A program made the position numbers and the translations under genes. Below, piece after piece: positions 1 to 64,000 of a stretch of DNA of 64,000 bases. The notes below the pieces were generated by a model. It did not search any database. It saw only the letters and a list, made by a program, of their open reading frames with translations, and had not been told where the DNA came from. The DNA is from Clostridiales bacterium CHKCI006 (GTDB lineage Bacteria; Bacillota_I; Bacilli_A; Erysipelotrichales; Coprobacillaceae), in assembly GCA_900018345.1 (NCBI GenBank), contig FCNA01000132.1, positions 1-64,000 of the forward strand. Reading direction: 5' to 3'. Every line of letters begins with the position of its first letter. The first letter of the stretch is position 1.

Positions 1-123
1 CAAAAAAAGCCATCCGATCAGGAGGGCAAAAAATGGGATATTTGAGGTAAGGGAGATTTTGCGCTTTTTTTAGCTTTGAAGTTGAGAAATAAGAAGATTC
101 TGAGAATTCAAGCAGGATCAAAC

Positions 124-249
124 ACACAGTTTTATCTGTGTAACTCATATCTGTTTAAAATCTTCCCTTTCATGAAATAACCCTGCCTCTGCTTTGCTTG
201 TTGAGGGCAGCGCCCCCAAGCCCCTTTGAACGCAGAATTTCATTCTGCG
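124..249. repeat. Non-coding stretch with two inverted repeats beside the relaxase gene; candidate oriT region
   Basis: Bases 1-286 hold no convincing gene. Two short perfect inverted repeats are visible: ACACAG/CTGTGT with a 6-nt loop (124-141), and CGCAGAAT/ATTCTGCG with a 3-nt loop (231-249), the second about 40 bp past the relaxase stop. Relaxases act on inverted repeats near their own gene, so this is a possible origin of transfer. The second hairpin could equally be a weak terminator, although no T-run follows it on the minus strand. Confidence 0.3.
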
Positions 250-286
250 GCTACGCGTCCGATGGACGCTTATGACCATGACCGGC

Positions 287-1702
287 TTACCGCTGGCCGT
301 GGTCTTTTTCTTGTTCTTTTTTCTGTTCCTCATCCATTTTCAGCAGCCGATCCACATTGGCCTTTGCCGTCAAAAGTTCCCGCATTTCCTCACGGGAACG
401 CCGGTACTCGGCGTAGGTTTTCTTCTTTTCCTCCAGCAGTTTGGCATACTCAGATTGCAGGTCTTTGACCTTGGGCAGCTTCTTCACTCCCATATCATCA
501 AAGGCATTTTTTGCCGCCTGATGGAGCAGAATTTCTTGCTCATGTTCCTCCCGAAATTTTCGGGAATAACCGGCCTTGCGATAGGCAACATAGGTCTCGC
601 GGGTCTTGGCATAATTAACGATATGGGTACGCAGGACGGCGATCTCTGCCATGCGTTTCTCCGTCGCCTTAATCTGCGCTGACAGCTCATTGTGATGGGC
701 GGTAGCCGCCACCGCTTTTTCTTCCAGCTCTGTATAGTCCAGTAGGTGATGTTCGGTAAGAAAATTCACGGTCTGCGCCATCTGTTTTAAGTTAAAAACC
801 TTGGCCCAGCGTGCATATCCAGCACCTTTCCCGGCCTGCAATTTTGCCTGAATATCCACCAGCAAATTGACCTTGGGTGGCTCCGGCTGCACGGTGGATT
901 TCTTGCGGGGCGTGTGCTGCTTTTCTCCAGCCAGCACCGCACGGATTTCTGTTTCGCTGTACCCGGCTCCCAGCTTGTCATCCATACGGGCTACATTCTT
1001 CCAGCCGGGAGCTTTAAGGCGGATTGCTTTCCCGCGCCGAGATACCTCGCAGCCCATCTCGGAAAGCAGTTGCAGAAGTGTGTCAAAGTCTGCTGGCTTT
1101 TGCTCCAGCGCCCGGTCAATCATCACCCGTAGCTGTTCCCGATGGGAGGGCTTGGCTTGTTCGCCCAGCCACTTGTTGTAGCTTTTTCCGTGGGGCTTGG
1201 GGTTCTCCACAATGGATAGTCCGTTCTCGATACAAATGGTGTCACTTAAACGTCGAACAGCTCTGGTGCTTCCCCAAAAGTTACGGAACTTCCGGTCACA
1301 ATCCATATTGACCGCCGACCAGATGATGTGATTATGAATATGCGATTTGTCGATGTGGGTGCAGACCACAAAGGAATGATTGCCTTTGGTGAACCGCCTG
1401 GCAAATTCTATGCCCAGCCGGTTGGCTTCCTCCGGTGTGATCTCTCCGGGCCTGAACGACTGGCGCACATGGTAGGCGATCACATCATCTGTACCGCGCA
1501 CTCGTCCGGTGGCGGCAATATACTGCCGCTTTGCCAACAGAAACTCTGCATCAGCAGTGCGGCTGTCACATCCATAGCTGGTAATCAATTTTCCGTTGTC
1601 GGTCTTTTGGGGATTTGCCACATAGTCAATAATATCGCTGATGGCACGGCTCTCAGTCCGACCCTTGCCGATATGCAGCGGCATGATGCGTGTGGTTGCC
1701 AT
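287..1702 (-). CDS. MobP/VirD2-type relaxase (MobA/MobL family)
   Basis: This 471-residue protein would nick the ICE origin of transfer and pilot the single strand. The N-terminal half has the relaxase signature: an early region with IGKGRTESRAISD, then the metal-binding histidine cluster HIDKSHIHNHI near residue 115, followed by FRNFWGSTRAVRRLSD. The C-terminal 200 residues are charged and coiled-coil-like and end in a KKEQEKDHGQR tail. The start has a good ribosome site (AAGGAGG) just upstream. Its accessory protein MobC lies 3.6 kb upstream on the same strand, separated by AbiE and SLOG/XRE cargo, which is less compact than a typical mobC-relaxase pair. Confidence 0.93.
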   Translation of the reverse strand: MATTRIMPLHIGKGRTESRAISDIIDYVANPQKTDNGKLITSYGCDSRTADAEFLLAKRQYIAATGRVRGTDDVIAYHVRQSFRPGEITPEEANRLGIEFARRFTKGNHSFVVCTHIDKSHIHNHIIWSAVNMDCDRKFRNFWGSTRAVRRLSDTICIENGLSIVENPKPHGKSYNKWLGEQAKPSHREQLRVMIDRALEQKPADFDTLLQLLSEMGCEVSRRGKAIRLKAPGWKNVARMDDKLGAGYSETEIRAVLAGEKQHTPRKKSTVQPEPPKVNLLVDIQAKLQAGKGAGYARWAKVFNLKQMAQTVNFLTEHHLLDYTELEEKAVAATAHHNELSAQIKATEKRMAEIAVLRTHIVNYAKTRETYVAYRKAGYSRKFREEHEQEILLHQAAKNAFDDMGVKKLPKVKDLQSEYAKLLEEKKKTYAEYRRSREEMRELLTAKANVDRLLKMDEEQKKEQEKDHGQR

Positions 1703-1757
1703 AAGGGAGACCTCCTTTCCAAAAAAGAAACGGCCTGCATGGTGCAGACCGCTTTTG

Positions 1758-2090
1758 TTATTCTATTAAATCGTCCTCATCGAGAAAATCAAAATTGTCC
1801 TCGATGTCCTCTAACCGCTTCGGAGGAAACCTCATCTCGTATTGTTCTTTTGCCAGCGCACGAACTTCCCGGCGCTTATCTTTCATTCGGTTCTTCAGCC
1901 AGGAAATCTGCTCCTTTGATAATCTCCATGGGAGATTCAGCAAGCGGTTTATTGTCATTTGCTCCGCTTGCTTCTCCGGCGGCAAAGAAGCACAGGATTT
2001 ACAGACGTGCGCCGCATGACCTTTGCCGGAAAATTTTTCATTAGCCTTATATTCTCCGCAGACTTTACAATAATGGCCGTGCTTCTTCAT
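1758..2090 (-). CDS. Small zinc-ribbon protein of unknown function
   Basis: The 110-residue protein has two CxxC pairs (HYCKVCGEY near residue 8 and HVCKSCASL near residue 29), a spacing typical of a zinc ribbon, followed by a basic helical region (LKNRMKDKRREVRALAKEQ) and an acidic tail (DFLDEDDLIE). It may bind nucleic acid. The start overlaps the abiEii stop by 4 bp, so it is probably translated from the abiE mRNA and may be a third member of that cassette. I do not recognise a named family. Confidence 0.72.
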   Translation of the reverse strand: MKKHGHYCKVCGEYKANEKFSGKGHAAHVCKSCASLPPEKQAEQMTINRLLNLPWRLSKEQISWLKNRMKDKRREVRALAKEQYEMRFPPKRLEDIEDNFDFLDEDDLIE

Positions 2091-2941
2091 AGGCTCGATT
2101 CCTTTTCACTGAGAGCGTATAAACTGCGCACCGCCCCCATGATGATGTTCCACTCCAGATCTGCCGCATAGGAAAATTTTTTGCGGTACGATTCCCAAAG
2201 TTTCTGCATAACCGAGCTGTTCTCCACTTCCTCAAAAACTTCGGCAGCTTCTGCAAGATGTCGTTCTGTCCCGCGTTTGTGAGCAGTGGCCCGCAGCGCA
2301 TCATGGAGAATCTGAGGGTCCAATGTATTCCCATGCAGCTGTTCCAGAATATAAATGTCATAGAAATCTCTCATGCGGGTGTTGGTGGTAGTTCTGGTAA
2401 TGATCGTTTCCAGCTTTTCGGCCAGAACCGTTTCCAGATTGTACGCCCAAATATCAATGGAGCGATCTTCCAGCATCAGCTTGAAAGAGTAGCGGATCTC
2501 CCTGGGGGTAATGGCATCCCCTGTGGAAATGTCAATCTTCAAAGGCGTCACCACACCGTCAAAGGTTGTAGTCATATTTACGCGAATCCCCGGATATTCC
2601 GCCTCATCCATAATCTCCGAAATACTTTTCAGCTGGAATTTGACGCCATCATCAAGCGGGACACTCACAATAGCGGAAATCAAATTCTCTATGTCCTCCA
2701 CATTGACATTGGCTCCTTTTACAGTAGCGTCCAAATCCATCGTGGAACGGGCATCCAGACCAACCATAGCCGCTACCAGCATACCGCCTTTCAGAATAAA
2801 TTTGTCACGATATTCAGAAAGGGAGATACGCTCCAGAAAACGCTCCATCATGTAGTTCCGCATCAAGAGCTGGGCGTCCGCAGATTTTTTTCTGGAAAGA
2901 TTGCGGATCAGATCCTTCAACTGCCTTGCTGTTTTTATCAT
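2087..2941 (-). CDS. abiEii: AbiEii-family nucleotidyltransferase toxin
   Basis: The 284-residue protein matches the AbiEii/AbiGii nucleotidyltransferase family, toxin half of the type IV abortive-infection pair AbiE. Visible features are the N-terminal helix, the KFILKGGMLV motif near residue 47 and the catalytic-like STMDLDATVKG motif near residue 67 (a DxD-like metal site). Later motifs RMRDFYDIYIL and VLAEKLETI are characteristic of this family. It overlaps the upstream abiEi gene by 4 bp, the usual coupled arrangement. In the family the toxin blocks growth on phage infection; that role here is inferred. Confidence 0.92.
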   Translation of the reverse strand: MIKTARQLKDLIRNLSRKKSADAQLLMRNYMMERFLERISLSEYRDKFILKGGMLVAAMVGLDARSTMDLDATVKGANVNVEDIENLISAIVSVPLDDGVKFQLKSISEIMDEAEYPGIRVNMTTTFDGVVTPLKIDISTGDAITPREIRYSFKLMLEDRSIDIWAYNLETVLAEKLETIITRTTTNTRMRDFYDIYILEQLHGNTLDPQILHDALRATAHKRGTERHLAEAAEVFEEVENSSVMQKLWESYRKKFSYAADLEWNIIMGAVRSLYALSEKESSL

Positions 2942-3531
2942 AAAAGCACCTCCAAATACTGCCGCAGAATTTTTTCTACCCGGAACATACCGGCATACCG
3001 CATCAATGTCCGCAGGTCTTTGTCTTTTCTTCTGGCATACATCTTTAATGCCCCTTGAAAAGTCTGCATCTCCATGTTGTTCCTGCTGCGGAGCAGGTCG
3101 CAGATGGTGCGCTCCAGGTCATAGACAGGAACTGTATGCCCAAATGGTGTCTGAGCCGTTGTCAGGCCCACCCCATGCAGTTCCGCCTTAATGGTGAATA
3201 CCTGTACGCCCTCTGCTTTCAGCTTGGAGGGATTATATCCGGTCTTGACTGTGACCGTATATTCCAGCGGCTCGCGGTCTGTCAGATCGTGAAAAAATAA
3301 AGCTGTCTCATGGGAAAACACTGCCTGTTCGACCCGCAGATGAAGTAAGTACATGGCATCGACCCAGGCATCCTTGGAAAGATAAATTCCATGCGCGACC
3401 CGCTCCAATTCCCGTGAGTGCACATAATCATAAAAAACAGGCTTAGAAATACCAGCAGATACTACTTGAGCTGTTCGCAGCATCCCATCCTGTGTTTCCA
3501 GCAGCTGATCCAGCTGTTCAAATTGTCCCAC
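2938..3531 (-). CDS. abiEi: AbiEi-family antitoxin and transcriptional repressor
   Basis: The protein has the N-terminal winged-helix AbiEi_4-like domain (LDQLLETQDGMLRTAQVVSA) and the family's C-terminal domain (TICDLLRSRNNMEMQ). It is the antitoxin partner of the downstream gene. I chose GTG at 3531 because AAAGGAAG lies 6-7 nt upstream; a longer frame would begin at another GTG at 3549. AbiEi proteins are known to repress their own operon through inverted repeats, and a perfect one lies over the -10 box immediately upstream (3551-3572). Confidence 0.9.
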   Translation of the reverse strand: MGQFEQLDQLLETQDGMLRTAQVVSAGISKPVFYDYVHSRELERVAHGIYLSKDAWVDAMYLLHLRVEQAVFSHETALFFHDLTDREPLEYTVTVKTGYNPSKLKAEGVQVFTIKAELHGVGLTTAQTPFGHTVPVYDLERTICDLLRSRNNMEMQTFQGALKMYARRKDKDLRTLMRYAGMFRVEKILRQYLEVLL

Positions 3532-3550
3532 CGTACCACTTCCTTTCACA

Positions 3551-3584
3551 CTAATATTATAAGCAATATTAGTTCAAAAGTAAA
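3551..3584 (-). promoter_or_regulatory. abiE promoter with overlapping palindromic operator
   Basis: A perfect inverted repeat CTAATATT-N6-AATATTAG occupies 3551-3572. On the minus strand a TATAAT box (3556-3561) lies inside it, and TTTACT (3579-3584) sits 17 bp upstream as a -35. A repressor bound to the palindrome would cover the -10 box, which fits AbiEi negative autoregulation. Confidence 0.7.
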
Positions 3585-3667
3585 GTGATGAAAATTCGGC
3601 ATAATTTTACCGACAGCTTAACGTTCAACAGTTTTGGAAATATGAAGTGGCAGCAAAATAGACAACC

Positions 3668-4105
3668 TCAGCTGCCCATTTCATCACGATATGAAATAAT
3701 CTGCTTCTTTTTCTGTTTGGCACACCGTAACGTTGTGGCTGCTCCGCCCCAATCATGGAGAACATAGGCCACCACTACATCGGCGGACTCTACCATCCAG
3801 CGATTTCTATGAGAAATCGAAAAACGGCGCGGTACGTTTTCCAGCGGTGGATACACGGTACTGTCATAGCCAGAAACATCCCGGCCAGTGTTCAAATATG
3901 CCAATACAAGAACCAGCTCGATTTGCGGATACTTTTTCTTTTGTTCCCGTAAAATAGACGCTGCTAAACTGTCGAACTCTCCATATCCTCCAAGATAAAA
4001 AGTTGTTGCTCCTTGTTCAATTAGGTCTTGTGTTACATTGCGAAGCCAATTCGCAATATTGTCTGCCTTTGTGATTTGCGAATGGCCACAAAAAGTTACG
4101 TTCAT
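3668..4105 (-). CDS. SLOG-like (DUF1273/YspA-type) nucleotide-binding protein
   Basis: The 145-residue protein has a Rossmann-like pattern: MNVTFCGHS at the N-terminus, then TTFYLGGYGEFDSLAA near residue 35 and a C-terminal VVVAYVLHDWGGAATT loop. These features recall the SLOG superfamily, whose members bind nucleotide-derived ligands and occur in phage-defence and ICE cargo. It is divergent from the XRE gene at 4226. The ligand cannot be told from sequence. Confidence 0.68.
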   Translation of the reverse strand: MNVTFCGHSQITKADNIANWLRNVTQDLIEQGATTFYLGGYGEFDSLAASILREQKKKYPQIELVLVLAYLNTGRDVSGYDSTVYPPLENVPRRFSISHRNRWMVESADVVVAYVLHDWGGAATTLRCAKQKKKQIISYRDEMGS

Positions 4106-4225
4106 ACGATGGCACCCCTATTACCATCATACTGCAAATAGCTCTATTAGTACAGGTACAGGGACTAATTTTAGCAAAACTGCCCATATACTAAATATAG
4201 TACAGTCACAGGGGCGGTGTATAGA

Positions 4226-4465
4226 ATGAAGCTAAACGAGGCGGTAAGCAAACGTCTGTTAGAATTACTAGATGAAAGAAAAATGACACAATATCAACTG
4301 TATATGAAAAGCGGTGTTCCCAAGTCTACGATTGGAAATGTCATCAACTGCTCGTATGATTCGGTTAAGCTACGGATCATTCATGAGATGTGCCAAGGAA
4401 TGGGGATTGGGATAGATACCTTTTTTGCATCGCCGCTTTTTCAAGAAGATAACCTAGAACCATAA
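4226..4465 (+). CDS. Small XRE/Cro-type helix-turn-helix regulator
   Basis: The 79-residue protein is a bare helix-turn-helix domain: KRLLELLDERKMTQYQLYMKSG followed by the recognition helix region VPKSTIGNVINCS. I chose ATG 4226 over GTG 4217 because GGGGCGG lies at 4211-4217. It is divergent from the SLOG-like gene across about 120 bp containing partly palindromic ATTAGT/ACTAAT and TACTA/TAGTA elements, so it probably controls both genes. Confidence 0.82.
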   Translation: MKLNEAVSKRLLELLDERKMTQYQLYMKSGVPKSTIGNVINCSYDSVKLRIIHEMCQGMGIGIDTFFASPLFQEDNLEP

Positions 4466-4494
4466 AACCTCCGACGAAATTCGTCGGAGGTTTT
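4464..4494. terminator. Bidirectional intrinsic terminator
   Basis: A perfect hairpin AACCTCCGACGAA / TTCGTCGGAGGTT with A and T runs on the two sides lies between the XRE gene (+) and the convergent membrane protein gene (-), so it can end transcription from both. Confidence 0.85.
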
Positions 4495-4498
4495 CATA

Positions 4499-4810
4499 TT
4501 ATCCATAAACCAAATCTTGAATGATAAACTTCAAGTCCTGTACCTTGCCCAGTAGCCAGATTGCAGCCATTGGCAAACCATAGGGACTAATGAGAAATGC
4601 TATCACCAGCAGGATAATGCCGTTTTGCAAGGAGTAAGTAATCAGAACTGCCACACCCAGCAGGGCAACCACCATGCTGATAAGCCCCAGCACCAAACCG
4701 GAGACATAGACAATCCCCACACAAATCCAGACGAACAGGGTCAGCGACAGAATCACCGGAGCCATTAAAATCTTCAACGGCAGTTTCAGAATGAACCAGA
4801 TCGCCCTCAT
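4499..4810 (-). CDS. Small ICE membrane protein (CD1845-like)
   Basis: The protein of about 103 residues is almost entirely hydrophobic: segments around LMAPVILSLTLFVWICVGIV, GLVLGLISMVVALLGVAVLI and IILLVIAFLI suggest three membrane helices. The internal ATG at 4810 is preferred because the GGAGGAAG encoded just before it is its ribosome site. It overlaps the upstream gene by 4 bp (ATGA). Similar small membrane proteins recur in Tn1549-type ICEs; function unknown. Confidence 0.8.
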   Translation of the reverse strand: MRAIWFILKLPLKILMAPVILSLTLFVWICVGIVYVSGLVLGLISMVVALLGVAVLITYSLQNGIILLVIAFLISPYGLPMAAIWLLGKVQDLKFIIQDLVYG

Positions 4811-5112
4811 TTTTCTTCCTCCTTCCATCGTTCCCGAAAGCTCTGACAGAGAATTTCTGCCTGTCTTTCATCTTCTTCCGTCACTTCTCGGCATCCTTTG
4901 GTTAGCCGCAGTTCCTCATAGCTGCGATAATCAGATAACAGCACCTCGAATAGTTCGTCCGGTGTCCGGCTGAGAAGTCCATCCACACAGTAGCGGGAAT
5001 CTCCATTCCATGTGACGCGGAGATAACCTTCTCGACAAGGGAGGACTTCTTCCTCTAGATCACAGTCCAAATACTCACGAAAAATCTCCAACACCTTCTC
5101 AAAGGTTTTCAT
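4807..5112 (-). CDS. Small acidic ICE protein, function unknown
   Basis: The 101-residue protein starts MKTFEKVLEIFREYLDCD and has a strongly charged C-terminus (EEDERQAEILCQSF...WKEEEK). No family recognised with confidence. It is translationally coupled to the downstream membrane protein (ATGA overlap), and the two lie between a terminator-flanked mobC operon and the XRE/SLOG cargo, so they form a two-gene unit. Confidence 0.68.
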   Translation of the reverse strand: MKTFEKVLEIFREYLDCDLEEEVLPCREGYLRVTWNGDSRYCVDGLLSRTPDELFEVLLSDYRSYEELRLTKGCREVTEEDERQAEILCQSFRERWKEEEK

Positions 5113-5202
5113 CTATTCTCAACTCCTTTGCGGCAATCTGTTTTCTACCCATATTATCCTTCCAACATTTCAAAAAGACAAGGATATGGGCAAAAGAAAA
5201 AA

Positions 5203-5243
5203 CGGAGGAAGGCGCGGCGAAAAGAACGCCGTTCCTCCCTCCG
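5203..5243 (-). terminator. Terminator downstream of mobC
   Basis: On the minus strand a GC-rich hairpin (CGGAGGAA and CGGCG arms, loop AAAAGAA) is followed by a T-rich tract. It lies about 20-60 bp beyond the mobC stop and would end the long ICE transcript there. Confidence 0.75.
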
Positions 5244-5264
5244 CAGTTGGGGCATATATCCCTG

Positions 5265-5609
5265 TTACGAAAGCCTGGAAAGCTGGGTTAGGATTTCTTT
5301 CACGCCCTCCCATAACTGCTCCTGCCGTTGGGCTATATCCTCCAGGTCAGCATCATAAATCCGCCCCGTTTCATGTACCCGTCGGGTGAGCTGGTTCAGG
5401 TTATTGCTGCTTCGGCGCAACAGGGATACCAGTTCCTTCAGCTCCGGCAAGTCCAGCTGTACCACATAGCCGTCCACAGCCATCTTCCGCAGATAGGCGC
5501 TCAGGTTTTTTGTTCCGAACTGTGCCATTTTCTGCTGGATCGCTTCCATCTCCGCATCGGAAACCCAAAACAGGACCGGCACATCCCGTTTACGCTTTTT
5601 GGCGCTCAT
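5265..5609 (-). CDS. mobC: MobC-like relaxosome accessory protein
   Basis: The 114-residue protein starts with a basic segment (MSAKKRKRDVPVLFWVSD) and a ribbon-helix-helix-like region (FGTKNLSAYLRKMAVDG), then carries the MobC signature around LRRSSNNLNQLTRRVHETG. MobC proteins bind near the origin of transfer and help the relaxase open the strands. It overlaps the DUF3849 gene upstream by 4 bp and is the last gene of the long ICE operon before a terminator. Confidence 0.9.
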   Translation of the reverse strand: MSAKKRKRDVPVLFWVSDAEMEAIQQKMAQFGTKNLSAYLRKMAVDGYVVQLDLPELKELVSLLRRSSNNLNQLTRRVHETGRIYDADLEDIAQRQEQLWEGVKEILTQLSRLS

Positions 5610-6412
5610 CGTTCCGGCTCCTGTTTCTTCGATAAAGCAGGCTTGTGGGTGGTAGGCTCCTGTTTGAGCTTTTGCAAGACAGAGCCTTTCTCCGGTTCCT
5701 GAAGCGTTTTTCGTGCCTGCCGTGTAAACAGATCGGTCAGACCAAGATTGACCTCATCCACAACCAGATAAGCACAGTGGCGCGAAGTGCCGCTGTCCTC
5801 CGGCATGGGAATGGTCTTTGCCCAGGCTTTGTTGTCACGGGAAACGCGACCGTCGCTGTCCTTATGCTGGATGGTGTTGGCAAGGATGAACTGTACTCGT
5901 TCCGACCCGAACTTTTCCAGCACCGCCTTAACCGCAGACTCCGTATCCAGTCGGTTATCCGCATAGTGGGCGCTGATGGCGTGTTCAATGGCCTCTTTAC
6001 AGTCAAAGTTTGCCTGATAAGAGCGGTTATATTGTGCCATCTCCCCATGCTGGGACGCATAGGCGGCAGAATGGAGATAGAGAGGGATGGACCGCTGTTC
6101 TTCCAAAACCTTACACACATCATCCGCTCGGTTTTCAATGCTGTCCCGGATCACATCCATGTAGCCGGTCTCCAGCTTCTCAAAGTGACGGTACACATCG
6201 GCCAGCGGTGTAGGCGAATCCAAAAGCGCCTGGGCCTGGGCATCGGTCAGCTCCAAGTCCTCCATCGCCATCACAATGTCCTCCCGGACGGTGTACTCAT
6301 AGGTATGGTGCAGGATTTCCTCCGGGGGCTGGCTTTTCAGCCAGTCCCGGTATTTGTCCTGTTCAGCGGCCATCTTCTCATAAAGGGCCGTATTCAGATC
6401 GTTGGTATTCAT
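5606..6412 (-). CDS. DUF3849/DUF3848-type ICE protein
   Basis: The 268-residue protein has LYEKMAAEQDKYRDWL at the N-terminus and the DUF3849-like central segment (IPLYLHSAAYASQHGEMAQYNRS), followed by FILANTIQHKDSDGRVS. Proteins of this kind sit beside the giant helicase gene in Tn1549-like ICEs; molecular role unknown. ATG 6412 is chosen because GAGGAGG just upstream gives the ribosome site; it begins 2 bp before the end of the helicase gene. Confidence 0.85.
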   Translation of the reverse strand: MNTNDLNTALYEKMAAEQDKYRDWLKSQPPEEILHHTYEYTVREDIVMAMEDLELTDAQAQALLDSPTPLADVYRHFEKLETGYMDVIRDSIENRADDVCKVLEEQRSIPLYLHSAAYASQHGEMAQYNRSYQANFDCKEAIEHAISAHYADNRLDTESAVKAVLEKFGSERVQFILANTIQHKDSDGRVSRDNKAWAKTIPMPEDSGTSRHCAYLVVDEVNLGLTDLFTRQARKTLQEPEKGSVLQKLKQEPTTHKPALSKKQEPER

Positions 6413-6413
6413 G

Positions 6414-9400
6414 TTATCGCACCTCCTCATGTTGTTTCGGTTTCTTTTCAGGGCTACGGGGTGGCACCGGGCGCTTCAAGCTGTCCAGCACCGAAGGCCG
6501 TGCGCTCTTGGCAACCACAGTTTCCGGCTGGGCATGGCCCTTGCCGTCAATGTTCAGCAGCGTGTCCAGTTCCACCAGACGGGCGGACTTGACTCGCAGA
6601 TCATCCTCAAAGGGAAACGGCTTTCCGATTTCCTCTTTGGCTGCGGCCTGCTGTTGGTAAAGGTTGTCCAGCTGGTTTTTCACGGCTTCCAAACGCTGAG
6701 GCATTTGAGCCAGTGCATTGTCGATACGGGTGAGGTTTCCGCGCGGGTCTGTGCCGAGGCTTGCCCGGTGGGTCATCTGGCCTTTCAACAGGAGCGTATA
6801 TTCCTGTTTCCAAGCGGAAAACTCCACGGACATAGTAAAGCCCCGATAGCTGCCGATCTGCACCGGTTCGGAGCCTTTGACCTCCTTACAGGCGTCCAGC
6901 AAGGCTGCACCGGCGTTTTCTTTGTCAGTCAGCACATCGCCCCGGATCTCCATTCCAGCAAAGCCATCCTCCGGGTGAGGATGGGCGGCCAGGGTCTCCA
7001 GATCCGCTTCAAAGCCTTTAATAAACCCCTTGTTAGTTTCGATTTCCTGGGGGAAGTATTTGAGCAACTGATCCTCCAGGCGGTACTGCTTGCTCTGATG
7101 GTCAGCTTTCATCAGCTTCAGACGCGCAACCTCCACATCCAAATCCATGCGCTCCTTGATACGGGGGTCTCCGGCGCACAGGGCCTTGATCTCGGCAAAG
7201 GACAGCGCCGTTTCGTCCACATCATCGCAGGAGCGGACCGGGCTTTTGCTGGTCATGATTTGCGAAATGAATTTCTGTTTGTTCTCCACCGTCTGCCACA
7301 GGTAGGCATCGAAAGTTCCCTCGGTAACATAGCGGTACACATGGACCAGCGGATTCTGGTTGCCCTGGCGCTCGATACGGCCCTTGCGCTGGGCAAGGTC
7401 TCCCGGACGCCACGGACAATCCAGGTCATGGAGCGCCACAAGCCGGTCCTGCACATTGGTGCCAGCGCCCATTTTGGAGGTGCTGCCCAGCAGGACGCGC
7501 ACCTGCCCAGTGCGAACCTTGGAAAACAGTTCTTTCTTCTGCACCTCGGTCTTGGCTTCGTGGATAAAAGCAATCTGCTCGGCGGGCATTCCCTGGGCGA
7601 TGAGCTTCTGGCGGATGTCCTCATAGATGGTAAAGGCAGGCTCAGGCTCATCCAACGGCACAGCCTGTTCCAGCGCATGAAGTGTGGGATTATCCAGCTG
7701 TTTGGCTGCCTTTTTGGAGGGGGCTGCCTGGGGCGTGGAAATGTCGCAGAATACCAGCTGGGTCAGCTTGTCAGCCTCGCCGTCCCGCCAGATCTGCATG
7801 ATATTACCCACACACTGATTGACCTTGGTGCCGGGTTCATCCGGCAGCAGCTGGTTGATGATACGCTGGTCCAGACCCAGCTTGCGGCCATCGCCGGTAA
7901 TCTTGAGCATATTGTCCTCTGAGGGGTCAACGCTGCCGCTGTGTACCCTGGAGGCGCGCTCGGAGAGAACCTGCACCATCTCTTTTTGGTGTTCAGTAGG
8001 CTGGGCCACGATGTTGTGGTATTCCACCTCCGGGGTGGGCAAGTTCAGCTGATCGGCGGTTTTGATGTCGGCAACTTCACGGAACAAGTTCATCAGCTCC
8101 GGGAGGTTGAAAAACTTGCTGAATCTCGTTCTTGCCCGGTAGCCGGTGCCTTCCGGTGCCAGCTCCAGCGCCGTGACGGTTTCTCCGAAGCGGCTGGCCC
8201 AGCAGTCGAAGTGGGTCATGTTCAGCTCTTGCAGGCGGTCATACTGGAGATACCGCTGCATGGTGTAAAGTTCGGTCATGCTGTTCGATACGGGGGTGCC
8301 AGTGGCGAAAATCACACCACGGTTTCCGGTCAGTTCATCCATATAGCGACACTTTGCAAACATATCGCTGGACTTTTGGGCATCGCTTGTGGAGAGACCT
8401 GCCACATTCCGCATCTTGGTGTATAAAAACAGGTTTTTATAGTTATGCGCCTCATCGACGAACAGGCGGTCCACACCCAACTGCTCGAATGTTACCACAT
8501 CGTCCTTGCGGCTCTCGGCCTGCAATTTCTCCAGCCGGGCTTCCAGGGACTTCTTGGTGCGTTCCAACTGCTTGACCGTGAAACGCTCACCGCCGCTGTA
8601 CTTCACCTCGGCAATGCCCTCGGTGATCTCGTCGATCTGCTCCTGAAGGAGCCGTTCCTGACGCTCTCGGCTGATGGGGATTTTCTCAAACTGGCTGTGT
8701 CCCATGATGATGGCGTCATAATCGCCGGTGGCAATGCGGGCGCAGAACTTCTTGCGGTTGTGGGTCTCAAAGTCCTTTTTGGTGGTGACAAGAATGTTGG
8801 CGGAAGGATAGAGCCGCAGAAACTCCGACGCCCATTGTTCGGTCAGATGGTTCGGCACCACAAAGAGGGATTTCTGACACAAGCCCAGGCGCTTACTCTC
8901 CATGGCGGCAGCCACCATTTCAAAGGTTTTGCCAGCGCCTACCTCGTGTGCCAGCAGCGTATTGCCGCCGTACAGCACATGAGCGATAGCGTTTTTCTGG
9001 TGTTCCCGCAAGGTGATGGCCGGGTTCATACCACCGAAAGTAATGTGTCCGCCGTCGTATTCACGGGGACGGGTGGAGTTCATTTCCTCATTGTACTGGC
9101 GGACCAGAGCTTGGCGGCGGTCCGGGTCTTTCCAAATCCAGTCTTTGAAAGCGTCCCGGATCGCTTGCTGCTTTTGGGCGGCCAGGGTGGTCTCTTTGGC
9201 ATTCAACACCCGGCGCTCTTTGCCGTCTGCATCCTCTATGGTGTCGTAGATACGGACATCCCGCAGGTTCAGGCTGTCCTCCAGAATCTTGTAGGCATTG
9301 GCACGGCTGGTTCCGTAGGTGGTATAGGCTGCCACATTGTTCTTGCTTACAGAGCTTTTGCCGGTGATCTGCCACTCAGCGGTGAAAGAAGAATAGTTGA

Positions 9401-12400
9401 CCTCGATATTGCGCTGGAGATAAAACGGCGTGTCGAAGGTCTCATACATAAACTGCTGGATGTACTCTTTGTCGATCCAGGTAGCGCCCAGGCGCACCTC
9501 AATCTCCGACGCATCCAGGTCTTTGGGCTGGGCAGCGGTAAGGGCCTCCACATTGACTGCAAAGGAAGGGTCCTGCTGTGCGGCCCGCTGTGCCTGACGC
9601 AGCTTGCGCCGCACATTGCCGGACAGGTATTCGTCGGCTGTTACATAATGGGGAGTGCCGTCTTTCTCCAACTGCCCAGGTACACGGAAGATCACGCCTT
9701 GCAGCTCGGCGGCCAGTTCGTCGCCGGTCTTGCCGGTCAACTCCGCCATATACGCCATATCGACAAAGGCTTTTTCGGAAATTGATACGGCCAGAGCTTC
9801 ACTTGCGGTATCCACAGTGTCCACCGCCTTGTGGGGCTTGATGGTGCGCTTGGTGAACATATCCGCCTTGCGCTCCAGCTTGCCGTCCTCGTCAATGACT
9901 TCCAGCGCGCAGAGCAGATAGTAGCTGGAATCATCAGCAAAGGCCAGCCGGTTCGCCCGGTCATTGATAAGACCATATTTTGCAGAGAAGCTGTCATAGA
10001 GCCGGTTCAGTTCGGCCTGTTTGTCCTGGATGGCGCTGTCCGGTGTGGCGGCGTCCATTTGCAGATCAATGAGCTGCTGGACACATTCTCGCAGACCCAC
10101 CAGTCCTTTCACACGGGCTTCGGCGGTGGCATTCAGGTCAGGCCGTACCATACAGCTGTTTTCACGGTAATACACATCGCCGTCCACAACGGTGTAGGAG
10201 TAATTTTTCACATTGGGGTCAGCAGGGATAGAAGTGTCGATGGCTTCGCCCTCGCCCAGCTCCGGCAGCTCGGCCTCCTGGTAGGTGCCGCGAATGTACT
10301 TCACGGCATCATGCAGCTGATCGGCAAGCTCCAGCCCCTCGATGGGGTTCACGGTGTAGTCCATGCCGTGGGCGGTGCTTTCCGGTTCCTGTCGGCCCAG
10401 CACCATTTCCGGGTGGTCCAGGAAATAGCGGTTGATGGCAAAGCCGTCCTCGGTCTGCCCGGTCTGCGTCCACTCCGGCACGATGTCCAACGGACGGTCA
10501 CGCTTTTGCAGGAAGATGATGTCCGAAACGACCTCGGCACCTGCGTTCTTTTTGAAAGCGTCATTGGGCAGACGGATGGCCCCCAGCAGTTCGGCGCGCT
10601 GAGCAAGATACCGGCGCACGGTGGAATCCTTGGCGTCCATCGTGTAGCGGCTGGTGACAAAGGCCACCACGCCACCGGGACGAACCTGATCCAGAGCCTT
10701 GGCGAAAAAGTAGTTGTGAATGCTGAAATTCAGCTTGTCATAGGCTTTATCCCGAACCTGATACTGGCCAAACGGAACATTACCCACCGCCAGATCGTAG
10801 AAATCCCGCCTGTCGGTGGTCTCAAACCCTGCCACGGTGATGTCGGCCTTGGGGTAGAGCTGCTGGGCAATACGCCCGCTGATGGAATCCAGCTCCACGC
10901 CGTAAAGACGGCTGTTTCGCATTTCCTCCGGCAGCATACCGAAGAAATTGCCTACACCACAGGACGGCTCCAGGATGTTGCCGGTCTCAAATCCCATGCG
11001 GCCCACAGCCTCGTAAATCGCTTTGATGACCGTAGGGCTGGTGTAATGCGCGTTGAGGGTGGAACCTCTGGCAGCAGCGTATTCCTCCGGGGTCAGCAGT
11101 TCCTTCAGCTGGGCATATTCCTTGCTCCAGCTTTCCTTGTCGGGGTCAAAGACATCGGCAAGGCCGCCCCAGCCCACATACCGAGAAAGGATTTTCTGCT
11201 GTTCCGGCGTTGCCTGCTCGGTGGTTTCCTCCAGGTATTTCAGCAGCTTGATTGCCTCGACATTGGCCTGGAACTTAGCCTTGGGGCCGCCTTCGCCCAG
11301 GTGATCGTCAGTGATACGGAAATTCTCGGCGGTGCGACGCAGATTGGCCTTGTATTCCTCATAAGAGGCTTCCTCGGCAGCTTTGACATTGGGGAAGGTC
11401 TGCCACTCGCCGTTTACCTGAATGGAAACGGGGTGTTCGTCCAGTACCTCATCCAGAGTCTTTTCCGGCTCGACAGCAGGCGTGGGCGGCTCCGGCTCAT
11501 TGGTTCGCAGGGTCTGAACAACCACATCATAGGGCAGATTGTTCTTATCGCCCGGATAGACAGCCACAGTCTCGGCTTGGAAGGCCGGGGTTTCGGCAGC
11601 CGGTTCGGGGCGTTCCTGCTCAAAACCGTCCAACTGACGGGCATACATCCCGCGCAGCAAAGGCGCAACCTCGCTCCACTGGAAGAACAGCATGGCCAGA
11701 CGCTTTTCATCTGCATCCAGCACTTCCAGCTCGATACCTTCCGGCATCGTGCGGTAATCGGCGGTCTCGCCGGTCTCCAGCTCCATCGTTTCCACGATGT
11801 TGGGATAGGCCCGGCTCAGCCACAAGGCTACCTCCTGGTTACTCTTGCCGTTGCGAAGAAGCTCGGAAAGCTCCGCCTTGTCCGCCTCACCAATCAGGCC
11901 ATGGGCCAGCACATCCCGAAGGTCCTGGTCCACCGTATCCAGATTTGCAGGCAGGAATTCGGTATAGAAGTCGTTGCGGTTATCCTCCCGCAAAAGCTGC
12001 TCAAACCGTTCCCGGCTCTCAGCCCGGTAGATGGGATAGCTCATGCCGGTGGGCAGCAGCTGCACCGTGTCATCCCGCAGCTCTGTGATCTGATGGGGCC
12101 GGTCATCCAGATAGACAATATCACCCACATTGTAAGGAGGAACCGCTGGATCGTAGGAGGTTCGCTCCCGGAGTGTGCCACGAGCCGCAGCGTATTCCTC
12201 ATCTGAAACCAGAACACGCAAATTATGGGGAGAAGGCTGTTCCGGCTCATCTGCCGGGACGCTCTCTCTGGATATGGCCTCCACATCCGCCATAACACGC
12301 TGGATGAATGGGTCATTATCCAGTTTTTCCTCATCCACCAGTTCACCATTCACAATGCCGCGCTCGGCCAAAGCCTCCCGAATGGCGATGGGGTCGATGT

Positions 12401-15400
12401 TGTCGAACCGGTCCTGTTCCGCTTCGGTGTAGAACCGGTCCTCCTTGATAAGCTGAGCGATCCGGCGCTGTACCTTGGGCCAGGGCAGCACCGTTCCTTC
12501 GGGGCTTTCCGGGCGAACCGAAAACGGGGTTTTGCCATCGCCGCCGTCAAACTCATGGGCCAGCCATGCAGCGGTATCTTTTTCCCGCCCATGTTTCTCC
12601 ATGTAACGGACAACGGCGTGTTTACTTTCGATTTTGCCGTTCCAGTCCTGGATAGCCTTGTCGATGTCATTGTCCGTGAGAGGGTGCAGCAGCTCATGGA
12701 GCTTGGGATAGGTCTCGTCGATGATTTCTCGATGAAGGCGCTGGCGGAACTCCGGTGTGTCGGAATAGAGGCGGAGCAGCTCCATGTTGCCAGATCCCAG
12801 GACAGCACGGCGAATAGCGGCATTGCCCTCGATCACGGCGTTCTCATGGTCACTGTGACCGCAGGCATTGCGATATGGCACATCTTCCATAACAGCGGCA
12901 AGTACAATGGGCTTGTATTGCTCATGCAGTTCTCGAATCGTAGGGGCTGCGGCTGCTTCGGTCTCCTGAAATACTCTGGTCCCGTCTGCGCCAAACTCCG
13001 CTTCCTGGGCATTGATGTGCTGTTCCGCCTCATGGTCGATAGAGGGCATGGAATACTCCTGCCGCTCCCTGCCGCCCTTCGGGACAGCGGAAATGGTCAC
13101 ATCATGCTTATCCCGCAGCTGTTCCACAACCTGCTCCAGCCGGTTTGCCGGAAAGCCGCACATTTCCACACGGCCACCGCCGGGGATAGCGCGGGTCGTG
13201 AGATTGAGGTCCAGTTCCGCAGCAGCAGTTTTGGCGTCCTCACCGTACAGCTCAAAAAAATCCCCCATTTGGTAGAGGATTATATCATCCGGGTGGCGCT
13301 CCTTGACGCCGTTGTATTCCCACACAGCCGGGTCCGGCTGCTGGGCTTGCAGGGCATCTTCTTCCGCCAGGGCCTTTTCTGCCTGGATTTTGTCATACTC
13401 CGCCTGTTCCTGTTCTGTGAGATAGCGTCCCTTCTGGATCAGGTCGGTAATCCGTTTGGCGACTTTCTCCCAGGTGAAATGCACATCCGGGCAGCCGTCT
13501 TTTTTGTAGTGCAGACCTTTTCCGTCGTGGCTTTCATCGCTTTTCATTGCACCGGACAGGGCATGGGAGTGACCGCCAATACCATACTTATGTTTGAGAA
13601 AATCCACCTTTTCCTTATCCGTATGGGGTTCCTGGAAAAAGGTGAAAACTCGGCCCTTACCGCCCTCAAATCCGCTGCCTCTGGTCATGGCGGCGTCGAT
13701 CTCGTCCTCAGAGATAAACTGCTTGACCGAAGGTACTTCCGTCAACTGAGAGGTAAAGGTGGTGCGAGGCAAGGACAGATCTTGCAGGTTCTCCCAAATT
13801 TCTTTGGGTTTATGGTAGTGGAAGCGCAGCAAATCCCGATCCTGCTGGTAGGCCGTCCAGAAGGCAGCATATTCTTCCGCAAGGTTCTGGCGAAACTCCG
13901 GGCTTTTCAGCTGTTCGGTGAGCCATGCAGATTCCTCCGGGAAACCGCGCCCCGGATTGTTGGAAAGGATGGGCAGATACCCAGCTTCTCTGGCTTCCTC
14001 GCTGAAATCGTGGTACAGATTCCAGAACTTTTCCGCGAGGAGGGAGCGTTCATAGCCCGCAGCCTCAGCCAGCTCCACATTGGTGGCAAACTGGCCGTCC
14101 TGCAAAAGCTGGCCGATACGCTCAGCGGCACTCTCCCAGGAAATGACCTGGGCGGACTTATCGTAACGGGCAGTTTTGCCGTGGGAAAGATGGATTCCAT
14201 CCTCGGCATACCATGCAGTGATGCTGCCAATCCCGTTGCCGCCATGGTACAGGGTTTTCAGGGTGTCTGCGATCTCGGTGGTGGACTTCTGCTCCTCAAA
14301 GGCCGCGACAATGCGCTCTCTCTGGCGATAGGTGTTGCCGCCCAGCCGCAGCACATGGTCGATGTCAGCCTGGGCAAAAGAAAAAGCAGAGGATGTTTTC
14401 ACATTCTCTGCTTCATCTATGATTCTGATTTGTTCTGCTTCGGAGAGGAAGAAACTCAGCTGTGAATAAGCTCCGCCATCAGAATCTCCTCGGCCTGTGC
14501 TTTGCAGGTGTTCATCAGGCCCACCCAGCGCATCGGGTCGCTGGCTTTCAGCTGCTCCGTCGCGCCCGCGTCTTTCGCCAGCTGGGGCATCATCTGCTCC
14601 AGACGGCTCTGCGCTGTCTCGTCGATCTCGATGAGGTGCGGGTACAGCTTCTCGGTCAGCAGCAGCTGATTGTAAATCAGGGGCCGGTGTTCCTTCAGGT
14701 ACGCTTTCCGCATCCTGCCGTACTTGCCCAGGGGCTTCTCCGGCTGTTCGGTCAGCTTCAGGTCGGGAATCTGATAATCTCCGTTCATCGTGTAAGTCAG
14801 GCTGTTCTCCATGTGTAACGCTCCTTTCCGCGAGTTGCTCGCGCTCATAGATCTGGATGGTGACGCCGATCTGCCGCAAAACCTGCTGGTTAATCTGGCT
14901 GACCGCCGCGCCCAACGCCCCAACCGTGGCCGGGGTATTGAAATCGAAAATCGGCATGAAGTCCTCATGCTGGAAATATTGTTCCGTATCCAGCCCACAG
15001 CGAGACATCAGGGCATAGGCGATACTGACGGTGGCGGCGGACTTAAATTGGACTTCGATGTTGTAATCATCGTACTCCGCCAGGAACGAACCGTCAACGA
15101 TATAGCGGAAATCTCTCTGATGATCGTCCCAATACTCACTCGCCAGCTTTCCGGCTACATCCGTGAGCTGCTGGGCGAGATTGTCACCGGCAACGCCGTA
15201 GTTTTGCTCCAGCATGGCCGACACAGGCCCAATGTGCTGTTCTTCCAGCTGCCACAACCAGGGTGTACGGGAATGTTCACGGGTGCCGGTATCGGAAATA
15301 TCGAACACATAGCGCAGGCGAAGCTTGTCGCCGGAATCGTCCACCAGGGCAATACCCTTGGAGCCACGGCGCACATACCGTCCCATTTTTTCATTCCACA

Positions 15401-15584
15401 GGTCATACTCGGCGCAGGCGGTGGCATCCGGGCGCTGGGCGTAAATCATCATTTGCTCGTGGAATGGGTATTTATAAAGGCGGGCGGCGGTGGTGAGAAA
15501 AGCCGTCCACTCCTTCCAGCTGCCTACAAGCTGGGTCGATACCTGTTCGGCCATCTGCCGGTAAAATTCAGCTTTGGATGGCAT
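6414..15584 (-). CDS. Giant multidomain DNA methylase-SNF2/DEAD helicase of ICE (LtrC-like)
   Basis: About 3,056 residues. In order: ArdC-like N-terminal region (1-230); a low-complexity linker (about 258-376) that overprints tnpV; a repeated LPD-like module (about 395-505, 620-735, 965-1065 and a weaker copy at 1213-1316); a MutS domain I-like segment (about 757-850, LYQMGDFFELYGEDA and VEMCGFPANRLEQV); an N6-adenine methylase-like domain (EPSCGVGNFFG near 1533, GNVPFG near 1597); a superfamily 2 helicase (HEVGAGKTFEMV near 2209, VDEAHNYKN near 2372, GAGTNVQ and QRKGRIERQGNQ near 2700-2750); and a basic C-terminus. Start ATG 15584 follows GGGAGG. Homologues are backbone proteins of Firmicutes ICEs, thought to protect or process transferred DNA; the exact role is unknown. 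The methylase motif is NVPF rather than NPPF/Y. Confidence 0.92.
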   Translation of the reverse strand: MPSKAEFYRQMAEQVSTQLVGSWKEWTAFLTTAARLYKYPFHEQMMIYAQRPDATACAEYDLWNEKMGRYVRRGSKGIALVDDSGDKLRLRYVFDISDTGTREHSRTPWLWQLEEQHIGPVSAMLEQNYGVAGDNLAQQLTDVAGKLASEYWDDHQRDFRYIVDGSFLAEYDDYNIEVQFKSAATVSIAYALMSRCGLDTEQYFQHEDFMPIFDFNTPATVGALGAAVSQINQQVLRQIGVTIQIYEREQLAERSVTHGEQPDLHDERRLSDSRPEADRTAGEAPGQVRQDAESVPEGTPAPDLQSAAADREAVPAPHRDRRDSAEPSGADDAPAGERRGRDGAAESQRPDALGGPDEHLQSTGRGDSDGGAYSQLSFFLSEAEQIRIIDEAENVKTSSAFSFAQADIDHVLRLGGNTYRQRERIVAAFEEQKSTTEIADTLKTLYHGGNGIGSITAWYAEDGIHLSHGKTARYDKSAQVISWESAAERIGQLLQDGQFATNVELAEAAGYERSLLAEKFWNLYHDFSEEAREAGYLPILSNNPGRGFPEESAWLTEQLKSPEFRQNLAEEYAAFWTAYQQDRDLLRFHYHKPKEIWENLQDLSLPRTTFTSQLTEVPSVKQFISEDEIDAAMTRGSGFEGGKGRVFTFFQEPHTDKEKVDFLKHKYGIGGHSHALSGAMKSDESHDGKGLHYKKDGCPDVHFTWEKVAKRITDLIQKGRYLTEQEQAEYDKIQAEKALAEEDALQAQQPDPAVWEYNGVKERHPDDIILYQMGDFFELYGEDAKTAAAELDLNLTTRAIPGGGRVEMCGFPANRLEQVVEQLRDKHDVTISAVPKGGRERQEYSMPSIDHEAEQHINAQEAEFGADGTRVFQETEAAAAPTIRELHEQYKPIVLAAVMEDVPYRNACGHSDHENAVIEGNAAIRRAVLGSGNMELLRLYSDTPEFRQRLHREIIDETYPKLHELLHPLTDNDIDKAIQDWNGKIESKHAVVRYMEKHGREKDTAAWLAHEFDGGDGKTPFSVRPESPEGTVLPWPKVQRRIAQLIKEDRFYTEAEQDRFDNIDPIAIREALAERGIVNGELVDEEKLDNDPFIQRVMADVEAISRESVPADEPEQPSPHNLRVLVSDEEYAAARGTLRERTSYDPAVPPYNVGDIVYLDDRPHQITELRDDTVQLLPTGMSYPIYRAESRERFEQLLREDNRNDFYTEFLPANLDTVDQDLRDVLAHGLIGEADKAELSELLRNGKSNQEVALWLSRAYPNIVETMELETGETADYRTMPEGIELEVLDADEKRLAMLFFQWSEVAPLLRGMYARQLDGFEQERPEPAAETPAFQAETVAVYPGDKNNLPYDVVVQTLRTNEPEPPTPAVEPEKTLDEVLDEHPVSIQVNGEWQTFPNVKAAEEASYEEYKANLRRTAENFRITDDHLGEGGPKAKFQANVEAIKLLKYLEETTEQATPEQQKILSRYVGWGGLADVFDPDKESWSKEYAQLKELLTPEEYAAARGSTLNAHYTSPTVIKAIYEAVGRMGFETGNILEPSCGVGNFFGMLPEEMRNSRLYGVELDSISGRIAQQLYPKADITVAGFETTDRRDFYDLAVGNVPFGQYQVRDKAYDKLNFSIHNYFFAKALDQVRPGGVVAFVTSRYTMDAKDSTVRRYLAQRAELLGAIRLPNDAFKKNAGAEVVSDIIFLQKRDRPLDIVPEWTQTGQTEDGFAINRYFLDHPEMVLGRQEPESTAHGMDYTVNPIEGLELADQLHDAVKYIRGTYQEAELPELGEGEAIDTSIPADPNVKNYSYTVVDGDVYYRENSCMVRPDLNATAEARVKGLVGLRECVQQLIDLQMDAATPDSAIQDKQAELNRLYDSFSAKYGLINDRANRLAFADDSSYYLLCALEVIDEDGKLERKADMFTKRTIKPHKAVDTVDTASEALAVSISEKAFVDMAYMAELTGKTGDELAAELQGVIFRVPGQLEKDGTPHYVTADEYLSGNVRRKLRQAQRAAQQDPSFAVNVEALTAAQPKDLDASEIEVRLGATWIDKEYIQQFMYETFDTPFYLQRNIEVNYSSFTAEWQITGKSSVSKNNVAAYTTYGTSRANAYKILEDSLNLRDVRIYDTIEDADGKERRVLNAKETTLAAQKQQAIRDAFKDWIWKDPDRRQALVRQYNEEMNSTRPREYDGGHITFGGMNPAITLREHQKNAIAHVLYGGNTLLAHEVGAGKTFEMVAAAMESKRLGLCQKSLFVVPNHLTEQWASEFLRLYPSANILVTTKKDFETHNRKKFCARIATGDYDAIIMGHSQFEKIPISRERQERLLQEQIDEITEGIAEVKYSGGERFTVKQLERTKKSLEARLEKLQAESRKDDVVTFEQLGVDRLFVDEAHNYKNLFLYTKMRNVAGLSTSDAQKSSDMFAKCRYMDELTGNRGVIFATGTPVSNSMTELYTMQRYLQYDRLQELNMTHFDCWASRFGETVTALELAPEGTGYRARTRFSKFFNLPELMNLFREVADIKTADQLNLPTPEVEYHNIVAQPTEHQKEMVQVLSERASRVHSGSVDPSEDNMLKITGDGRKLGLDQRIINQLLPDEPGTKVNQCVGNIMQIWRDGEADKLTQLVFCDISTPQAAPSKKAAKQLDNPTLHALEQAVPLDEPEPAFTIYEDIRQKLIAQGMPAEQIAFIHEAKTEVQKKELFSKVRTGQVRVLLGSTSKMGAGTNVQDRLVALHDLDCPWRPGDLAQRKGRIERQGNQNPLVHVYRYVTEGTFDAYLWQTVENKQKFISQIMTSKSPVRSCDDVDETALSFAEIKALCAGDPRIKERMDLDVEVARLKLMKADHQSKQYRLEDQLLKYFPQEIETNKGFIKGFEADLETLAAHPHPEDGFAGMEIRGDVLTDKENAGAALLDACKEVKGSEPVQIGSYRGFTMSVEFSAWKQEYTLLLKGQMTHRASLGTDPRGNLTRIDNALAQMPQRLEAVKNQLDNLYQQQAAAKEEIGKPFPFEDDLRVKSARLVELDTLLNIDGKGHAQPETVVAKSARPSVLDSLKRPVPPRSPEKKPKQHEEVR
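14456..14812 (-). CDS. tnpV: TnpV-like protein, overprinted within the giant helicase gene
   Basis: A 118-residue reading frame lies on the same strand as the giant gene but in another frame. It starts at ATG 14812 after a good ribosome site (GGAAAGGAG, about 10 nt away). Its product is a clear relative of the TnpV-like protein at 37,707: both share YLKEHRPxxYNxLL/LIL, then QLAKDAG/QLAEKEG, LKAxDxMxWVGxMN and AEEIxxxELI. The big frame through the same DNA gives only a D/R/P/E/A/G-rich linker. This suggests tnpV is the older frame, with the helicase frame reading through it. TnpV is known from Tn4451-like elements; function unknown. Confidence 0.78.
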   Translation of the reverse strand: MENSLTYTMNGDYQIPDLKLTEQPEKPLGKYGRMRKAYLKEHRPLIYNQLLLTEKLYPHLIEIDETAQSRLEQMMPQLAKDAGATEQLKASDPMRWVGLMNTCKAQAEEILMAELIHS

Positions 15585-15663
15585 GGTTTTCTGTCCTCCC
15601 TTCATGTTGAATAGAAATGGGACGGCATATCAGGCCGTCCCATCAGGTCTTTATGTGTGTTTT

Positions 15664-15879
15664 TTACTCGTCGAAATCTGGGTACAGCTCCAGTTCGGCA
15701 AACTCGGTGTCGTTCATAGCTTGGAGTTTACCCAGGGCGCTGTCCGTCAGTTCCCGCAGCTCGGCTTCCTCCGGCGAAAGCTCACCGCGCATCTCCGTCA
15801 GAGCGTCGATCAGCCCGGTGCGGCTGCCGGTGTTGTAGATGCAAAGAAGGTTCGTTTCCTCAAAGGTGAAGTTGTTCAT
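15664..15879 (-). CDS. Transposon-transfer assisting family protein (TTRAP-like)
   Basis: The 71-residue acidic protein begins MNNFTFEETNLLCIYNTGSR and contains LTEMRGELSPEEAELRELTD, matching the small transposon-transfer assisting family found between the CHC2/ArdC and helicase genes of Tn1549-like ICEs. It follows the 1,073-residue fusion gene with 1 bp between them and precedes the giant gene, so all are probably co-transcribed. The name reflects the family; direct function is unproven. Confidence 0.82.
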   Translation of the reverse strand: MNNFTFEETNLLCIYNTGSRTGLIDALTEMRGELSPEEAELRELTDSALGKLQAMNDTEFAELELYPDFDE

Positions 15880-15880
15880 A

Positions 15881-18800
15881 TCAAAGCTCCCTTTCCGCGC
15901 TCTTTTTTTGCGCTGTCTTTTTGTGTTCCGTCTTGGGCTGGCTTTTCAGCTGCTCCATTACGGACTTTTTCTTTTCCCGTTCCTCTCGATGGACGGCTGC
16001 TGCCAAGTCCATAAGAGAAATGGGCTGACCACTGCGGGCCTGTTGTTCCAGCTGGGCCACTGTCGGCTCCTTTGGGCCGTTATTGATGATACCGTCGATC
16101 ATGCCGTAATCATCTTCCACCGTCATTTCCGCATTTCTCAGCGAATTTTCCGGCAAGAAACCTTGCACCTGGGTGAAACCAACACTGTCGCAGTAATGAC
16201 AGGATACCTGACCATTCTGCTTGATGGCAACGATGTCACTGACGCTCATAGACGGGCTGTGAAAATCCACCGGCTTTTGCAGATTGAACTGCTCATACAG
16301 CCTTTCCAGCTGCTCCATAGTGCTGCCGGAACCGTCCAGAGGGGCGGTATAGATAAGGTCATAGTTACTCCGCTCTACGGACAGATTGTGCGATTGCAGC
16401 CAATCCAGATTCATAAAACGCACATTCTGCGGGTCATCCTTGCTCACCTGATAAATAGCAAAACAATTTCCCTCATGGGAAAGAAACGCCTGTTCCCGTT
16501 CCAACTGCCGATCCTGTCGTTCCAAAACTTTTTCGTGAAAGTCCGGGCTTTGCTCCCATTCCTCGCGGGACACAGCAAAGATACCGTCATGGGCGTCCAG
16601 GTCGGCAGTGTCAAAGGCCATTTCCGGGTTTTCACCCTCCTGGACGATATAAACGGTCAGGTCTCGCTCCATCAGCTCATAGGCTCGCTCTTTGGAGAGG
16701 GGCAGAAGGTCACCGTCCAGGTAGCCGCATTTCTCCAGATCATCCTGAGTCAGTGCCGGGTCCGGCATGGGATACTCGTCCAACGCCTGCTCCTGGGCAT
16801 CCGGCAGCTGGGTGGCGGCAGCTTCTGTGGTCTGCTGGCTGACCTGTTCCTGCATCTGGTGGTAAGCCGCCTCCTGCAAAGTCTCGATCATGGACAGCGG
16901 CGCATACTTGATGGACTTGCCGCCCATCCCCAGGTCCTCGCAGATATGGCTAACCGCTGTGGAACGGCCCATATCCGGCCCGTCCAACTGGCCGCCGTCC
17001 ATCTGCTTCATGGTTGCCACATCGTAGAGCGTGTAGTCCCAGCCGGTGTCGCAGGGCTGAACATGAAGGTAGCTGGTATCATCCAGCACCAACAGGGCCT
17101 CCCGGTACTCGGCGCTGGGCTGGACACTTTCGGTATTTTCCGGCTCGGTCAGCTGTTCCGGTTCAGTCATCGGCACCAGCTGATCCAAGCGTCCCATAAG
17201 CTCGGCAGCTTTTTGGGTGGTTTCATCCGGTTCATCCTCGTTCACGATATTCTGGAGCCATTCGCGTACACCGCTGGCATCTCCGCTTCGGAGTGTGGCA
17301 GTCAGTTCGTGCAGTGCGTCCTCACGGCTATCTGCATTGTTCCGATACTCATAAGGGTCATAATCGAAAGTGAACTGGTCGATGTCTGCTGCCAGCTGCT
17401 CGATAGAGTCCTGCTGCGGTTCCGTGGCGGCAGTCAGGTCAATGCCGCGCTCCTTGCAGATTTCCTTGTAGTTGCGCTCGATGTCGTTAATCAGCTCGCA
17501 GGAAGTCTTGTTGATGGTCTCCAGACTGGCCCGCAGCTCCTTCAGCTCCTTGTCCTTCGACCAGGAAGCGATGTAGCCAAAACTGTTCTCGCCGGTCTGG
17601 ATGCCGAAATACTGGCAAACCGCATAAGAAATGCTCTCGGCCTCCACTTCCTCGGTGTTGCGGTTCTTGGCGGCCTGTTTCACCGCCGTCAGATCTTCCT
17701 CCACTTCCAACCGCCACTCAAACCGATTCTCGTCCACATAGCGCCAGCCTTCCTCGGCGGCGGCCTGTTCCGCCTCTGCTTCGGTGGCGAAGTCCAGACG
17801 GAAGTCATGCTTGGTGCCGCCCTCGCTCACCATCACGATCTTCCAGGTCGGCTCCGCTTCGTACTTTTTGGGGTCGTGGAGCTTACTGTGCGCGGTCTCA
17901 TGGACAGCGGCGGAAACAGTCTGCACCTCGCTCATGCCTTCCCGGATGGCGATCCGCTGCTGGTCAGAGGAGAAATAGCCGTCCATGTTCTCGGCCATCG
18001 GCTCAAACTCGATGGGAACCGGAGCCGAGCGGCGCAGAGCTTCCATGAAAGCCTCATAGTGCGGCACCGTCCCGGACAGGCTGGAGGCCAGCTCTGGCAG
18101 GGGCTTTCCGTCCGTCTGGCTCACATCGAACACCTTCACCGGACGGAACATGGGGATTTCAATTTCTTTTTCCTCCATGACCGCCTTGCCATCCGCGTCC
18201 AGGATGGGTGCATGAGTATCCGGGTCGCGCTTCATTTCCTCGATCTTCTTTTTGTAGGGCGTGGGGGCAATGATGGTGATACCATGCTCACCCTTTTTCA
18301 CATGGCGCTCAAACTGATTTTTCCACTTGTTGAACCCGGCCACCAGGGTGGCGTCCGGGCGCTGCATATAGATGAGCATGGTGTTGTTGACGGAGTAGCG
18401 GTGGAACTTGGACATGACGGACAGATAGCGCATATACTTCTCGCTCTCAAACAGTTCCTTGATACCCTGTTCAATGCCCGCTGTGATCTCTTGTAACCGT
18501 TCTCGATTGGTGGTCTTATCAGCCATGAATTTCACTCTCCTTTCCAATTTGGCTATTTCTGATTGATGTTCGGCAATCCACAGCTTTTGCTCCTCCGGGC
18601 TGTTCTCCAGAAAAAAATCCAGCAGATAGCCCACATAGTCCTTTTTCTGGATTGCCTCCATGAATCGGGGATGTGGATTTTCCTCCGGTGTTTTGGGTGT
18701 GTAGTCCGTTTCCCACTTGCGGAGCAAATGAAAGTAGTCGGCCAGGACACGAAAGGCATGGTCTCGGTCCTCCTTGAATTTCTGCGCCTCGGATTTCTGG

Positions 18801-19102
18801 CGGACATGGCGTCGCCGGGGAGGGGCCTGACTGTCATAAGCCAGGCCAAAATCCTGGGCCAGCTTCTCGGCGGCCTCTTTGGGGGACAGATTGTAGAGCC
18901 TCGCTGTGAAGTCAATCACATCGCCGGTGGCTCCGCAGCCAAAGCAATAATAATATTCCTCGTTCAGCTTCATGCTGGGATTTTTGTCATCGTGGAAGGG
19001 ACAACAGGCCATGCCGCTCCGGTTGACCTCGATTCCGTACATCTGCGCTGCTTCTCGGACGGTGATGGACTGCTTGACAGCCTCAAAGACACTTTCAGCC
19101 AT
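15881..19102 (-). CDS. CHC2 zinc-finger / ArdC-like / zincin / YodL-like fusion protein
   Basis: 1,073 residues. The first 190 carry a primase-type CHC2 zinc finger (CCPFHDD near residue 33, YYCFGCGATGDVIDF near 52). From residue 193 an ArdC-like single-strand-binding region follows (YLSVMSKFHRYSVNNTML, MQRPDATLVAGFNKW), then a zincin-type metallopeptidase motif (AVHETAHSKLHD near 397) and YodL/LPD-like domains in the C-terminal half. ArdC-type proteins protect incoming plasmid DNA from restriction. The two halves are separate genes in related ICEs as I recall them. Here an in-frame ATG at 18526 keeps its own ribosome site (GGAAAGGAG), so a shorter 881-residue ArdC-like protein may also be made. 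Confidence 0.88.
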   Translation of the reverse strand: MAESVFEAVKQSITVREAAQMYGIEVNRSGMACCPFHDDKNPSMKLNEEYYYCFGCGATGDVIDFTARLYNLSPKEAAEKLAQDFGLAYDSQAPPRRRHVRQKSEAQKFKEDRDHAFRVLADYFHLLRKWETDYTPKTPEENPHPRFMEAIQKKDYVGYLLDFFLENSPEEQKLWIAEHQSEIAKLERRVKFMADKTTNRERLQEITAGIEQGIKELFESEKYMRYLSVMSKFHRYSVNNTMLIYMQRPDATLVAGFNKWKNQFERHVKKGEHGITIIAPTPYKKKIEEMKRDPDTHAPILDADGKAVMEEKEIEIPMFRPVKVFDVSQTDGKPLPELASSLSGTVPHYEAFMEALRRSAPVPIEFEPMAENMDGYFSSDQQRIAIREGMSEVQTVSAAVHETAHSKLHDPKKYEAEPTWKIVMVSEGGTKHDFRLDFATEAEAEQAAAEEGWRYVDENRFEWRLEVEEDLTAVKQAAKNRNTEEVEAESISYAVCQYFGIQTGENSFGYIASWSKDKELKELRASLETINKTSCELINDIERNYKEICKERGIDLTAATEPQQDSIEQLAADIDQFTFDYDPYEYRNNADSREDALHELTATLRSGDASGVREWLQNIVNEDEPDETTQKAAELMGRLDQLVPMTEPEQLTEPENTESVQPSAEYREALLVLDDTSYLHVQPCDTGWDYTLYDVATMKQMDGGQLDGPDMGRSTAVSHICEDLGMGGKSIKYAPLSMIETLQEAAYHQMQEQVSQQTTEAAATQLPDAQEQALDEYPMPDPALTQDDLEKCGYLDGDLLPLSKERAYELMERDLTVYIVQEGENPEMAFDTADLDAHDGIFAVSREEWEQSPDFHEKVLERQDRQLEREQAFLSHEGNCFAIYQVSKDDPQNVRFMNLDWLQSHNLSVERSNYDLIYTAPLDGSGSTMEQLERLYEQFNLQKPVDFHSPSMSVSDIVAIKQNGQVSCHYCDSVGFTQVQGFLPENSLRNAEMTVEDDYGMIDGIINNGPKEPTVAQLEQQARSGQPISLMDLAAAVHREEREKKKSVMEQLKSQPKTEHKKTAQKKSAEREL

Positions 19103-19104
19103 GC

Positions 19105-19386
19105 TTACTCATTGCCTTTCTTGGGGGTGGGCGGCCTGTATCCGGCAGCCTTGGCCAGTTCACTGGCTGCCTTACGGCGCTCGGCGCTGTAAGGTTCCCG
19201 GACGGACACACAGCGTTTGGGAACGAGAAAGGTCTGGCGGTCCTTTTTCACAATCTGGTCCGGGTATTTCTCTGCCAGTCGCCGCAGCTTCTCCAGCAGC
19301 CGGGGGTCATGGGTATAGACCTCGGCGGTGGCTTCGGCCTGGTTGTAGAGGATGATGGTTTCCTGTTCATAGCGTGAGAGCTTCAT
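19105..19386 (-). CDS. Small conserved ICE protein, function unknown
   Basis: The 93-residue protein begins MKLSRYEQETIILYNQAEAT and ends in a basic, proline-containing tail (AGYRPPTPKKGNE). The central VYTHDPRLLEKLRRLAEKYPD is typical of a small family between topB and the CHC2 gene in Tn1549-type ICEs. It overlaps the topB stop by 4 bp and ends 2 bp before the fusion gene, so it is translationally coupled on both sides. Confidence 0.78.
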   Translation of the reverse strand: MKLSRYEQETIILYNQAEATAEVYTHDPRLLEKLRRLAEKYPDQIVKKDRQTFLVPKRCVSVREPYSAERRKAASELAKAAGYRPPTPKKGNE

Positions 19387-21482
19387 CGTTTGCCACCTTT
19401 CTGCTGGTCAAACTCCAGCTTGAAGTTGGCGTACTGCCCATCATCCGCCAACACCACAGTGGCATCGTAGGTCTTGCCGGTTTTCTCGGAGTACAAGCCC
19501 CTCACATGAGCGCGGCCATCTTTGAGCAGTGCCGTTACGATGGCTTTGGTAGGTTGCTTGTGCTTCATCTCCCACCACTTGTTGTTTTTCCAAATTGCAA
19601 ATTTGCAAGATTCTGTCTGACAGAAGAAGCCTTTTTGCATTTCTGCAACCTCTCCGCCACAGCGGGGGCATTTGCCCACCACTTCGTGGGAAGGGCTGAA
19701 CAAATACTCCGTTCCCTTGATAGCTTGATAGGTTCCCACAAGTTCTTTGAGCATGGCACTAATCCCAGCCATGAAATCCTCCGGGGCCAGCTCGCCACGC
19801 TCGATCTCACCCAGCCGGTACTCCCACTCAGCAGTCAGAAGGGGCGATTGCAGCTGCTCCGGCAACACGGTGATAAGGGATACCGCGTCATGGGATGGCA
19901 TGAGCTGCACGGTTTTCTTGCTCTTTTTGCGCTCCAAAAAGCCGGTGGAAACCAGCTTTTCCAGAATCCCGGCGCGGGTGGCCGGGGTCCCCAGGCCCTT
20001 GCGCTCGGCATCCTCCGGCATATCGTCCTTCCCGGCAGTCTCCATTGCGGAGAGTAGCGTATCTTCGGTGAAGTGCTTGGGCGGGGTGGTCTTGCCCTCC
20101 TTGACGGTAGCACCAGAAAGGGGCAGCGTCTGACCTTCAGACAGCTCAGGCAGAGCCTTGTCCTCGGGTTCTTTGTCCTGCTCCACATTCTTCAGCCCTG
20201 CGCGATAGGCAGCGTCCAGCGCCCGCCAGCCGTAATTTTTCACTGTGCGGCCTTTGGCAGTAAACTCCGCTCCGGCGCACTCGACAACAACGGCGGTTTC
20301 CGCAAAGGTATAGGGCTGGGCCACGGCGCACAGCAGGCGCAGAGCCACCAACTCCAGCACCGCCTTTTCGCCCACCGGCAGGCCGGACAGGTCCGCGCCC
20401 TGGAGGTTGCGGGTAGGGATCACTGCATGATGGTCGGTCACTTTCTTGTCGTTGACAATCTGGGCGGCATTGCAGGCAATCTCCATGCCATTGGAAAAGG
20501 GCATCGCCCCGGCAGTGAGCTGGACCAGCTCCGGTAGACTCGCCGCCATATCCGAAGTCAGATAGCGGCTGTCCGTCCGAGGGTAGGTACAGAGCTTCTT
20601 TTCATACAAATTTTGCAGGTAGTCCAGGGTTTGCTGGGCGGTGAACCCCAGCAGCCGGTTGGCGTCCCGTTGGAGGGTGGTCAGGTCATAGAGGGCGGGC
20701 GGCTTCTCGGATTTGTTTTTGCGCCCCACTTTTTTCACTGTGGCAGCCGCACCTTGGCAGGCCGTTTTCAGCTGTTGGGCGGCAGCCTTGTCTGCCATGC
20801 GCTCCCCGGAAACGGTGAAACCGGGCAGCTCCAGTGTGACCGTGTAGAATGGCACCGGCTTGAAGGTGTCGATCTCGGCTTCTCGCTGGACAATGAGGGC
20901 CAGCGTCGGGGACATGACACGTCCGATGTTGAGGGTCCGGTGGTACAGCACGGAAAACAGCCGGGTGGCATTGATACCCACCAGCCAGTCCGCTTTGGCG
21001 CGGCAGAGGGCCGCATCCCGCAGGCCGTCATAGTCTGCACCGGGGCGCAGGTTTGCAAAGCCCTCCCGGATGGCGGAATCCTCCATTGAGGAAATCCAGA
21101 GCCGCTTCATGGGCTTCTGGCAGCCCGCCAGCTCATAGACGCTGCGGAAGATCAGCTCCCCCTCGCGTCCGGCGTCGCAGGCGTTTACCACTTCGGTCAC
21201 ATCCGGGGCGTTCATCAGCTGCTTCAGCACATCAAACTGTTTCTTCTTGTCCTTGCTCACCACCATCTGCCAGGGTTCCGGCAGAATGGGCAGATCGTCA
21301 TAGCGCCACTTGGCGTAGTCCGGGTTATAAGCGTCGGCGTCGGCCAGACCAGCCAGATGGCCCACACACCAGCTGACCCGCCAGCCGCCGCCCTCCAGAT
21401 AGCCGTCCTTGCGGGCGGTGGCCCCAATCACGGCGGCCAGACTTTGGGCAACGGACGGTTTCTCAGCGATCACCAGCTTCAT
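19383..21482 (-). CDS. topB: DNA topoisomerase III (type IA)
   Basis: The 699-residue protein has the TOPRIM start (MKLVIAEKPSVAQSLA), the acidic TOPRIM motif (NACDAGREGELIFR near 138) and the active-site tyrosine region (KLCTYPRTDSRYLT near 300). A C-terminal zinc-finger-like part (KCPRCGGEVAEMQKGFFC) follows. TopB unlinks single strands and is a fixed component of these ICEs, probably helping processing or replication of transferred DNA. It overlaps the small gene downstream by 4 bp. Confidence 0.96.
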   Translation of the reverse strand: MKLVIAEKPSVAQSLAAVIGATARKDGYLEGGGWRVSWCVGHLAGLADADAYNPDYAKWRYDDLPILPEPWQMVVSKDKKKQFDVLKQLMNAPDVTEVVNACDAGREGELIFRSVYELAGCQKPMKRLWISSMEDSAIREGFANLRPGADYDGLRDAALCRAKADWLVGINATRLFSVLYHRTLNIGRVMSPTLALIVQREAEIDTFKPVPFYTVTLELPGFTVSGERMADKAAAQQLKTACQGAAATVKKVGRKNKSEKPPALYDLTTLQRDANRLLGFTAQQTLDYLQNLYEKKLCTYPRTDSRYLTSDMAASLPELVQLTAGAMPFSNGMEIACNAAQIVNDKKVTDHHAVIPTRNLQGADLSGLPVGEKAVLELVALRLLCAVAQPYTFAETAVVVECAGAEFTAKGRTVKNYGWRALDAAYRAGLKNVEQDKEPEDKALPELSEGQTLPLSGATVKEGKTTPPKHFTEDTLLSAMETAGKDDMPEDAERKGLGTPATRAGILEKLVSTGFLERKKSKKTVQLMPSHDAVSLITVLPEQLQSPLLTAEWEYRLGEIERGELAPEDFMAGISAMLKELVGTYQAIKGTEYLFSPSHEVVGKCPRCGGEVAEMQKGFFCQTESCKFAIWKNNKWWEMKHKQPTKAIVTALLKDGRAHVRGLYSEKTGKTYDATVVLADDGQYANFKLEFDQQKGGKR

Positions 21483-21681
21483 GGTTTTTCATCCTCCTTT
21501 CCCGCAGCCATGCGGTCAGCTGCCGGTGGCAGAATCCCACGCAGGGCTGACCGTCACGGTAATTTCCGCAGCCATAACAGGGGTGGCCGGGAGATAAAGT
21601 AGGAGGACGGGAAGTTTCCTTCCCGCCCTCCGGCCTGCGTGTCATCATGCGTTCATAGGGGCTGTCGGTGAAGCGGGTCAA
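21463..21681 (-). CDS. Small cysteine-rich ICE protein
   Basis: The 72-residue protein begins MTRFTDSPYERMMTRRPEGG and contains a Cys cluster CYGCGNYRDGQPCVGFC that could bind zinc. It overlaps the DUF4366 gene upstream by 4 bp and topB downstream by 20 bp, the tight packing of a real operon member. Similar short Cys-rich proteins precede topB in related ICEs; function unknown. Confidence 0.72.
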   Translation of the reverse strand: MTRFTDSPYERMMTRRPEGGKETSRPPTLSPGHPCYGCGNYRDGQPCVGFCHRQLTAWLRERRMKNHEAGDR

Positions 21682-22451
21682 ACCGTCTTGTCCTCGCTTT
21701 CCTCGTCGCCGCCCCCGTCAGCGTCCGGCTCGTCAGATTCCTCGGTCTCCCAGGAGTCCTCGTCCTCCTGATCGGTATCATCCTCGCCGTAGTCATAATC
21801 GTCCAAATTGTCGTTGCCCTTGGTCTTGGGTCTGCTTTTTACCAGCTTAAAGTAGGCAAAAGCGCCGCCGCCACCCATCAGAGCCAGCACCGCCAAAAGA
21901 ATGGCCGGATTCAGTCCTGCGGGTTTCTGCGCCGGTTCTTCCGGTTCCGGGGTTTCTTCCGGGGTCTCCGGTTCCGGCTCCTTACCCGTGCAGGCGCTCA
22001 TATTGGTGGCACACACCGGGCAGGCCGTATTCACCGCACCGGCCACACATTTCTCCGTACAGGTACAGGTGGCGGGCTGCTCCTGGGTGGTCTGACCGTC
22101 CTCCATCAGCGCCATCAGGTCCGCCTCGTCCACCTGGTTTAAGAAGTGGACAGCGGTTTCCTTGTCCTCGTTGGCCCGGTCAATGAGGATGTAGAAGTAG
22201 TTGCCTGCCTTGGTGGTGACGGTGATGAGCTGCTTGTTGTCGCCGAAATCATCCACCAGGGCGGCGTTGCCATCCGGGGTCAGGGCCGGACTGTCCTCGG
22301 TTTCCTCCACGACCACATTGCTGTCGTTGGTGGCATCCTCCGCCGGAAGTTCTTCCGTTCCCTGGGCAAAGGCAGTCACGGAAAGGCCCATCATCAGCAC
22401 CAGGGCGGCGCAGAGGGCCGAAAGGGTTTTGAAAATTTTCTTATTCTTCAT
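21678..22451 (-). CDS. DUF4366-type secreted/anchored ICE protein
   Basis: The 257-residue protein has an N-terminal signal peptide (KKIFKTLSALCAALVLMMGLSVTAFA), an extracellular region with a KAGNYFYILIDR motif, a Cys-rich stretch (CTCTEKC...CPVC), a Pro/Glu hinge (PEPETPEETPEPEEPAQKP), one membrane helix (ILLAVLALMGGGGAFAYF) and a very acidic cytoplasmic tail. It is probably part of the conjugation machinery in the cell envelope. ATG 22451 is chosen because CAGGAGG lies just upstream; it overlaps the DUF4315 gene by 11 bp. Confidence 0.9.
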   Translation of the reverse strand: MKNKKIFKTLSALCAALVLMMGLSVTAFAQGTEELPAEDATNDSNVVVEETEDSPALTPDGNAALVDDFGDNKQLITVTTKAGNYFYILIDRANEDKETAVHFLNQVDEADLMALMEDGQTTQEQPATCTCTEKCVAGAVNTACPVCATNMSACTGKEPEPETPEETPEPEEPAQKPAGLNPAILLAVLALMGGGGAFAYFKLVKSRPKTKGNDNLDDYDYGEDDTDQEDEDSWETEESDEPDADGGGDEESEDKTV

Positions 22452-22698
22452 GGTCGGTATCCTCCTGTTCGTTGTAGTTGGCGGAGGCAGCGGCCATGCC
22501 AGGGACCGTACCACCGGAGAGCATGGCGTTCAGCTGCTCCGGGGTCAGCCGCAGGGCGCGCACCATCTGAACGATTTCCAGGTTCTCCGCCTCGGTTTTC
22601 TGCGCCTCCAGGGTTTTCAGCTTGTCCTGGTACTCCGCGATCTTCTCGCGGACCTTGGCAATCTCCTGGTCAATGCGCTGGATTTTGTTCTTAGCCAT
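22441..22698 (-). CDS. DUF4315 family coiled-coil protein
   Basis: The 85-residue protein begins MAKNKIQRIDQEIAKVREKI and is a heptad-rich coiled coil, followed by the family motif LTPEQLNAMLSGG. It lies between the CHAP hydrolase and DUF4366 genes as in other Tn1549-like ICEs. ATG 22698 with AAAGGAG upstream is preferred over a start 21 bp earlier. Role unknown, probably structural in the transfer apparatus. Confidence 0.87.
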   Translation of the reverse strand: MAKNKIQRIDQEIAKVREKIAEYQDKLKTLEAQKTEAENLEIVQMVRALRLTPEQLNAMLSGGTVPGMAAASANYNEQEDTDHEE

Positions 22699-22728
22699 TT
22701 CAATCACTCCTTTTCTCATAAATCGGCC

Positions 22729-24465
22729 TTACCAGTTCATCAGGCCGTAGCCCTTGATGCACTCGTAGGACAGGGAATAACTCTTGATCTTGCAGGCGTC
22801 GCCAGAATTGCCCTCCACGGTGTAGACCCGGCTGCCGTCTGTGCCGACCACAAGGCCCACATGGTCGGCGCTGCCATCCAGGTCCCAGTCAAAGAAGATG
22901 GCGTCGCCGGGGGCGATATTGGCGTAATCACGCCCGCCCCATTGTCCGTGAGACTGGAACCACGGAATACCCTGGGACTGGCAGGCGGCAAAGCGCGGCT
23001 CGGACAGCCCCATCTGGCCGTAGCACCAGGACACGAAGCAGGCGCACCATTCCACACGGGAATTGAAGCCGTACCAGCTCCAGTAGGGCTGACCGCCCAC
23101 ATTGCCCACCTGACTTTTGGCTATGTCCACCACGGCCTGATTGCCGGGGCGGGTGCCGTTGACGAATACCACGCCGGTCAGGTCCTCGGAGTTGCTCGTA
23201 TCCGGGGAGCCGCCGCCGAAGATCAGCGGCTTGTTGCCCAGCGTCTGCCGGTACACCTGGTACATTTCCAGCTGTTCCGGGGTTAGCAGCTCCGAAGCCA
23301 CGGAAGATATGGGCTTGCTGGTGAGCTTCACATTCAGAATGTAATACTCATACGGGACTTCCTCGGTGGTCGTCTCGCCGGTCACGGGGTCCGTGGAAGT
23401 TTCGGTGCGGTATCGTATCTCCACTTCCTCGGTAAGCGTCAGTTCATACTGTGCGTCGAACACGCGCTCCAGCTCGGCCTGGGCGCTCTGCCGGGTATAG
23501 CCTTGCAGCACGGCGGACAGGTAGGCTGCCAGCTCATGGGGGTCATGCCCGATCATATCCAGGTCATAGCGGTACTCGTCATACCCCGGATGGCTGCTTT
23601 CGATGTTGTCGATCTCGGCTTGCAGCGCCGTTTCTTTGGCAGCGTAGTCGGCCTCCACCGCCACCAGCTCAGGATCATCCGACGGGTAGGTGGTGCCGGA
23701 CACCACGGAACCGATACTCTGCGCCATCATGGAGCAGGAGGACATGGTGTTGAGCAGCATACAGACCAGCAGGAAGATCGCACCCGCAATCAAAAAGCCC
23801 TTTTTGTGGCGCATGACAAACGCGCCCGCTTGCTGGGCTTTCTCCTTGACCGCCTTGGCCGCCATGCCGGTGGCCTCCGCAGTCTTGGCGGTGTTCCCGA
23901 CAGCTTGACCGGCGCGCTTGGCGGCAGCGTATTCCTTTTTGATGGCCTGTTTCTGCTGCCAGCGGGAGATGGGGTTGCTGGCAAGCTGGGGATTTTCCCG
24001 CAGGGACTTCTGATACAAGGCGTTCACATTGGCCTTCTCCAGCTTCTGCTCGGCCTGGGCCGCCTTGCGGTAGGGCTTCAACTTGTGGCTGCGGTAGCCT
24101 TCCCGTGCAAGCCTAACGCCGGTCTCGGCAGCCTCCTCGGACTTGTGGGCGCTCTCCACGCCCACATTGTCCTGTTCGGTCTCCCGGATTTCCTTGTGGA
24201 GCTTCCCCAGAGCGGCATTGGCGGGGGTATCCCGCACCGCATGGGACAATTTGGAGGGCGGCTTCTTCTTGTCCTCCAGCACCAGCTTGGTGGTCACTTT
24301 GCCGGTCTCCGGGTCCACCGTCTTTTGCCGGACCTGCTTTTTGGGGATTTTGGCCTGCGCCTTGTCTGCTTTGGCGGCGGCCTTGTCCGCCTTACGGATG
24401 GGCTTCTCCAGAGCCGGGTCAGCCCGTTCCTCGTCCGTAAAGCGCAGGCGCGGTTCCTTATTCAA
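22729..24465 (-). CDS. CHAP-domain cell wall hydrolase of the conjugation system (CD1108-like)
   Basis: The 578-residue protein has a long basic cytoplasmic N-terminus rich in Lys, one membrane helix near residue 225 (KGFLIAGAIFLLVCMLLNTM), an extracytoplasmic linker and a C-terminal CHAP domain. The catalytic cysteine is in EWCACFVSWCYGQMG and the histidine in ADHVGLVVG. It probably opens peptidoglycan locally for the mating channel, like VirB1/Tn916 Orf14 proteins. It overlaps the gene upstream by 8 bp. Confidence 0.93.
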   Translation of the reverse strand: MNKEPRLRFTDEERADPALEKPIRKADKAAAKADKAQAKIPKKQVRQKTVDPETGKVTTKLVLEDKKKPPSKLSHAVRDTPANAALGKLHKEIRETEQDNVGVESAHKSEEAAETGVRLAREGYRSHKLKPYRKAAQAEQKLEKANVNALYQKSLRENPQLASNPISRWQQKQAIKKEYAAAKRAGQAVGNTAKTAEATGMAAKAVKEKAQQAGAFVMRHKKGFLIAGAIFLLVCMLLNTMSSCSMMAQSIGSVVSGTTYPSDDPELVAVEADYAAKETALQAEIDNIESSHPGYDEYRYDLDMIGHDPHELAAYLSAVLQGYTRQSAQAELERVFDAQYELTLTEEVEIRYRTETSTDPVTGETTTEEVPYEYYILNVKLTSKPISSVASELLTPEQLEMYQVYRQTLGNKPLIFGGGSPDTSNSEDLTGVVFVNGTRPGNQAVVDIAKSQVGNVGGQPYWSWYGFNSRVEWCACFVSWCYGQMGLSEPRFAACQSQGIPWFQSHGQWGGRDYANIAPGDAIFFDWDLDGSADHVGLVVGTDGSRVYTVEGNSGDACKIKSYSLSYECIKGYGLMNW

Positions 24466-24832
24466 ACCATTCCCCCAACATGAGGGAGGCCGTCATGTAG
24501 CGCAGCTCCACATAGACGGCCAGCCCCACAGGGTCACGGGAGGGGTGCTGAAGCAGATGGGCGTAGATCTGCGCCACCACATTGGCCAGCAGCTCGGACT
24601 GCCCGCCCTCGAAGATGACGATGGCCGGGACGCCGTTCATGGCGCACCAGATTTCCGTCAGGCGCAGCAGGCCCGCTTCGCCGTCCTCGTTCAGCTCCGC
24701 AGCCTGATCCGCCGCCGTGCGGGTCTCGCTGACGGCATCGGCCAGCTCGGTGAGCAGCTGGGTGCGCTCACCCTCCAGGGCATCGTCAAAAAACATCATG
24801 GTATTCAGTTCGGTGTTGGGTTTCATGGTCAT
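24458..24832 (-). CDS. Small ICE protein between virB4 and CHAP genes, function unknown
   Basis: The 124-residue acidic protein (MTMKPNTELNTMMFFDDALE...) is mostly helical with a moderately hydrophobic C-terminus (YVELRYMTASLMLGEWFE). It overlaps virB4 by 4 bp (ATGA) and the CHAP gene by 8 bp, which supports translation. I do not assign a family. Confidence 0.78.
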   Translation of the reverse strand: MTMKPNTELNTMMFFDDALEGERTQLLTELADAVSETRTAADQAAELNEDGEAGLLRLTEIWCAMNGVPAIVIFEGGQSELLANVVAQIYAHLLQHPSRDPVGLAVYVELRYMTASLMLGEWFE

Positions 24833-27297
24833 TCATCCTCCTTTTTCAGTTCCTGGGGTTTGGTGGTCATAATGCGGTACAGCTCGGTGTTCTTGGGGAA
24901 ATGGTCCACGAAAGGCAGGATCGTGGAGCCATAGAACAGCAGGCCCTCGCCCTCGCTGGAGTGGGTCACATAGGAAAGCTGGTGAGGGGAAATGCCCAGC
25001 TGCTTGGCGAGAATCTGCCGGTCCCCGCCCGCCTGGTTGAGCATATACACGAAGTCGGAGTTCTCAAAGATGTTCTCCACCTCGCGGGAAGAAAGCAAGT
25101 CTTTGACATTCTGCGTGATGCCGGTGGGGATGCCGCCCCATTTTCTGAACCGCTTCCAAATCTCCACCGTGTAGGCGGCGGTCTGTTCCTCTTTCAGCAG
25201 CAGGTGCATCTCGTCGATGTAGTAACGGGTGGATTTGTGGGCAGCACGGTTGATGGTAACGCGGTTCCACACTTGGTCCTGGACCACCAGCATACCGATC
25301 TTTTTCAGCTGCTTGCCCAGCTCCTTGATGTCGTAGCAGACGATACGGTTGTTGATGTCCACATTGCTCTGATGGTTAAACACATTGAGGGAGCCGGTCA
25401 CATAGATTTCCAGCGCCGTGGCGATGTACTGCGCCTCTTTCTCGTCCTGCGCCCGCAGCAGGTTGTAGAGGTCCTCCAGGATGGGCATATTCTCCGGGCG
25501 GGGGTCATTGAGATAGTCCTGATACACCAGCCGCACACAGCGGTCAATGATGGTTTTCTGAACCGGCTGCAAGCCCTCTTTGCCGCCTACGATCAGCTCG
25601 CACAGAGACAGGATGAAGTCGGACTTGAGAGACAGCGGACTTTCATCGTCCGAGTAGTCCAGGTTCAAATCCATAGGGTTAATGTAATTGCTGCTGGTGG
25701 GCGAAATCTTGATGACCTGCCCATGCAGGCGCTCCACCAAGGGCGCGTACTCGGCCTCCGGGTCGCAGATAATGATGTCATCATTGGTGAGCAGGAAACA
25801 GTTGGCGATCTCGCGCTTGGCGCTGAAGGACTTGCCGGAACCAGGGGTGCCGAGAATCAGTCCATTGGGGTTTTTCAGCAGCTTGCGGTCCACCATGATG
25901 AGGTTGTTGGACAGGGCGTTGATACCGTAGTACAGCGCCTCTTTGCCGTTCTGGAAAAGCTCCTGGGTGGTGAACGGAACAAAGATAGCCGTGGAACTGG
26001 TGGTCAGCCCCCGCTGAATCTCGATCTGATTGAGGCCCAAGGGCAGCGCAGACATCAGCCCTTCTTCCTGCTGGAAGTCAAGCCTTGTCAGCTGGCAGTT
26101 GTACTTCTGTGCGATGGAACTGGCCTGGAACACATTGTTGCCCAGCTGCCGGGGATTGTCCGCCGTGTTCAGCACCAGGAAGGTCACAAGGAACATTCGC
26201 TCGTTTCGGCTCTGCAAATCCTGCAAGAGCTTCTTGGCCTCGGCACCGTAGGTGGCAAGGTCGGAGGGAATGATGTCCATGTCATATCCGGCGCGGACGG
26301 CTTTTTTCTGTTCCTCAATTTTGGATTTATCCAGGTCGGTGATTTTCCGCTTGACCGTCTTGATGGCCTTGATCTGATCTACGGACTGGATATGCAGGCT
26401 GACGATCAGAGAGCTTTCCATATCCAGAAAATCCGCCAGCATCCGGTCATTCAGCTCCGGGGCGAGGATCTGCAAAAAAGAAACAGCCCCGTATTTTTTA
26501 CCCATACGGAACTGTTTGCCGGTGCGGAACTCGAAGCCGGACGGCGCGATGAAATCCTTGGTGGACAGACCGGACGGAGCCAGCCAGTCCCATTCAAAGC
26601 GGAACGGCACCTGTTCATCCATGTGGAAAATGCCGTGAAGCTGTGCCAGCCGCGCCTTGCCGTCCAGGGTCTCGGCGGCCACGCCCAGGCGTTTGAAGTT
26701 GTTGAGAATGTCGGTCTCAATGCGCTCCAGACGGGGCTTGGCGGCCTTGAGGCTGTCGGCGTCGATGCCGAAAGTCAGGTACTTGGTCTTGATAAGACCG
26801 TTGTTGCCTCTTGCCAGCTGGTTTTGCAGCATGGTGGTGTACTCCACCCGGATGCTGTCAAAATCATCCCCCTGGAGAGGAATGTTGATGGCGCGGGCAA
26901 AGGTCTCCTCAGAGGCTGCCAGGTTCAAAAAGGACAGCTGGAACTGAATGGAGCTGTCGAAGTAGTTGAGGAAATCGCACCAGCCCTCGAAGATCGCTGT
27001 CTTGTCCTCGTTCTGCGAGAGCTGATAGTTGATGTCCTGGAATTGGATGGTCTTTGTGTAGCGGCTGCCTGCCACACGGCAGATGCCGTCCGGCCACATC
27101 CGTTCATAGGGGATACTGTCCTGAGCCGATTTTTTCTTTTTGTCTGTGCGATTGGCACGGGCAATGGCAGCCTCGATCTGCTTTCTGTCGGCGCGGGACA
27201 GCTTTTTCATCTTTTTCTGATTAACCGGCTGCGCGGTCTTTTCGTCTTTTCCGAACAGCCGGTGCAGCCAGCTTTTGATTACCGTGAACAATGTCAT
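24829..27297 (-). CDS. VirB4-like conjugation ATPase
   Basis: About 822 residues. The Walker A motif is in LILGTPGSGKSFSAKREI, Walker B in a region near IIICDPEAEYAPLVERL, and the C-terminal conserved block in STRYYIDEMHLLLKEEQTA and WGGIPTGITQNVKDLL. VirB4 powers assembly of the type IV secretion channel. The frame is open to 27,438, but I place the start at ATG 27297 (AAGGAGGTGT directly upstream); the TTG two codons later has more normal spacing. It overlaps prgI by 77 bp. Confidence 0.95.
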   Translation of the reverse strand: MTLFTVIKSWLHRLFGKDEKTAQPVNQKKMKKLSRADRKQIEAAIARANRTDKKKKSAQDSIPYERMWPDGICRVAGSRYTKTIQFQDINYQLSQNEDKTAIFEGWCDFLNYFDSSIQFQLSFLNLAASEETFARAINIPLQGDDFDSIRVEYTTMLQNQLARGNNGLIKTKYLTFGIDADSLKAAKPRLERIETDILNNFKRLGVAAETLDGKARLAQLHGIFHMDEQVPFRFEWDWLAPSGLSTKDFIAPSGFEFRTGKQFRMGKKYGAVSFLQILAPELNDRMLADFLDMESSLIVSLHIQSVDQIKAIKTVKRKITDLDKSKIEEQKKAVRAGYDMDIIPSDLATYGAEAKKLLQDLQSRNERMFLVTFLVLNTADNPRQLGNNVFQASSIAQKYNCQLTRLDFQQEEGLMSALPLGLNQIEIQRGLTTSSTAIFVPFTTQELFQNGKEALYYGINALSNNLIMVDRKLLKNPNGLILGTPGSGKSFSAKREIANCFLLTNDDIIICDPEAEYAPLVERLHGQVIKISPTSSNYINPMDLNLDYSDDESPLSLKSDFILSLCELIVGGKEGLQPVQKTIIDRCVRLVYQDYLNDPRPENMPILEDLYNLLRAQDEKEAQYIATALEIYVTGSLNVFNHQSNVDINNRIVCYDIKELGKQLKKIGMLVVQDQVWNRVTINRAAHKSTRYYIDEMHLLLKEEQTAAYTVEIWKRFRKWGGIPTGITQNVKDLLSSREVENIFENSDFVYMLNQAGGDRQILAKQLGISPHQLSYVTHSSEGEGLLFYGSTILPFVDHFPKNTELYRIMTTKPQELKKEDE

Positions 27298-27643
27298 ACA
27301 CCTCCTTGTCGAGTTTTTCCTGCCGTTCCAAAACGGCATAGAAGTTGTTGGTCTGATACGGGCGCTCCTTGGGCCGGATGACGGCCACCTTGATGATATT
27401 GCCCACGATCTTTTCCAGGGGCTGACCGTGTTTTTCATACATCGCCAGCATGAAGAAGGGCAGCATGACCAGCATCATACACATGGCAGCCACGCTGTTT
27501 CCCACAGGCCCCCGGAGCAGGAAGAAAAGCGGTACGCCGATCAGCGCACCGCCGCCGAAGCAGACAAGCTGCCTCTTGGTTAAGTTGAACGCGACCTTGG
27601 TTTTGACTTTCGTAAGATCCTTGGGTACAGGTACATAAGCCAA
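27221..27643 (-). CDS. PrgI family (VirB3-like) membrane protein
   Basis: The 140-residue protein begins MAYVPVPKDLTKVKTKVAFN, then has two membrane helices (LVCFGGGALIGVPLFFLL and VAAMCMMLVMLPFFMLAM), followed by the PrgI motif KHGQPLEKIVGNII and a basic tail. It is the channel protein that accompanies VirB4. Its 3' end overlaps virB4 by 77 bp. Confidence 0.93.
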   Translation of the reverse strand: MAYVPVPKDLTKVKTKVAFNLTKRQLVCFGGGALIGVPLFFLLRGPVGNSVAAMCMMLVMLPFFMLAMYEKHGQPLEKIVGNIIKVAVIRPKERPYQTNNFYAVLERQEKLDKEVYDIVHGNQKLAAPAVRKRRKDRAAG

Positions 27644-27663
27644 AGGGATTACCTCCTTCCTGG

Positions 27664-28533
27664 TTAATGTGCATTGAAAACGGATTTTGCGAGGCTGCCG
27701 GTCTTAAAGAGCGTAAAGCACAACAGGACCGTATAGCCCACGCAGCTCCAGATGGCCATAATGATGTCGGATTCGGTGGCAATACTCTGCACCAGCACGG
27801 CGTAGATCGCCACACAGACGATGATGAGAAATGCCTGGAAGCCCAGGGCGATCAACGAGCGCAGATAGTTCTGGCCCATACCGCCCCATTCCTTGCCCAT
27901 CATGGTGGCCATAGGGATGGGAGCCACCGAGGTCACAAGGTAAATCTCAATCATACGGCCATAAATCACGATAAAGATACAAATGTAAAGCGCCCACATG
28001 GTAATGCCGATAAAGAGCGACTGGAACCACAGGCCGAACAGCGGCCCCAGGTCCATATCCATCAGCCGGGACTCCATATCGGTCATGACAGAGGAGATGT
28101 CGATGGAAGCGTCGGAACCGATGATGCCCGCCGCCTGCGCCACCACACTTTGAGCTGCGTCAAACACGCCCATCACGATGTTCCAGGTGTTTGAGACGAT
28201 GAGGATGGCAGCGGCAGATTTGAACACCCATTTGAAGATCATCCAGGTGTCCACATCATGCAGGTTGTTCTTGTCGGTAATCATCTGAATCAGCTCCAGC
28301 GTCATCACGATAGCCAGGATCACGCCAGCAATCGGCACCATGATGGAGTTGGAGAGATTTTGGATCATGCTGAAAATACTCCCGTTCCAGCCCTGAGGGG
28401 TCTGGCCCACCTGTGTCGCAATGTCTGCGACCTGCTGGTTCACGCTATCGAACATCCCCGATAAGTTGCTCATAATGCCGCCTACCAACATTTCCTTGAG
28501 CCAGTCAGTAAGGGCATCGAGTAAGAAATCCAT
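27664..28533 (-). CDS. VirB6/TrbL-like polytopic conjugation protein
   Basis: The 289-residue protein has five to six predicted membrane helices (for example IMVPIAGVILAIVMTLELIQM, IFKWVFKSAAAILIVSNTW, ALYICIFIVIYGRMIEIYLV and ALGFQAFLIIVCVAIYAVLV). The N-terminus MDFLLDALTDWLKEMLVGGI is typical of the CD1112-like TrbL group in Firmicutes ICEs. It forms the inner-membrane part of the channel and lies between the pilin-like maff2 and prgI as usual. Confidence 0.92.
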   Translation of the reverse strand: MDFLLDALTDWLKEMLVGGIMSNLSGMFDSVNQQVADIATQVGQTPQGWNGSIFSMIQNLSNSIMVPIAGVILAIVMTLELIQMITDKNNLHDVDTWMIFKWVFKSAAAILIVSNTWNIVMGVFDAAQSVVAQAAGIIGSDASIDISSVMTDMESRLMDMDLGPLFGLWFQSLFIGITMWALYICIFIVIYGRMIEIYLVTSVAPIPMATMMGKEWGGMGQNYLRSLIALGFQAFLIIVCVAIYAVLVQSIATESDIIMAIWSCVGYTVLLCFTLFKTGSLAKSVFNAH

Positions 28534-28616
28534 ACGGTGTCAACCTCCTTTCAGCCGCCCCCGCTTGGGGGCAGGGGCGGCAAGGATTTCTTATGACAGC
28601 TTAACGACGGGAGCGA

Positions 28617-28835
28617 TCAGACGGTGAACAGGCTGGAGAGCAGGGGTACGAGGACCATGCCGACCACGGCGACGCCAGCGCCAGCCATGAGCTGCTTCAT
28701 GCCCTGGGACTTCGCACCGGGGTTGTCGTTGCCGTAACCTTCCAGCAGGTTGATGACACCCCAGATGCCGAGACCAGCGCCCAGAGCGATAACGAGGGTC
28801 TGAAGAACGGTGATAGCCTGATTGAAAAATGCCAT
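28617..28835 (-). CDS. Maff2 family protein (VirB2/pilin-like)
   Basis: The 72-residue protein (MAFFNQAITVLQTLVIALGA...) has two hydrophobic helices joined by a short polar loop (GYGNDNPGAKSQGMKQ), the form of a VirB2-type channel subunit, and matches the Maff2 family of Tn1549-like ICEs. No good AGGAGG site lies directly before the ATG. The IS110 element in the next 1.8 kb upstream separates it from virD4 and might reduce its transcription. Confidence 0.9.
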   Translation of the reverse strand: MAFFNQAITVLQTLVIALGAGLGIWGVINLLEGYGNDNPGAKSQGMKQLMAGAGVAVVGMVLVPLLSSLFTV

Positions 28836-29052
28836 AAATTATAGTTAGCCGGAATCATTTGAAAAGTTTGATTTAGTCATTCATAGGCATACAAAAGCCG
28901 GAACAATCGGCACCCGGTTTCCGGGGCCTGATTCCGGCTGTCCTCCTTTTTTCATTATTTTTTGGTGATTGTCCGCTTTGTACGCCGATGGCCCCATCCG
29001 GGGCGGTTGAGGCGGGTAGATAAGATCACTCCTATTACAATAAATTTGGACA

Positions 29053-29081
29053 GGAAAGCCGGACAGCCAGTCCGGCTTTCC
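29053..29081. repeat. 12-bp perfect hairpin upstream of the IS110 transposase
   Basis: GGAAAGCCGGAC and GTCCGGCTTTCC flank a 5-nt loop. It lies just before the bridge-RNA-like region and may insulate the element's RNA from outside transcription, or belong to the interrupted ICE sequence. No long T-run follows on either strand. Confidence 0.6.
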
Positions 29082-29100
29082 CTCCATCTCGTGCCTAAGC

Positions 29101-29290
29101 TACAATGAGAGGAGCAACTGGCTGACCAATCACTCCTTGGGCTTGTATGTCCGTGTGAAAGACTGTTAGCCATCCTCTCGTTGCAGCGTTCGATTTAAGC
29201 AGGTTGAACCACCGGATGTCGGAGAGTTCGTGTCACACAATAGATTGAATCGGCAGCGAGAAAAGATGGATTCCGGTTGCAGATTCTTTG
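29101..29290 (+). ncRNA. Candidate IS110 bridge RNA
   Basis: The leader of the transposase folds into two stem-loops. The first pairs CAAUGAGAGGA and UGGCUGAC (29103-29126, with a 5-nt GCAAC bulge) with GUUAGCCA and UCCUCUCGUUG (29165-29183) around a 38-nt loop. The second pairs CGAUUUAA (29191-29198) with UUGAAUCG (29245-29252) around a 46-nt loop. Two large-looped stems upstream of the gene are what is known for IS110-group bridge RNAs, which carry target- and donor-binding loops. Ends are approximate. Confidence 0.6.
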
Positions 29291-29306
29291 TATTGGAGGA
29301 ATGTGA

Positions 29307-30515
29307 ATGAACTGCGTTGGCATCGATGTTTCCAAGGGTAAGAGCATGATTGCAGTCATGCGGCCCTTCGGAGAGGTAGTGGTTTCACCCTTTGAAGTAC
29401 GTCACACCGCCAATGAACTGAGCGAGCTGGCAGGACTGCTCAAAAGCCTGGACGGCGAGACCCGTGTGGTGATGGAATCCACGGGTAATTACCATGCTCC
29501 GGTGGCCTGGCTGCTCCACGACGCGGGCCTTTATGTCTCGGTAGTCAATGCAATGCTGGTGCATGACTACGGAAACAACAGTTTAAGACGGGCCAAAACC
29601 GACAAAAAGGATGCCGTAAAGCTGGCCAACTACGGTCTTGACCACTGGCTCACATTGCCGAGATATATCCCGGAGGAGGATACCCGACTCATGCTGAAAA
29701 TCTGCTACCGGCAGTACCAACAGTATTCCAAAGTTCAGACCATGCTGAAGAATAACCTGATCTCCCTGCTGGACACCACCTTCCCAGACGCAAATCGCTT
29801 GTTTACCAGTCCGCCCCGCGCCGATGGCAGCGAGAAGTGGGTGGACTTTGTCGCTACTTTTTGGCATTGCGAGTGCGTTTGTGGCCGGTCTGAGAAGGCC
29901 TTTACTACCCAATACCAGAAGTGGTGCAGAAAGCACGGCTACAATTTCAGCGAGGATAAGGCGCTGGATATTTATGCCTCTGCTTGCAGACACTTCGGTG
30001 TCATACCGAAAACGGATACGGCAAAACTTTTGGTAGAACAGGCCATTTCTCAACTCCAGACAACTTCTTCCGCGTTAGCTGCTCTCAAACAGGAGATGCA
30101 ATCCCTGGCAGCTTCTCTGCCGGAGTATCCTGTAGTGATGGGGATGTTTGGTGTTGGCCCAACCCTCGGCCCTCAACTCCTGGCTGAAATTGGCGATGTA
30201 CGCCGTTTTCATTCCAAAAAAGCGTTGGTTGCCTTTGCGGGTATTGACGCCCCGCCCTACCAATCCGGTCAAATAGATGTCCGTAGCCGTAGCATTTCCA
30301 AGCGAGGATCTGCCTCACTGCGCAGGACGCTCTTTCTGGTGATGAGCGTCATCCTGCAATGTGCTCCAATAGACGAGCCGGTGTACCAGTTCATGGACAA
30401 GAAACGCTCTGAAGGCAAGCCATATCGTGTCTACATGATGGCCTCTGCCAACAAGTTCCTGCGCATCTACTACGCTTCTGTGAAAGCCTACTTGGAATCC
30501 CTGGAGCACGACTGA
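29307..30515 (+). CDS. IS110-family DEDD transposase/recombinase
   Basis: The 402-residue protein has the RuvC-like DEDD site: GIDVSKGKSMIAV (first D), VVMESTGNYH (E) and KTDKKDAVKLANYGL (D..D). The C-terminal Tnp domain contains MFGVGPTLGPQLLAEIGD, FAGIDAPPYQSGQ and SKRGSASLRRTLFLV, whose serine is the family's candidate nucleophile. The ribosome site TTGGAGGAA precedes ATG 29307. Length and domains are complete, so the element may be active. Confidence 0.95.
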   Translation: MNCVGIDVSKGKSMIAVMRPFGEVVVSPFEVRHTANELSELAGLLKSLDGETRVVMESTGNYHAPVAWLLHDAGLYVSVVNAMLVHDYGNNSLRRAKTDKKDAVKLANYGLDHWLTLPRYIPEEDTRLMLKICYRQYQQYSKVQTMLKNNLISLLDTTFPDANRLFTSPPRADGSEKWVDFVATFWHCECVCGRSEKAFTTQYQKWCRKHGYNFSEDKALDIYASACRHFGVIPKTDTAKLLVEQAISQLQTTSSALAALKQEMQSLAASLPEYPVVMGMFGVGPTLGPQLLAEIGDVRRFHSKKALVAFAGIDAPPYQSGQIDVRSRSISKRGSASLRRTLFLVMSVILQCAPIDEPVYQFMDKKRSEGKPYRVYMMASANKFLRIYYASVKAYLESLEHD

Positions 30516-30518
30516 TTT

Positions 30519-30590
30519 TTACACTCTATACCATCTGGCTGGCCGCCGTTTTAATTTTGAGATGCTCAGCGGCTTGATTTTGTATTGCAT
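30519..30590 (-). CDS. 23-residue basic ORF after virD4, possibly cut short by the IS
   Basis: A strong ribosome site (GGGAGGCG) precedes an ATG at 30590. The frame encodes a basic peptide (MQYKIKPLSISKLKRRPARW + 3 residues) and stops at 30519, close to where the IS110 element must end. It could be the start of an ICE gene truncated by the insertion, or a complete tiny peptide. Nothing on the far side of the IS can be joined to it with confidence. Confidence 0.35.
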   Translation of the reverse strand: MQYKIKPLSISKLKRRPARWYRV

Positions 30591-30661
30591 TTTTTCGCCT
30601 CCCTAAAAATCTGAAATTTCTACTTGACTTTTATTAGCAGGTCTTTCACAGCGGAACAGAT

Positions 30662-32497
30662 TTACACGCCCTCTGCGTCTACTTCATACACATCGTAGAC
30701 CTCGTTGGGCTTGAGCTTGAGCCGGGTGGACAGGAACGCCTCGATGTCAAAGGCGTTCTTGGGGTCCGCGTCGGCGGTGTACGGGTAATTGGGGTGCTTG
30801 GTGATGTCGTACTTGTCCGAGAGGAAAGGCCGCACACCGCGCAGCTGGAGGATACACTTGCCGCCGTCCATGACGGCCAGTTCATCCTGGCTCATAAGCT
30901 CTTTGCAGAGCTTTTGGTAGTTAAGAGAATGGGATGTCTCGCGGCCCCGGCTCTCGCCGGTGTTGTAGGTGTCGATGGTCTCCTTGCCCAGCACGGCGGC
31001 CAGCTCCTTGAGGGTTGTCGGCTCTTTGCCGCCCAGGAAGATGGAGGTATCCATGTTGCCGATGATGGTATCGGCGTTGTCCTTGTAGATAGCTTTGAGC
31101 TGGGACTGTGCTTGCAGCACCAGGCAGGCGGAAATCTCACGGCTTCGGATGGTGGCAACCAGCTTTTCCAGCCGAGGGATCTGTCCAATATTGGCGGCCT
31201 CGTCAATGAGGCACCGCACATGGACCGGCAGCCGCCCGCCGTACACATCGTCCGCTTTTTCGCAGAGCAGATTGAACAGCTGGGTGTAGCACATGGAGAT
31301 CAGGAAGTTAAAGCTATCGTCCGTGTCGCTCATAATCAAGAACAAGGCGGTTTTCCGGTCTCCCAGGGTATCCAGCTCCAGCTCGTCGTAGGCCGTGACC
31401 TCCCGCAGCTCCGCGATGTCGAACACGGCAAGGCGCGCACCGCAGGAAATCAGGATGGATTTTGCGGTTTTGCCCGCAGCCAGCTTGTACTTTTTGTACT
31501 GACGGACGGCGAAGTGGTTGGGCTTCTCTGCCTCCAGCGCGTCAAACATCAGGTCCACGGGGTTCTTGAACTCCTCGTCATCCTCCCGGACCTCCATCGC
31601 GTTGATGAACTCGATGAGGGTGGAGAAATTCTGTTCCTCCACCGGGGCCTCGTAGTGGATATACCCAATGAGGGCGCAGTACAAAAGCGTCTCGGCCTTA
31701 ACCCAAAAATCGTCCCCGGCCTTGCCCTCGCCCTTGGTGTTGGCGATCAGCGTCGTGACCAGTTTCAAGATGTCCTTTTCGGAGTGGATGTAGGCAAAGG
31801 GATTATAGTGCATGGACTTCTTGAAGTTGATGGTATTGAGGACTTTGATCCGATAAGGCTCATAGATGTCCTTGCCGTGCTTATCCTTCATGGGCTTGCC
31901 GTCCTTGCCCAGCTTGGGTGTGCCGCGCTGAAGCATTTTGCCGCACTCCACCAGGATGGTGCCTTTTGGGTCTGTCACCACATAGGAGCTGTGCATCTGC
32001 ATCAGGTTCGGTTTCAGCCAGAAGCGGGTCTTGCCGGAACCGGAGCCACCGATCACCAGCACATTTTTGTTTCTGGCGGTCTTGGGGTCCTTGGGGCGGC
32101 TGTTCATGGTCAGGCTCTCGGTTTTAGTCAGAATCACATTGTTCTGGAACACCGGGTCGATGTAGGGTGCGATGTCCTCATGGGTGCCCCAGCGGGCGCT
32201 GCCATACTCCATACCGTGCCGGTACTTCTTGGCGTTCTTGCTTTTGAGATACACGGCCAATCGCAGGCCAGCGCCGCAGCACAGCCCCACCAGCAGGTCC
32301 AAAGGGTGCAGGCTGGGCCACCAGCTGGCCAGCGCCACCGGCAGCGTGGAGAAGAACGAAAGCATTTTTGCCGAAGCGTCCGCACCCACGGCCATCCGCC
32401 ATCCTTCACCGAAGTTGGTTGCGAACAGCCCCATCAGGATATAGGGCATATTCAGCAAAAGGAGCTTTTTGATGTCAAGTTGCTTTTTCATCTTCAT
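30662..32497 (-). CDS. VirD4-like coupling ATPase (TraG/TraD family)
   Basis: The 611-residue protein has an N-terminal membrane pair (LLLLNMPYILMGLF and FFSTLPVALASWWPSLHPLD), Walker A in VLVIGGSGSGKTRFWLKPNL near residue 150, and Walker B and following TraG motifs in VRCLIDEAANIGQIPRLEKL. It brings the relaxase-DNA complex to the channel. It overlaps pcfB by 4 bp. In related ICEs the next gene would be maff2; here the IS110 element intervenes. Confidence 0.95.
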   Translation of the reverse strand: MKMKKQLDIKKLLLLNMPYILMGLFATNFGEGWRMAVGADASAKMLSFFSTLPVALASWWPSLHPLDLLVGLCCGAGLRLAVYLKSKNAKKYRHGMEYGSARWGTHEDIAPYIDPVFQNNVILTKTESLTMNSRPKDPKTARNKNVLVIGGSGSGKTRFWLKPNLMQMHSSYVVTDPKGTILVECGKMLQRGTPKLGKDGKPMKDKHGKDIYEPYRIKVLNTINFKKSMHYNPFAYIHSEKDILKLVTTLIANTKGEGKAGDDFWVKAETLLYCALIGYIHYEAPVEEQNFSTLIEFINAMEVREDDEEFKNPVDLMFDALEAEKPNHFAVRQYKKYKLAAGKTAKSILISCGARLAVFDIAELREVTAYDELELDTLGDRKTALFLIMSDTDDSFNFLISMCYTQLFNLLCEKADDVYGGRLPVHVRCLIDEAANIGQIPRLEKLVATIRSREISACLVLQAQSQLKAIYKDNADTIIGNMDTSIFLGGKEPTTLKELAAVLGKETIDTYNTGESRGRETSHSLNYQKLCKELMSQDELAVMDGGKCILQLRGVRPFLSDKYDITKHPNYPYTADADPKNAFDIEAFLSTRLKLKPNEVYDVYEVDAEGV

Positions 32498-32994
32498 CGT
32501 TCCAGCTCCTTCCGCTTGTTCCGGTCCACAACGGCGTGTTTCACCAGCTCTTTGAACTGGCTCAGCTTTGCCAGCACGGACGGACGCTCTGTTTTCTGCG
32601 CCTTTCTGACCTTCTTGCCGGTGTACTCGGTAAAGGCAGCGGTCAGGGCATCCGCATCGCGGCCTTTGAAAAAGATCAGGTACTTGGGCGGGGAGCTGCT
32701 GCGGTCCTTCTTCACCGCATAGTCAACGCCGTATTTCCGGGCGATCTTTTCAAACTCCTTGATGGAGGGGTCGGTGATCTCGATGTTGGAAACGCCCTGA
32801 TTCTGGCCGATCAGCTGCTTCACCGTCTGTTTGCCGTGGGGAATCACGGGGGTATCCCGGCTTTTCTGCTTTTGCAGCTTCTTTTCCTTGCGGTGGGCAA
32901 GGTACTTGGTGATGGCGGCCTTAAACAGCCGCCCGGTAAACTTTGTTCCGCTGACTACCAGCGTCAAAGTCCTGTTTTCCACTTCCTCCTGCAT
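32494..32994 (-). CDS. PcfB family relaxosome/coupling protein
   Basis: The 166-residue protein begins MQEEVENRTLTLVVSGTKFT and contains FEKIARKYGVDYAVKKDRSS and KYLIFFKGRDADALTAAFTEY, the PcfB signature. PcfB of pCF10 links the relaxosome to the coupling protein, and this gene sits directly upstream of virD4 with a 4-bp overlap, as expected. Confidence 0.92.
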   Translation of the reverse strand: MQEEVENRTLTLVVSGTKFTGRLFKAAITKYLAHRKEKKLQKQKSRDTPVIPHGKQTVKQLIGQNQGVSNIEITDPSIKEFEKIARKYGVDYAVKKDRSSSPPKYLIFFKGRDADALTAAFTEYTGKKVRKAQKTERPSVLAKLSQFKELVKHAVVDRNKRKELER

Positions 32995-32997
32995 AGG

Positions 32998-33084
32998 TCA
33001 TCGCCTCCTTTCCACGGATTTTGCAGGGGTGGCGCTTGATACTAAGGCGGGACCACCAGCCGCCGCAGCAGGTATTTCATCATG
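32998..33084 (-). CDS. 28-residue ORF upstream of pcfB
   Basis: ATG 33084 has AAAGGAG 6 nt upstream. The frame reads MMKYLLRRAGGPALVSSATP plus 8 basic residues and ends 3 bp before the pcfB start; the pcfB ribosome site lies inside its last codons. This packing suggests a small translated or coupling ORF. Function unknown; it may only assist pcfB translation. Confidence 0.42.
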   Translation of the reverse strand, partial: HDEIPAAAAGGPALVSSATPAKSVERRR

Positions 33085-33095
33085 GCAGGCTCCTT

Positions 33096-33407
33096 TCAAC
33101 GCAGCTGATCGGAGCGGTCATAGTACAGATGTCCCTGGCGCACCTTGGCATGGCTGAGAATCTTGATGTGGCCCTTTTCCTGGTTCTCCAGGCTTTTCTG
33201 GTATCCGGCCTCCGTCAGAAACAGGCGGGTCCGTTCGCCTTTCCAGCCCACCGGCGAATCGTGGGTCAGCACATCGAAGATAATCATGTGCCGGGTGTCC
33301 TCGGCAAACCGCTCCAAATCCATGTACTCATGGCCGTGGTAGTTCTGCGCCCCGGCCTTGAGCCGCATTTCCTCCATCAGCTGGCCCACGGTCTTACGCT
33401 CAGGCAT
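33096..33407 (-). CDS. Small ICE protein, paralogue of the 34,993 gene (DUF5720-like)
   Basis: The 103-residue protein begins MPERKTVGQLMEEMRLKAGA and contains DTRHMIIFDVLTH, RTRLFLTEAGYQKSL and ILSHAKVRQGHLYYD. The same three blocks occur in the gene at 34,993 (STRWMIEFSV, MRLFLTEDGYQAAL, YARVIEGHVLDF), so the two are diverged duplicates. ATG 33407 follows GGAGGTG. It overlaps the next gene upstream by 8 bp. Function unknown. Confidence 0.8.
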   Translation of the reverse strand: MPERKTVGQLMEEMRLKAGAQNYHGHEYMDLERFAEDTRHMIIFDVLTHDSPVGWKGERTRLFLTEAGYQKSLENQEKGHIKILSHAKVRQGHLYYDRSDQLR

Positions 33408-33762
33408 GGCGCGCACCTCCTTTCCCGCGTCCCTGGCCTTTCACAGTCAGGATACCGTCCAGGGTGGTAGCGGTGATCCGCAGGCGCTCAGCGGTGGCGA
33501 TGTCATTCTTCACGGTCTCGTCGATGCCGTGGCCGCAGACCACCAGCACATGGGACCGGCGCAGATAGTCTCGCACCATATCCAGCCCGTCCTTGTGTTC
33601 CTGGGGAATCTCGTCCTTGAGGAAGGTGGACAAGAACAGAACCGGGCAGATGGGCGAATACCCGGCGTCGTACACCTGGCGGCAGTAGGTGGCAGCGTTC
33701 TCGGCGTTCTCATACTGGTTGTTGCTCCAGGGAGCCGTAATGTAGGCAAGAGGTCGTTTCAT
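33400..33762 (-). CDS. DUF4406/nucleoside-deoxyribosyltransferase-like protein
   Basis: The 120-residue protein begins MKRPLAYITAPWSNNQYENA, then has PICPVLFLSTFLKDEIPQEH and SHVLVVCGHGIDETVKND, a Rossmann-like pattern shared with nucleoside 2-deoxyribosyltransferase-like small proteins of phages and ICEs. It might bind or modify a nucleotide. ATG 33762 with GAAAGGA upstream is preferred over a frame-open start 33 bp earlier. Confidence 0.75.
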   Translation of the reverse strand: MKRPLAYITAPWSNNQYENAENAATYCRQVYDAGYSPICPVLFLSTFLKDEIPQEHKDGLDMVRDYLRRSHVLVVCGHGIDETVKNDIATAERLRITATTLDGILTVKGQGRGKGGARHA

Positions 33763-33810
33763 GGCAAAATCCTTTCTCCCGGTATTGCCGGGCAACAGAA
33801 AAGCGGCTGT

Positions 33811-34704
33811 TTACCAGCCGCCTGTGTTCATATCGTGATTGACTTGTACGGTGTAGTGATTGCTGATCGTGGTGGGCGCGTTGAACAGCACTGCAAGCAA
33901 ATACTGTTTCATATTGCGGACCTCCGTGGTGTTTTTCTGCATACCGTCCATGACAAATCGGATATGCTCGCTATCCAGCTTCAAGAACCGGGAGCGCACG
34001 ACTTCATGGGGAAAGTCGCTGCCAGCGATCCGAGTGGTTTTACGTTTGGCACAAACGGTCTCCACCATCAGCTCCACAATCTCGTCCAGGTCCTCACGGT
34101 AGGTCGAAAACTCTCTGCACAGATAGTCATACTCGATGTTCTCCAGAATCAATTCCCGATAATTTTCTATCTCTGAGACAGACATCGCATCCCTTCCTTT
34201 CCGTTCCGGCAGCTGTGCTGCCGCTGTTTCCCGGAAGGGAATGGAATCGGTACTTGCTCCATGAGTATTTTGTTTTTGAGTATTTGGTTTCTCTATATTT
34301 AATTCTGCGGGCTTTTCCGTATCCGGTTTATCCAGATACGGGTTTTCCGTATCTGGTGAAGCCGTATCTGGTACAGCCGTATCCGGCCTTGGCGTTTCTG
34401 GCTGCCTGGGCTGGGGTTTCTCATAAATCACATACTCGGTGTCGCTGATCCGGCCTTGTTGGTCCCGCAGCTGGTTCCGCACGATGTAACCGGCGGTTTC
34501 CAACTCCCGCAGCGCACTGCCGATGGCATCAACGCCCTCCTTGCAGATTTTCGCAAGTCCACGGGTAGTATAGTTCCAGTCATCAGGCAGGGATAACATC
34601 ATGGAAAGAAGCCCCTTTGCCTTGAGGGATAGTTCGTGGTTCCGCAGGTGATGATTGCTCATCACGGTATAATCTTTGGTCCGTTCAATGCGAAAAACGG
34701 CCAT
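33811..34704 (-). CDS. Replication-initiator-like winged-helix protein with DUF6017-type C-terminus
   Basis: The 297-residue protein starts MAVFRIERTKDYTVMSNHHL and has a winged-helix domain (SLKAKGLLSMMLSLPDDWNY, KICKEGVDAIGSALRELETA). A proline-rich middle contains tandem PDT units (TAVPDTASPDTENPYLDKPD), encoded by repeated CCGTATCTGG-like DNA near 34,320-34,390. The C-terminal domain (YDYLCREFSTYREDLDEIVE) resembles DUF6017. Related proteins are ICE/plasmid replication initiators. ATG 34704 follows AAAGGAG. Confidence 0.82.
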   Translation of the reverse strand: MAVFRIERTKDYTVMSNHHLRNHELSLKAKGLLSMMLSLPDDWNYTTRGLAKICKEGVDAIGSALRELETAGYIVRNQLRDQQGRISDTEYVIYEKPQPRQPETPRPDTAVPDTASPDTENPYLDKPDTEKPAELNIEKPNTQKQNTHGASTDSIPFRETAAAQLPERKGRDAMSVSEIENYRELILENIEYDYLCREFSTYREDLDEIVELMVETVCAKRKTTRIAGSDFPHEVVRSRFLKLDSEHIRFVMDGMQKNTTEVRNMKQYLLAVLFNAPTTISNHYTVQVNHDMNTGGW

Positions 34705-34773
34705 TGACTTCACTCCTTTCTAATTTTAGGGCATGAAAAAAGCCACAATCCTTCGTGAAAAAGACTGTGGCTT

Positions 34774-34965
34774 TCAGCTGTTTTTGTTGTTCTGCCAGGG
34801 CCGGTAAGGACGCTTGTACTTCGGCGGATGACTGAACATCGGCTCATGCTCCGAAAACGGGAGGGTCTGCAAAACCCGGTCAATGTCGGTGGATTCCATA
34901 TCATACTGGGACTGGCAACTTTCCCGGATGGCATCTTTGATGCTCTGGACAGTACACATATTCAT
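34774..34965 (-). CDS. Small ICE protein, function unknown
   Basis: The 63-residue protein begins MNMCTVQSIKDAIRESCQSQ and has a Pro/Tyr/Arg-rich C-terminus (HPPKYKRPYRPW). The ribosome site GAAAGGAAAGGA lies directly before; the second ATG (34959) has better spacing. No family recognised. It sits between the initiator-like and DUF5720-like genes. Confidence 0.6.
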   Translation of the reverse strand: MNMCTVQSIKDAIRESCQSQYDMESTDIDRVLQTLPFSEHEPMFSHPPKYKRPYRPWQNNKNS

Positions 34966-34992
34966 TCCTTTCCTTTCGTAGTGATAATGAGT

Positions 34993-35268
34993 TTACGGGT
35001 GGCGGCGGCGCTTGTCCGGTTTGAAGTCGAGCACATGGCCCTCGATCACACGGGCATACCGCTTGATTTTGATTTCCCGACGCTTCTGGCTTACGAGGGC
35101 GGCCTGATACCCGTCCTCCGTAAGAAACAGCCGCATATCATCGCCGGGGCAGCCGTAGGAACAAGGGCGCTGAACGGAAAACTCGATCATCCAGCGGGTG
35201 CTGTCCTGAAAACGCTCTACGGCCAAGATATTGTGTCCTTTCAGCTCACGGGCTGAAATATCCCTCAT
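34993..35268 (-). CDS. DUF5720-like small ICE protein
   Basis: The 91-residue protein begins MRDISARELKGHNILAVERF and ends with a basic tail (DFKPDKRRRHP). It shares three sequence blocks with the gene at 33,096. The start has GAAAGGAG upstream and lies 12 bp after parB. The family is common in Tn1549-like ICEs; function unknown. Confidence 0.78.
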   Translation of the reverse strand: MRDISARELKGHNILAVERFQDSTRWMIEFSVQRPCSYGCPGDDMRLFLTEDGYQAALVSQKRREIKIKRYARVIEGHVLDFKPDKRRRHP

Positions 35269-35280
35269 AGGCGGCTCCTT

Positions 35281-36207
35281 TCATCGTTCCTGGTCTCTCT
35301 GGCGCTTCTTCTGCCACGCCTCCAGCAGTTTGATAATGGTTTCCTGCATCCGCTGGGGCGTATAGCTTTTGGGGAAATACTTCCGCAGGGTGTCGGAGGT
35401 GAAAGTCACTTTGTCGAGATCACTTTTCTTTTCCTCACCCATGATGACGCGCATCATATCGAGGGTCAGATGTCCCTCCTGGCTGTATTTCTTGAGTCGC
35501 TGAGCCTGGGAGAGAGAGGGGGTAGCCTGTTCGCTGTCCATCGCGTCCAGCAAATCCCGCTGTTCTTCTTTTTTGAGAAAGGACAGCTCATAAGCCGGAT
35601 TGAGGGCGATTTTCTTTTCATCGACCATATCCAGCAGTTCGGGAATCAGCTCCGTCAGGCGGATATAGCGCTGCACCTGGTTCCTACTCGAACCAGCCTG
35701 CTGCGCCAACAATTCATCTGCACGCAACTTCGTCCCAAGTTGGGACGAAGTTAAGTCCCCCCGTGCGCCTTGGTGTTTCATAGCCTCCAGCTTCATCTTG
35801 TAAGCAAAGGCCCTTTCGCTGGGGAGCAGGCTTTCACGTTGTAAGTTGCTGTCCACCATGATGATAGTGGCAGCATCATCGTCCAGGTCTCGGACAATGA
35901 CAGGCATGGTTTCTTTCTCGGCCAGCTCACTGGCCCGGTGCCGCCTGTGACCGGCAACCAGCTCATAGCCGCCCTCCGGGTCCGGGCGGGCGATCGCCGG
36001 AACCAGAACACCATACTGCCGAACGCTGTCGGCGGTCTCCATCATGGCCTCGTCATCCTTGACTTTGAAGGGATGCCCCTTAAATGGGTGCAGCTCAGAC
36101 AGCGGAATTTCCTGTATCTTCTCCAGCTTGGCATCCTGGCGGCTTTCCTCGGTGGAAAACAAATCATCGTATGGAGCCAGCTCTACTTTTTTCGCGCTGC
36201 TTTTCAA
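35281..36207 (-). CDS. parB: ParB/RepB/Spo0J-type partition protein
   Basis: The 308-residue protein has the ParB N-terminal motif block (IQEIPLSELHPFKGHPF, YGVLVPAIARPDPEGGYELVAGHRRHRA split over residues 32-95), followed by the helix-turn-helix region (LLAQQAGSSRNQVQRYIRL). It would bind a centromere-like site and stabilise the ICE while circular. The start is a TTG at 36207 with AAGGAGGTGA 6 nt upstream, overlapping parA by 44 bp. Confidence 0.94.
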   Translation of the reverse strand: MKSSAKKVELAPYDDLFSTEESRQDAKLEKIQEIPLSELHPFKGHPFKVKDDEAMMETADSVRQYGVLVPAIARPDPEGGYELVAGHRRHRASELAEKETMPVIVRDLDDDAATIIMVDSNLQRESLLPSERAFAYKMKLEAMKHQGARGDLTSSQLGTKLRADELLAQQAGSSRNQVQRYIRLTELIPELLDMVDEKKIALNPAYELSFLKKEEQRDLLDAMDSEQATPSLSQAQRLKKYSQEGHLTLDMMRVIMGEEKKSDLDKVTFTSDTLRKYFPKSYTPQRMQETIIKLLEAWQKKRQRDQER

Positions 36208-36985
36208 GTTTTATCACCTCCTTGGTCAGATTCTTATAGCCCTCGGCCACCTTGCCATTAGGGTCATGGGCAAAAATGCTTTTGCCCTCGGCGCTGATCT
36301 CCTTTGCCCGGACAGAATGGGGAATCTCGGTGCCGAACACCTTGATTTTGCTGCCATAGGTCTCCCGCAGCAGGGCGGCAATCTCCTTGGCGAAGTTGGT
36401 GCGGTTGTCCACCATCGTCAGCAATATGCCGTCGATCTGGAGCTTGGGGTTGATCTGCCGCTTCACCTTGTTTACGGTCTGGAGCAGCTGTTCCAGGCCC
36501 TTGGCGGGCAGGTACTCCGCCTGAACGGGGATTATGACCCTGTTGGCGGCGGCCAGGGCGTTGACCGTGAGCATACCCAGGGATGGCTGGCAGTCAATCA
36601 GGATATGGGAATACTGTCCCTTGAGCGTGTCCAGATACTGCCGCAGGATGGTCTCTCGGCTCATGGCGTTCACCAGGGAGACCTCCATGCCGGAGAGCTG
36701 GATGTCTGCGGGCATCAGGTCAACGCCCTCCGGGTGGTGCAGGATACCCTCGCCGGGGCGCAGCGGCTCGTCCATCAGGATACGGCCCATCGCATCGGAC
36801 AGGGTAAAGGGCAGCTTGTCCGGCTGGGGGTGGCCCAGGCTGATGGTCAGGCTGCCTTGCGGGTCCCCGTCGATCAGCAGCACTTTCTTTCCGGCCTGCG
36901 CCAGCCCAATCCCCAGGTTCGCGCAGGTGGTTGTCTTGCCAACGCCGCCTTTCTGGTTGGCGATGGCGATGATTTGCGTGTTCAA
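36164..36985 (-). CDS. parA: ParA-type partition ATPase
   Basis: About 273 residues. The deviant Walker A motif KGGVGKTTTCANLGIGLAQA lies at the N-terminus; ILIDCQPSLGMLTVNAL is the second conserved block. I place the start at TTG 36985 (giving MNTQIIAIANQ), with GAGGTG 6 nt upstream; the frame is open 63 bp further. ParA and ParB together form the maintenance system of the ICE and are the first genes inside its right end. Confidence 0.94.
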   Translation of the reverse strand: MNTQIIAIANQKGGVGKTTTCANLGIGLAQAGKKVLLIDGDPQGSLTISLGHPQPDKLPFTLSDAMGRILMDEPLRPGEGILHHPEGVDLMPADIQLSGMEVSLVNAMSRETILRQYLDTLKGQYSHILIDCQPSLGMLTVNALAAANRVIIPVQAEYLPAKGLEQLLQTVNKVKRQINPKLQIDGILLTMVDNRTNFAKEIAALLRETYGSKIKVFGTEIPHSVRAKEISAEGKSIFAHDPNGKVAEGYKNLTKEVIKLEKQREKSRAGSIR

Positions 36986-37428
36986 TGACTTCACCTCATT
37001 TCTGAATTGTTCTATGGCTTCTGGAAATAGAAAAAGCCGCCACTTCAAAAATTGAAAGTGACGGCCTTTTCTTATCCCGGAATGAAATTCCCCGGAAACG
37101 CAAAAAGCGCCCAGTAGAAAATACTGAGCGCTTGGCGATTAGATTTATTCTCTTTTGTTCAAATTAGGTCAAATTCAGACAAACCGTTTTCACGAAAAAG
37201 GTCTCTTGGAGATGTATAAATAAACATCCCCTTGGCATCCCAAAATCGCGTCTCGGTTGTCCTATTTTTTAACCCATAAGCCCTCTTTTTGGGGTGGTTG
37301 TCCACCATTTAACCCATAGAAAACGGGTTAAAAGAGGCTTCGTTCTGTCAAATTGCGTCAAACCATTTGAAAAGGAAAAACCCCGGAAACCGCGTAGTTC
37401 CGGGGTTTTTGACCACTTTTGATAAAGT
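36986..37428. other. Non-coding right terminus of the ICE
   Basis: No gene is visible. Two hairpins lie at 37031-37070 (AAAAGCCG/CGGCCTTTT arms) and 37105-37133 (AAGCGC/GCGCTT arms). An imperfect direct repeat of about 20 bp, GTCAAATTnnGnCAAACC, occurs at 37168-37187 and 37347-37366. TAACCCATA occurs twice (about 37269 and 37309), followed by an inverted GGGTTA. Such repeats may be recombinase arm sites or partition/replication sites. Confidence 0.55.
37376..37410. terminator. Strong bidirectional terminator at the ICE end
   Basis: A perfect 13-bp stem AAAAACCCCGGAA / TTCCGGGGTTTTT with a short loop lies 18 bp from the att-like repeat and would stop transcription in both directions across the element boundary. 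Confidence 0.85.
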
Positions 37429-37445
37429 TTAGCGCTTGCTGAACT
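37429..37445. repeat. att-like copy of the rpsI 3' end (left end of IME)
   Basis: The 17 bp TTAGCGCTTGCTGAACT is identical to the last codons of rpsI at 49,611-49,627. On the minus strand it reads AGTTCAGCAAGCGCTAA, that is ...FSKR-stop. Preceding codons (DSTKSLK) are not those of the local rpsI. Tyrosine integrases that target gene 3' ends leave exactly this type of duplicated core. Confidence 0.85.
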
Positions 37446-37706
37446 TCAAGGACTTGGTGCTGTCCCTGCCAAACATCCGGTAATCCTTTCGCTTTCCACC
37501 TGATTTTTGGCTTAATACTGCGGTTTTTCTGCACACCAGATTCTAATTTTCATCCTCGTGCAAGACGCACGAAAAGCAGGTTTTGCTCCTTATGTGTGCC
37601 TTGCGTATCGCTGCCCAGGGCGACGCAGGACAACGGTAAGGAAAGACACTTGGTTGCTGTTCTTGTCTTCACCTCAAAATTAAATTCAGACACGGAGGAC
37701 AGCATA
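37446..37706. other. Non-coding left end of the IME
   Basis: No gene is seen between the att-like repeat and tnpV. A partly self-complementary stretch, TGCGTATCGCTGCCC followed by AGGGCGACGCA (about 37607-37632), lies about 75-100 bp before tnpV. It could be part of a tnpV leader or a recombinase arm site. Confidence 0.45.
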
Positions 37707-38096
37707 ATGGAAAAATACATTTTCGATCAAAGCAACGGCCTTTGGTATGCACTCCAGGGCAACTACTATATCCCCTGCTTAGTGCTGGATGAAGCGGGGA
37801 CATCTTCTATTGGCATGTGGGGCAGAAAGCACCAGCAATACCTGAAAGAGCATCGACCTATGCTCTATTCTAATCTCATTCTCAGCGGAAGATTGCTCAG
37901 CTATCTGGCTGATATTGATACCCAGGCACGAAACAAACTCCATCTGCTCATAACACAGCTGGCAGAGAAGGAGGGTATCAATGAGCAGCTGAAAGCGCAG
38001 GATCAGATGGCATGGGTGGGAGCTATGAATAACATCCGAAACCGGGCAGAGGAAATCATCCTCCAAGAGCTGATCTATGGGGAGGATGCCGTATGA
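37707..38096 (+). CDS. tnpV: TnpV-like protein
   Basis: The 129-residue protein begins MEKYIFDQSNGLWYALQGNY and contains QYLKEHRPMLYSNLILSGRL and LKAQDQMAWVGAMNNIRNRA, the TnpV pattern known from Tn4451-type mobilizable transposons. ATG 37707 follows GGAGGACA; the frame is open further upstream without a ribosome site. It overlaps the DUF6809-like gene by 4 bp. A second diverged copy is overprinted at 14,456. Function unknown. Confidence 0.87.
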   Translation: MEKYIFDQSNGLWYALQGNYYIPCLVLDEAGTSSIGMWGRKHQQYLKEHRPMLYSNLILSGRLLSYLADIDTQARNKLHLLITQLAEKEGINEQLKAQDQMAWVGAMNNIRNRAEEIILQELIYGEDAV

Positions 38097-38356
38097 GACT
38101 TCTTGAAGAATTTTGGTATGGCAACATTGAACCGACCGAATACGACACAAACGCCTGCAAGGAATACAAGGAAGTGCTTCACCTGATTACCCGAAATGAA
38201 GAAAAGCTTCAGGCAACCATGACGGATGAACAGAAAGAACTGTTCTCTCGATATACGGACGCCGTTCGTGAGTATCAGACCATGGCAGAGTGCCTGCTGT
38301 TCCAAAATAGCTTTAAGCTGGGTGCCAGAATGATGCTTGAGGTCATGGACGAATAA
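38093..38356 (+). CDS. DUF6809-like small protein
   Basis: The 87-residue protein begins MRLLEEFWYGNIEPTEYDTN and contains NEEKLQATMTDEQKELFSRY and FKLGARMMLEVMDE, typical of a small family found beside tnpV in Firmicutes mobile elements. Start ATGA overlaps the tnpV stop, so the two are translationally coupled. Function unknown. Confidence 0.83.
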   Translation: MRLLEEFWYGNIEPTEYDTNACKEYKEVLHLITRNEEKLQATMTDEQKELFSRYTDAVREYQTMAECLLFQNSFKLGARMMLEVMDE

Positions 38357-38367
38357 CAATATCAACG

Positions 38368-38400
38368 ATCAGCCGGGTAGTAGTTAGCTACTCGGCTGAT
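38368..38400. terminator. Hairpin terminator between convergent operons
   Basis: ATCAGCCGGGTAG / CTACTCGGCTGAT (one mismatch) with a 7-nt loop lies between the tnpV pair (+) and the AAA+ gene ending at 38,410 (-). Short T-rich tracts follow on the plus side. Confidence 0.75.
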
Positions 38401-38409
38401 TTATTACTT

Positions 38410-39573
38410 CTACTCGACGATCTGCTCGTACAGCGCGTCTGTGATCTGACGCATTATTTCACCATTGATGTCACGCATATTGGAATAGCGTGAAACATCA
38501 ATACGCACTATATCAGAAGCCTTCAAATCGCTATCTATTTCGGGACATTCACACCTTATTTTCTCTAAATAACGTTCGCTCTTAAATGCTACATATTGTT
38601 CTTTTTCCTTTGTGGAAAGCGGCCAGAAAGCGCATTTATAATTAAACCTTGAACGCAATTCAGGAGGAAGAAATTCTCCGATCTTTTCCTTAGGCATATT
38701 GGAAGTAAAGACAATAATGTATTTATCTAAGTCATACTCTCGTCCTAAGGAGTCTGTAAATTTTCCTTCTTCAAGCAGCTGCAAGAAAAAGTTATAAACG
38801 GGTTTGCTGGCTTTTTCAAATTCATCTATCAGGATTACCTTACTTCGGCTACGCATAAGCTTGTCCGGTAATTCACCTTTATTACTGCCAATATAACCTC
38901 GTGGACTACCAATCAAACTATTCAGTGCATCTTGAGCACTATAATTGCCGAAATTAATTTTTATCATTGGTTCCTCTGGTGCCAACTTCTGATGGAGCAA
39001 TCTGGCGACTTCTGTTTTACCAATGCCCGATGCACCACATATTAAAACAGAGAAAATCGGCTGTTGGCCAATTCGATTGAAAAGCCTATACTTTGTTAAT
39101 TCCTCCTTTAAGCGTTTTTTGAATAGTTCGTTGCCAAAAAGATTTTGATTTAAGTAATCTAAGATATTGTCAAAATCAGACTGATTAACGTCAACAATAT
39201 TTTGAATTGGGTCCTTTTCAATTTTAAGGAAGCTCTCAAGCTCAAGAACTTTATCAATTTTGTAATACAGCAAATCTTGAACTTGTTTGCTATATTGACG
39301 CTCGATAATGACATACAAGGCAACAGACTGCTCTTTTTGAACAGCATTCAACATAAGTTCTGCTGGTGCAACAAGAGCATCAGCCCGATCTTCGCTATAA
39401 AATAATGAAGACAAATCAATAAAGACCGAGCGAGTACCTGCAGGAAAGTCAAATTTTGATTGATCTTTGGCGAAAAAAGACCAACTTAATATTTGCCCAT
39501 CAGCTTCTTCAATTGCTTTAACAACACGCTCTCGGTTCTTTCGATCGTACTCATAAATACTTACTCTATCCAT
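38410..39573 (-). CDS. ClpA/ClpB-like AAA+ ATPase (DolB-like)
   Basis: The 387-residue protein has a unique N-terminal domain of about 130 residues, then one AAA+ module of the ClpB second-ATPase type: Walker A LICGASGIGKTEVARLLH near residue 187, pore-loop-like GSPRGYIGSNKGELPDKL, Walker B KVILIDEFEKASKPVYN, sensor IIVFTSNMPKE and arginine-finger region LPPELRSRF. It lacks the Clp N-domain and first ATPase. It follows the DUF6414-like gene by 8 bp. That pairing is the known composition of the Dodola anti-phage system (DolA/DolB) as I recall it. The region is AT-richer than the rest of the IME. Confidence 0.87.
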   Translation of the reverse strand: MDRVSIYEYDRKNRERVVKAIEEADGQILSWSFFAKDQSKFDFPAGTRSVFIDLSSLFYSEDRADALVAPAELMLNAVQKEQSVALYVIIERQYSKQVQDLLYYKIDKVLELESFLKIEKDPIQNIVDVNQSDFDNILDYLNQNLFGNELFKKRLKEELTKYRLFNRIGQQPIFSVLICGASGIGKTEVARLLHQKLAPEEPMIKINFGNYSAQDALNSLIGSPRGYIGSNKGELPDKLMRSRSKVILIDEFEKASKPVYNFFLQLLEEGKFTDSLGREYDLDKYIIVFTSNMPKEKIGEFLPPELRSRFNYKCAFWPLSTKEKEQYVAFKSERYLEKIRCECPEIDSDLKASDIVRIDVSRYSNMRDINGEIMRQITDALYEQIVE

Positions 39574-39581
39574 AATAACAC

Positions 39582-40454
39582 CTAAGCATTAAGGTCCTGA
39601 ATAATTGCAATAACATCGATGTAATGAACCTTCCCCTGCGTACCAGAAGCATTCGGAATATCTTTTTTAGCCTCTTCTTGGACGCCATCTTCAATATCCA
39701 TACCACTGTCTTGAAAATCGACTGTCTGCTCTTGATTCTTTTTACTGCTATCGTTTAACGCCATCATGCGATTGATCTTTCGCTCAACATCACTGCGTTC
39801 AAATTCTCCTCGATAAATGCCAAGCACAGTAACTTTACCGATCTCAATGTCCGAAATGCTGTACTGACTTTCCATTTCATTTTCAGCGCTCATGGGAATT
39901 TTGAGCATCATGTGCTCATTGGAGCCAAATCTATGTGGCAACTCACCGCAAAGAACATAGGCGGAGCCTTTAAACATTACCTCCACAAGAGAGGTGAAGT
40001 TCATATTACCAATGCCTTTAACAGGTACTTGACTCACCAAACCACTCATAAGCGCTTTTGTAGCCAAAACATCATTGGAATTTACGACAGTAAGGTAAAC
40101 ATCTTTAATTTTTACCAAATTCCCAACCTTGCTATCGTCCAACCGACGCACTTCTTTGGCTTTTTCATAAATAGGTTTGAGAATTGTTGATTTAGAGCTT
40201 ACTACTTTTACGGTATCTTCCACTCCATTAGATCTACTATGAGATAAATTACCATTTAGATCTATGCTGGGCAAATACTGACCAATAACGGGAATCTTTG
40301 AAGCAGCGCTTGTAGTGGCATCCATATCACCCGCTAATGATAGTTCTGTGTTCTTAATACGAGTAATTTTCTCTACTATCTGATTATCAAACAACATTGA
40401 AATTTCGGAAGCTTTCTCGTTGTTGATATAGTAGATATTAAACATATTCTTCAA
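39582..40454 (-). CDS. DUF6414-like protein (DolA-like)
   Basis: The 290-residue protein begins MKNMFNIYYINNEKASEISM and has an N-terminal segment rich in SxxS and SLAGDMDATTSAASKIP, a middle domain (VEVMFKGSAYVLCGELPHRF) and an acidic C-terminal stretch. The N-terminus and size fit the DUF6414 family; this assignment is by resemblance only. The start is TTG 40454 with GGAGGGG 5-7 nt upstream; ATG 40445 is an alternative. It is the fourth gene of the defence-like operon. Confidence 0.7.
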   Translation of the reverse strand: MKNMFNIYYINNEKASEISMLFDNQIVEKITRIKNTELSLAGDMDATTSAASKIPVIGQYLPSIDLNGNLSHSRSNGVEDTVKVVSSKSTILKPIYEKAKEVRRLDDSKVGNLVKIKDVYLTVVNSNDVLATKALMSGLVSQVPVKGIGNMNFTSLVEVMFKGSAYVLCGELPHRFGSNEHMMLKIPMSAENEMESQYSISDIEIGKVTVLGIYRGEFERSDVERKINRMMALNDSSKKNQEQTVDFQDSGMDIEDGVQEEAKKDIPNASGTQGKVHYIDVIAIIQDLNA

Positions 40455-40502
40455 TTAATCCCCTCCTTGCAGCCCAATTCTTTAGCCACGTTCTCTTGAA
40501 GC

Positions 40503-41612
40503 CTATTCCTGTGCACCTTTTTTTAGATTACAATCCCGGCAAAGCATTTGACAGTTATCAGGCGTCGTCTTGCCGCCTTTGCTCCACGGTGTAATATGAT
40601 CAGCGTGCATCTGTTCAAACTCAAATTCTTCACCACAAATAGCACACTTATGTCCTTGCTTCTCGTAAGCCGCAAGAGCATCCCGACGGTCAAAGGAACG
40701 GATTGACAGTTTCTTTTCTTCGCCAGTCAACAGGTACTCATAAATACCGGATTTTTTGGTCACATCTTCATCACCCATGAGTCGCTGAATTTCCGTCTCC
40801 AGCTTCTTGGGGTCAAGGTCTGTCCGCTTGCCGTGCTGATTGTAGAAAAGGCCCCATGGCAACCCCTTCATTTCTTTGCGCTTTTTTGGGAAAATCGCTT
40901 GTACCCAGTCGATCACAGAGCGAAAATAGTTCCACAGCTGCACCGCACTTGGGTCGTTCTGATGTTCAGCCATGTACGCTTCAATGGTTTTTCCTTCAGC
41001 GCTGGCCGCCCAGAAAATAGCCGTTTCAAGGTATTCCTGACGGATAGAAGCGCCTTTCAAATAATCACCAGCCAGCATACCTGCTGCGCAGCCGGTCTTA
41101 GAGAAATACCGCTTTGCGTCAGAAGTCCAGCTACCGGCATAGACGGCGTTCCGCAGCTCCTGATCGGTCAATTCTTCGCCTGCAATGTTGATAATACGGA
41201 ACCATTCCAGCTTTTCGCTGTCCGTACCATCACAAACATACACAAACAGGGGATAGTCAAGAATCTGCTGCTTCTTGTCGGCCGGTAGATTATAAAAATA
41301 CTTGTCATCTACAGAGAAGGTGCCGTCTACATACTCGCACAGGGAAATGGTACGCTGCTGACCATCCAGCACCTCGAATCCATCTGACCCGTCCTCTTTC
41401 TTCACCTTGCACCAGTACATCACATTGAGCGGTAAGCCCTTCATGACAGTGCGAATGACTTCATCACGCTGCGCGTCCTTGTAGACGAACTCCCGCTGAT
41501 ACTTCGGCCTTATATCAAGGCGCTCGTCGTATCCAACGACACCTTCCTCTGCATCATTGAAATAGCCCTCACAGACTTCACCGACAGTTACTTTCAGTTC
41601 TTTGATTTGCAT
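40503..41612 (-). CDS. DUF262-HNH nuclease
   Basis: The 369-residue protein has the DUF262 motif block: [13 protein letters not shown], then [17 protein letters not shown] (the ParB-like DGQQR motif) and [22 protein letters not shown]-terminal HNH domain follows with zinc pairs: [41 protein letters not shown]262 proteins such as GmrS bind nucleotide and act with nucleases of restriction systems. It lies 1 bp after an adenine methylase, so it is the probable restriction partner. The pairing has a DUF262-HNH fusion instead of the DUF262-DUF1524 of GmrSD. Confidence 0.9.
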
Positions 41613-41613
41613 A

Positions 41614-42762
41614 TCATTTCACCTCTTTCGGTGGTTCTGGATGTTTGTTACGAATGAACACACGGTCATAAGTCCTTTTGCCATTGAGCAAACAACATCC
41701 CCCACGATCTTCTTTGCTCGGTTTATATCCTAATTGTTCTAATATCTCAACCGGAGCAGATGCTCGTGTATTTCCTGACGCTTGCCAAATAATCTCAAAT
41801 TGATCCGGATTAAACTTATCAAAGAATGTAATCGGAACTCCCATGATACCTGTGTAGTCACATGGAATATCAGCAGTTTTAGAAACTTCAACGGCATTAT
41901 AATTATCATACGAAGGATTATTCTCTGGGCTATATCGCTTTACGAGAATTAGTTCCTCATGGCGCTGTTTCATGTCAAGATTGGTATACCACCGCACGCC
42001 TTTTACTCGGATATATTTTCGGCCTGTAGCTTCATCAATGCCACAAGTCGAAGCATCAAGTGAATAATCATCCGGAACAAAAAAAGCTCTATCTCCCGAA
42101 TGGATACTTGCTCCAAGCCATATCTGATTTGATATGATATACGGGAATATTTCTTTATACTTCAGTGCATTAACATTACCAATAATGATAAAATGCTTTT
42201 GATGCTCCACCAACGTAGCTACATACTCACGAAACAATGAAAATGGCGGATTTGTAACCACAATATCTGATTCATCCAGCAAGGCCAGACATTCAGGCGA
42301 ACGGAAATCGCCATCGCCCTCCAGCTCTACCAACTCATTTTCGCCGGTTCTGAACAGCTCTGCCACATCCAGCATATCCACGCCACCGTCACCCATCTTG
42401 TCATATACTTGAGTAACTACAGCCTTATAAGGACGCTTGCTTTTATTTTCTTCTGCACCCTTATCTTCAAAGTAAAAAGTCATCTGGCCGTTTGCGTCAC
42501 AACCGTATTGTAACTGCTGCCCTGCAATCGGAGACGAATAGTAGCAAGTTGCAATCAACTTTTTCAGCCCCAAACGATTGAAATTCAGCGCAAAATACTT
42601 AAAAAAGTTGCTCTCAAACGGATCATCGCAGTTACACAGCACCGTCTTACCCTGGAAGTGCTTGCGATAATATCGCATTTCCTTTTCAATATCAGTTAGC
42701 TGTGTATAGAATTCATCCTTTTTAGCTGTTTTGGCAGCACCTAAATCAGCATTCTTTGCCAT
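41614..42762 (-). CDS. EcoRI-family adenine-specific DNA methyltransferase
   Basis: The 382-residue protein begins [20 protein letters not shown] and has the EcoRI methylase family pattern: [20 protein letters not shown], the catalytic [20 protein letters not shown] (NPPF, N6-adenine type), [17 protein letters not shown] and [15 protein letters not shown].EcoRI protects GAATTC; the target here is unknown. ATG 42762 is used because the frame-open start at 42,801 lies inside the RHH gene; the start overlaps the RHH stop (TAATG), with AAAGGAGG upstream. Confidence 0.92.
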
Positions 42763-42914
42763 TACTGCTCTGCCTCCTTTGCTTGATATTCTTTCAGCCA
42801 TTCACGCAGAAGGGCAGAAACCGTCATGTCTTTATCCAAAGCAATCTGCTTGAGCGCTTTGCGCTCTTCCCGTGTCATCGTGATTGTCAGATTTACCATG
42901 TTTCTTTCTGCCAT
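42762..42914 (-). CDS. Ribbon-helix-helix regulator at the head of the defence operon
   Basis: A 50-residue protein not obvious from longer frames: MAERNMVNLTITMTREERKA then LKQIALDKDMTVSALLREWL. An N-terminal beta strand (VNLTITMT) and two helices fit the Arc/MetJ ribbon-helix-helix fold. Its stop overlaps the methylase start. Three direct GTGTA repeats at 8-bp spacing cover the promoter just upstream, a typical operator form for such dimers, so it probably represses its own operon. Confidence 0.8.
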   Translation of the reverse strand: MAERNMVNLTITMTREERKALKQIALDKDMTVSALLREWLKEYQAKEAEQ

Positions 42915-42943
42915 AATCGTTTACCTCTCATGCACATTTAATT

Positions 42944-42987
42944 GTGTACTTGTGTAATAGTGTACCACAAAATGGCACATAAATCAA
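42944..42987 (-). promoter_or_regulatory. Promoter of the five-gene defence operon with a triple 8-bp repeat operator
   Basis: On the plus strand GTGTACTT, GTGTAATA and GTGTACCA stand head to tail at 42944-42967. On the minus strand the third repeat overlaps a TACACT -10 box (42959-42964, preceded by TGG), with TTGATT (42982-42987) 17 bp upstream. Repressor bound to the repeats would block the promoter. Confidence 0.75.
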
Positions 42988-43051
42988 CAAACTTAGACTG
43001 GCTCCGTCTTTGTTTTATAGCTGTAGATAAGATATTTCTCCGCCTTGTTTG

Positions 43052-43091
43052 ACAAACAGGAGGCCAGGTGAAAACCCAACCTCCTGTTTGT
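43052..43091. terminator. Hairpin after the Mob/Pre gene
   Basis: ACAAACAGGAGG and CCTCCTGTTTGT form a perfect 12-bp stem around a 16-nt loop, directly after the relaxase stop. No clear T-run follows on the minus strand, so it may act as a terminator or an RNA-stabilising hairpin. Confidence 0.55.
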
Positions 43092-43094
43092 TAA

Positions 43095-44357
43095 TTATCG
43101 CGACTCTCCTCTATCAATCTCGCTTCTTCTATGCTGTGAAAAATATGACCACAAATTATGCCGAGAAATTACATCTTCATATTTGCGGAGTTTACCACGA
43201 AGCTCACCATTTTCCTTCTCCAAGTCTACGGTGCGAAGCTGCCCCCGAACGGACTTATACTCTGCCAGCTCTGCGGTCAGTGCGGCGACCTTAGCTTTCA
43301 ACTCGCTTATCACTTTCATCGCTGCTTCCAAAGCCTTTTGTAGCTTGGATTCCTTGCGCTCCTGGACATAGAACTTCTTTGCCGTAGCTGCCAGATTTTC
43401 ATATTCAGAACGTTCCAACATAACTTTAGAGGAAAACGGAACGGCATGGGGTTCTATTTGCTCCACTTCCTGAACCGCAATCTGCTGTTTTTGAATCTTC
43501 TCAATCTTCTTTTCCAGAGAAGCTGCCTGCTGCTCTTTCTGCTGCGTTTGTGCGGTGAGTTGTTCCAATCGCTCCTGTTCCCGTTCCACCTTGAACTGGG
43601 TTACGGTCAAATGTTCCTCAGAACTTCCTCGTTCTCCACGCTCCACATCAGAATATCCGGCATTGCGCATGGCTTGGAAGAAATCATCCTGGAGGACACT
43701 GTAAGACTTCCGCAGTACCGGCTTGCCATTCTTCTGGAGAATAGGCGCACCCTGTTCATCCAATGCCGGTTTGGACAGCCATTTTTTACTGCTGCTCACC
43801 TGCATAATGGTTTCCTTGATTGTTCCCACAAGAGACTTGTCTTTGCACCTCTTGGACCAGAGGATCTGCTTCTCCACAACTGGAACATAGACCACATGGA
43901 GATGATAATGGAATACATCCTGCCCCAGTGCTTCGGACATGGCCCGGTTACGCTCATCGGCGTGCATAACAGCGGAGAGAATATACTGTTCGCCGCCAAC
44001 GATCTCTATGGCAGCTTTGTAAGCGTCCCCATAAAATCGCTTGGCAAACTCATACCCGCCATGGTTATAGAAGTAGGCGGAGTTGACATCAAAAATCAGT
44101 TCCCCGTAAAGGTTGGCATCTGATTTCAAACCACGAGTGGAGATTATGCCATCCTGCTCCATCTGAGCAAACATCTCTGCATATCCGGCGGTAGGTTTCT
44201 TAAAATGGATGTTCTGAGGGGTGCATTCTGGTATAATATCTGGGTTGGTATAGGATTCTTTTTCTCGTTCGTTGTGCCGCTGGGCATTGCCTATTTTGGC
44301 GGCGGTCAGGTTTACGTTTCTTGCACTGGTACGGTCAATCCCGTCGTTTCTCGCCAT
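43095..44357 (-). CDS. Mob/Pre-type (MobV) relaxase of the IME
   Basis: The 420-residue protein has an N-terminal relaxase domain with an Asn/Ala-rich start (RNDGIDRTSARNVNLTAAKI), FDVNSAYFYNHGGYEFAKRF and the histidine motif DVFHYHLHVVYVPV near residue 150. A long coiled coil follows (EREQERLEQLTAQTQQKEQQ ...) as in plasmid recombination enzyme Pre. It would nick the IME for transfer through the neighbouring ICE's channel. An array of mini-hairpins lies directly upstream, where an origin of transfer is expected. Confidence 0.88.
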   Translation of the reverse strand: MARNDGIDRTSARNVNLTAAKIGNAQRHNEREKESYTNPDIIPECTPQNIHFKKPTAGYAEMFAQMEQDGIISTRGLKSDANLYGELIFDVNSAYFYNHGGYEFAKRFYGDAYKAAIEIVGGEQYILSAVMHADERNRAMSEALGQDVFHYHLHVVYVPVVEKQILWSKRCKDKSLVGTIKETIMQVSSSKKWLSKPALDEQGAPILQKNGKPVLRKSYSVLQDDFFQAMRNAGYSDVERGERGSSEEHLTVTQFKVEREQERLEQLTAQTQQKEQQAASLEKKIEKIQKQQIAVQEVEQIEPHAVPFSSKVMLERSEYENLAATAKKFYVQERKESKLQKALEAAMKVISELKAKVAALTAELAEYKSVRGQLRTVDLEKENGELRGKLRKYEDVISRHNLWSYFSQHRRSEIDRGESR

Positions 44358-44379
44358 AGAGCTCCTTTCACGTTTGTAC

Positions 44380-44671
44380 GGCCTGCGGGCCGGGGCGCAC
44401 TTCCTGCGGAAGTGTAATAACCCACTATGATACTTTCATCCTGCGGCTGCAAAGTATCGTGGGGTCCTGCGGACCGCTCCCCCTTTGTCGCCCTGCGACA
44501 TTTCCCCCACACTGTGGGGGAATCTTCCCCTCGGGGGATGCGGCTCCTGCGGGAGCCTCCCTGGCTTGCGTGTGCTATCCACACAGCAAGTCAGGTGTGT
44601 CCGGCATCCTTGCCTCTGTAAGCAATCCTGCCGCCCACGGTTCGGGAAAATCCACCGGATTCTCCCGAACC
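44380..44671. repeat. Array of about ten mini-hairpins, several with a CCTGCGG core; candidate oriT/single-strand origin
   Basis: Hairpins in order: GGCC-TGCG-GGCC (44380), CACTTCC-TGC-GGAAGTG (44398), GATACTTT/AAAGTATC enclosing CCTGCGG (44429-44458), GGTCC-TGC-GGACC (44463), GTCGC-CCT-GCGAC (44487), CCCCCAC-ACT-GTGGGGG (44504), TCCCC-TCG-GGGGA (44526), GGCTCC-TGCG-GGAGCC (44542), a CTTGC/GCAAG stem (about 44563-44590), and GGTTCGGGA/TCCCGAACC enclosing AATCC/GGATT (44639-44671). CAGAG-TGCAA-CTCTG follows at 44721. It fills the 413-bp gap between the Mob gene and the replication gene. Confidence 0.75.
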
Positions 44672-44770
44672 ATCCATCTCCAAATCTGCGGACTTTTCGA
44701 TGGGGACGGTGGTGCGATACCAGAGTGCAACTCTGTGCAGGAAATGCAATAAATGCAGAAATTTCCGGTT

Positions 44771-47080
44771 TCATGCTGCAGGGTTCACAATGATTTTCAC
44801 ATCGGCTGGTCTGCCCACCGACTGGCGTTCCGGTTCTTCCAGACGAATGTATCCATGTGCCTCCAGCAATTCCAGCGTCGGAAAAATCTCCTCCGTTTTC
44901 TTGAAGAACTTCCCCCGGCACATCTGAAAAAGCTCCGAACGCTTGATCACCGACACGTTCTTCTTTTTCAGCTTTGCCAGGACAAATTTGGCTTTCTGGA
45001 TGGTCAAGTCAGTACCCATCATGGAATAGGCGTAGGTGGAATGAGCCAGAAAATATTTGCCGATCTGAATTGCCCTGCTCATCGTAGAAGCTGTCACTTC
45101 TGTTTTGTCATCTTCCATATCAGCACAGTGCAACAATCCCGCAATCCGGAGTACGGCACCGATATATTTACTTGCCCAATCGGAAATTGCCTGTCCCTCG
45201 CCAACCAGAAACTTCTCATGTTCCTGAAAGTAATCGGCCATCAGGTCAAAGGCTTTTTCGGAAAGGTGTACCGTCTGGGCATCCCCATCAATTGGCAGAG
45301 CCATCAGGCGAAAAATCAAGCTACGGTAAGCGGCGGTTACTTCGGGCGGAATCGGCTGGGTACGAAAGATCCGGCTGCCAATTCTGGACGGTGGGGACGC
45401 ATACAGGAAGCGGGCAATCAAGCCCCGCCCGGTCATGGTGGTATTGGACATGATTTCATCCAGCACACTGGGCTGAATAGAGAGGATAGCCGACAGTGCC
45501 GGGTGCATGATGCACTCTGCTTCACGGGTCATTCGATCCACATAAATGGCATCTCCACAATGGCCTTTCAGCCAGACATCAATGTTGGATTTGTTGGAAT
45601 ACCGTCCTGCCATGATGTCAAAGATACCTCCTTCCGTAGAGATCACCGAGAATACCCCATTGTTAGATGCCATCAAGCTGGTCAGCGCTTCACTGGAACA
45701 ATCGTCCGCAAAAAAGCGAACCGGTTTTAGTTCTGGAGTTTCTTCCAGCTGTTCCTGAAGCTGCCGCAGCTCCAACTCCATTTCCCGGCTTTCCTTGCGC
45801 TCCAGCTTCTTTTGCAGACCGGAGATCTGGCGCCCCATAGATTCCCTCTGCAAATGGTTTTCCCGTATTTCCATGCTGTGAGCCTTGTTATATTCCTGCT
45901 CATACTCATAGAGGAATGTGGTCATATCCCGCATGACGCTGGACTTTCGCTCCCCCGGTGCGGCGATCACCACTGTGTACAAGCTCAAAGGCTCACAGTA
46001 TCCTGGCGTTCCCTCTATCTTGTATTTCCCTTGTAAGCAGGTTGCCAACACACCCAGGCTGATCACCGCTGCCATGTCCGGGGCAGTCTGACTGTGTTCG
46101 GCCACCGCACTCACATAATTTCGAATCACATCCGGGAGAGCGTCTACCGGAAATGCAGGCAGGTCACTCCACTGTGGCGTCAGCGGAACAAGGGGCTGAA
46201 AAAACGGTGCGGGCTCGGATTTTGGCGTGTAGATCTCCCGGCAATGCTCGATTGCCTTCTGAATGGTGATTGCACCATACGTTGTGCCGGATTGCTGCCG
46301 GTCCCATTTATCCCGCATCAATCCCGACTGCCGGAACATAGTGTCCATCTTGGCAGCATCCCGTCCTGTCCAAAAGGCGAGATGACTGCACAGCGCCAGA
46401 TCTGCCTCTGATGGGGACGAATATCCCTCCAGCGAACCGTTCCAAAGGGCTGTGAACGCTGCCCCATTCTTACTGCTTTTTGCCAGTTGCAGAAGCTGCT
46501 CCATGCTTAAATCAGAGTTTTTTGCATTTATTGCATTTTCTGCGCCTATCTCTGGCCTGCGCATGAACTTGTCCAGTAACACTTGCAGCTCCTGGGTCCG
46601 GTCACCATACTCATAATCCTCACAGCGGTTTCCGGTCACGGTGACATATTTGTTGGTTGCTCCCGCCACATAAACCTCGATTCCGGCCTGATGGTTTATA
46701 ATGTAGAATCGCTTGGTATCATACTGAAAGCCTTTTGCCGAAAAGAGGATGTGCAGACCGTTGCCGCTGGGGCTGTACTCGGTATAGCTGTGCATTAAGG
46801 CCACAATTTCTGCGGCGGCCTGGGTGTAATAGCCGCTGTCCGAAAGGCAGTTGTCCAGGTCAATCGCACAGATGCCGTTGAAAATGCCAATTCCAATGCC
46901 ATCATATCCGCTGGCCTGTACTGCTGTTTTATAAGGTACGAAGCTGGAAGGATCGTTGCTTTTCGCTCCCAGGCCGGTTTCCGGCTGGTATGGCACCTTC
47001 GTTTTCCTCCCATTCCGTTCCTCGTACTTCCAGCAGCAGAACAGACCATTTTGTATGATGCTGACTGGTAAAGCTGTCAA
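44771..47080 (-). CDS. Primase/DUF3987-type replication protein of the IME
   Basis: The 769-residue protein has an N-terminal primase-like domain (VPYQPETGLGAKSNDPSSF, GIFNGICAIDLDNCLSDSG, YTEYSPSGNGLHILFSA), then a DUF3987-type helicase/NTPase domain (VVIAAPGERKSSVMRDMTTF, a Walker A-like loop; FFADDCSSEALTSLMASNNG, Walker B-like). A winged C-terminal end (VIKRSELFQMCRGKFF) follows. It probably initiates replication of the excised IME. The start is TTG 47080 with AAGGAGG 8 nt upstream. Confidence 0.87.
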   Translation of the reverse strand: MTALPVSIIQNGLFCCWKYEERNGRKTKVPYQPETGLGAKSNDPSSFVPYKTAVQASGYDGIGIGIFNGICAIDLDNCLSDSGYYTQAAAEIVALMHSYTEYSPSGNGLHILFSAKGFQYDTKRFYIINHQAGIEVYVAGATNKYVTVTGNRCEDYEYGDRTQELQVLLDKFMRRPEIGAENAINAKNSDLSMEQLLQLAKSSKNGAAFTALWNGSLEGYSSPSEADLALCSHLAFWTGRDAAKMDTMFRQSGLMRDKWDRQQSGTTYGAITIQKAIEHCREIYTPKSEPAPFFQPLVPLTPQWSDLPAFPVDALPDVIRNYVSAVAEHSQTAPDMAAVISLGVLATCLQGKYKIEGTPGYCEPLSLYTVVIAAPGERKSSVMRDMTTFLYEYEQEYNKAHSMEIRENHLQRESMGRQISGLQKKLERKESREMELELRQLQEQLEETPELKPVRFFADDCSSEALTSLMASNNGVFSVISTEGGIFDIMAGRYSNKSNIDVWLKGHCGDAIYVDRMTREAECIMHPALSAILSIQPSVLDEIMSNTTMTGRGLIARFLYASPPSRIGSRIFRTQPIPPEVTAAYRSLIFRLMALPIDGDAQTVHLSEKAFDLMADYFQEHEKFLVGEGQAISDWASKYIGAVLRIAGLLHCADMEDDKTEVTASTMSRAIQIGKYFLAHSTYAYSMMGTDLTIQKAKFVLAKLKKKNVSVIKRSELFQMCRGKFFKKTEEIFPTLELLEAHGYIRLEEPERQSVGRPADVKIIVNPAA

Positions 47081-47104
47081 ATTCTGTTCCTCCTTAAATA
47101 ATTG

Positions 47105-47219
47105 TTGAATTTGGCAGCTGTCGTGTTATAATATCCTTGCTGAGTGATAGTCACACGGTAGCTGCCGTTTGTACTGTCCGCCAAGAGTTCTCATCTGCCA
47201 GGATGAGGGCTCTTTTTTT
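47105..47219 (+). ncRNA. Candidate small RNA with own promoter and terminator, antiparallel to the replication gene leader
   Basis: TTGAAT (47105-47110), 16 bp, then TATAAT (47127-47132) predicts a start near 47,139. About 45 nt further lies a terminator hairpin AGAGTTCTCATC / GATGAGGGCTCT (47184-47213) followed by seven T. The RNA of about 80 nt would run opposite to the mRNA linking the xis-like and replication genes and cover the leader upstream of the replication gene. This is the arrangement of plasmid counter-transcribed copy-control RNAs. Confidence 0.6.
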
Positions 47220-47451
47220 ATGCGGTTTCCGGCTGGAAGTATCCAATTTCCTCCCACACCTTTCTGTCGGGGCAGTAGTAGTTGTACTCGTTGGAGTTTT
47301 CCAGCTTGATCGCATAGCCGAATTTCAGGATTCCCTGCTGCAAGCCAATGCGCACATACTGGGCATCCTTGTGCATGGCGGCTGCAATCTCGGTGATGGG
47401 GACATTGCGTCCAGTGAAGGGCGGCAGTTCGACATAAACTTTCTTTTCCAT
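47218..47451 (-). CDS. Small DNA-binding protein, probable excisionase (Xis-like)
   Basis: The 77-residue protein begins MEKKVYVELPPFTGRNVPIT and has a winged-helix-like segment (EIAAAMHKDAQYVRIGLQQG) similar to MerR-type excisionases. It is divergent from the XRE repressor and 850 bp from the integrase. Its start has GGAGGTCATT just upstream. The name Xis is inferred from size, fold and position. Confidence 0.72.
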   Translation of the reverse strand: MEKKVYVELPPFTGRNVPITEIAAAMHKDAQYVRIGLQQGILKFGYAIKLENSNEYNYYCPDRKVWEEIGYFQPETA

Positions 47452-47476
47452 GTGAATGACCTCCTTATTGCCGATA

Positions 47477-47530
47477 TACGAATTATTAATTCGTATTTTT
47501 GATTATAAACCCTCCAGAACGGCTTGTCAA
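47477..47530 (-). promoter_or_regulatory. xis-side promoter with palindromic operator
   Basis: On the minus strand TTGACA (47525-47530), 17 bp, TATAAT (47502-47507) is a consensus promoter. The expected start lies at the edge of a perfect palindrome TACGAATT-ATT-AATTCGTA (47477-47495), a good operator for the divergent XRE repressor. Confidence 0.8.
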
Positions 47531-47549
47531 CACTAAATGCGAAAAAATT

Positions 47550-47593
47550 ATTCGTATTACGACCTTGTAATTCGCACGACTTCGTGTTACAAT
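47550..47593 (+). promoter_or_regulatory. Promoter of the XRE repressor with related half-sites
   Basis: TTGTAA (47565-47570), 17 bp, TACAAT (47588-47593) on the plus strand. ATTCGTATTACGA and AATTCGCACGA overlap the promoter and resemble the palindrome on the xis side, which suggests binding of the same repressor. Confidence 0.72.
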
Positions 47594-47611
47594 ACAAACG
47601 AGGTGATGACA

Positions 47612-48238
47612 ATGCACAGAAACCCAGCTGAAATTGGCGAGAGAATCAAGGCAGCCCGCAAGGCCGCTCACTTGAGCCAAACAGAGCTGGCACAGCGTCT
47701 GGACAAGACAATGCGCACAGTTCAAAAATACGAAAGCGGTGAAATTGAGCCATCCATAGCGATGATCAATGCCATCGCCAAAATCTTAAACATATCTCCG
47801 GCAGACCTGATTGGCTACCAGAAACCCGAAATCCAGCTGGACAGCCTGTCTGATGTGATTGCGGTTCTTTACCAATTAAACAAGAAGGCCGGTATCCGGT
47901 TCGAGATCGATGTCCAGCGCCCGCCCCACAGCGAAGAATGGTCCTGCTCCCTGAAATTCAAAGGAAATGACCACTCCGCCGAGATGAATGATTCCCTGTG
48001 CCTGATTTTGGAAGAGTTCCGGGATGAGCGTGAAAAGCTGGAAACCTATTGGACCGATCAAGAATCCTTTGACCGTTGGATTGAAAAAGAACTGGCTTAC
48101 TACGCAGATGCCAAGTTGCAGGACAAGGAAGTGGAAGTCCTCTCCGATTTGGAGCGCATTCACCGGCGCAACGAACTGGATCGGCAGATGCTGGAGAAAA
48201 TGAAAAAGGCCGCCGAGGAAAACGGCGACCAGGAGTAA
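47612..48238 (+). CDS. XRE-family repressor of the IME
   Basis: The 208-residue protein has an N-terminal helix-turn-helix (IGERIKAARKAAHLSQTELA, then MRTVQKYESGEIEPSIAMIN) and a C-terminal domain without a visible protease (Ser/Lys) motif. It ends in a charged coiled coil. ATG 47612 follows GAGGTG by 6 nt. It probably holds the IME in the integrated state by repressing the xis/replication operon through TACGAAT-type operators. Confidence 0.87.
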   Translation: MHRNPAEIGERIKAARKAAHLSQTELAQRLDKTMRTVQKYESGEIEPSIAMINAIAKILNISPADLIGYQKPEIQLDSLSDVIAVLYQLNKKAGIRFEIDVQRPPHSEEWSCSLKFKGNDHSAEMNDSLCLILEEFRDEREKLETYWTDQESFDRWIEKELAYYADAKLQDKEVEVLSDLERIHRRNELDRQMLEKMKKAAEENGDQE

Positions 48239-48305
48239 CAGAGGGTGTTGCATACCCTTTATCAAATTTAATTCAAACGCTGGGAGAAAGGAAGTTTGAG
48301 ATTTT

Positions 48306-49358
48306 TTGAGATTACCCAACGGATATGGAAGCGTCAAGAAAATGTCCGGAAAGCGAAGAAGGCCCTATGCAGTGAGGAAAACGGTAGGGTGGCACGTCAA
48401 CCCTGAAACAGGAAAGTCTGTTCAGGAACAAATCACCATCGGCTATGCGGCAACCAGAGCAGAGGGGCTGCAAATGCTGGCAGAGTACAACAACAATCCC
48501 TTTGACATCAAGGCATCCAAGGCCACCTTCCAGGAGGTCTATGAACGCTGGTCAAAGGAGAAGTTCCCCACCATCTCCAAGTCAAATGTAAAAGGCTATG
48601 AAGCGTCCTATCGGGTGTGCGGAACACTTTACAACAAGGTGTTTCGGGACATTCGGCTGATGGACCTTCAATTTGTGGTGGACACCTGTGAGAAGAATTA
48701 CCCCACTCTGAAAAAACTCAAGGGGCTGTTCAACCAGCTGTATGCCTACGCCATGAAAAACGATATCTGCAACAAGGATTACTCCGAGTTTGTGGATTTG
48801 AGCCGGTACAAGGATAAGAATCCAAACAAACGTGACCGGAACAAGTTCACAAAGGAGCAGATTGCCCGCCTATGGGAGCTTGCAGAGGACCCGTACTATC
48901 AGATCGTGCTGATGCTGATCTACAACGGTTGCCGCATCTCGGAGTTCCTCGACTTGAAAAAGGAAAACGTACATCTGGAAGAACAGTATTTCGATGTGAT
49001 CGCCAGCAAAACCGAAAACGGCCTGCGGAAAGTTCCCATTGCCGACAAGGTGCTACCATTCTACAAAGCGTGGTACGAAGGTTCTCAGTGTGAATATCTG
49101 CTCCACACACCGGATCAAAAGCACTTTGACTACAGGAACTACTACGACAGTTACTTCACGCCCCTGATGGAGCAGCTTGGATATGACCAAACGCCACACT
49201 GTACCCGGCACACCTGTATCTCCATGCTGACAGAAGCCCACGTAGACCAAACCATGATCAAGAAGATTGTGGGACACTCCGGTGCCATGACGCTCACCGA
49301 ACGTGTCTACACCCACCTGGATATTGAAACACTGGTGGAGGCAATCAACAAGATCTAA
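48306..49358 (+). CDS. int: Tyrosine recombinase/integrase of the IME
   Basis: The 350-residue protein has an N-terminal DNA-binding part (RLPNGYGSVKKMSGKRRRPY), a core-binding domain (ATFQEVYERWSKEKFPTISK) and a catalytic domain with R in YNGCRISEFLDL, K in ASKTENGLRKV, HxxR in HCTRHTCISML, H in GHSGAMTLTERV and the nucleophile in VYTHLD. The start is TTG 48306, with AAAGGAAG upstream. It is 250 bp from the att repeat at rpsI, the normal place for the gene that made the insertion. Confidence 0.95.
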   Translation: MRLPNGYGSVKKMSGKRRRPYAVRKTVGWHVNPETGKSVQEQITIGYAATRAEGLQMLAEYNNNPFDIKASKATFQEVYERWSKEKFPTISKSNVKGYEASYRVCGTLYNKVFRDIRLMDLQFVVDTCEKNYPTLKKLKGLFNQLYAYAMKNDICNKDYSEFVDLSRYKDKNPNKRDRNKFTKEQIARLWELAEDPYYQIVLMLIYNGCRISEFLDLKKENVHLEEQYFDVIASKTENGLRKVPIADKVLPFYKAWYEGSQCEYLLHTPDQKHFDYRNYYDSYFTPLMEQLGYDQTPHCTRHTCISMLTEAHVDQTMIKKIVGHSGAMTLTERVYTHLDIETLVEAINKI

Positions 49359-49390
49359 ACGGAAGAAGGAAAAGCCGTGCAACACAAAAA

Positions 49391-49429
49391 AAGCAGGAGA
49401 TACGCTCCTTGCGGAACGATCTCCTGCTT
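49391..49429. terminator. Hairpin after the integrase gene
   Basis: AAGCAGGAGAT / ATCTCCTGCTT form a perfect 11-bp stem, 33 bp after the integrase stop and with an A-run before it. T-rich sequence follows after about 8 bp. A second small hairpin TTGCTTC-TTAC-GAAGCAA lies near 49,481-49,498 and could be an integrase arm site. Confidence 0.6.
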
Positions 49430-49610
49430 CATAAGGCTTTTGTTTTCGCTTGCGATTCTTGTTCCTTGTGTGCTCCTTGCTTGCTTCTTACGAAGCAAAA
49501 CGGAACACTCCTGAGGAACTCTCACAACTCCAAAACCATCCAATTTTCTGCAAAACAGCGTCCAAAGACGTACTGAGAAGCAGTGGAAATTATCTCTTGG
49601 GTAAGTGAGA

Positions 49611-49627
49611 TTAGCGCTTGCTGAACT
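49611..49627. repeat. att core at the rpsI 3' end (right end of IME)
   Basis: TTAGCGCTTGCTGAACT covers the rpsI stop and last codons (FSKR) and is repeated exactly at 37,429. The gene end stays intact after insertion. Confidence 0.85.
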
Positions 49628-50003
49628 GCGGAGCGCGACGGGCAGCCTTGAGGCCGTATTTCTTACGTTCTTTTACACGTGCATCACGTGTTAAGAGTCC
49701 AGCAGCTTTTAATACTGGTCTGTAATCGTCTCCAGCTTCAAGTAAGGCTCTAGCAACACCGTGACGAACGGCACCAGCCTGTCCTGAGAATCCGCCACCT
49801 TTAACATTAACTTTAACATCGAATTTTCCCTTTGTAGAAGTTAATTCTAAAGGCTGATTGATCATCATCATTAACACTTCTGATGGGAAGTATTCGTTAG
49901 CTACTTTACCGTTAACGACGAAATTACCTGTACCTGGTGTTAAGATAACACGTGCTACAGAAGATTTTCTACGTCCAGTTCCTCTATATTGTACATTTGC
50001 CAT
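49611..50003 (-). CDS. rpsI: 30S ribosomal protein S9
   Basis: The 130-residue protein begins [20 protein letters not shown] and ends APQFSKR, the universal S9 C-terminus that reaches the P-site tRNA. Contains [20 protein letters not shown]. It follows rplM by 20 bp in the usual operon. Its 3' end is the insertion target of the IME. Confidence 0.99.
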
Positions 50004-50023
50004 AGTAGTCTCTCCTCCCTTAA

Positions 50024-50461
50024 TTAACCTTTAAACGTTAACGTTTCAGGTTTCTGTGCAGCATGTGGATGTTCACTGCCTGCATATACAAACAGTTTCA
50101 TACCCTGTTTTCTACCTAAAGTGTTATGTGGTAACATACCTTTTACAGCAGATTCAACAAAACCAACAGGATCTTTTTCTAAGAATTGTCTAGCAGTTTT
50201 AGATTTCAGACCGCCTAACCATCCAGAATGATGGTAGTACATCTTCTTATCTAATTTTTTACCAGTCATAACGACTTTTGATGCATTGACAATAATTACA
50301 TAATCTCCTGTATCAACATGTGGTGTATAAGTAGGTTTATGTTTACCTCTTAATACAGTTGCTACCTGGCTAGCTAAACGACCTAAAGTCATGCCAGCTG
50401 CATCAACGACATACCATTTACGTTCGATTGTTGCTTCTTTAGCCATTGTTGTTTGACGCAT
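50024..50461 (-). CDS. rplM: 50S ribosomal protein L13
   Basis: The 145-residue protein has the L13 blocks [33 protein letters not shown] and [16 protein letters not shown]. The start has AGGAGGAAATTAAC upstream. A short extension [14 protein letters not shown] precedes the typical core; ATG 50,446 inside it is possible but lacks a better ribosome site. Confidence 0.99.
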
Positions 50462-50523
50462 TGTTAATTTCCTCCTGATCCAATGTAGTTTCCGGGGCTA
50501 CTTTGGGGGCAAATTAGTGCCAC
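50462..50523 (-). ncRNA. Possible L13 leader (autoregulatory mRNA element)
   Basis: Between the promoter and rplM the mRNA begins near 50,522 and contains GCACTAATTTGCCCCC and a GTAG/CTAC hairpin with CCCCGGAAA loop. An L13 leader is known upstream of rplM in Firmicutes; this assignment rests on position and a plausible hairpin only. Confidence 0.45.
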
Positions 50524-50528
50524 GATTA

Positions 50529-50557
50529 ATTATAGGCTAATCCCTATCTTTTGTCAA
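50529..50557 (-). promoter_or_regulatory. Consensus promoter of rplM-rpsI
   Basis: On the minus strand TTGACA (50552-50557), 17 bp, TATAAT (50529-50534): a perfect housekeeping promoter about 70 bp before rplM, as expected for a ribosomal operon. Confidence 0.9.
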
Positions 50558-50665
50558 CAGAAAATCATGGATAAAAGAACGAAAAATGCAGTTATGTCAA
50601 TTCTTTTTTCATCTCCTCTCAGTAAGAAGAAATCCTTTTTAAGATCGTATGAAACTTGTTTATCC

Positions 50666-52462
50666 TCAATTCGTATTCGCTCGTAATTCTTCTTCAATGG
50701 GCATCTTTAAAATAGGAATGAAGAACACTATGCCCGGAAGTAAAATATCGATTACCAATAAAAGAATGCCTAAACGAATAAATGATACATCCAGTTGAAG
50801 GGTAAAGTATTTCAGGAAGAAATGATTGCCGACCATCATCAATAGACAGATTACTGCAAACGTCAATACAAAGTTAATCAGCAGTTTAAGGATCCATTCT
50901 CCAACTTCTAAAACGATAAGATCCTTACGGCTCAGACCATTGGCCTGATAGACGCAAAGCTCACGATGTTTATCTAAATATTCATGATAAGCCATATATG
51001 CTAAGAGAATAAAGGTAAGAATATTCATAATCATGAACGCCATATAGCCATAAAGTTGATTGGAAGCCATGCTGCTTTGCAGGGTTGCGACATCCTGGAA
51101 GGTATTCGTCATGGTGAAATGGGGATTGATCTTTGTCAGGTCCTCTTTGATCAGATCATACTGTTCGATATTATTGATATCCACAACATACTTGCTGGTG
51201 AAAGTAGCCTGATCATCCGGAAAGATAGAACTAGGTAAATACAGGATACAGCGACCACTTTGATCATCATACATAGAAGTTCGATTCATTCCTAACACAT
51301 CTTTTAAGATATATGAATGTGACGCGCCATCTATGTTTACCTGAATAGTCTCGTCCACATACGCTAACAACGTACTATCCGCATAGATACCCTCCGCCTC
51401 ATCACTTCCTACCTGAAATGGATAGATTGGATAAATCTGGACATCCTGTATCGTTCCATCCGGCAAGGCCAGAGTCCCATCTAAAACCAGGATCTTCTCC
51501 ACATCCTGGACACCGGCAACCTCAGCCATCTGTTCTATCTCTGCATCGATAGCTTCTGGCATCAGGGTATCAGTCAGCACAATGACCTCATCTTGGATTG
51601 CATTGCTTAACATTGTTTCATATTCCCTGTTTGAGATATCGTTATACCTGACTAGAAAAATACTCAAAGAAAGCAGTAGGATCGTTGCCAGCATCAGCCA
51701 TCCATGCCTTAAAAAAGAGCGGCGAATATAATGGAACGATAACTGACGATAAAATGAGAGTGGCACATGACTCTGACGCAGTTTTCTGCTTTTAGAGAGA
51801 GGATGCTCCGGCACTGTTTTCACTAAACGAATCTCTCCGGAATGGATCTGGTAGATACGACTGGCAAGATCATCATAAGCCTGCGTATGCGTCGAAACAA
51901 TGACGATCTTTCCTTTATCCCTAGCCAGTTTTGCCAGAATCGCCATCATCATATTCGCATTTTCATCATCTAAAGCACTCGTTGGCTCATCGGCCAGAAT
52001 CACCAGAGGATCCTTGGCCAACACACATGCCAAACAGAAGCGCTGTTTTTCTCCACCAGAAAGGGTATGCGCATAGCGTGAAGTCACCATATCCAAGCCG
52101 ACCAGGCGAAGCAAACGCCTGGCTTTCTTTACCGTCATCGTCTTTCCGGCTAAACTGGCAAACAAGCTTAGATTTTCATATAAGGACATCGAATCAATGA
52201 TATTAAAGTTCTGATAGATAAAACCAATCTCTCTTTTCTTAATCTGATCCCGTAAACTGCCATTCGCCATCTTTTTTCCATTCAGACGATAGACATAATG
52301 ACGGTGCTCGGATATCAAACCCAGGATATACAAAAGCGTCGTTTTTCCTGAACCGGATTCACCCTTAATAAAGGTCATTTCACCAGGATAAAAGCAGAGG
52401 GGATCCCTGCTTTCCAGACGAAAGCCTTCCCGATGAATGCTTAAGCCCGATATCTTCAGCAT
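50666..52462 (-). CDS. ABC transporter, ATPase-permease fusion (MacB/FtsX-like)
   Basis: The 598-residue protein has an N-terminal ATPase of the LolD/MacB type: Walker A IKGESGSGKTTLLYILGL, signature HTLSGGEKQRFCLACVLA, Walker B LVILADEPTSALDDENA. Then one membrane helix (WLMLATILLLSLSIFLV), an extracytoplasmic domain of about 200 residues and three C-terminal helices (GYMAFMIMNILTFILLAYMA ...), an FtsX-like permease layout. It follows the ABC gene at 52,467 by 4 bp and is probably co-transcribed. Such fusions export or sense peptides and often give bacteriocin or antimicrobial immunity. Confidence 0.88.
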   Translation of the reverse strand: MLKISGLSIHREGFRLESRDPLCFYPGEMTFIKGESGSGKTTLLYILGLISEHRHYVYRLNGKKMANGSLRDQIKKREIGFIYQNFNIIDSMSLYENLSLFASLAGKTMTVKKARRLLRLVGLDMVTSRYAHTLSGGEKQRFCLACVLAKDPLVILADEPTSALDDENANMMMAILAKLARDKGKIVIVSTHTQAYDDLASRIYQIHSGEIRLVKTVPEHPLSKSRKLRQSHVPLSFYRQLSFHYIRRSFLRHGWLMLATILLLSLSIFLVRYNDISNREYETMLSNAIQDEVIVLTDTLMPEAIDAEIEQMAEVAGVQDVEKILVLDGTLALPDGTIQDVQIYPIYPFQVGSDEAEGIYADSTLLAYVDETIQVNIDGASHSYILKDVLGMNRTSMYDDQSGRCILYLPSSIFPDDQATFTSKYVVDINNIEQYDLIKEDLTKINPHFTMTNTFQDVATLQSSMASNQLYGYMAFMIMNILTFILLAYMAYHEYLDKHRELCVYQANGLSRKDLIVLEVGEWILKLLINFVLTFAVICLLMMVGNHFFLKYFTLQLDVSFIRLGILLLVIDILLPGIVFFIPILKMPIEEELRANTN

Positions 52463-52466
52463 ATCC

Positions 52467-54611
52467 TCACCTCATCTTTCTGAAAAACAAATACTGACTC
52501 ACACCCTGACTCAAACAGATTGCCACAAGGTAGAAAAGGCCTGCTAATAAGATCATATCACTACTTAAACGAACCGTATATGGCGCCAGCGAATTGAGAT
52601 ACTCATTCACACCATAAGTCAGCAGATACATTACTATTATCCCAATCAATAGTTTCCAGCCAAATTCTTTCCAGAAAATCGACTTACAAGTGGCTTCATT
52701 CAAACCATTCTGTCTGAGGTAACAAATATCCTTCTGACGAACACGCAGGGTAAAGAACTGAATCATGACTAAACCGATCACTAAAATGACCAAAGCCAAC
52801 ACACTGTAAAGATAGGTGGTTCGTTTTGTTGAAGCTAATGGGTCCTCATTAACCTTAAATCCACTGCTGTTATAAGCTTTTGTCACAGTGACATTCAGAT
52901 TAGGATCGATCGATGTGATCTCACGCGTGACTTCATCAATAGCGTCTACCGAATCAACAGTTAAAACATAGACACTCGCATCCCAGACTGGATTCATACA
53001 CTCCATCGTCGATTCCTCCCAAGGTCCTCCGATATTTGACGGTGTATTCATCATCACTTCTAACAATGGCATATTGTCTTTACGATACTTTTCCTGAATA
53101 GCAATGATCTCTTCAATCGGTAAAAAAACATCAACTTCATCAGTATTATATGCGCCATAATCACCCACTATATTTTCTGTGAGAATACCTCTTATAGGAT
53201 ATTCAAAATAGCCATGAACGATGATTGGGCTTCTCGTTTTCACTTTTTCGCCAGTTATGGCAGGTTCTTCCCAAATAAAAACCCCCATTTCAAATTTCAA
53301 AGACTGGCTATTCAGATCAGTCAAGTTTAAATGATCCGCTAACCCCTGAGAGATGTAAATAACCCCATCTTCATTGAGTTGACTACAGCGATCATCATAA
53401 AGCTGGTGAGAATATACCGGTGCAACCGAATAGAGGAAAATCTGTTCACCAACGTCCAGTTCATATTGATCGAAAATCATTTGATAATAATCATCAAAAG
53501 TACCCGAATCAACTACCGTATCCCCATCTACAATTTCAACCGGTAATACATCATTACGCTCTGAGCCAGAAGAACCATCACTATTGAGTTTACTAAAATG
53601 ATGGATATTCTTTAAATATAGGAATGGCTCCACTGACAAAACATGATCCACATTTTTGAGTTGATCGACCATTTCTTCATCGATTGCCATATTTGAATCA
53701 TTATCCAGATTCGTATAAGAGCCTTCATACGAATTAGCCACTAGCAATTCTGTTTGATAGATATCTCGAACATTCAGCTTTTGCTCCTCAATATTCCCCT
53801 GTCCAAGTGTCAACATGCCAATTACCAGTGCAACACAAAGCGAAGAGACGAGTATTGACAATCCATTCACAAACTTAAAATGATATAAATAACGTTTAGC
53901 CAAATAGGATTGAATCCGTTTCAGCTGACCAGGTCGTATGTCTTGTTCTTTGGTAGGTGTGGCCTTCTTCAACTGAACGACCTTCAGCTTCTTATTATCT
54001 ATCGTATATTCATCATAATCGTGGAAATAGCCATGCTCGTGTGTCGCTACAACCACCATCTTCCCTTGTTGTACGGCTTCATCGATCAATGATACGATGG
54101 TCTTTTTATTCTTGTCATCCTGCATTGCTGTCGGTTCATCCAAAATAAGCAGTCTGGCATCCTTCAAAAAGGCGGAAGCTAAGGCAACTCGTTGTCTTTC
54201 GCCCCCAGACAATTTCTTGACCTTTTTATTTTTGAGCTTGGTCAGCCTTAACTTCTTGATGATCTCATTCATCTTCCTGGAACTATTCTGATTCAGCTTA
54301 CAGCTAAACGCCAACTGTTCCTTCACACTCATGTGTTCCAATAACTCCGCTTTCTGGTTCACGAACGCTACATCTTGCAATTTCAGCTCATTGATGGCTT
54401 TTTCATCACATGCTTTGATGTTCTGATCATCAATCTGAAAACTTTCAGCCAGATCCAGTTTGTTTAGGCTCAATAGTTCAAAGATGGAAGACTTTCCGGT
54501 TCCACTGGGACTTTGAATCAGGCATAAACGTCCATTTTGAATCACCAGTTCCCCTTGCTCAATGACGACTTTATTATCAAATTGAATGTGCAGTCCTTTT
54601 GCAGCCAACAT
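52467..54611 (-). CDS. ABC transporter, ATPase-permease fusion (copy 2)
   Basis: The 714-residue protein has an N-terminal ATPase (Walker A IQSPSGTGKSSIFELLSL; signature KKLSGGERQRVALASAFL; Walker B LLILDEPTAMQDDKNKK), one helix near residue 240, a large outside domain and three C-terminal helices (LYSVLALVILVIGLVMIQFF, LLIGIIVMYLLTYGV, MILLAGLFYLVAICLSQGV). Its ATPase is about 96% identical to that of the gene at 55,234 (9 differences over about 215 residues), yet the permease halves are clearly diverged. The aspartate/alanine spacing DEPTAMQDD differs from the usual DEPTxxLD. Confidence 0.88.
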   Translation of the reverse strand: MLAAKGLHIQFDNKVVIEQGELVIQNGRLCLIQSPSGTGKSSIFELLSLNKLDLAESFQIDDQNIKACDEKAINELKLQDVAFVNQKAELLEHMSVKEQLAFSCKLNQNSSRKMNEIIKKLRLTKLKNKKVKKLSGGERQRVALASAFLKDARLLILDEPTAMQDDKNKKTIVSLIDEAVQQGKMVVVATHEHGYFHDYDEYTIDNKKLKVVQLKKATPTKEQDIRPGQLKRIQSYLAKRYLYHFKFVNGLSILVSSLCVALVIGMLTLGQGNIEEQKLNVRDIYQTELLVANSYEGSYTNLDNDSNMAIDEEMVDQLKNVDHVLSVEPFLYLKNIHHFSKLNSDGSSGSERNDVLPVEIVDGDTVVDSGTFDDYYQMIFDQYELDVGEQIFLYSVAPVYSHQLYDDRCSQLNEDGVIYISQGLADHLNLTDLNSQSLKFEMGVFIWEEPAITGEKVKTRSPIIVHGYFEYPIRGILTENIVGDYGAYNTDEVDVFLPIEEIIAIQEKYRKDNMPLLEVMMNTPSNIGGPWEESTMECMNPVWDASVYVLTVDSVDAIDEVTREITSIDPNLNVTVTKAYNSSGFKVNEDPLASTKRTTYLYSVLALVILVIGLVMIQFFTLRVRQKDICYLRQNGLNEATCKSIFWKEFGWKLLIGIIVMYLLTYGVNEYLNSLAPYTVRLSSDMILLAGLFYLVAICLSQGVSQYLFFRKMR
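53962..54611. repeat. 650-bp repeat, copy A (ATPase domain)
   Basis: Aligns without gaps to 56,732-57,381 at a constant offset of 2,770 bp. Sequence identity drops sharply at the boundary to the permease part. Confidence 0.9.
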
Positions 54612-54741
54612 AATATGATCCCTTCTTTCTTTAAAGAATCCCCCTTTTTCGAATTATCATTTATCCCTTAATTTGAGTTTATCTAATTTATCACATAATG
54701 TAAAGACAATCTTTCCATTTTACTTGTCATCATTATATATA

Positions 54742-54753
54742 ACTCAATTGAGT
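54742..54753. promoter_or_regulatory. 12-bp palindrome upstream of ABC copy 2, possible operator
   Basis: ACTCAATTGAGT lies within TATATA-rich DNA about 130 bp before the ABC gene. Its place in the only non-coding gap (54,612-54,878) of this cluster suggests a binding site. No second copy was noticed. Confidence 0.4.
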
Positions 54754-54776
54754 ATATATCTCTTTATCGACTTACC

Positions 54777-54807
54777 TAAAAAACTTCTATGAAAGCTCAT
54801 AGAAGTT
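54777..54807 (-). terminator. Terminator after the bacteriocin-like gene
   Basis: A perfect AACTTCTATGA / TCATAGAAGTT hairpin is followed by a T-run on the minus strand, 72 bp past the stop of the small secreted protein gene. Confidence 0.85.
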
Positions 54808-54878
54808 AAAACAGAAGAAGCCATAAGCCCGGTAAAATCATCGAATCTGAGAATCAAATATCGAATGATTAACAATTG

Positions 54879-55232
54879 TTATTTGAAATAGTGAAAATTA
54901 GAAACCGTATATCGCCTGCTTGAGGTACCAAAAAAGCTGAATGTTACATAACCAGTCGCTTGAATATACGCACTTTTTGTAGAAGCACTTGGCCCTTCAG
55001 TCGTGCTTGAGTAACCAAGAGGATTCGATTTTCTCCAGGAACCACCTTGGTAAGTGGCATAATATCCATCAACGATAGAAGCATGAGTCGTCATGGTAGC
55101 ATAAGCATCATTCCAAGGTTGCGTCTTAGATAACGATTCTTCTCTAGGCGCTGGAATCCTAGCGGATACACCAACGACTAACAACAGCGATAGAATAAAT
55201 GTAAAGCCGAAAGTCAACATTTTCTTTAACAT
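54879..55232 (-). CDS. Small secreted protein, possibly lactococcin-972-like bacteriocin
   Basis: The 117-residue protein has a Sec signal peptide (KKMLTFGFTFILSLLLVVGVSA, cut probably near ARI) and a Cys-free, Ser/Tyr/Thr/Gly-rich mature part with YYATYQGGSWRKSNPLGYSS and TGYVTFSFFGTSSRRY. Size, composition and the adjacent FtsX-like ABC fusions recall lactococcin 972 systems, but the similarity is loose. It starts 2 bp after the ABC gene at 55,234, with AAAGGAGG upstream, and is followed by a terminator. It could instead be a secreted signal or adhesion protein. Confidence 0.55.
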   Translation of the reverse strand: MLKKMLTFGFTFILSLLLVVGVSARIPAPREESLSKTQPWNDAYATMTTHASIVDGYYATYQGGSWRKSNPLGYSSTTEGPSASTKSAYIQATGYVTFSFFGTSSRRYTVSNFHYFK

Positions 55233-55233
55233 A

Positions 55234-57381
55234 CTACGTCCTCCTTTTCTTAAACAAGCTCCTTCTGGTTTTAGAAAACATTAGTCTGTATAAACAATAA
55301 GTAAGAATAAATACGATTAAATAAAGAATAACACTCAAGAATATCAAATCTTCGCCGAAGCTAATCGGATACGAAACATAGGATTTTAAATAACGCATGA
55401 TAAGATAGGTAAACAAGATTGTCACCGGAATACTAATTACAAATTTCCAGAGATACTCTCGGCTATGTATGCTCGTTAAATCCTGATCAGATAATCCATT
55501 CTGCTGTAAATAATACAGATCTTTTTTACGCATCCGAACCATTAAGTAATTCATGATTGTGAGCCCCATCAACAAAGCTAAGACAATTAAAACACTATAC
55601 ATATAGACTGTTTGTTTAACAGTATTGGCTGCATCTTGAGAAATCTCTAATCCATTATTTGCGAAAGCTTTTGTCACTGTTGCATTCAAGTTCGAATCAA
55701 TAGCTGTAATAGAGCGAACCACATCATCAACAGCTTCTGGAGAATCAATATTAACCACGTACGCACTGGCTTGCCATCCTTGTTTCATGCACATCATTAA
55801 TGGATATGTAGTGTTCATCGTTACATATTCTGCTGGCTCTGTAGACATAACATCTAAAAGTTCCTGGTTTTTTTGTTGATATTCAATCTGCATTTTTTCA
55901 ATCTCTTGTGCCGAAAGATAAATATCGGACTGATTCATTAGGCCATAATTTCCTACAATATTCTCATTAAGAACTCCTTTGATCGGATAGGTTAGATCTG
56001 TCAAAACAGAAATTCCACTTCGAGACAGTCTCGTCTGATTCCCATTTTCATCCAATACAGCACTTGGTGACTCACCAATATAAATGCCTATTTGAAAATG
56101 TAAACTAACACCATTTATATTATCAATATTTAAATAATCAGCCAATTCTCGTGAAATATATACACCTTCTGCGTCATTCACTTCATCACATCTATCCTCA
56201 AGTCGCTGATGTGCGTAATAAGGTTCAACACCAAACACATTTTGCGTCGAATAAATTTCCTCAAAAGAAGTTTCTGCTATGACGCGATTATCCTGAATCG
56301 CCTCAATCAGGTGTGATGATGGTCTCACTGAATCTACACCATCTTCAGTTAATACATAATAAACAGGATTACTTAATAAATATAAATAGGGCTCAACCGA
56401 TAATACATGATCAACTTCTTTGATTTTTTCTATAACATCCGATGAAATAGCCAAATTACGTTCACTATCCAATCCTATAGGAGATTCAGGTAACGGATTC
56501 GTAACAAACAATTCTGTCTGATATATGTCACTTATATTTAGTGTTTGTTCTTTTACATTTCCTTGTCCTAACGATAACATACCAATGACTAATGCAATAC
56601 TAATGGAAAAGACTAGTAAATAAACCGTGTTGATGACAGGAAAATTGACCAAATAACATTTAGATAGGAATGATTTGATAGAAGAAAGCTGTCCTGCTTT
56701 TCTTGTATTCGTTTCTTCTTTTTCAATATTCGCTTTTTTCAACTGAATGACCTTCAGCTTCTTATTATCTATCGTATATTCATCATAATCGTGGAAATAG
56801 CCATGCTCGTGTGTCGCTACAACCACCATCTTCCCTTGTTGTACGGCTTCATCGATCAATGATACGATGGTCTTTTTATTCTTGTCATCCTGCATTGCTG
56901 TCGGTTCATCCAAAATAAGCAGTCTGGCATCCTTTAAAAAAGCGGAAGCTAAGGCAACTCGTTGTCTTTCGCCTCCAGACAATTTCTTGATTTTTTTGTT
57001 TTTGAGCTTGGTCAGCCTTAACTTCTTGATGATCTCATTCATCTTCCTGGAACTATTTTGATTCAGCTTACAGCTAAACTCCAACTGTTCCTTCACACTC
57101 ATGTGTTCCAATAACTCCGCTTTCTGGTTCACGAACGCTACGTCATGCAATTTCAGCTCATTGATGGCTTTTTCATCACTTGCTTTGATGTTCTGATCAT
57201 CAATCTGAAAACTTTCAGCCAGATCCAGTTTGTTTAGGCTCAATAGTTCAAAGATGGAAGACTTTCCGGTTCCACTGGGACTTTGAATCAGGCATAAACG
57301 TCCATTTTGAATCACTAGGTCCCCTTGCTCAATGACGACTTTGTTTCCAAATTGAATATGCAGACCTTTTACACTTAGCAT
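55234..57381 (-). CDS. ABC transporter, ATPase-permease fusion (copy 1)
   Basis: The 715-residue protein has the same plan as copy 2: Walker A IQSPSGTGKSSIFELLSL, signature KKLSGGERQRVALASAFL, Walker B LLILDEPTAMQDDKNKK, then one helix (VINTVYLLVFSISIALVIGM), an outside domain and three C-terminal helices (MYSVLIVLALLMGLTIMNYL ...). It heads the two-gene unit with the secreted protein. Start ATG 57381 follows a GGGGGG stretch. Probably exports the secreted peptide's relative or confers immunity; substrate not deducible. Confidence 0.88.
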   Translation of the reverse strand: MLSVKGLHIQFGNKVVIEQGDLVIQNGRLCLIQSPSGTGKSSIFELLSLNKLDLAESFQIDDQNIKASDEKAINELKLHDVAFVNQKAELLEHMSVKEQLEFSCKLNQNSSRKMNEIIKKLRLTKLKNKKIKKLSGGERQRVALASAFLKDARLLILDEPTAMQDDKNKKTIVSLIDEAVQQGKMVVVATHEHGYFHDYDEYTIDNKKLKVIQLKKANIEKEETNTRKAGQLSSIKSFLSKCYLVNFPVINTVYLLVFSISIALVIGMLSLGQGNVKEQTLNISDIYQTELFVTNPLPESPIGLDSERNLAISSDVIEKIKEVDHVLSVEPYLYLLSNPVYYVLTEDGVDSVRPSSHLIEAIQDNRVIAETSFEEIYSTQNVFGVEPYYAHQRLEDRCDEVNDAEGVYISRELADYLNIDNINGVSLHFQIGIYIGESPSAVLDENGNQTRLSRSGISVLTDLTYPIKGVLNENIVGNYGLMNQSDIYLSAQEIEKMQIEYQQKNQELLDVMSTEPAEYVTMNTTYPLMMCMKQGWQASAYVVNIDSPEAVDDVVRSITAIDSNLNATVTKAFANNGLEISQDAANTVKQTVYMYSVLIVLALLMGLTIMNYLMVRMRKKDLYYLQQNGLSDQDLTSIHSREYLWKFVISIPVTILFTYLIMRYLKSYVSYPISFGEDLIFLSVILYLIVFILTYCLYRLMFSKTRRSLFKKRRT
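56732..57381. repeat. 650-bp repeat, copy B (ATPase domain)
   Basis: Ungapped match to 53,962-54,611. Nucleotide runs of more than 100 bp are identical, including many third positions. Confidence 0.9.
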
Positions 57382-57440
57382 CTTAACCCCCCCTCTCTTT
57401 TTCTTCTTTTCTTAACTTTATTTTAGCAAGCGCTACCATT

Positions 57441-57485
57441 ATTGTACAGAAACATCTACACACTTTTTTGACAATTCCTTGTCAA
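57441..57485 (-). promoter_or_regulatory. Putative activator-dependent promoter of ABC copy 1
   Basis: On the minus strand TACAAT (57441-57446) has no good -35 at 17 bp. A perfect inverted repeat TTGACA-N6-TGTCAA (57468-57485) is centred about 42 bp before the expected start, where a class II activator would bind. TTGACA-N16-TGTCAA recurs at 57608-57635 before the divergent peptide gene. Together with AT-rich DNA these fill the 57,382-57,698 gap. Confidence 0.55.
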
Positions 57486-57698
57486 TTTTTTTATTTCTTA
57501 AGTATCATGTTTTTAGTGTTTTCTTATATCATTCATATCCTTTTTAGCATTTTAGTATATTTCGAATGTAAAAATTAGTTTTCATGCATTTATTTCATTC
57601 AAATTAATTGACAAATTTCATTTTTTATGTGTCAATGTCTTAAATAAAATGATTTTTTGATTTATAATTTGAATTGTAAACAAAGTGGAGGTTTAACT

Positions 57699-57872
57699 AT
57701 GAAACGAATATTAAAAATTATTTTTGTTCTTACATTATTTTTTACTTGTGTATTAATCACAGATAAACATTATAAAGCAAATAGTGAAAATACAAATAGA
57801 GAGATAATAGAAATCGTCACTCCATCCACACCGGTCAGCCCGTTATTCCAAAAAGATCCTCCACATGAATAA
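57699..57872 (+). CDS. Short secreted peptide precursor, candidate quorum-sensing pheromone
   Basis: The 57-residue product begins with a basic-hydrophobic signal sequence (MKRILKIIFVLTLFFTCVLI) and ends in a proline-rich polar tail (VTPSTPVSPLFQKDPPHE). ATG 57699 follows GTGGAGG. Its last 8 bp overlap the start of the RRNPP-like regulator, so both are translated together. Secreted pre-peptides beside RRNPP regulators usually give the signalling peptide after cleavage. The mature form cannot be seen. Confidence 0.65.
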   Translation: MKRILKIIFVLTLFFTCVLITDKHYKANSENTNREIIEIVTPSTPVSPLFQKDPPHE

Positions 57873-59121
57873 AGTTCAAAACATATCTTTATTTTTGAAG
57901 CTTAATCGAATAGTTGAAAAAATACCACAAATCAATGTATCTATCGACACTAAGCTTGATGCTTCTTTAATTAGCCGTTTCGAATCTGGAAATCGCATCC
58001 CCAATGCGAAGCAAATGAATCTATTGCTTAATTATTTTGGCACTGATGTAGAAACATATTCAAAAGAATTCCCAATCATTAGTAAAAGGCTTTCAGATTT
58101 ATTTATAGCCATTTACGAAGCACAACCCTATGAAGTTCGTGAACGGATCATCGAAGCAATTCCTAAAGATCTAATTAAAAAAACGCATTATTTTCCCTAT
58201 CTGTATTTATTCACTTTTTGCCACTATGTGAATGCTGGTAAAACAGCAGAAGCTTGCTCTTATTATGAAACACTTACTAAAGTTGTTGCAAACTACGATG
58301 AAGAAATGCAAGCCTTATTCTATATGTTTTCGACGTTATATCATTATGATACCAATTGTATTGATTTACAATTGAATGATTTTCGAAAGCTGAAGTCTTG
58401 TCAAGTCACAGATAAACGTATTCTCGCACTTTTACATTATTTTCTTCTTTCCACCTATCCTGAGCGCCATTCTCTTAAAAGTATCTTATTACATTACCAG
58501 AAGTGTAAAGAAATTCTAACGGAAGACCAAAACGTTTTCCGATTGACCATGTTGAACATGCAGCTTGCGATACTTTATGGTGAATACGATTTAGTAAAAG
58601 CATCCATCGCAACTGATTTAAGGACCTTAGAACAGCTTAAGCCATTCACTGGAATCACTCAATTAATTAAATCACTTCATTTTAACTTAAGTTGGTCTTA
58701 TATGCGTATACATGATTATCAATCCGCTTTTGATCATGCCTATGCCTGCAAAGATGACTATCATAATCGGACTATCTACTTTATGTTAGCGTTTTGTTGC
58801 TATCAGTTGAATAATCATCATGATTCTAAGAAATACATCCTTGCAGCTAGAAAAGCCCAACCATCAGCTCAATTCTACGACTATCTGCTGGACTGGCTTG
58901 AAGCTATGCTGGAAAAACCTTATCAAAAAAAATGTATTGAGACGCTTCTTTGCATCGAAAAAAAACTACAATATGAATTGGATTTTGAATCAAAACAATC
59001 AATTTTCGCTTTGATCGTTGATTATTATCATCACCATCATGAATTAGAGAAGATGAATCAATATCTAAATCAAATGGAACTTAAAAATGTCATCGTCTCT
59101 ATTCCTGCGCCTATTCAATAA
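57865..59121 (+). CDS. RRNPP-like (Rgg/PlcR-type) HTH-TPR regulator
   Basis: The 418-residue protein has an N-terminal helix-turn-helix (INVSIDTKLDASLISRFESG, then NAKQMNLLLNYF) and about 330 residues of TPR-like helical repeats (YLYLFTFCHYVNAGKTAEAC, LNMQLAILYGEYDLVKASIA, FNLSWSYMRIHDYQSAFDHA, YFMLAFCCYQLNNHHDSKKY). This is the plan of regulators that bind imported peptides. Coupling to the peptide gene and position beside the divergent ABC/bacteriocin genes suggest it controls them. The region is distinctly AT-rich compared with its neighbours. Confidence 0.82.
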   Translation: MNKVQNISLFLKLNRIVEKIPQINVSIDTKLDASLISRFESGNRIPNAKQMNLLLNYFGTDVETYSKEFPIISKRLSDLFIAIYEAQPYEVRERIIEAIPKDLIKKTHYFPYLYLFTFCHYVNAGKTAEACSYYETLTKVVANYDEEMQALFYMFSTLYHYDTNCIDLQLNDFRKLKSCQVTDKRILALLHYFLLSTYPERHSLKSILLHYQKCKEILTEDQNVFRLTMLNMQLAILYGEYDLVKASIATDLRTLEQLKPFTGITQLIKSLHFNLSWSYMRIHDYQSAFDHAYACKDDYHNRTIYFMLAFCCYQLNNHHDSKKYILAARKAQPSAQFYDYLLDWLEAMLEKPYQKKCIETLLCIEKKLQYELDFESKQSIFALIVDYYHHHHELEKMNQYLNQMELKNVIVSIPAPIQ

Positions 59122-59131
59122 GCGGTTACCC

Positions 59132-59161
59132 AAAAACGAGAGTTAGTCAGACTCTCGTTTT
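59132..59161 (+). terminator. Terminator of the regulator operon
   Basis: AAAACGAGAGT / ACTCTCGTTTT hairpin with a 7-8 nt loop, about 10 bp after the regulator stop and ending in a T-run. Confidence 0.85.
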
Positions 59162-59279
59162 ACCTATTCTGAATATCGGCAATGATCTGAATGGATATTG
59201 CTTCCTTCTTCCCCGCCTGCAATTATGGACTAAAGATTGGTAAAGCACACCGTTATATTATCGGCAGATAAGTACTGAA

Positions 59280-59471
59280 TCATTCATATTGCAAGATCTC
59301 TGCACCTAGATGCGCAATATTGCTAAAGAATAACACATCACTAATTAAAGTGATCATCAAAGTTAGATTGAGCCATAGGCGGTGTTTAGTTGGTGCTAAG
59401 ATAAATGTGCCAAAAAGGAGTCCAAGTGTGATAGCCAGAGATATTTGCAGCTTGAAATGACAGAAAATCAA
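59280..59471 (-). pseudogene. Possible remnant of a membrane protein gene
   Basis: An open frame ends at 59,280 and encodes two hydrophobic helices (LAITLGLLFGTFILA and LWLNLTLMITLISDVLFF). It starts only at a TTG without a ribosome site, just after an in-frame stop. It looks like the 3' end of a lost gene. Otherwise 59,162-59,534 holds nothing clear. Confidence 0.3.
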
Positions 59472-59534
59472 TGCATAAAATAAAAGAAATAGCTATTTTT
59501 TCGCAAACAAAAAGGGATCTCACCAGGAAATCCC

Positions 59535-60422
59535 TTATTGCCAATGCTTGAAATAAGTTTGAAAATCAGGTTTAGTAATGATGGTTAGCTCTTGGTTTTG
59601 AGCAAAGTCTTCTAATTGATGGATGGCTTCCTGTCCTAAGTGTTCAGGCTCATGGGCATCCAGGCCTAAGAGGATCGGAATGTCATAGTTTTTAGCTTCC
59701 TGCCAGAAATACACATTCGGATAACCCTGCAGTTTTTCCTGATTAAAAGTATAGGCACAATCACGCAGCCCGCCCCCATTGACTTCAATAGGAAACTGAT
59801 AATGCTGACAGGCTTCCAGTAAACGCCGGGTTTCTGATTGAGCGACTTCATCCCACTTGCCATATCCTTTCAAAAAAATATCAGGATGGGCAAAGTAGAG
59901 AAATAAACCGCTCTGCATCGCCTCAATCGCTTCATCTACGTATAGATGCACTCTTTGAGAAGAGATCGGATAACGTGTATAGTTATTTGATCCGGTGACA
60001 AAACGATGAAAGTGATGTCCCAGGATCAGATAATCAATCTCGTGATGCTGCAGCAATTCCCGATAATAAGGAAGATACTCGCTGATATATTCGGCTTCAA
60101 AACCAGCGAAGATCTGAATCTGTTGCTGGTATTTTTCTTTTAAGTGTTGGATCGTGGACAGGTATTCCTGTTTTTGGGAATATGGCATGCGCATGCCCGG
60201 TCCATTATAGAGGAATGCCTTTCCGATGCTCAGCACATCATGGAAACGATGAATGCTGGTAGGGATGGATTCGATCAGATGGGTACGTAGGTGGGGCAGA
60301 GGGATATGATCGCTGAGACCAAGAATTTCGAAGTGGCTCGCGATGGCTGCCTGAACCATCTCTTCTTCAGAGCCGATGGCATGTCCGCAACGGTAGGTAT
60401 GGGTATGTAAATTAATCTTCAT
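59535..60422 (-). CDS. PHP-domain phosphoesterase (histidinol-phosphatase-like)
   Basis: The 295-residue protein begins with the PHP metal motif KINLHTHTYRCGHA (HTH), then SDHIPLP, FAGFEAEY, DYLILGHHFH, FAHPDIF and LLGLDAHEPEHLG, all metal-binding blocks of HisK-type PHP enzymes. No his genes are nearby, so the substrate may be another phosphate ester. It overlaps truA by 11 bp. Confidence 0.88.
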   Translation of the reverse strand: MKINLHTHTYRCGHAIGSEEEMVQAAIASHFEILGLSDHIPLPHLRTHLIESIPTSIHRFHDVLSIGKAFLYNGPGMRMPYSQKQEYLSTIQHLKEKYQQQIQIFAGFEAEYISEYLPYYRELLQHHEIDYLILGHHFHRFVTGSNNYTRYPISSQRVHLYVDEAIEAMQSGLFLYFAHPDIFLKGYGKWDEVAQSETRRLLEACQHYQFPIEVNGGGLRDCAYTFNQEKLQGYPNVYFWQEAKNYDIPILLGLDAHEPEHLGQEAIHQLEDFAQNQELTIITKPDFQTYFKHWQ

Positions 60423-61155
60423 TTAAGCTCCCGTACCCGACATGATAAAGGTATAGGCCCTCTGCCTTAGCCTTATGTAAACATTGAATAGCGCCTGCAC
60501 TATCCACCATCTCCTTGACTTGTAAAGGATCCATCTTATGAAGGCCAACCCGAATGAGTGCCCCCACCATATAGCGCACCATATACCGGCGAAAGCCATC
60601 CCCTTTAAAGCGAAAGCATAATTGTTGATGATCATCACTGATCTCGACCTCATAGACCGTTCGATAAGTATTTCCATATGGATCTGCCGCACAGAAGCTT
60701 GCAAAGTTATGGCAGCCAATATAATAAGCTGCCGTCTTTTGCATGAGCTTCACATCCAAAGGACGGCCCAGCTGACAGACATAATTAGCCTGGATAGGAT
60801 CGTATTCCTGCATGCTGAGATAATAGCGATATTCCTTCCAGCTGGCACTGTAGCGCGAATGGAAATCCTCATCCACAATAAAACTGTCTTTAATGTAGAT
60901 GTCACGAGGCATAAAATGGTTGATGGCCCGCTTCCACTGCTTCTCGGGAAGATGCTTGCTGGTATCGAAATGAAAGACCTGACTGATGGCATGGACACCG
61001 GCATCGGTCCTTCCAGAGCCATGGATGATGATATCTTCCTGAGTGATCTTCTTTAGCGCATCCTGAATTTCTCCCTGCACGGTCCTTAAAGTCGGCTGGA
61101 CCTGAAAACCGTGAAACTGACTGCCGTCATAACTGACAATACATTTGACTCGCAT
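60412..61155 (-). CDS. truA: tRNA pseudouridine(38-40) synthase
   Basis: The 247-residue protein has CIVSYDGSQFHGFQVQPTLR, the catalytic aspartate in HGSGRTDAGVHAISQV, and FRFKGDGFRRYMVRYMVGAL. It modifies the anticodon stem of several tRNAs. It follows ecfT by 14 bp, a normal order in Firmicutes. Confidence 0.98.
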   Translation of the reverse strand: MRVKCIVSYDGSQFHGFQVQPTLRTVQGEIQDALKKITQEDIIIHGSGRTDAGVHAISQVFHFDTSKHLPEKQWKRAINHFMPRDIYIKDSFIVDEDFHSRYSASWKEYRYYLSMQEYDPIQANYVCQLGRPLDVKLMQKTAAYYIGCHNFASFCAADPYGNTYRTVYEVEISDDHQQLCFRFKGDGFRRYMVRYMVGALIRVGLHKMDPLQVKEMVDSAGAIQCLHKAKAEGLYLYHVGYGSLNED

Positions 61156-61169
61156 GTTAGCCTTCCTTT

Positions 61170-61979
61170 CTAAGCCACACCAATCAGGCTCAGACCAAGA
61201 ATGCCGACAGCCAGGACAAGTGATGTGACAATGGCTAAAGTATCACGTTGAGCCCATTTTAGCTGCTTATAGCGGGTTCTAGGGGCTTCAGGATTATAAC
61301 AGCGTGCCTCCATCGCATTGGCCAGCTCTTCAGCTCTTGAGAAGGCGGAGATGAACAGGGGCACGATCAGAGAAATAATCGCACTGATTTTTTCTTTCAG
61401 CGTCCCTTCCTTGAAGTCGACACCACGGCTTGCCTGTGCTTTCATGATCCTTTCCGTTTCCTCAAGCAGGGTTGGAATAAAACGTAAAGCAATCGAGATC
61501 ATCATGGCTACTTCATGGGCTGGAAAACCAAAACGTTTAAAAGGTGATAAAAGATGTTCGATCCCAAGCGTTAGATCCAGCGGTTTGGTCGTGGCGGTTA
61601 GCGCAGTGGTCAACGAAACAATCAACAAAAGACGGATAACAATGTAGAGTGTCTGAAAGACCGCCGACTGATAGATGGGAAAAGATCCAATCGTGATCCA
61701 GACTTCTCCGGTACGCATGACCAGGACATTGATCACAAGAAGGAAGACCATCATAAAGAGCATCGGTTTTAAAGATTTCAGTACATAACTGAATTGTATT
61801 TTTGAGAATAAGAGAACGAGCAAACAAAATGCGCCGATCAGGGCATAACCGATAAATCCAGCATCAAAGAAGATGGAAATGAGCACGATCAAAAGCACCA
61901 TGATCTTAGCACGGGGATCCATTCTGTGAACGATGGAATCATAGGGCAAATATTTTCCTAAGGTAATATTTTTCATCAT
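61170..61979 (-). CDS. ecfT: ECF transporter transmembrane protein
   Basis: The 269-residue protein begins KNITLGKYLPYDSIVHRMDP and has five to six membrane helices, with the coupling motifs MKAQASRGVDF and ANAMEARCYN (Ala-Arg signatures contacting the ATPases). It is the shared membrane part of vitamin/metal uptake modules; substrate proteins are encoded elsewhere. Confidence 0.97.
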   Translation of the reverse strand: MMKNITLGKYLPYDSIVHRMDPRAKIMVLLIVLISIFFDAGFIGYALIGAFCLLVLLFSKIQFSYVLKSLKPMLFMMVFLLVINVLVMRTGEVWITIGSFPIYQSAVFQTLYIVIRLLLIVSLTTALTATTKPLDLTLGIEHLLSPFKRFGFPAHEVAMMISIALRFIPTLLEETERIMKAQASRGVDFKEGTLKEKISAIISLIVPLFISAFSRAEELANAMEARCYNPEAPRTRYKQLKWAQRDTLAIVTSLVLAVGILGLSLIGVA

Positions 61980-61989
61980 GTCATCCTTT

Positions 61990-62844
61990 CTATCGTGAGG
62001 TCATTTGCGCTTCAATGGCTGCAATCAGATCATCCAGCTGGTTGATGGACATATCGATCTGAAACCCTTTTTGATTAAGTTCATAAATAAACTGGGTCAT
62101 GGTTGGTAATTGAATGCTTAATTCATTCAGGTAAGCCGGTTCAGCGAAGATTTCTGCGACGGTGCCTTTTTTTACGATCTTGCCCTCACTCATTACCACC
62201 GCATGATCACAATAATGTAAGACCTGATTCATATCATGGGTCACGACTAAAACAGTGATGCCCTGACGGTTGAGCGATTGAAAGAGTTCCATCATTTCGG
62301 TCGCGCCTTGCGGATCTAAACCAGCGGTTGGTTCATCCAGTACCAGGATCTCCGGCTGCATCACCAAAATCCCGGCAATCGCTACCCGGCGTTTCTGCCC
62401 GCCGGAAAGATCGAAAGGAGACCGCTCCAAATAGCTTTCATCCAGACCAACGGCCTTGAGTGCTTCTTTCGCAGCGGCTTTGGCTTTCTCTTCTGGCACG
62501 CCAAAATTCATTGGGCCAAAGATAATATCTTTTTCAATGGTCTCTTCAAAAAGCTGATATTCCGGGAACTGGAAGACCAATCCGGCAATTTGACGTAAAG
62601 GTTTGAGCTTGGCAGGTCGCTCAGTTGGTGAGATCACGTAGTCCTGGACAGTGACTTTCCCTGAACTAGGCAATAGCAGAGCATTGATATGTTGGATCAG
62701 GGTCGATTTACCACTCCCGGTATGACCGATAATTGCAGTCATGCTGCCATCTTCGATATCCAGGTCGATGCCTTTTAAAGCCTGAAAGCTGACAGGAGAG
62801 CCGTCACTGTATAGATGTTCTACTTTTTCGAAACGAATTGGCAT
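61990..62844 (-). CDS. ecfA2: ECF transporter ATPase EcfA2
   Basis: The 284-residue protein has Walker A IGHTGSGKSTLIQHINAL, signature SPFDLSGGQKRRVAIAGIL and Walker B ILVLDEPTAGLDPQG. Second ATPase of the energising module. It overlaps ecfA1 by 25 bp and precedes ecfT by 10 bp. Confidence 0.97.
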   Translation of the reverse strand: MPIRFEKVEHLYSDGSPVSFQALKGIDLDIEDGSMTAIIGHTGSGKSTLIQHINALLLPSSGKVTVQDYVISPTERPAKLKPLRQIAGLVFQFPEYQLFEETIEKDIIFGPMNFGVPEEKAKAAAKEALKAVGLDESYLERSPFDLSGGQKRRVAIAGILVMQPEILVLDEPTAGLDPQGATEMMELFQSLNRQGITVLVVTHDMNQVLHYCDHAVVMSEGKIVKKGTVAEIFAEPAYLNELSIQLPTMTQFIYELNQKGFQIDMSINQLDDLIAAIEAQMTSR

Positions 62845-63650
62845 AATTGGTCCACCAGCCTTTCCTGACGAATTTCAATCTGATCGAGGTAACCGTCTTT
62901 TTTGAGACGCTCGCTTACCATATAGGCAAAAGGAACATTCAGTCCTAAACGCAACAAAGTCTCCTTATCGCGTAAAATTTCATCACTAGGACCCATTTTT
63001 TCAACCTTGCCCTGATTCAAGAGGATTACCTGATCGCTCTGAAGTGCTTCATCGATATCATGTGTAATGGAAATCACGGTCATGTCTGATTCCTGACGCA
63101 ATTTTTTGACAAGTTCATTGATTTCTTTCTTTCCTCTTGGATCAAGCATGCTTGTCGCTTCGTCTAAGATCAGGATCTTAGGTGCCATCGCCAAGATACC
63201 GGCGATCGCAACGCGCTGCTTCTGCCCACCGGAGAGCTTCGATGGCTCATGATCAAGGAAATCATACATGCCCACTCTTTTAGAAAAAGAATCAATGATC
63301 GCATCCATCTCTTCAGGCGGTACACACTTGTTTTCCAGCCCGAAAGCAATATCATCGCGTACGGTTGCTCCAATAAACTGATTATCCGGATTCTGAAAGA
63401 CAATCCCGATATCATGACGAATATCGTAAAACGTCTCTTGGGTCAATGGGGTCCCGGCAACGATGATCTCCCCTGATTTTTTTTCTAAAAGACCAATCAA
63501 TAGTTTCGCAATAGTACTCTTACCACTACCATTATGACCCAGAATAGCTACAAACTGGCCCTTTTGAATCGTAAAAGAAACATCCTGGATGATGGGTTGA
63601 TTTTCTTCATATTCAAAGCATAAATGCCTGACTTCAATCATATTTTCCAA
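62820..63650 (-). CDS. ecfA1: ECF transporter ATPase EcfA1
   Basis: About 276 residues. Walker A LGHNGSGKSTIAKLLIGL, signature EPSKLSGGQKQRVAIAGIL and Walker B ILILDEATSMLDPRG. I place the start at TTG 63650 (reading LENMIEV) because GGAGG lies 6 nt upstream; ATG 63641 is the alternative. The frame is open further to 63,773 but without a ribosome site. Confidence 0.96.
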   Translation of the reverse strand: MENMIEVRHLCFEYEENQPIIQDVSFTIQKGQFVAILGHNGSGKSTIAKLLIGLLEKKSGEIIVAGTPLTQETFYDIRHDIGIVFQNPDNQFIGATVRDDIAFGLENKCVPPEEMDAIIDSFSKRVGMYDFLDHEPSKLSGGQKQRVAIAGILAMAPKILILDEATSMLDPRGKKEINELVKKLRQESDMTVISITHDIDEALQSDQVILLNQGKVEKMGPSDEILRDKETLLRLGLNVPFAYMVSERLKKDGYLDQIEIRQERLVDQLCQFVSKK

Positions 63651-63788
63651 TGTGATCCTCCTTCCACAGCAAAAATATTCCATATAATCATAAACATTTT
63701 GCTCCCTTTTGTCAATGAATGCATCACTAAAATGTATTATACACCTGTCAAGACACCAGGTTAGGAACATCATTGATCAAGAAAAGAG

Positions 63789-63812
63789 AAAAGCACCTCT
63801 AACAGGTGCTTT
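63789..63812 (-). terminator. Terminator after rplQ
   Basis: AAAGCACCT / AGGTGCTTT hairpin followed by a T-rich tract on the minus strand, just after rplQ, ending the large ribosomal operon before ecfA1. Confidence 0.82.
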
Positions 63813-63820
63813 TGAAATGG

Positions 63821-64000
63821 TTAAACTAAAGAAAGAATCACCATAGGTGCGTTATCGCCACGACGATTGCCGATTTTTACGATACGTGTGTAACCACCGT
63901 TTCTTTCAGTATATTTAGGTGCAACATCATCGAATAATTTCTGAACAGTGTTCTTACCTGTTTCAGGATCGATCACCATCTGGCAAACAGCTGCTGCCTG
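63821..64000 (-). CDS. rplQ: 50S ribosomal protein L17, C-terminal part
   Basis: The last 59 codons are present and run off the right edge. They encode [20 protein letters not shown] and [14 protein letters not shown]-stop, the typical L17 C-terminus. It marks the end of the S10-spc-alpha ribosomal cluster. Confidence 0.97.

Follow-up and report, generated by a model that had tools for sequence, protein, structure and literature searches.

The question raised by this locus was whether a small secreted peptide and the regulator encoded directly behind it form a peptide/receptor pair of the well-known RRNPP quorum-sensing type, and whether such a pair would govern the ABC transporter genes on its other side. 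The window, a stretch of 64,000 nucleotides from Clostridiales bacterium CHKCI006, carries on the forward strand a propeptide gene (57,699-57,872) with the Shine-Dalgarno sequence GTGGAGG. Its 57-aa product, MKRILKIIFVLTLFFTCVLITDKHYKANSENTNREIIEIVTPSTPVSPLFQKDPPHE, begins with a basic n-region of K/R residues followed by a long hydrophobic core. Signal peptides were called by heuristic, as a signal-like N-terminus; on this call the product is a secreted propeptide within the 10-100 aa expected beside an RRNPP(A) receptor. The regulator gene follows on the same strand (57,865-59,121; 418 aa). The first-pass annotation had described a secreted precursor of 57 residues, peptide gene first, overlapping an HTH-TPR regulator by 8 bp, and the two open reading frames bear this out, the peptide stop and the regulator start overlapping by exactly 8 bp. 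No Shine-Dalgarno sequence of its own is visible at the regulator start, and together with the overlap this suggests that peptide and regulator are probably translationally coupled.

Pfam gave weak matches of the regulator to HTH_19 and TPR_2, and no NCBIfam model matched it. The structure prediction that the first-pass annotation had proposed was run with AF2 on an alignment of 89 relatives and reached a mean pLDDT of 94.4. When the model was searched against the PDB with Foldseek, the 16 best matches were all Rap or NprR quorum-sensing receptors (RapI, Rap3T with pheromones, NprR, RapH, RapF, phi105 Rap and RapJ with its peptide), several of them solved with the pheromone bound. A profile of the regulator family found NprR as the best natural full-length match, followed by Rap3T and RapH/RapF, although the E-value for NprR of 2e-30 is to be read with the caution that TPR profiles inflate E-values. 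RRNPP(A) receptors are described as a TPR superhelix with or without an N-terminal HTH and of 250-500 aa in length, and the regulator fits this description in its size, its HTH_19 and TPR_2 matches and its Rap/NprR fold. By its predicted fold and its profile match to NprR the regulator is thus an HTH receptor of the nine-TPR type, in the clan of Rap and NprR that PMC12700828 calls clan B, but it is no close relative of NprR.

A phmmer search with the regulator against PDB chains, at E-values up to 1, did not find a single RRNPP chain, NprR and Rap included, and the identity in the Foldseek alignments to Rap/NprR structures was 14-16%. Membership of the NprR subfamily, which PMC10075063 sets at 30% identity or more over 80% of a reference receptor, was considered and rejected for the regulator. 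An asparagine on the TPR groove anchors the peptide in RRNPP receptors, Asn227 in RapF and Asn225 in RapJ (PMC3601992), and in RapF this residue was tested by mutation (PMC3601957). Residue N274 of the regulator, which is Asn in 66 of the 89 family members, falls on the Asn of 'SNMGSIYYKKG' when the regulator is compared with NprR, but Asn is also generic TPR consensus at this place. A BFVD fold search with the regulator gave generic TPR matches only, and searches for homologues on plasmids and in phages returned none, which gives no hint of a relative of either kind.

The 3.33-Mb host genome contains about eight relatives of the regulator, and a small secreted peptide gene was found directly upstream of five of the host's regulators. 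These are C18, which is the window's own locus, and C60, C96, C106 and C139, which lie, as does C112, on other contigs of the same genome (G000). The block that holds the C18 unit is inserted between truA and rplM (window positions 50,462-60,411), where the gap is 9.95 kb, while rplM lies 0.4-2.7 kb from truA in eight of the 12 relatives examined. The G+C content of the block is 37% against 50% for the window, and that of the peptide and regulator genes 29%-33%; the block is an accessory island, probably an acquired one. The content of the truA-rplM interval varies: some relatives have nothing there, others a hydrolase of PHP type and others a pair resembling sigma factors, where this genome has the low-GC block of about 10 kb.

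A cluster of genes on the reverse strand, divergent from the peptide gene and separated from it by a 317-bp gap, makes up the other part of the locus. It begins with an ABC transporter of 715 aa in which an ATPase (PF00005) is fused to a MacB/FtsX-type permease (PF12704; 55,234-57,381), followed by an orphan secreted protein of 117 aa with a signal-peptide-like N-terminus and the Shine-Dalgarno sequence AAGGAGG (54,879-55,232), a second fused transporter of 714 aa (52,467-54,611) and a third ABC fusion of 598 aa (50,666-52,462). The ATPase domains of the first two transporters are nearly identical and their permeases have diverged, which suggests that they were duplicated in tandem, with either gene conversion or an exchange of permeases. 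The best NCBIfam model for all three transporters was L_ocin_972_ABC (TIGR03608), with scores of 126.6, 129.9 and 151.7 bits that lie below its cut-off of 254.85 bits, and membership was not assigned. The 117-aa protein matched nothing in Pfam, NCBIfam, the PDB or plasmid sequences, its structure model (pLDDT 45) was unusable, and a search of 316 genomes for homologues gave none beyond one marginal match. A lactococcin 972 identity was rejected for this protein and likewise for its counterparts at other loci, as no Pfam or NCBIfam lactococcin match appeared at E-values up to 1. The name bacteriocin given to it in the first-pass annotation consequently has no family match behind it and is drawn from context, and we refer to the protein as a candidate bacteriocin only.

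Counted at regulator loci, fused ABC pairs adjoin at least six regulators in four genomes: C18 and C96 in the host, two loci in genome G027, and one each in G003 and G001. The paired transporters are mostly of about 700 and 600 aa (662 and 661 aa in G001), and three of the loci (C18, C96, G001) also have a secreted orphan, 117-126 aa long, alongside the pair. C18 and C96 have the same divergent layout, and their regulators are about 20%-22% identical. At C96 (L076 2573-9183) the peptide-regulator unit is divergent from an ABC gene, a gene for a 126-aa secreted protein and another ABC gene, with little sequence similarity to those of the window. The recurrence of ABC pairs beside the regulators and the layout common to C18 and C96 make it likely that the regulator controls the neighbouring ABC cluster.

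The DNA between the two divergent units was examined for a site through which this control might act. The perfect palindrome TTGACA-ATTCCT-TGTCAA (57,468-57,485), a candidate operator of the ABC promoter, has no second copy of its TTGACA-N6-TGTCAA form in the 3.33-Mb genome, and palindromes with arms of 7 or more arose in 46% of dinucleotide shuffles of the intergenic region. The first-pass annotation had placed this repeat at about -42 of an ABC promoter with a -10 and no -35 element. The palindrome is present, but this is only one reading of the promoter, since TGTACA-17-TAAAAT with an extended TG (57,448-57,420) serves equally well and would place the palindrome near -63. The half-sites that it had reported around the peptide promoter are likewise present upstream of the peptide gene (TTGACA at 57,608-57,613, TGTCAA at 57,630-57,635), but their enrichment is marginal, with four half-sites in 317 bp against a mean of 0.30 expected (P = 0.04 after correction for the choice of hexamer). 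No operator shared among C18, C60, C96, C106 and C112 was found. Given the shuffles, the half-site P value and the competing promoter, the palindrome and half-sites point weakly to an operator of the regulator.

This marginal operator evidence favors another reading, in which peptide and regulator do form an RRNPP-type pair, but one that acts on distant genes, and the ABC cluster simply travels with them on one mobile island. Most regulators of the family have no adjoining fused ABC pair, and the C106, C139 and Beduini copies stand without one, which also speaks for it. Against it are the six regulators in four genomes that do adjoin such pairs, and the two divergent units of one genome that are arranged alike despite the low identity of their regulators. 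We regard the distant-target reading as possible but doubtful, and control of the adjoining cluster as the better account of the locus.

The C-terminal ends of the propeptides bear on whether the peptide is a signal at all. That of the window peptide reads ...TPSTPVSPLFQKDPPHE. Many relatives contain a conserved HxHDxxCGY stretch, which the window peptide lacks, yet it has the C-terminus of the class, VSPLFQKDPPHE, and the C60 and C96 propeptides likewise lack the stretch and keep the C-terminal code. The class C-termini are IDPLFKKDPDN at C60, LSPTVLFTKHPGEED at C96 and VDPLGVEREPNY at C139, with IMPLIEGEPPIG and VEPFKHEGPKG in relatives, and have the motif [VI]xP[LFY] in common. Using a pattern chosen after inspection of the sequences, [VILM]xP[LYFK] within the last 15 residues, we found 16 of the 36 propeptides to match against 0.9 expected by shuffling, and 16 was never reached in 5,000 trials. 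PLF[QK]KDP has two exact copies in the 3.33-Mb genome, and both are propeptide C-termini (C18, C60), in keeping with the conservation of the signal at the propeptide C-terminus that is expected of RRNPP(A) systems. A copy of PLFKKDP with one mismatch at C12 was discarded, as it lies inside an unrelated ORF of 223 aa. In pheromone precursors a conserved C-terminus is found behind unrelated middles. The probable signal of the window peptide is the C-terminal stretch (V)SPLFQKDPPHE, whose exact mature ends we infer.

The peptide could instead be a secreted effector, a small product of bacteriocin kind or an antagonist that opposes the ABC system, with its gene translationally coupled to that of a transcription factor which does not respond to it. 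The 8-base overlap and the regulator start without a visible Shine-Dalgarno sequence favor such simple dosage coupling, and the HxHDxxCGY stretch conserved in many relatives could have a function of its own, for instance in binding metal. This reading is nevertheless improbable, because the C18, C60 and C96 propeptides keep the C-terminal code without that stretch, several peptide classes with unrelated middles have in common only the secretion signal, the position and the C-terminal pattern, and the fold of the regulator is that of pheromone receptors. A peptide signal with its receptor accounts better for these features.

A search for the peptide sequence in 60 relatives returned noise only, apart from the window itself, and linkage and the C-terminus were tested instead. 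A regulator scan of genome contigs found no close orthologues of the unit, the host being the sole genome of its genus among those searched. Criteria for linkage were fixed as ORF length, Shine-Dalgarno sequence and signal-like N-terminus, and 374 other genes of the same loci served as controls. A co-directional small peptide ORF lay directly upstream of 27 of the 98 family regulators and of 2 of the 374 controls (P 4e-18), and a divergent peptide gene beside 9 of 98 against 1 of 374; downstream there was no excess (3 of 98 against 9 of 374). The divergent peptide genes seen at L152, L156, L130, L143, L147 and L174 encode propeptides of different classes. Regulators with a peptide gene are scattered over the family tree, and in 60-odd percent of the family no peptide gene was detected next to the regulator. 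Conservation of the peptide gene beside homologous regulators, which the first-pass annotation had made decisive for the pair, was thus found generally, with an exception in the nearest homologue. Upstream of this closest paralogue, the C112 regulator with 39% identity (L075 12895-14136), no peptide gene was detected, and it could be an orphan receptor that listens to the signal of another unit. At C60 (L073 6691-8105) the propeptide is intact and the regulator frame has one internal stop codon; this unit, near a contig end, is probably a decaying copy.

The core of one propeptide class, H[VIQ]H[DTN][EDA]xCG[YE][DNK], was also scanned over about 85,000 species and matched 17 loci. Nine of these are free-standing small peptides and all nine lie directly 5' of a family regulator, while none of the other eight (five inside large surface proteins, three without an assignable ORF) is beside one. 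Several of the nine come from genomes already in the regulator search, so that the two tests overlap in material and not in method. Related units are carried by Beduini massiliensis, Traorella massiliensis and Dielma fastidiosa, and from these relatives the order of the host was deduced. Large proteins from other Clostridia and Bacillota contain HxHDxxCGY too, in many cases as a repeat (L195, L200, L201, L203, L206). That the small ORF is no gene and the regulator an ordinary HTH-TPR protein is very improbable, for although AT-rich DNA commonly holds small ORFs and C112 has none, the excess over controls, the nine of nine scan loci and the C-terminal code common to C18 and C60 all argue against it.

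Fold, peptide-first linkage with its controls, motif scan and C-terminal conservation, together with the gene anatomy, support the reading of the unit as an RRNPP-type peptide/receptor pair of a peptide-first, order-wide and apparently undescribed Erysipelotrichales lineage, probably controlling the ABC cluster, to which we assign a probability of about 0.8. For how the peptide is processed, imported and bound, which way regulation runs and which genes it reaches, we propose the following course. Sec would export the propeptide, and trimming would leave a peptide from its C-terminus, around SPLFQKDPPHE, which would re-enter the cell via an oligopeptide permease. The host genome has 13 matches to the oligopeptide-binding protein family PF00496, which may serve this import. 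The re-entered peptide would bind the TPR superhelix on its concave side, and the receptor would then change its binding at the intergenic region. In this way the divergent ABC/secreted protein/ABC/ABC operon, and probably also the receptor's own peptide operon, would be set by cell density.

Among described systems NprR-NprX of the Bacillus cereus group, in the nine-TPR clan B of RRNPPA, resembles the unit in its HTH receptor of nine-TPR size (about 420 aa), in profile and fold matches, and in a secreted propeptide beside the receptor. It differs in that a single-sequence search detects no similarity between the window regulator and the chains of the family in the PDB, the C-terminal code of the peptide is another, and the propeptide gene is upstream and overlapping where Bacillales systems have it downstream, according to PMC9765709. 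The same paper gives the pheromone gene as immediately upstream or downstream in RRNPP systems, downstream being typical of Bacillales; the peptide-first order, which the first-pass annotation took to be unusual, does depart from the Bacillales layout but falls within the described range. Rap-Phr systems (RapI, Rap3T, RapF, RapJ) are closest in fold and also have a secreted propeptide of Phr type with the signal at its C-terminus, but Rap proteins carry a 3-helix bundle in place of the DNA-binding HTH, and in the window unit the peptide gene comes first. Rgg-SHP, ComR-ComS and TprA-PhrA of streptococci are likewise RRNPP systems, whose regulators are known to control peptide or bacteriocin genes next to them, and ComR-type sensors of S. 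salivarius link competence and predation (PMC6703854); these systems belong to the five-TPR clan A in PMC12700828, and beyond two weak hits to Rgg_C the 89 members of the regulator family gave no family match. Clusters of lactococcin 972 type, such as that of streptococcin B (PMC11796350), also have a Sec-secreted protein of about 120 aa beside ABC genes, but the window protein has no family match and its neighbours have ATPase and permease fused. Erysipelotrichales are absent from the main text of the surveys PMC10075063, PMC9765709 and PMC12700828, where a supplementary listing is possible, and none of the papers searched names RRNPP together with Erysipelotrich-.

What appears to be undescribed is an order-wide lineage in which the propeptide gene comes first or runs divergently, the C-terminal code is distinct and linkage to the ABC module recurs. 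Erysipelotrichales are common gut bacteria. We lean towards the wider view that the order as a whole has an undescribed family of peptide-first RRNPP receptors. Each genome would have many parallel peptide codes, all variations on one C-terminal pattern, [VI]xP[LFY]-x(5-8), and translationally coupled to their receptors, with several of them wired to a recurring competition module of secreted protein and fused ABC transporters. If this is true, the range of pheromone gene positions would be wider, with co-directional upstream or divergent genes and downstream ones at background. At least six units would point to a concrete output, the ABC transporters with the secreted protein, and density signalling in Erysipelotrichales would become testable, as the pheromones could be read from the propeptide C-termini and synthesized.
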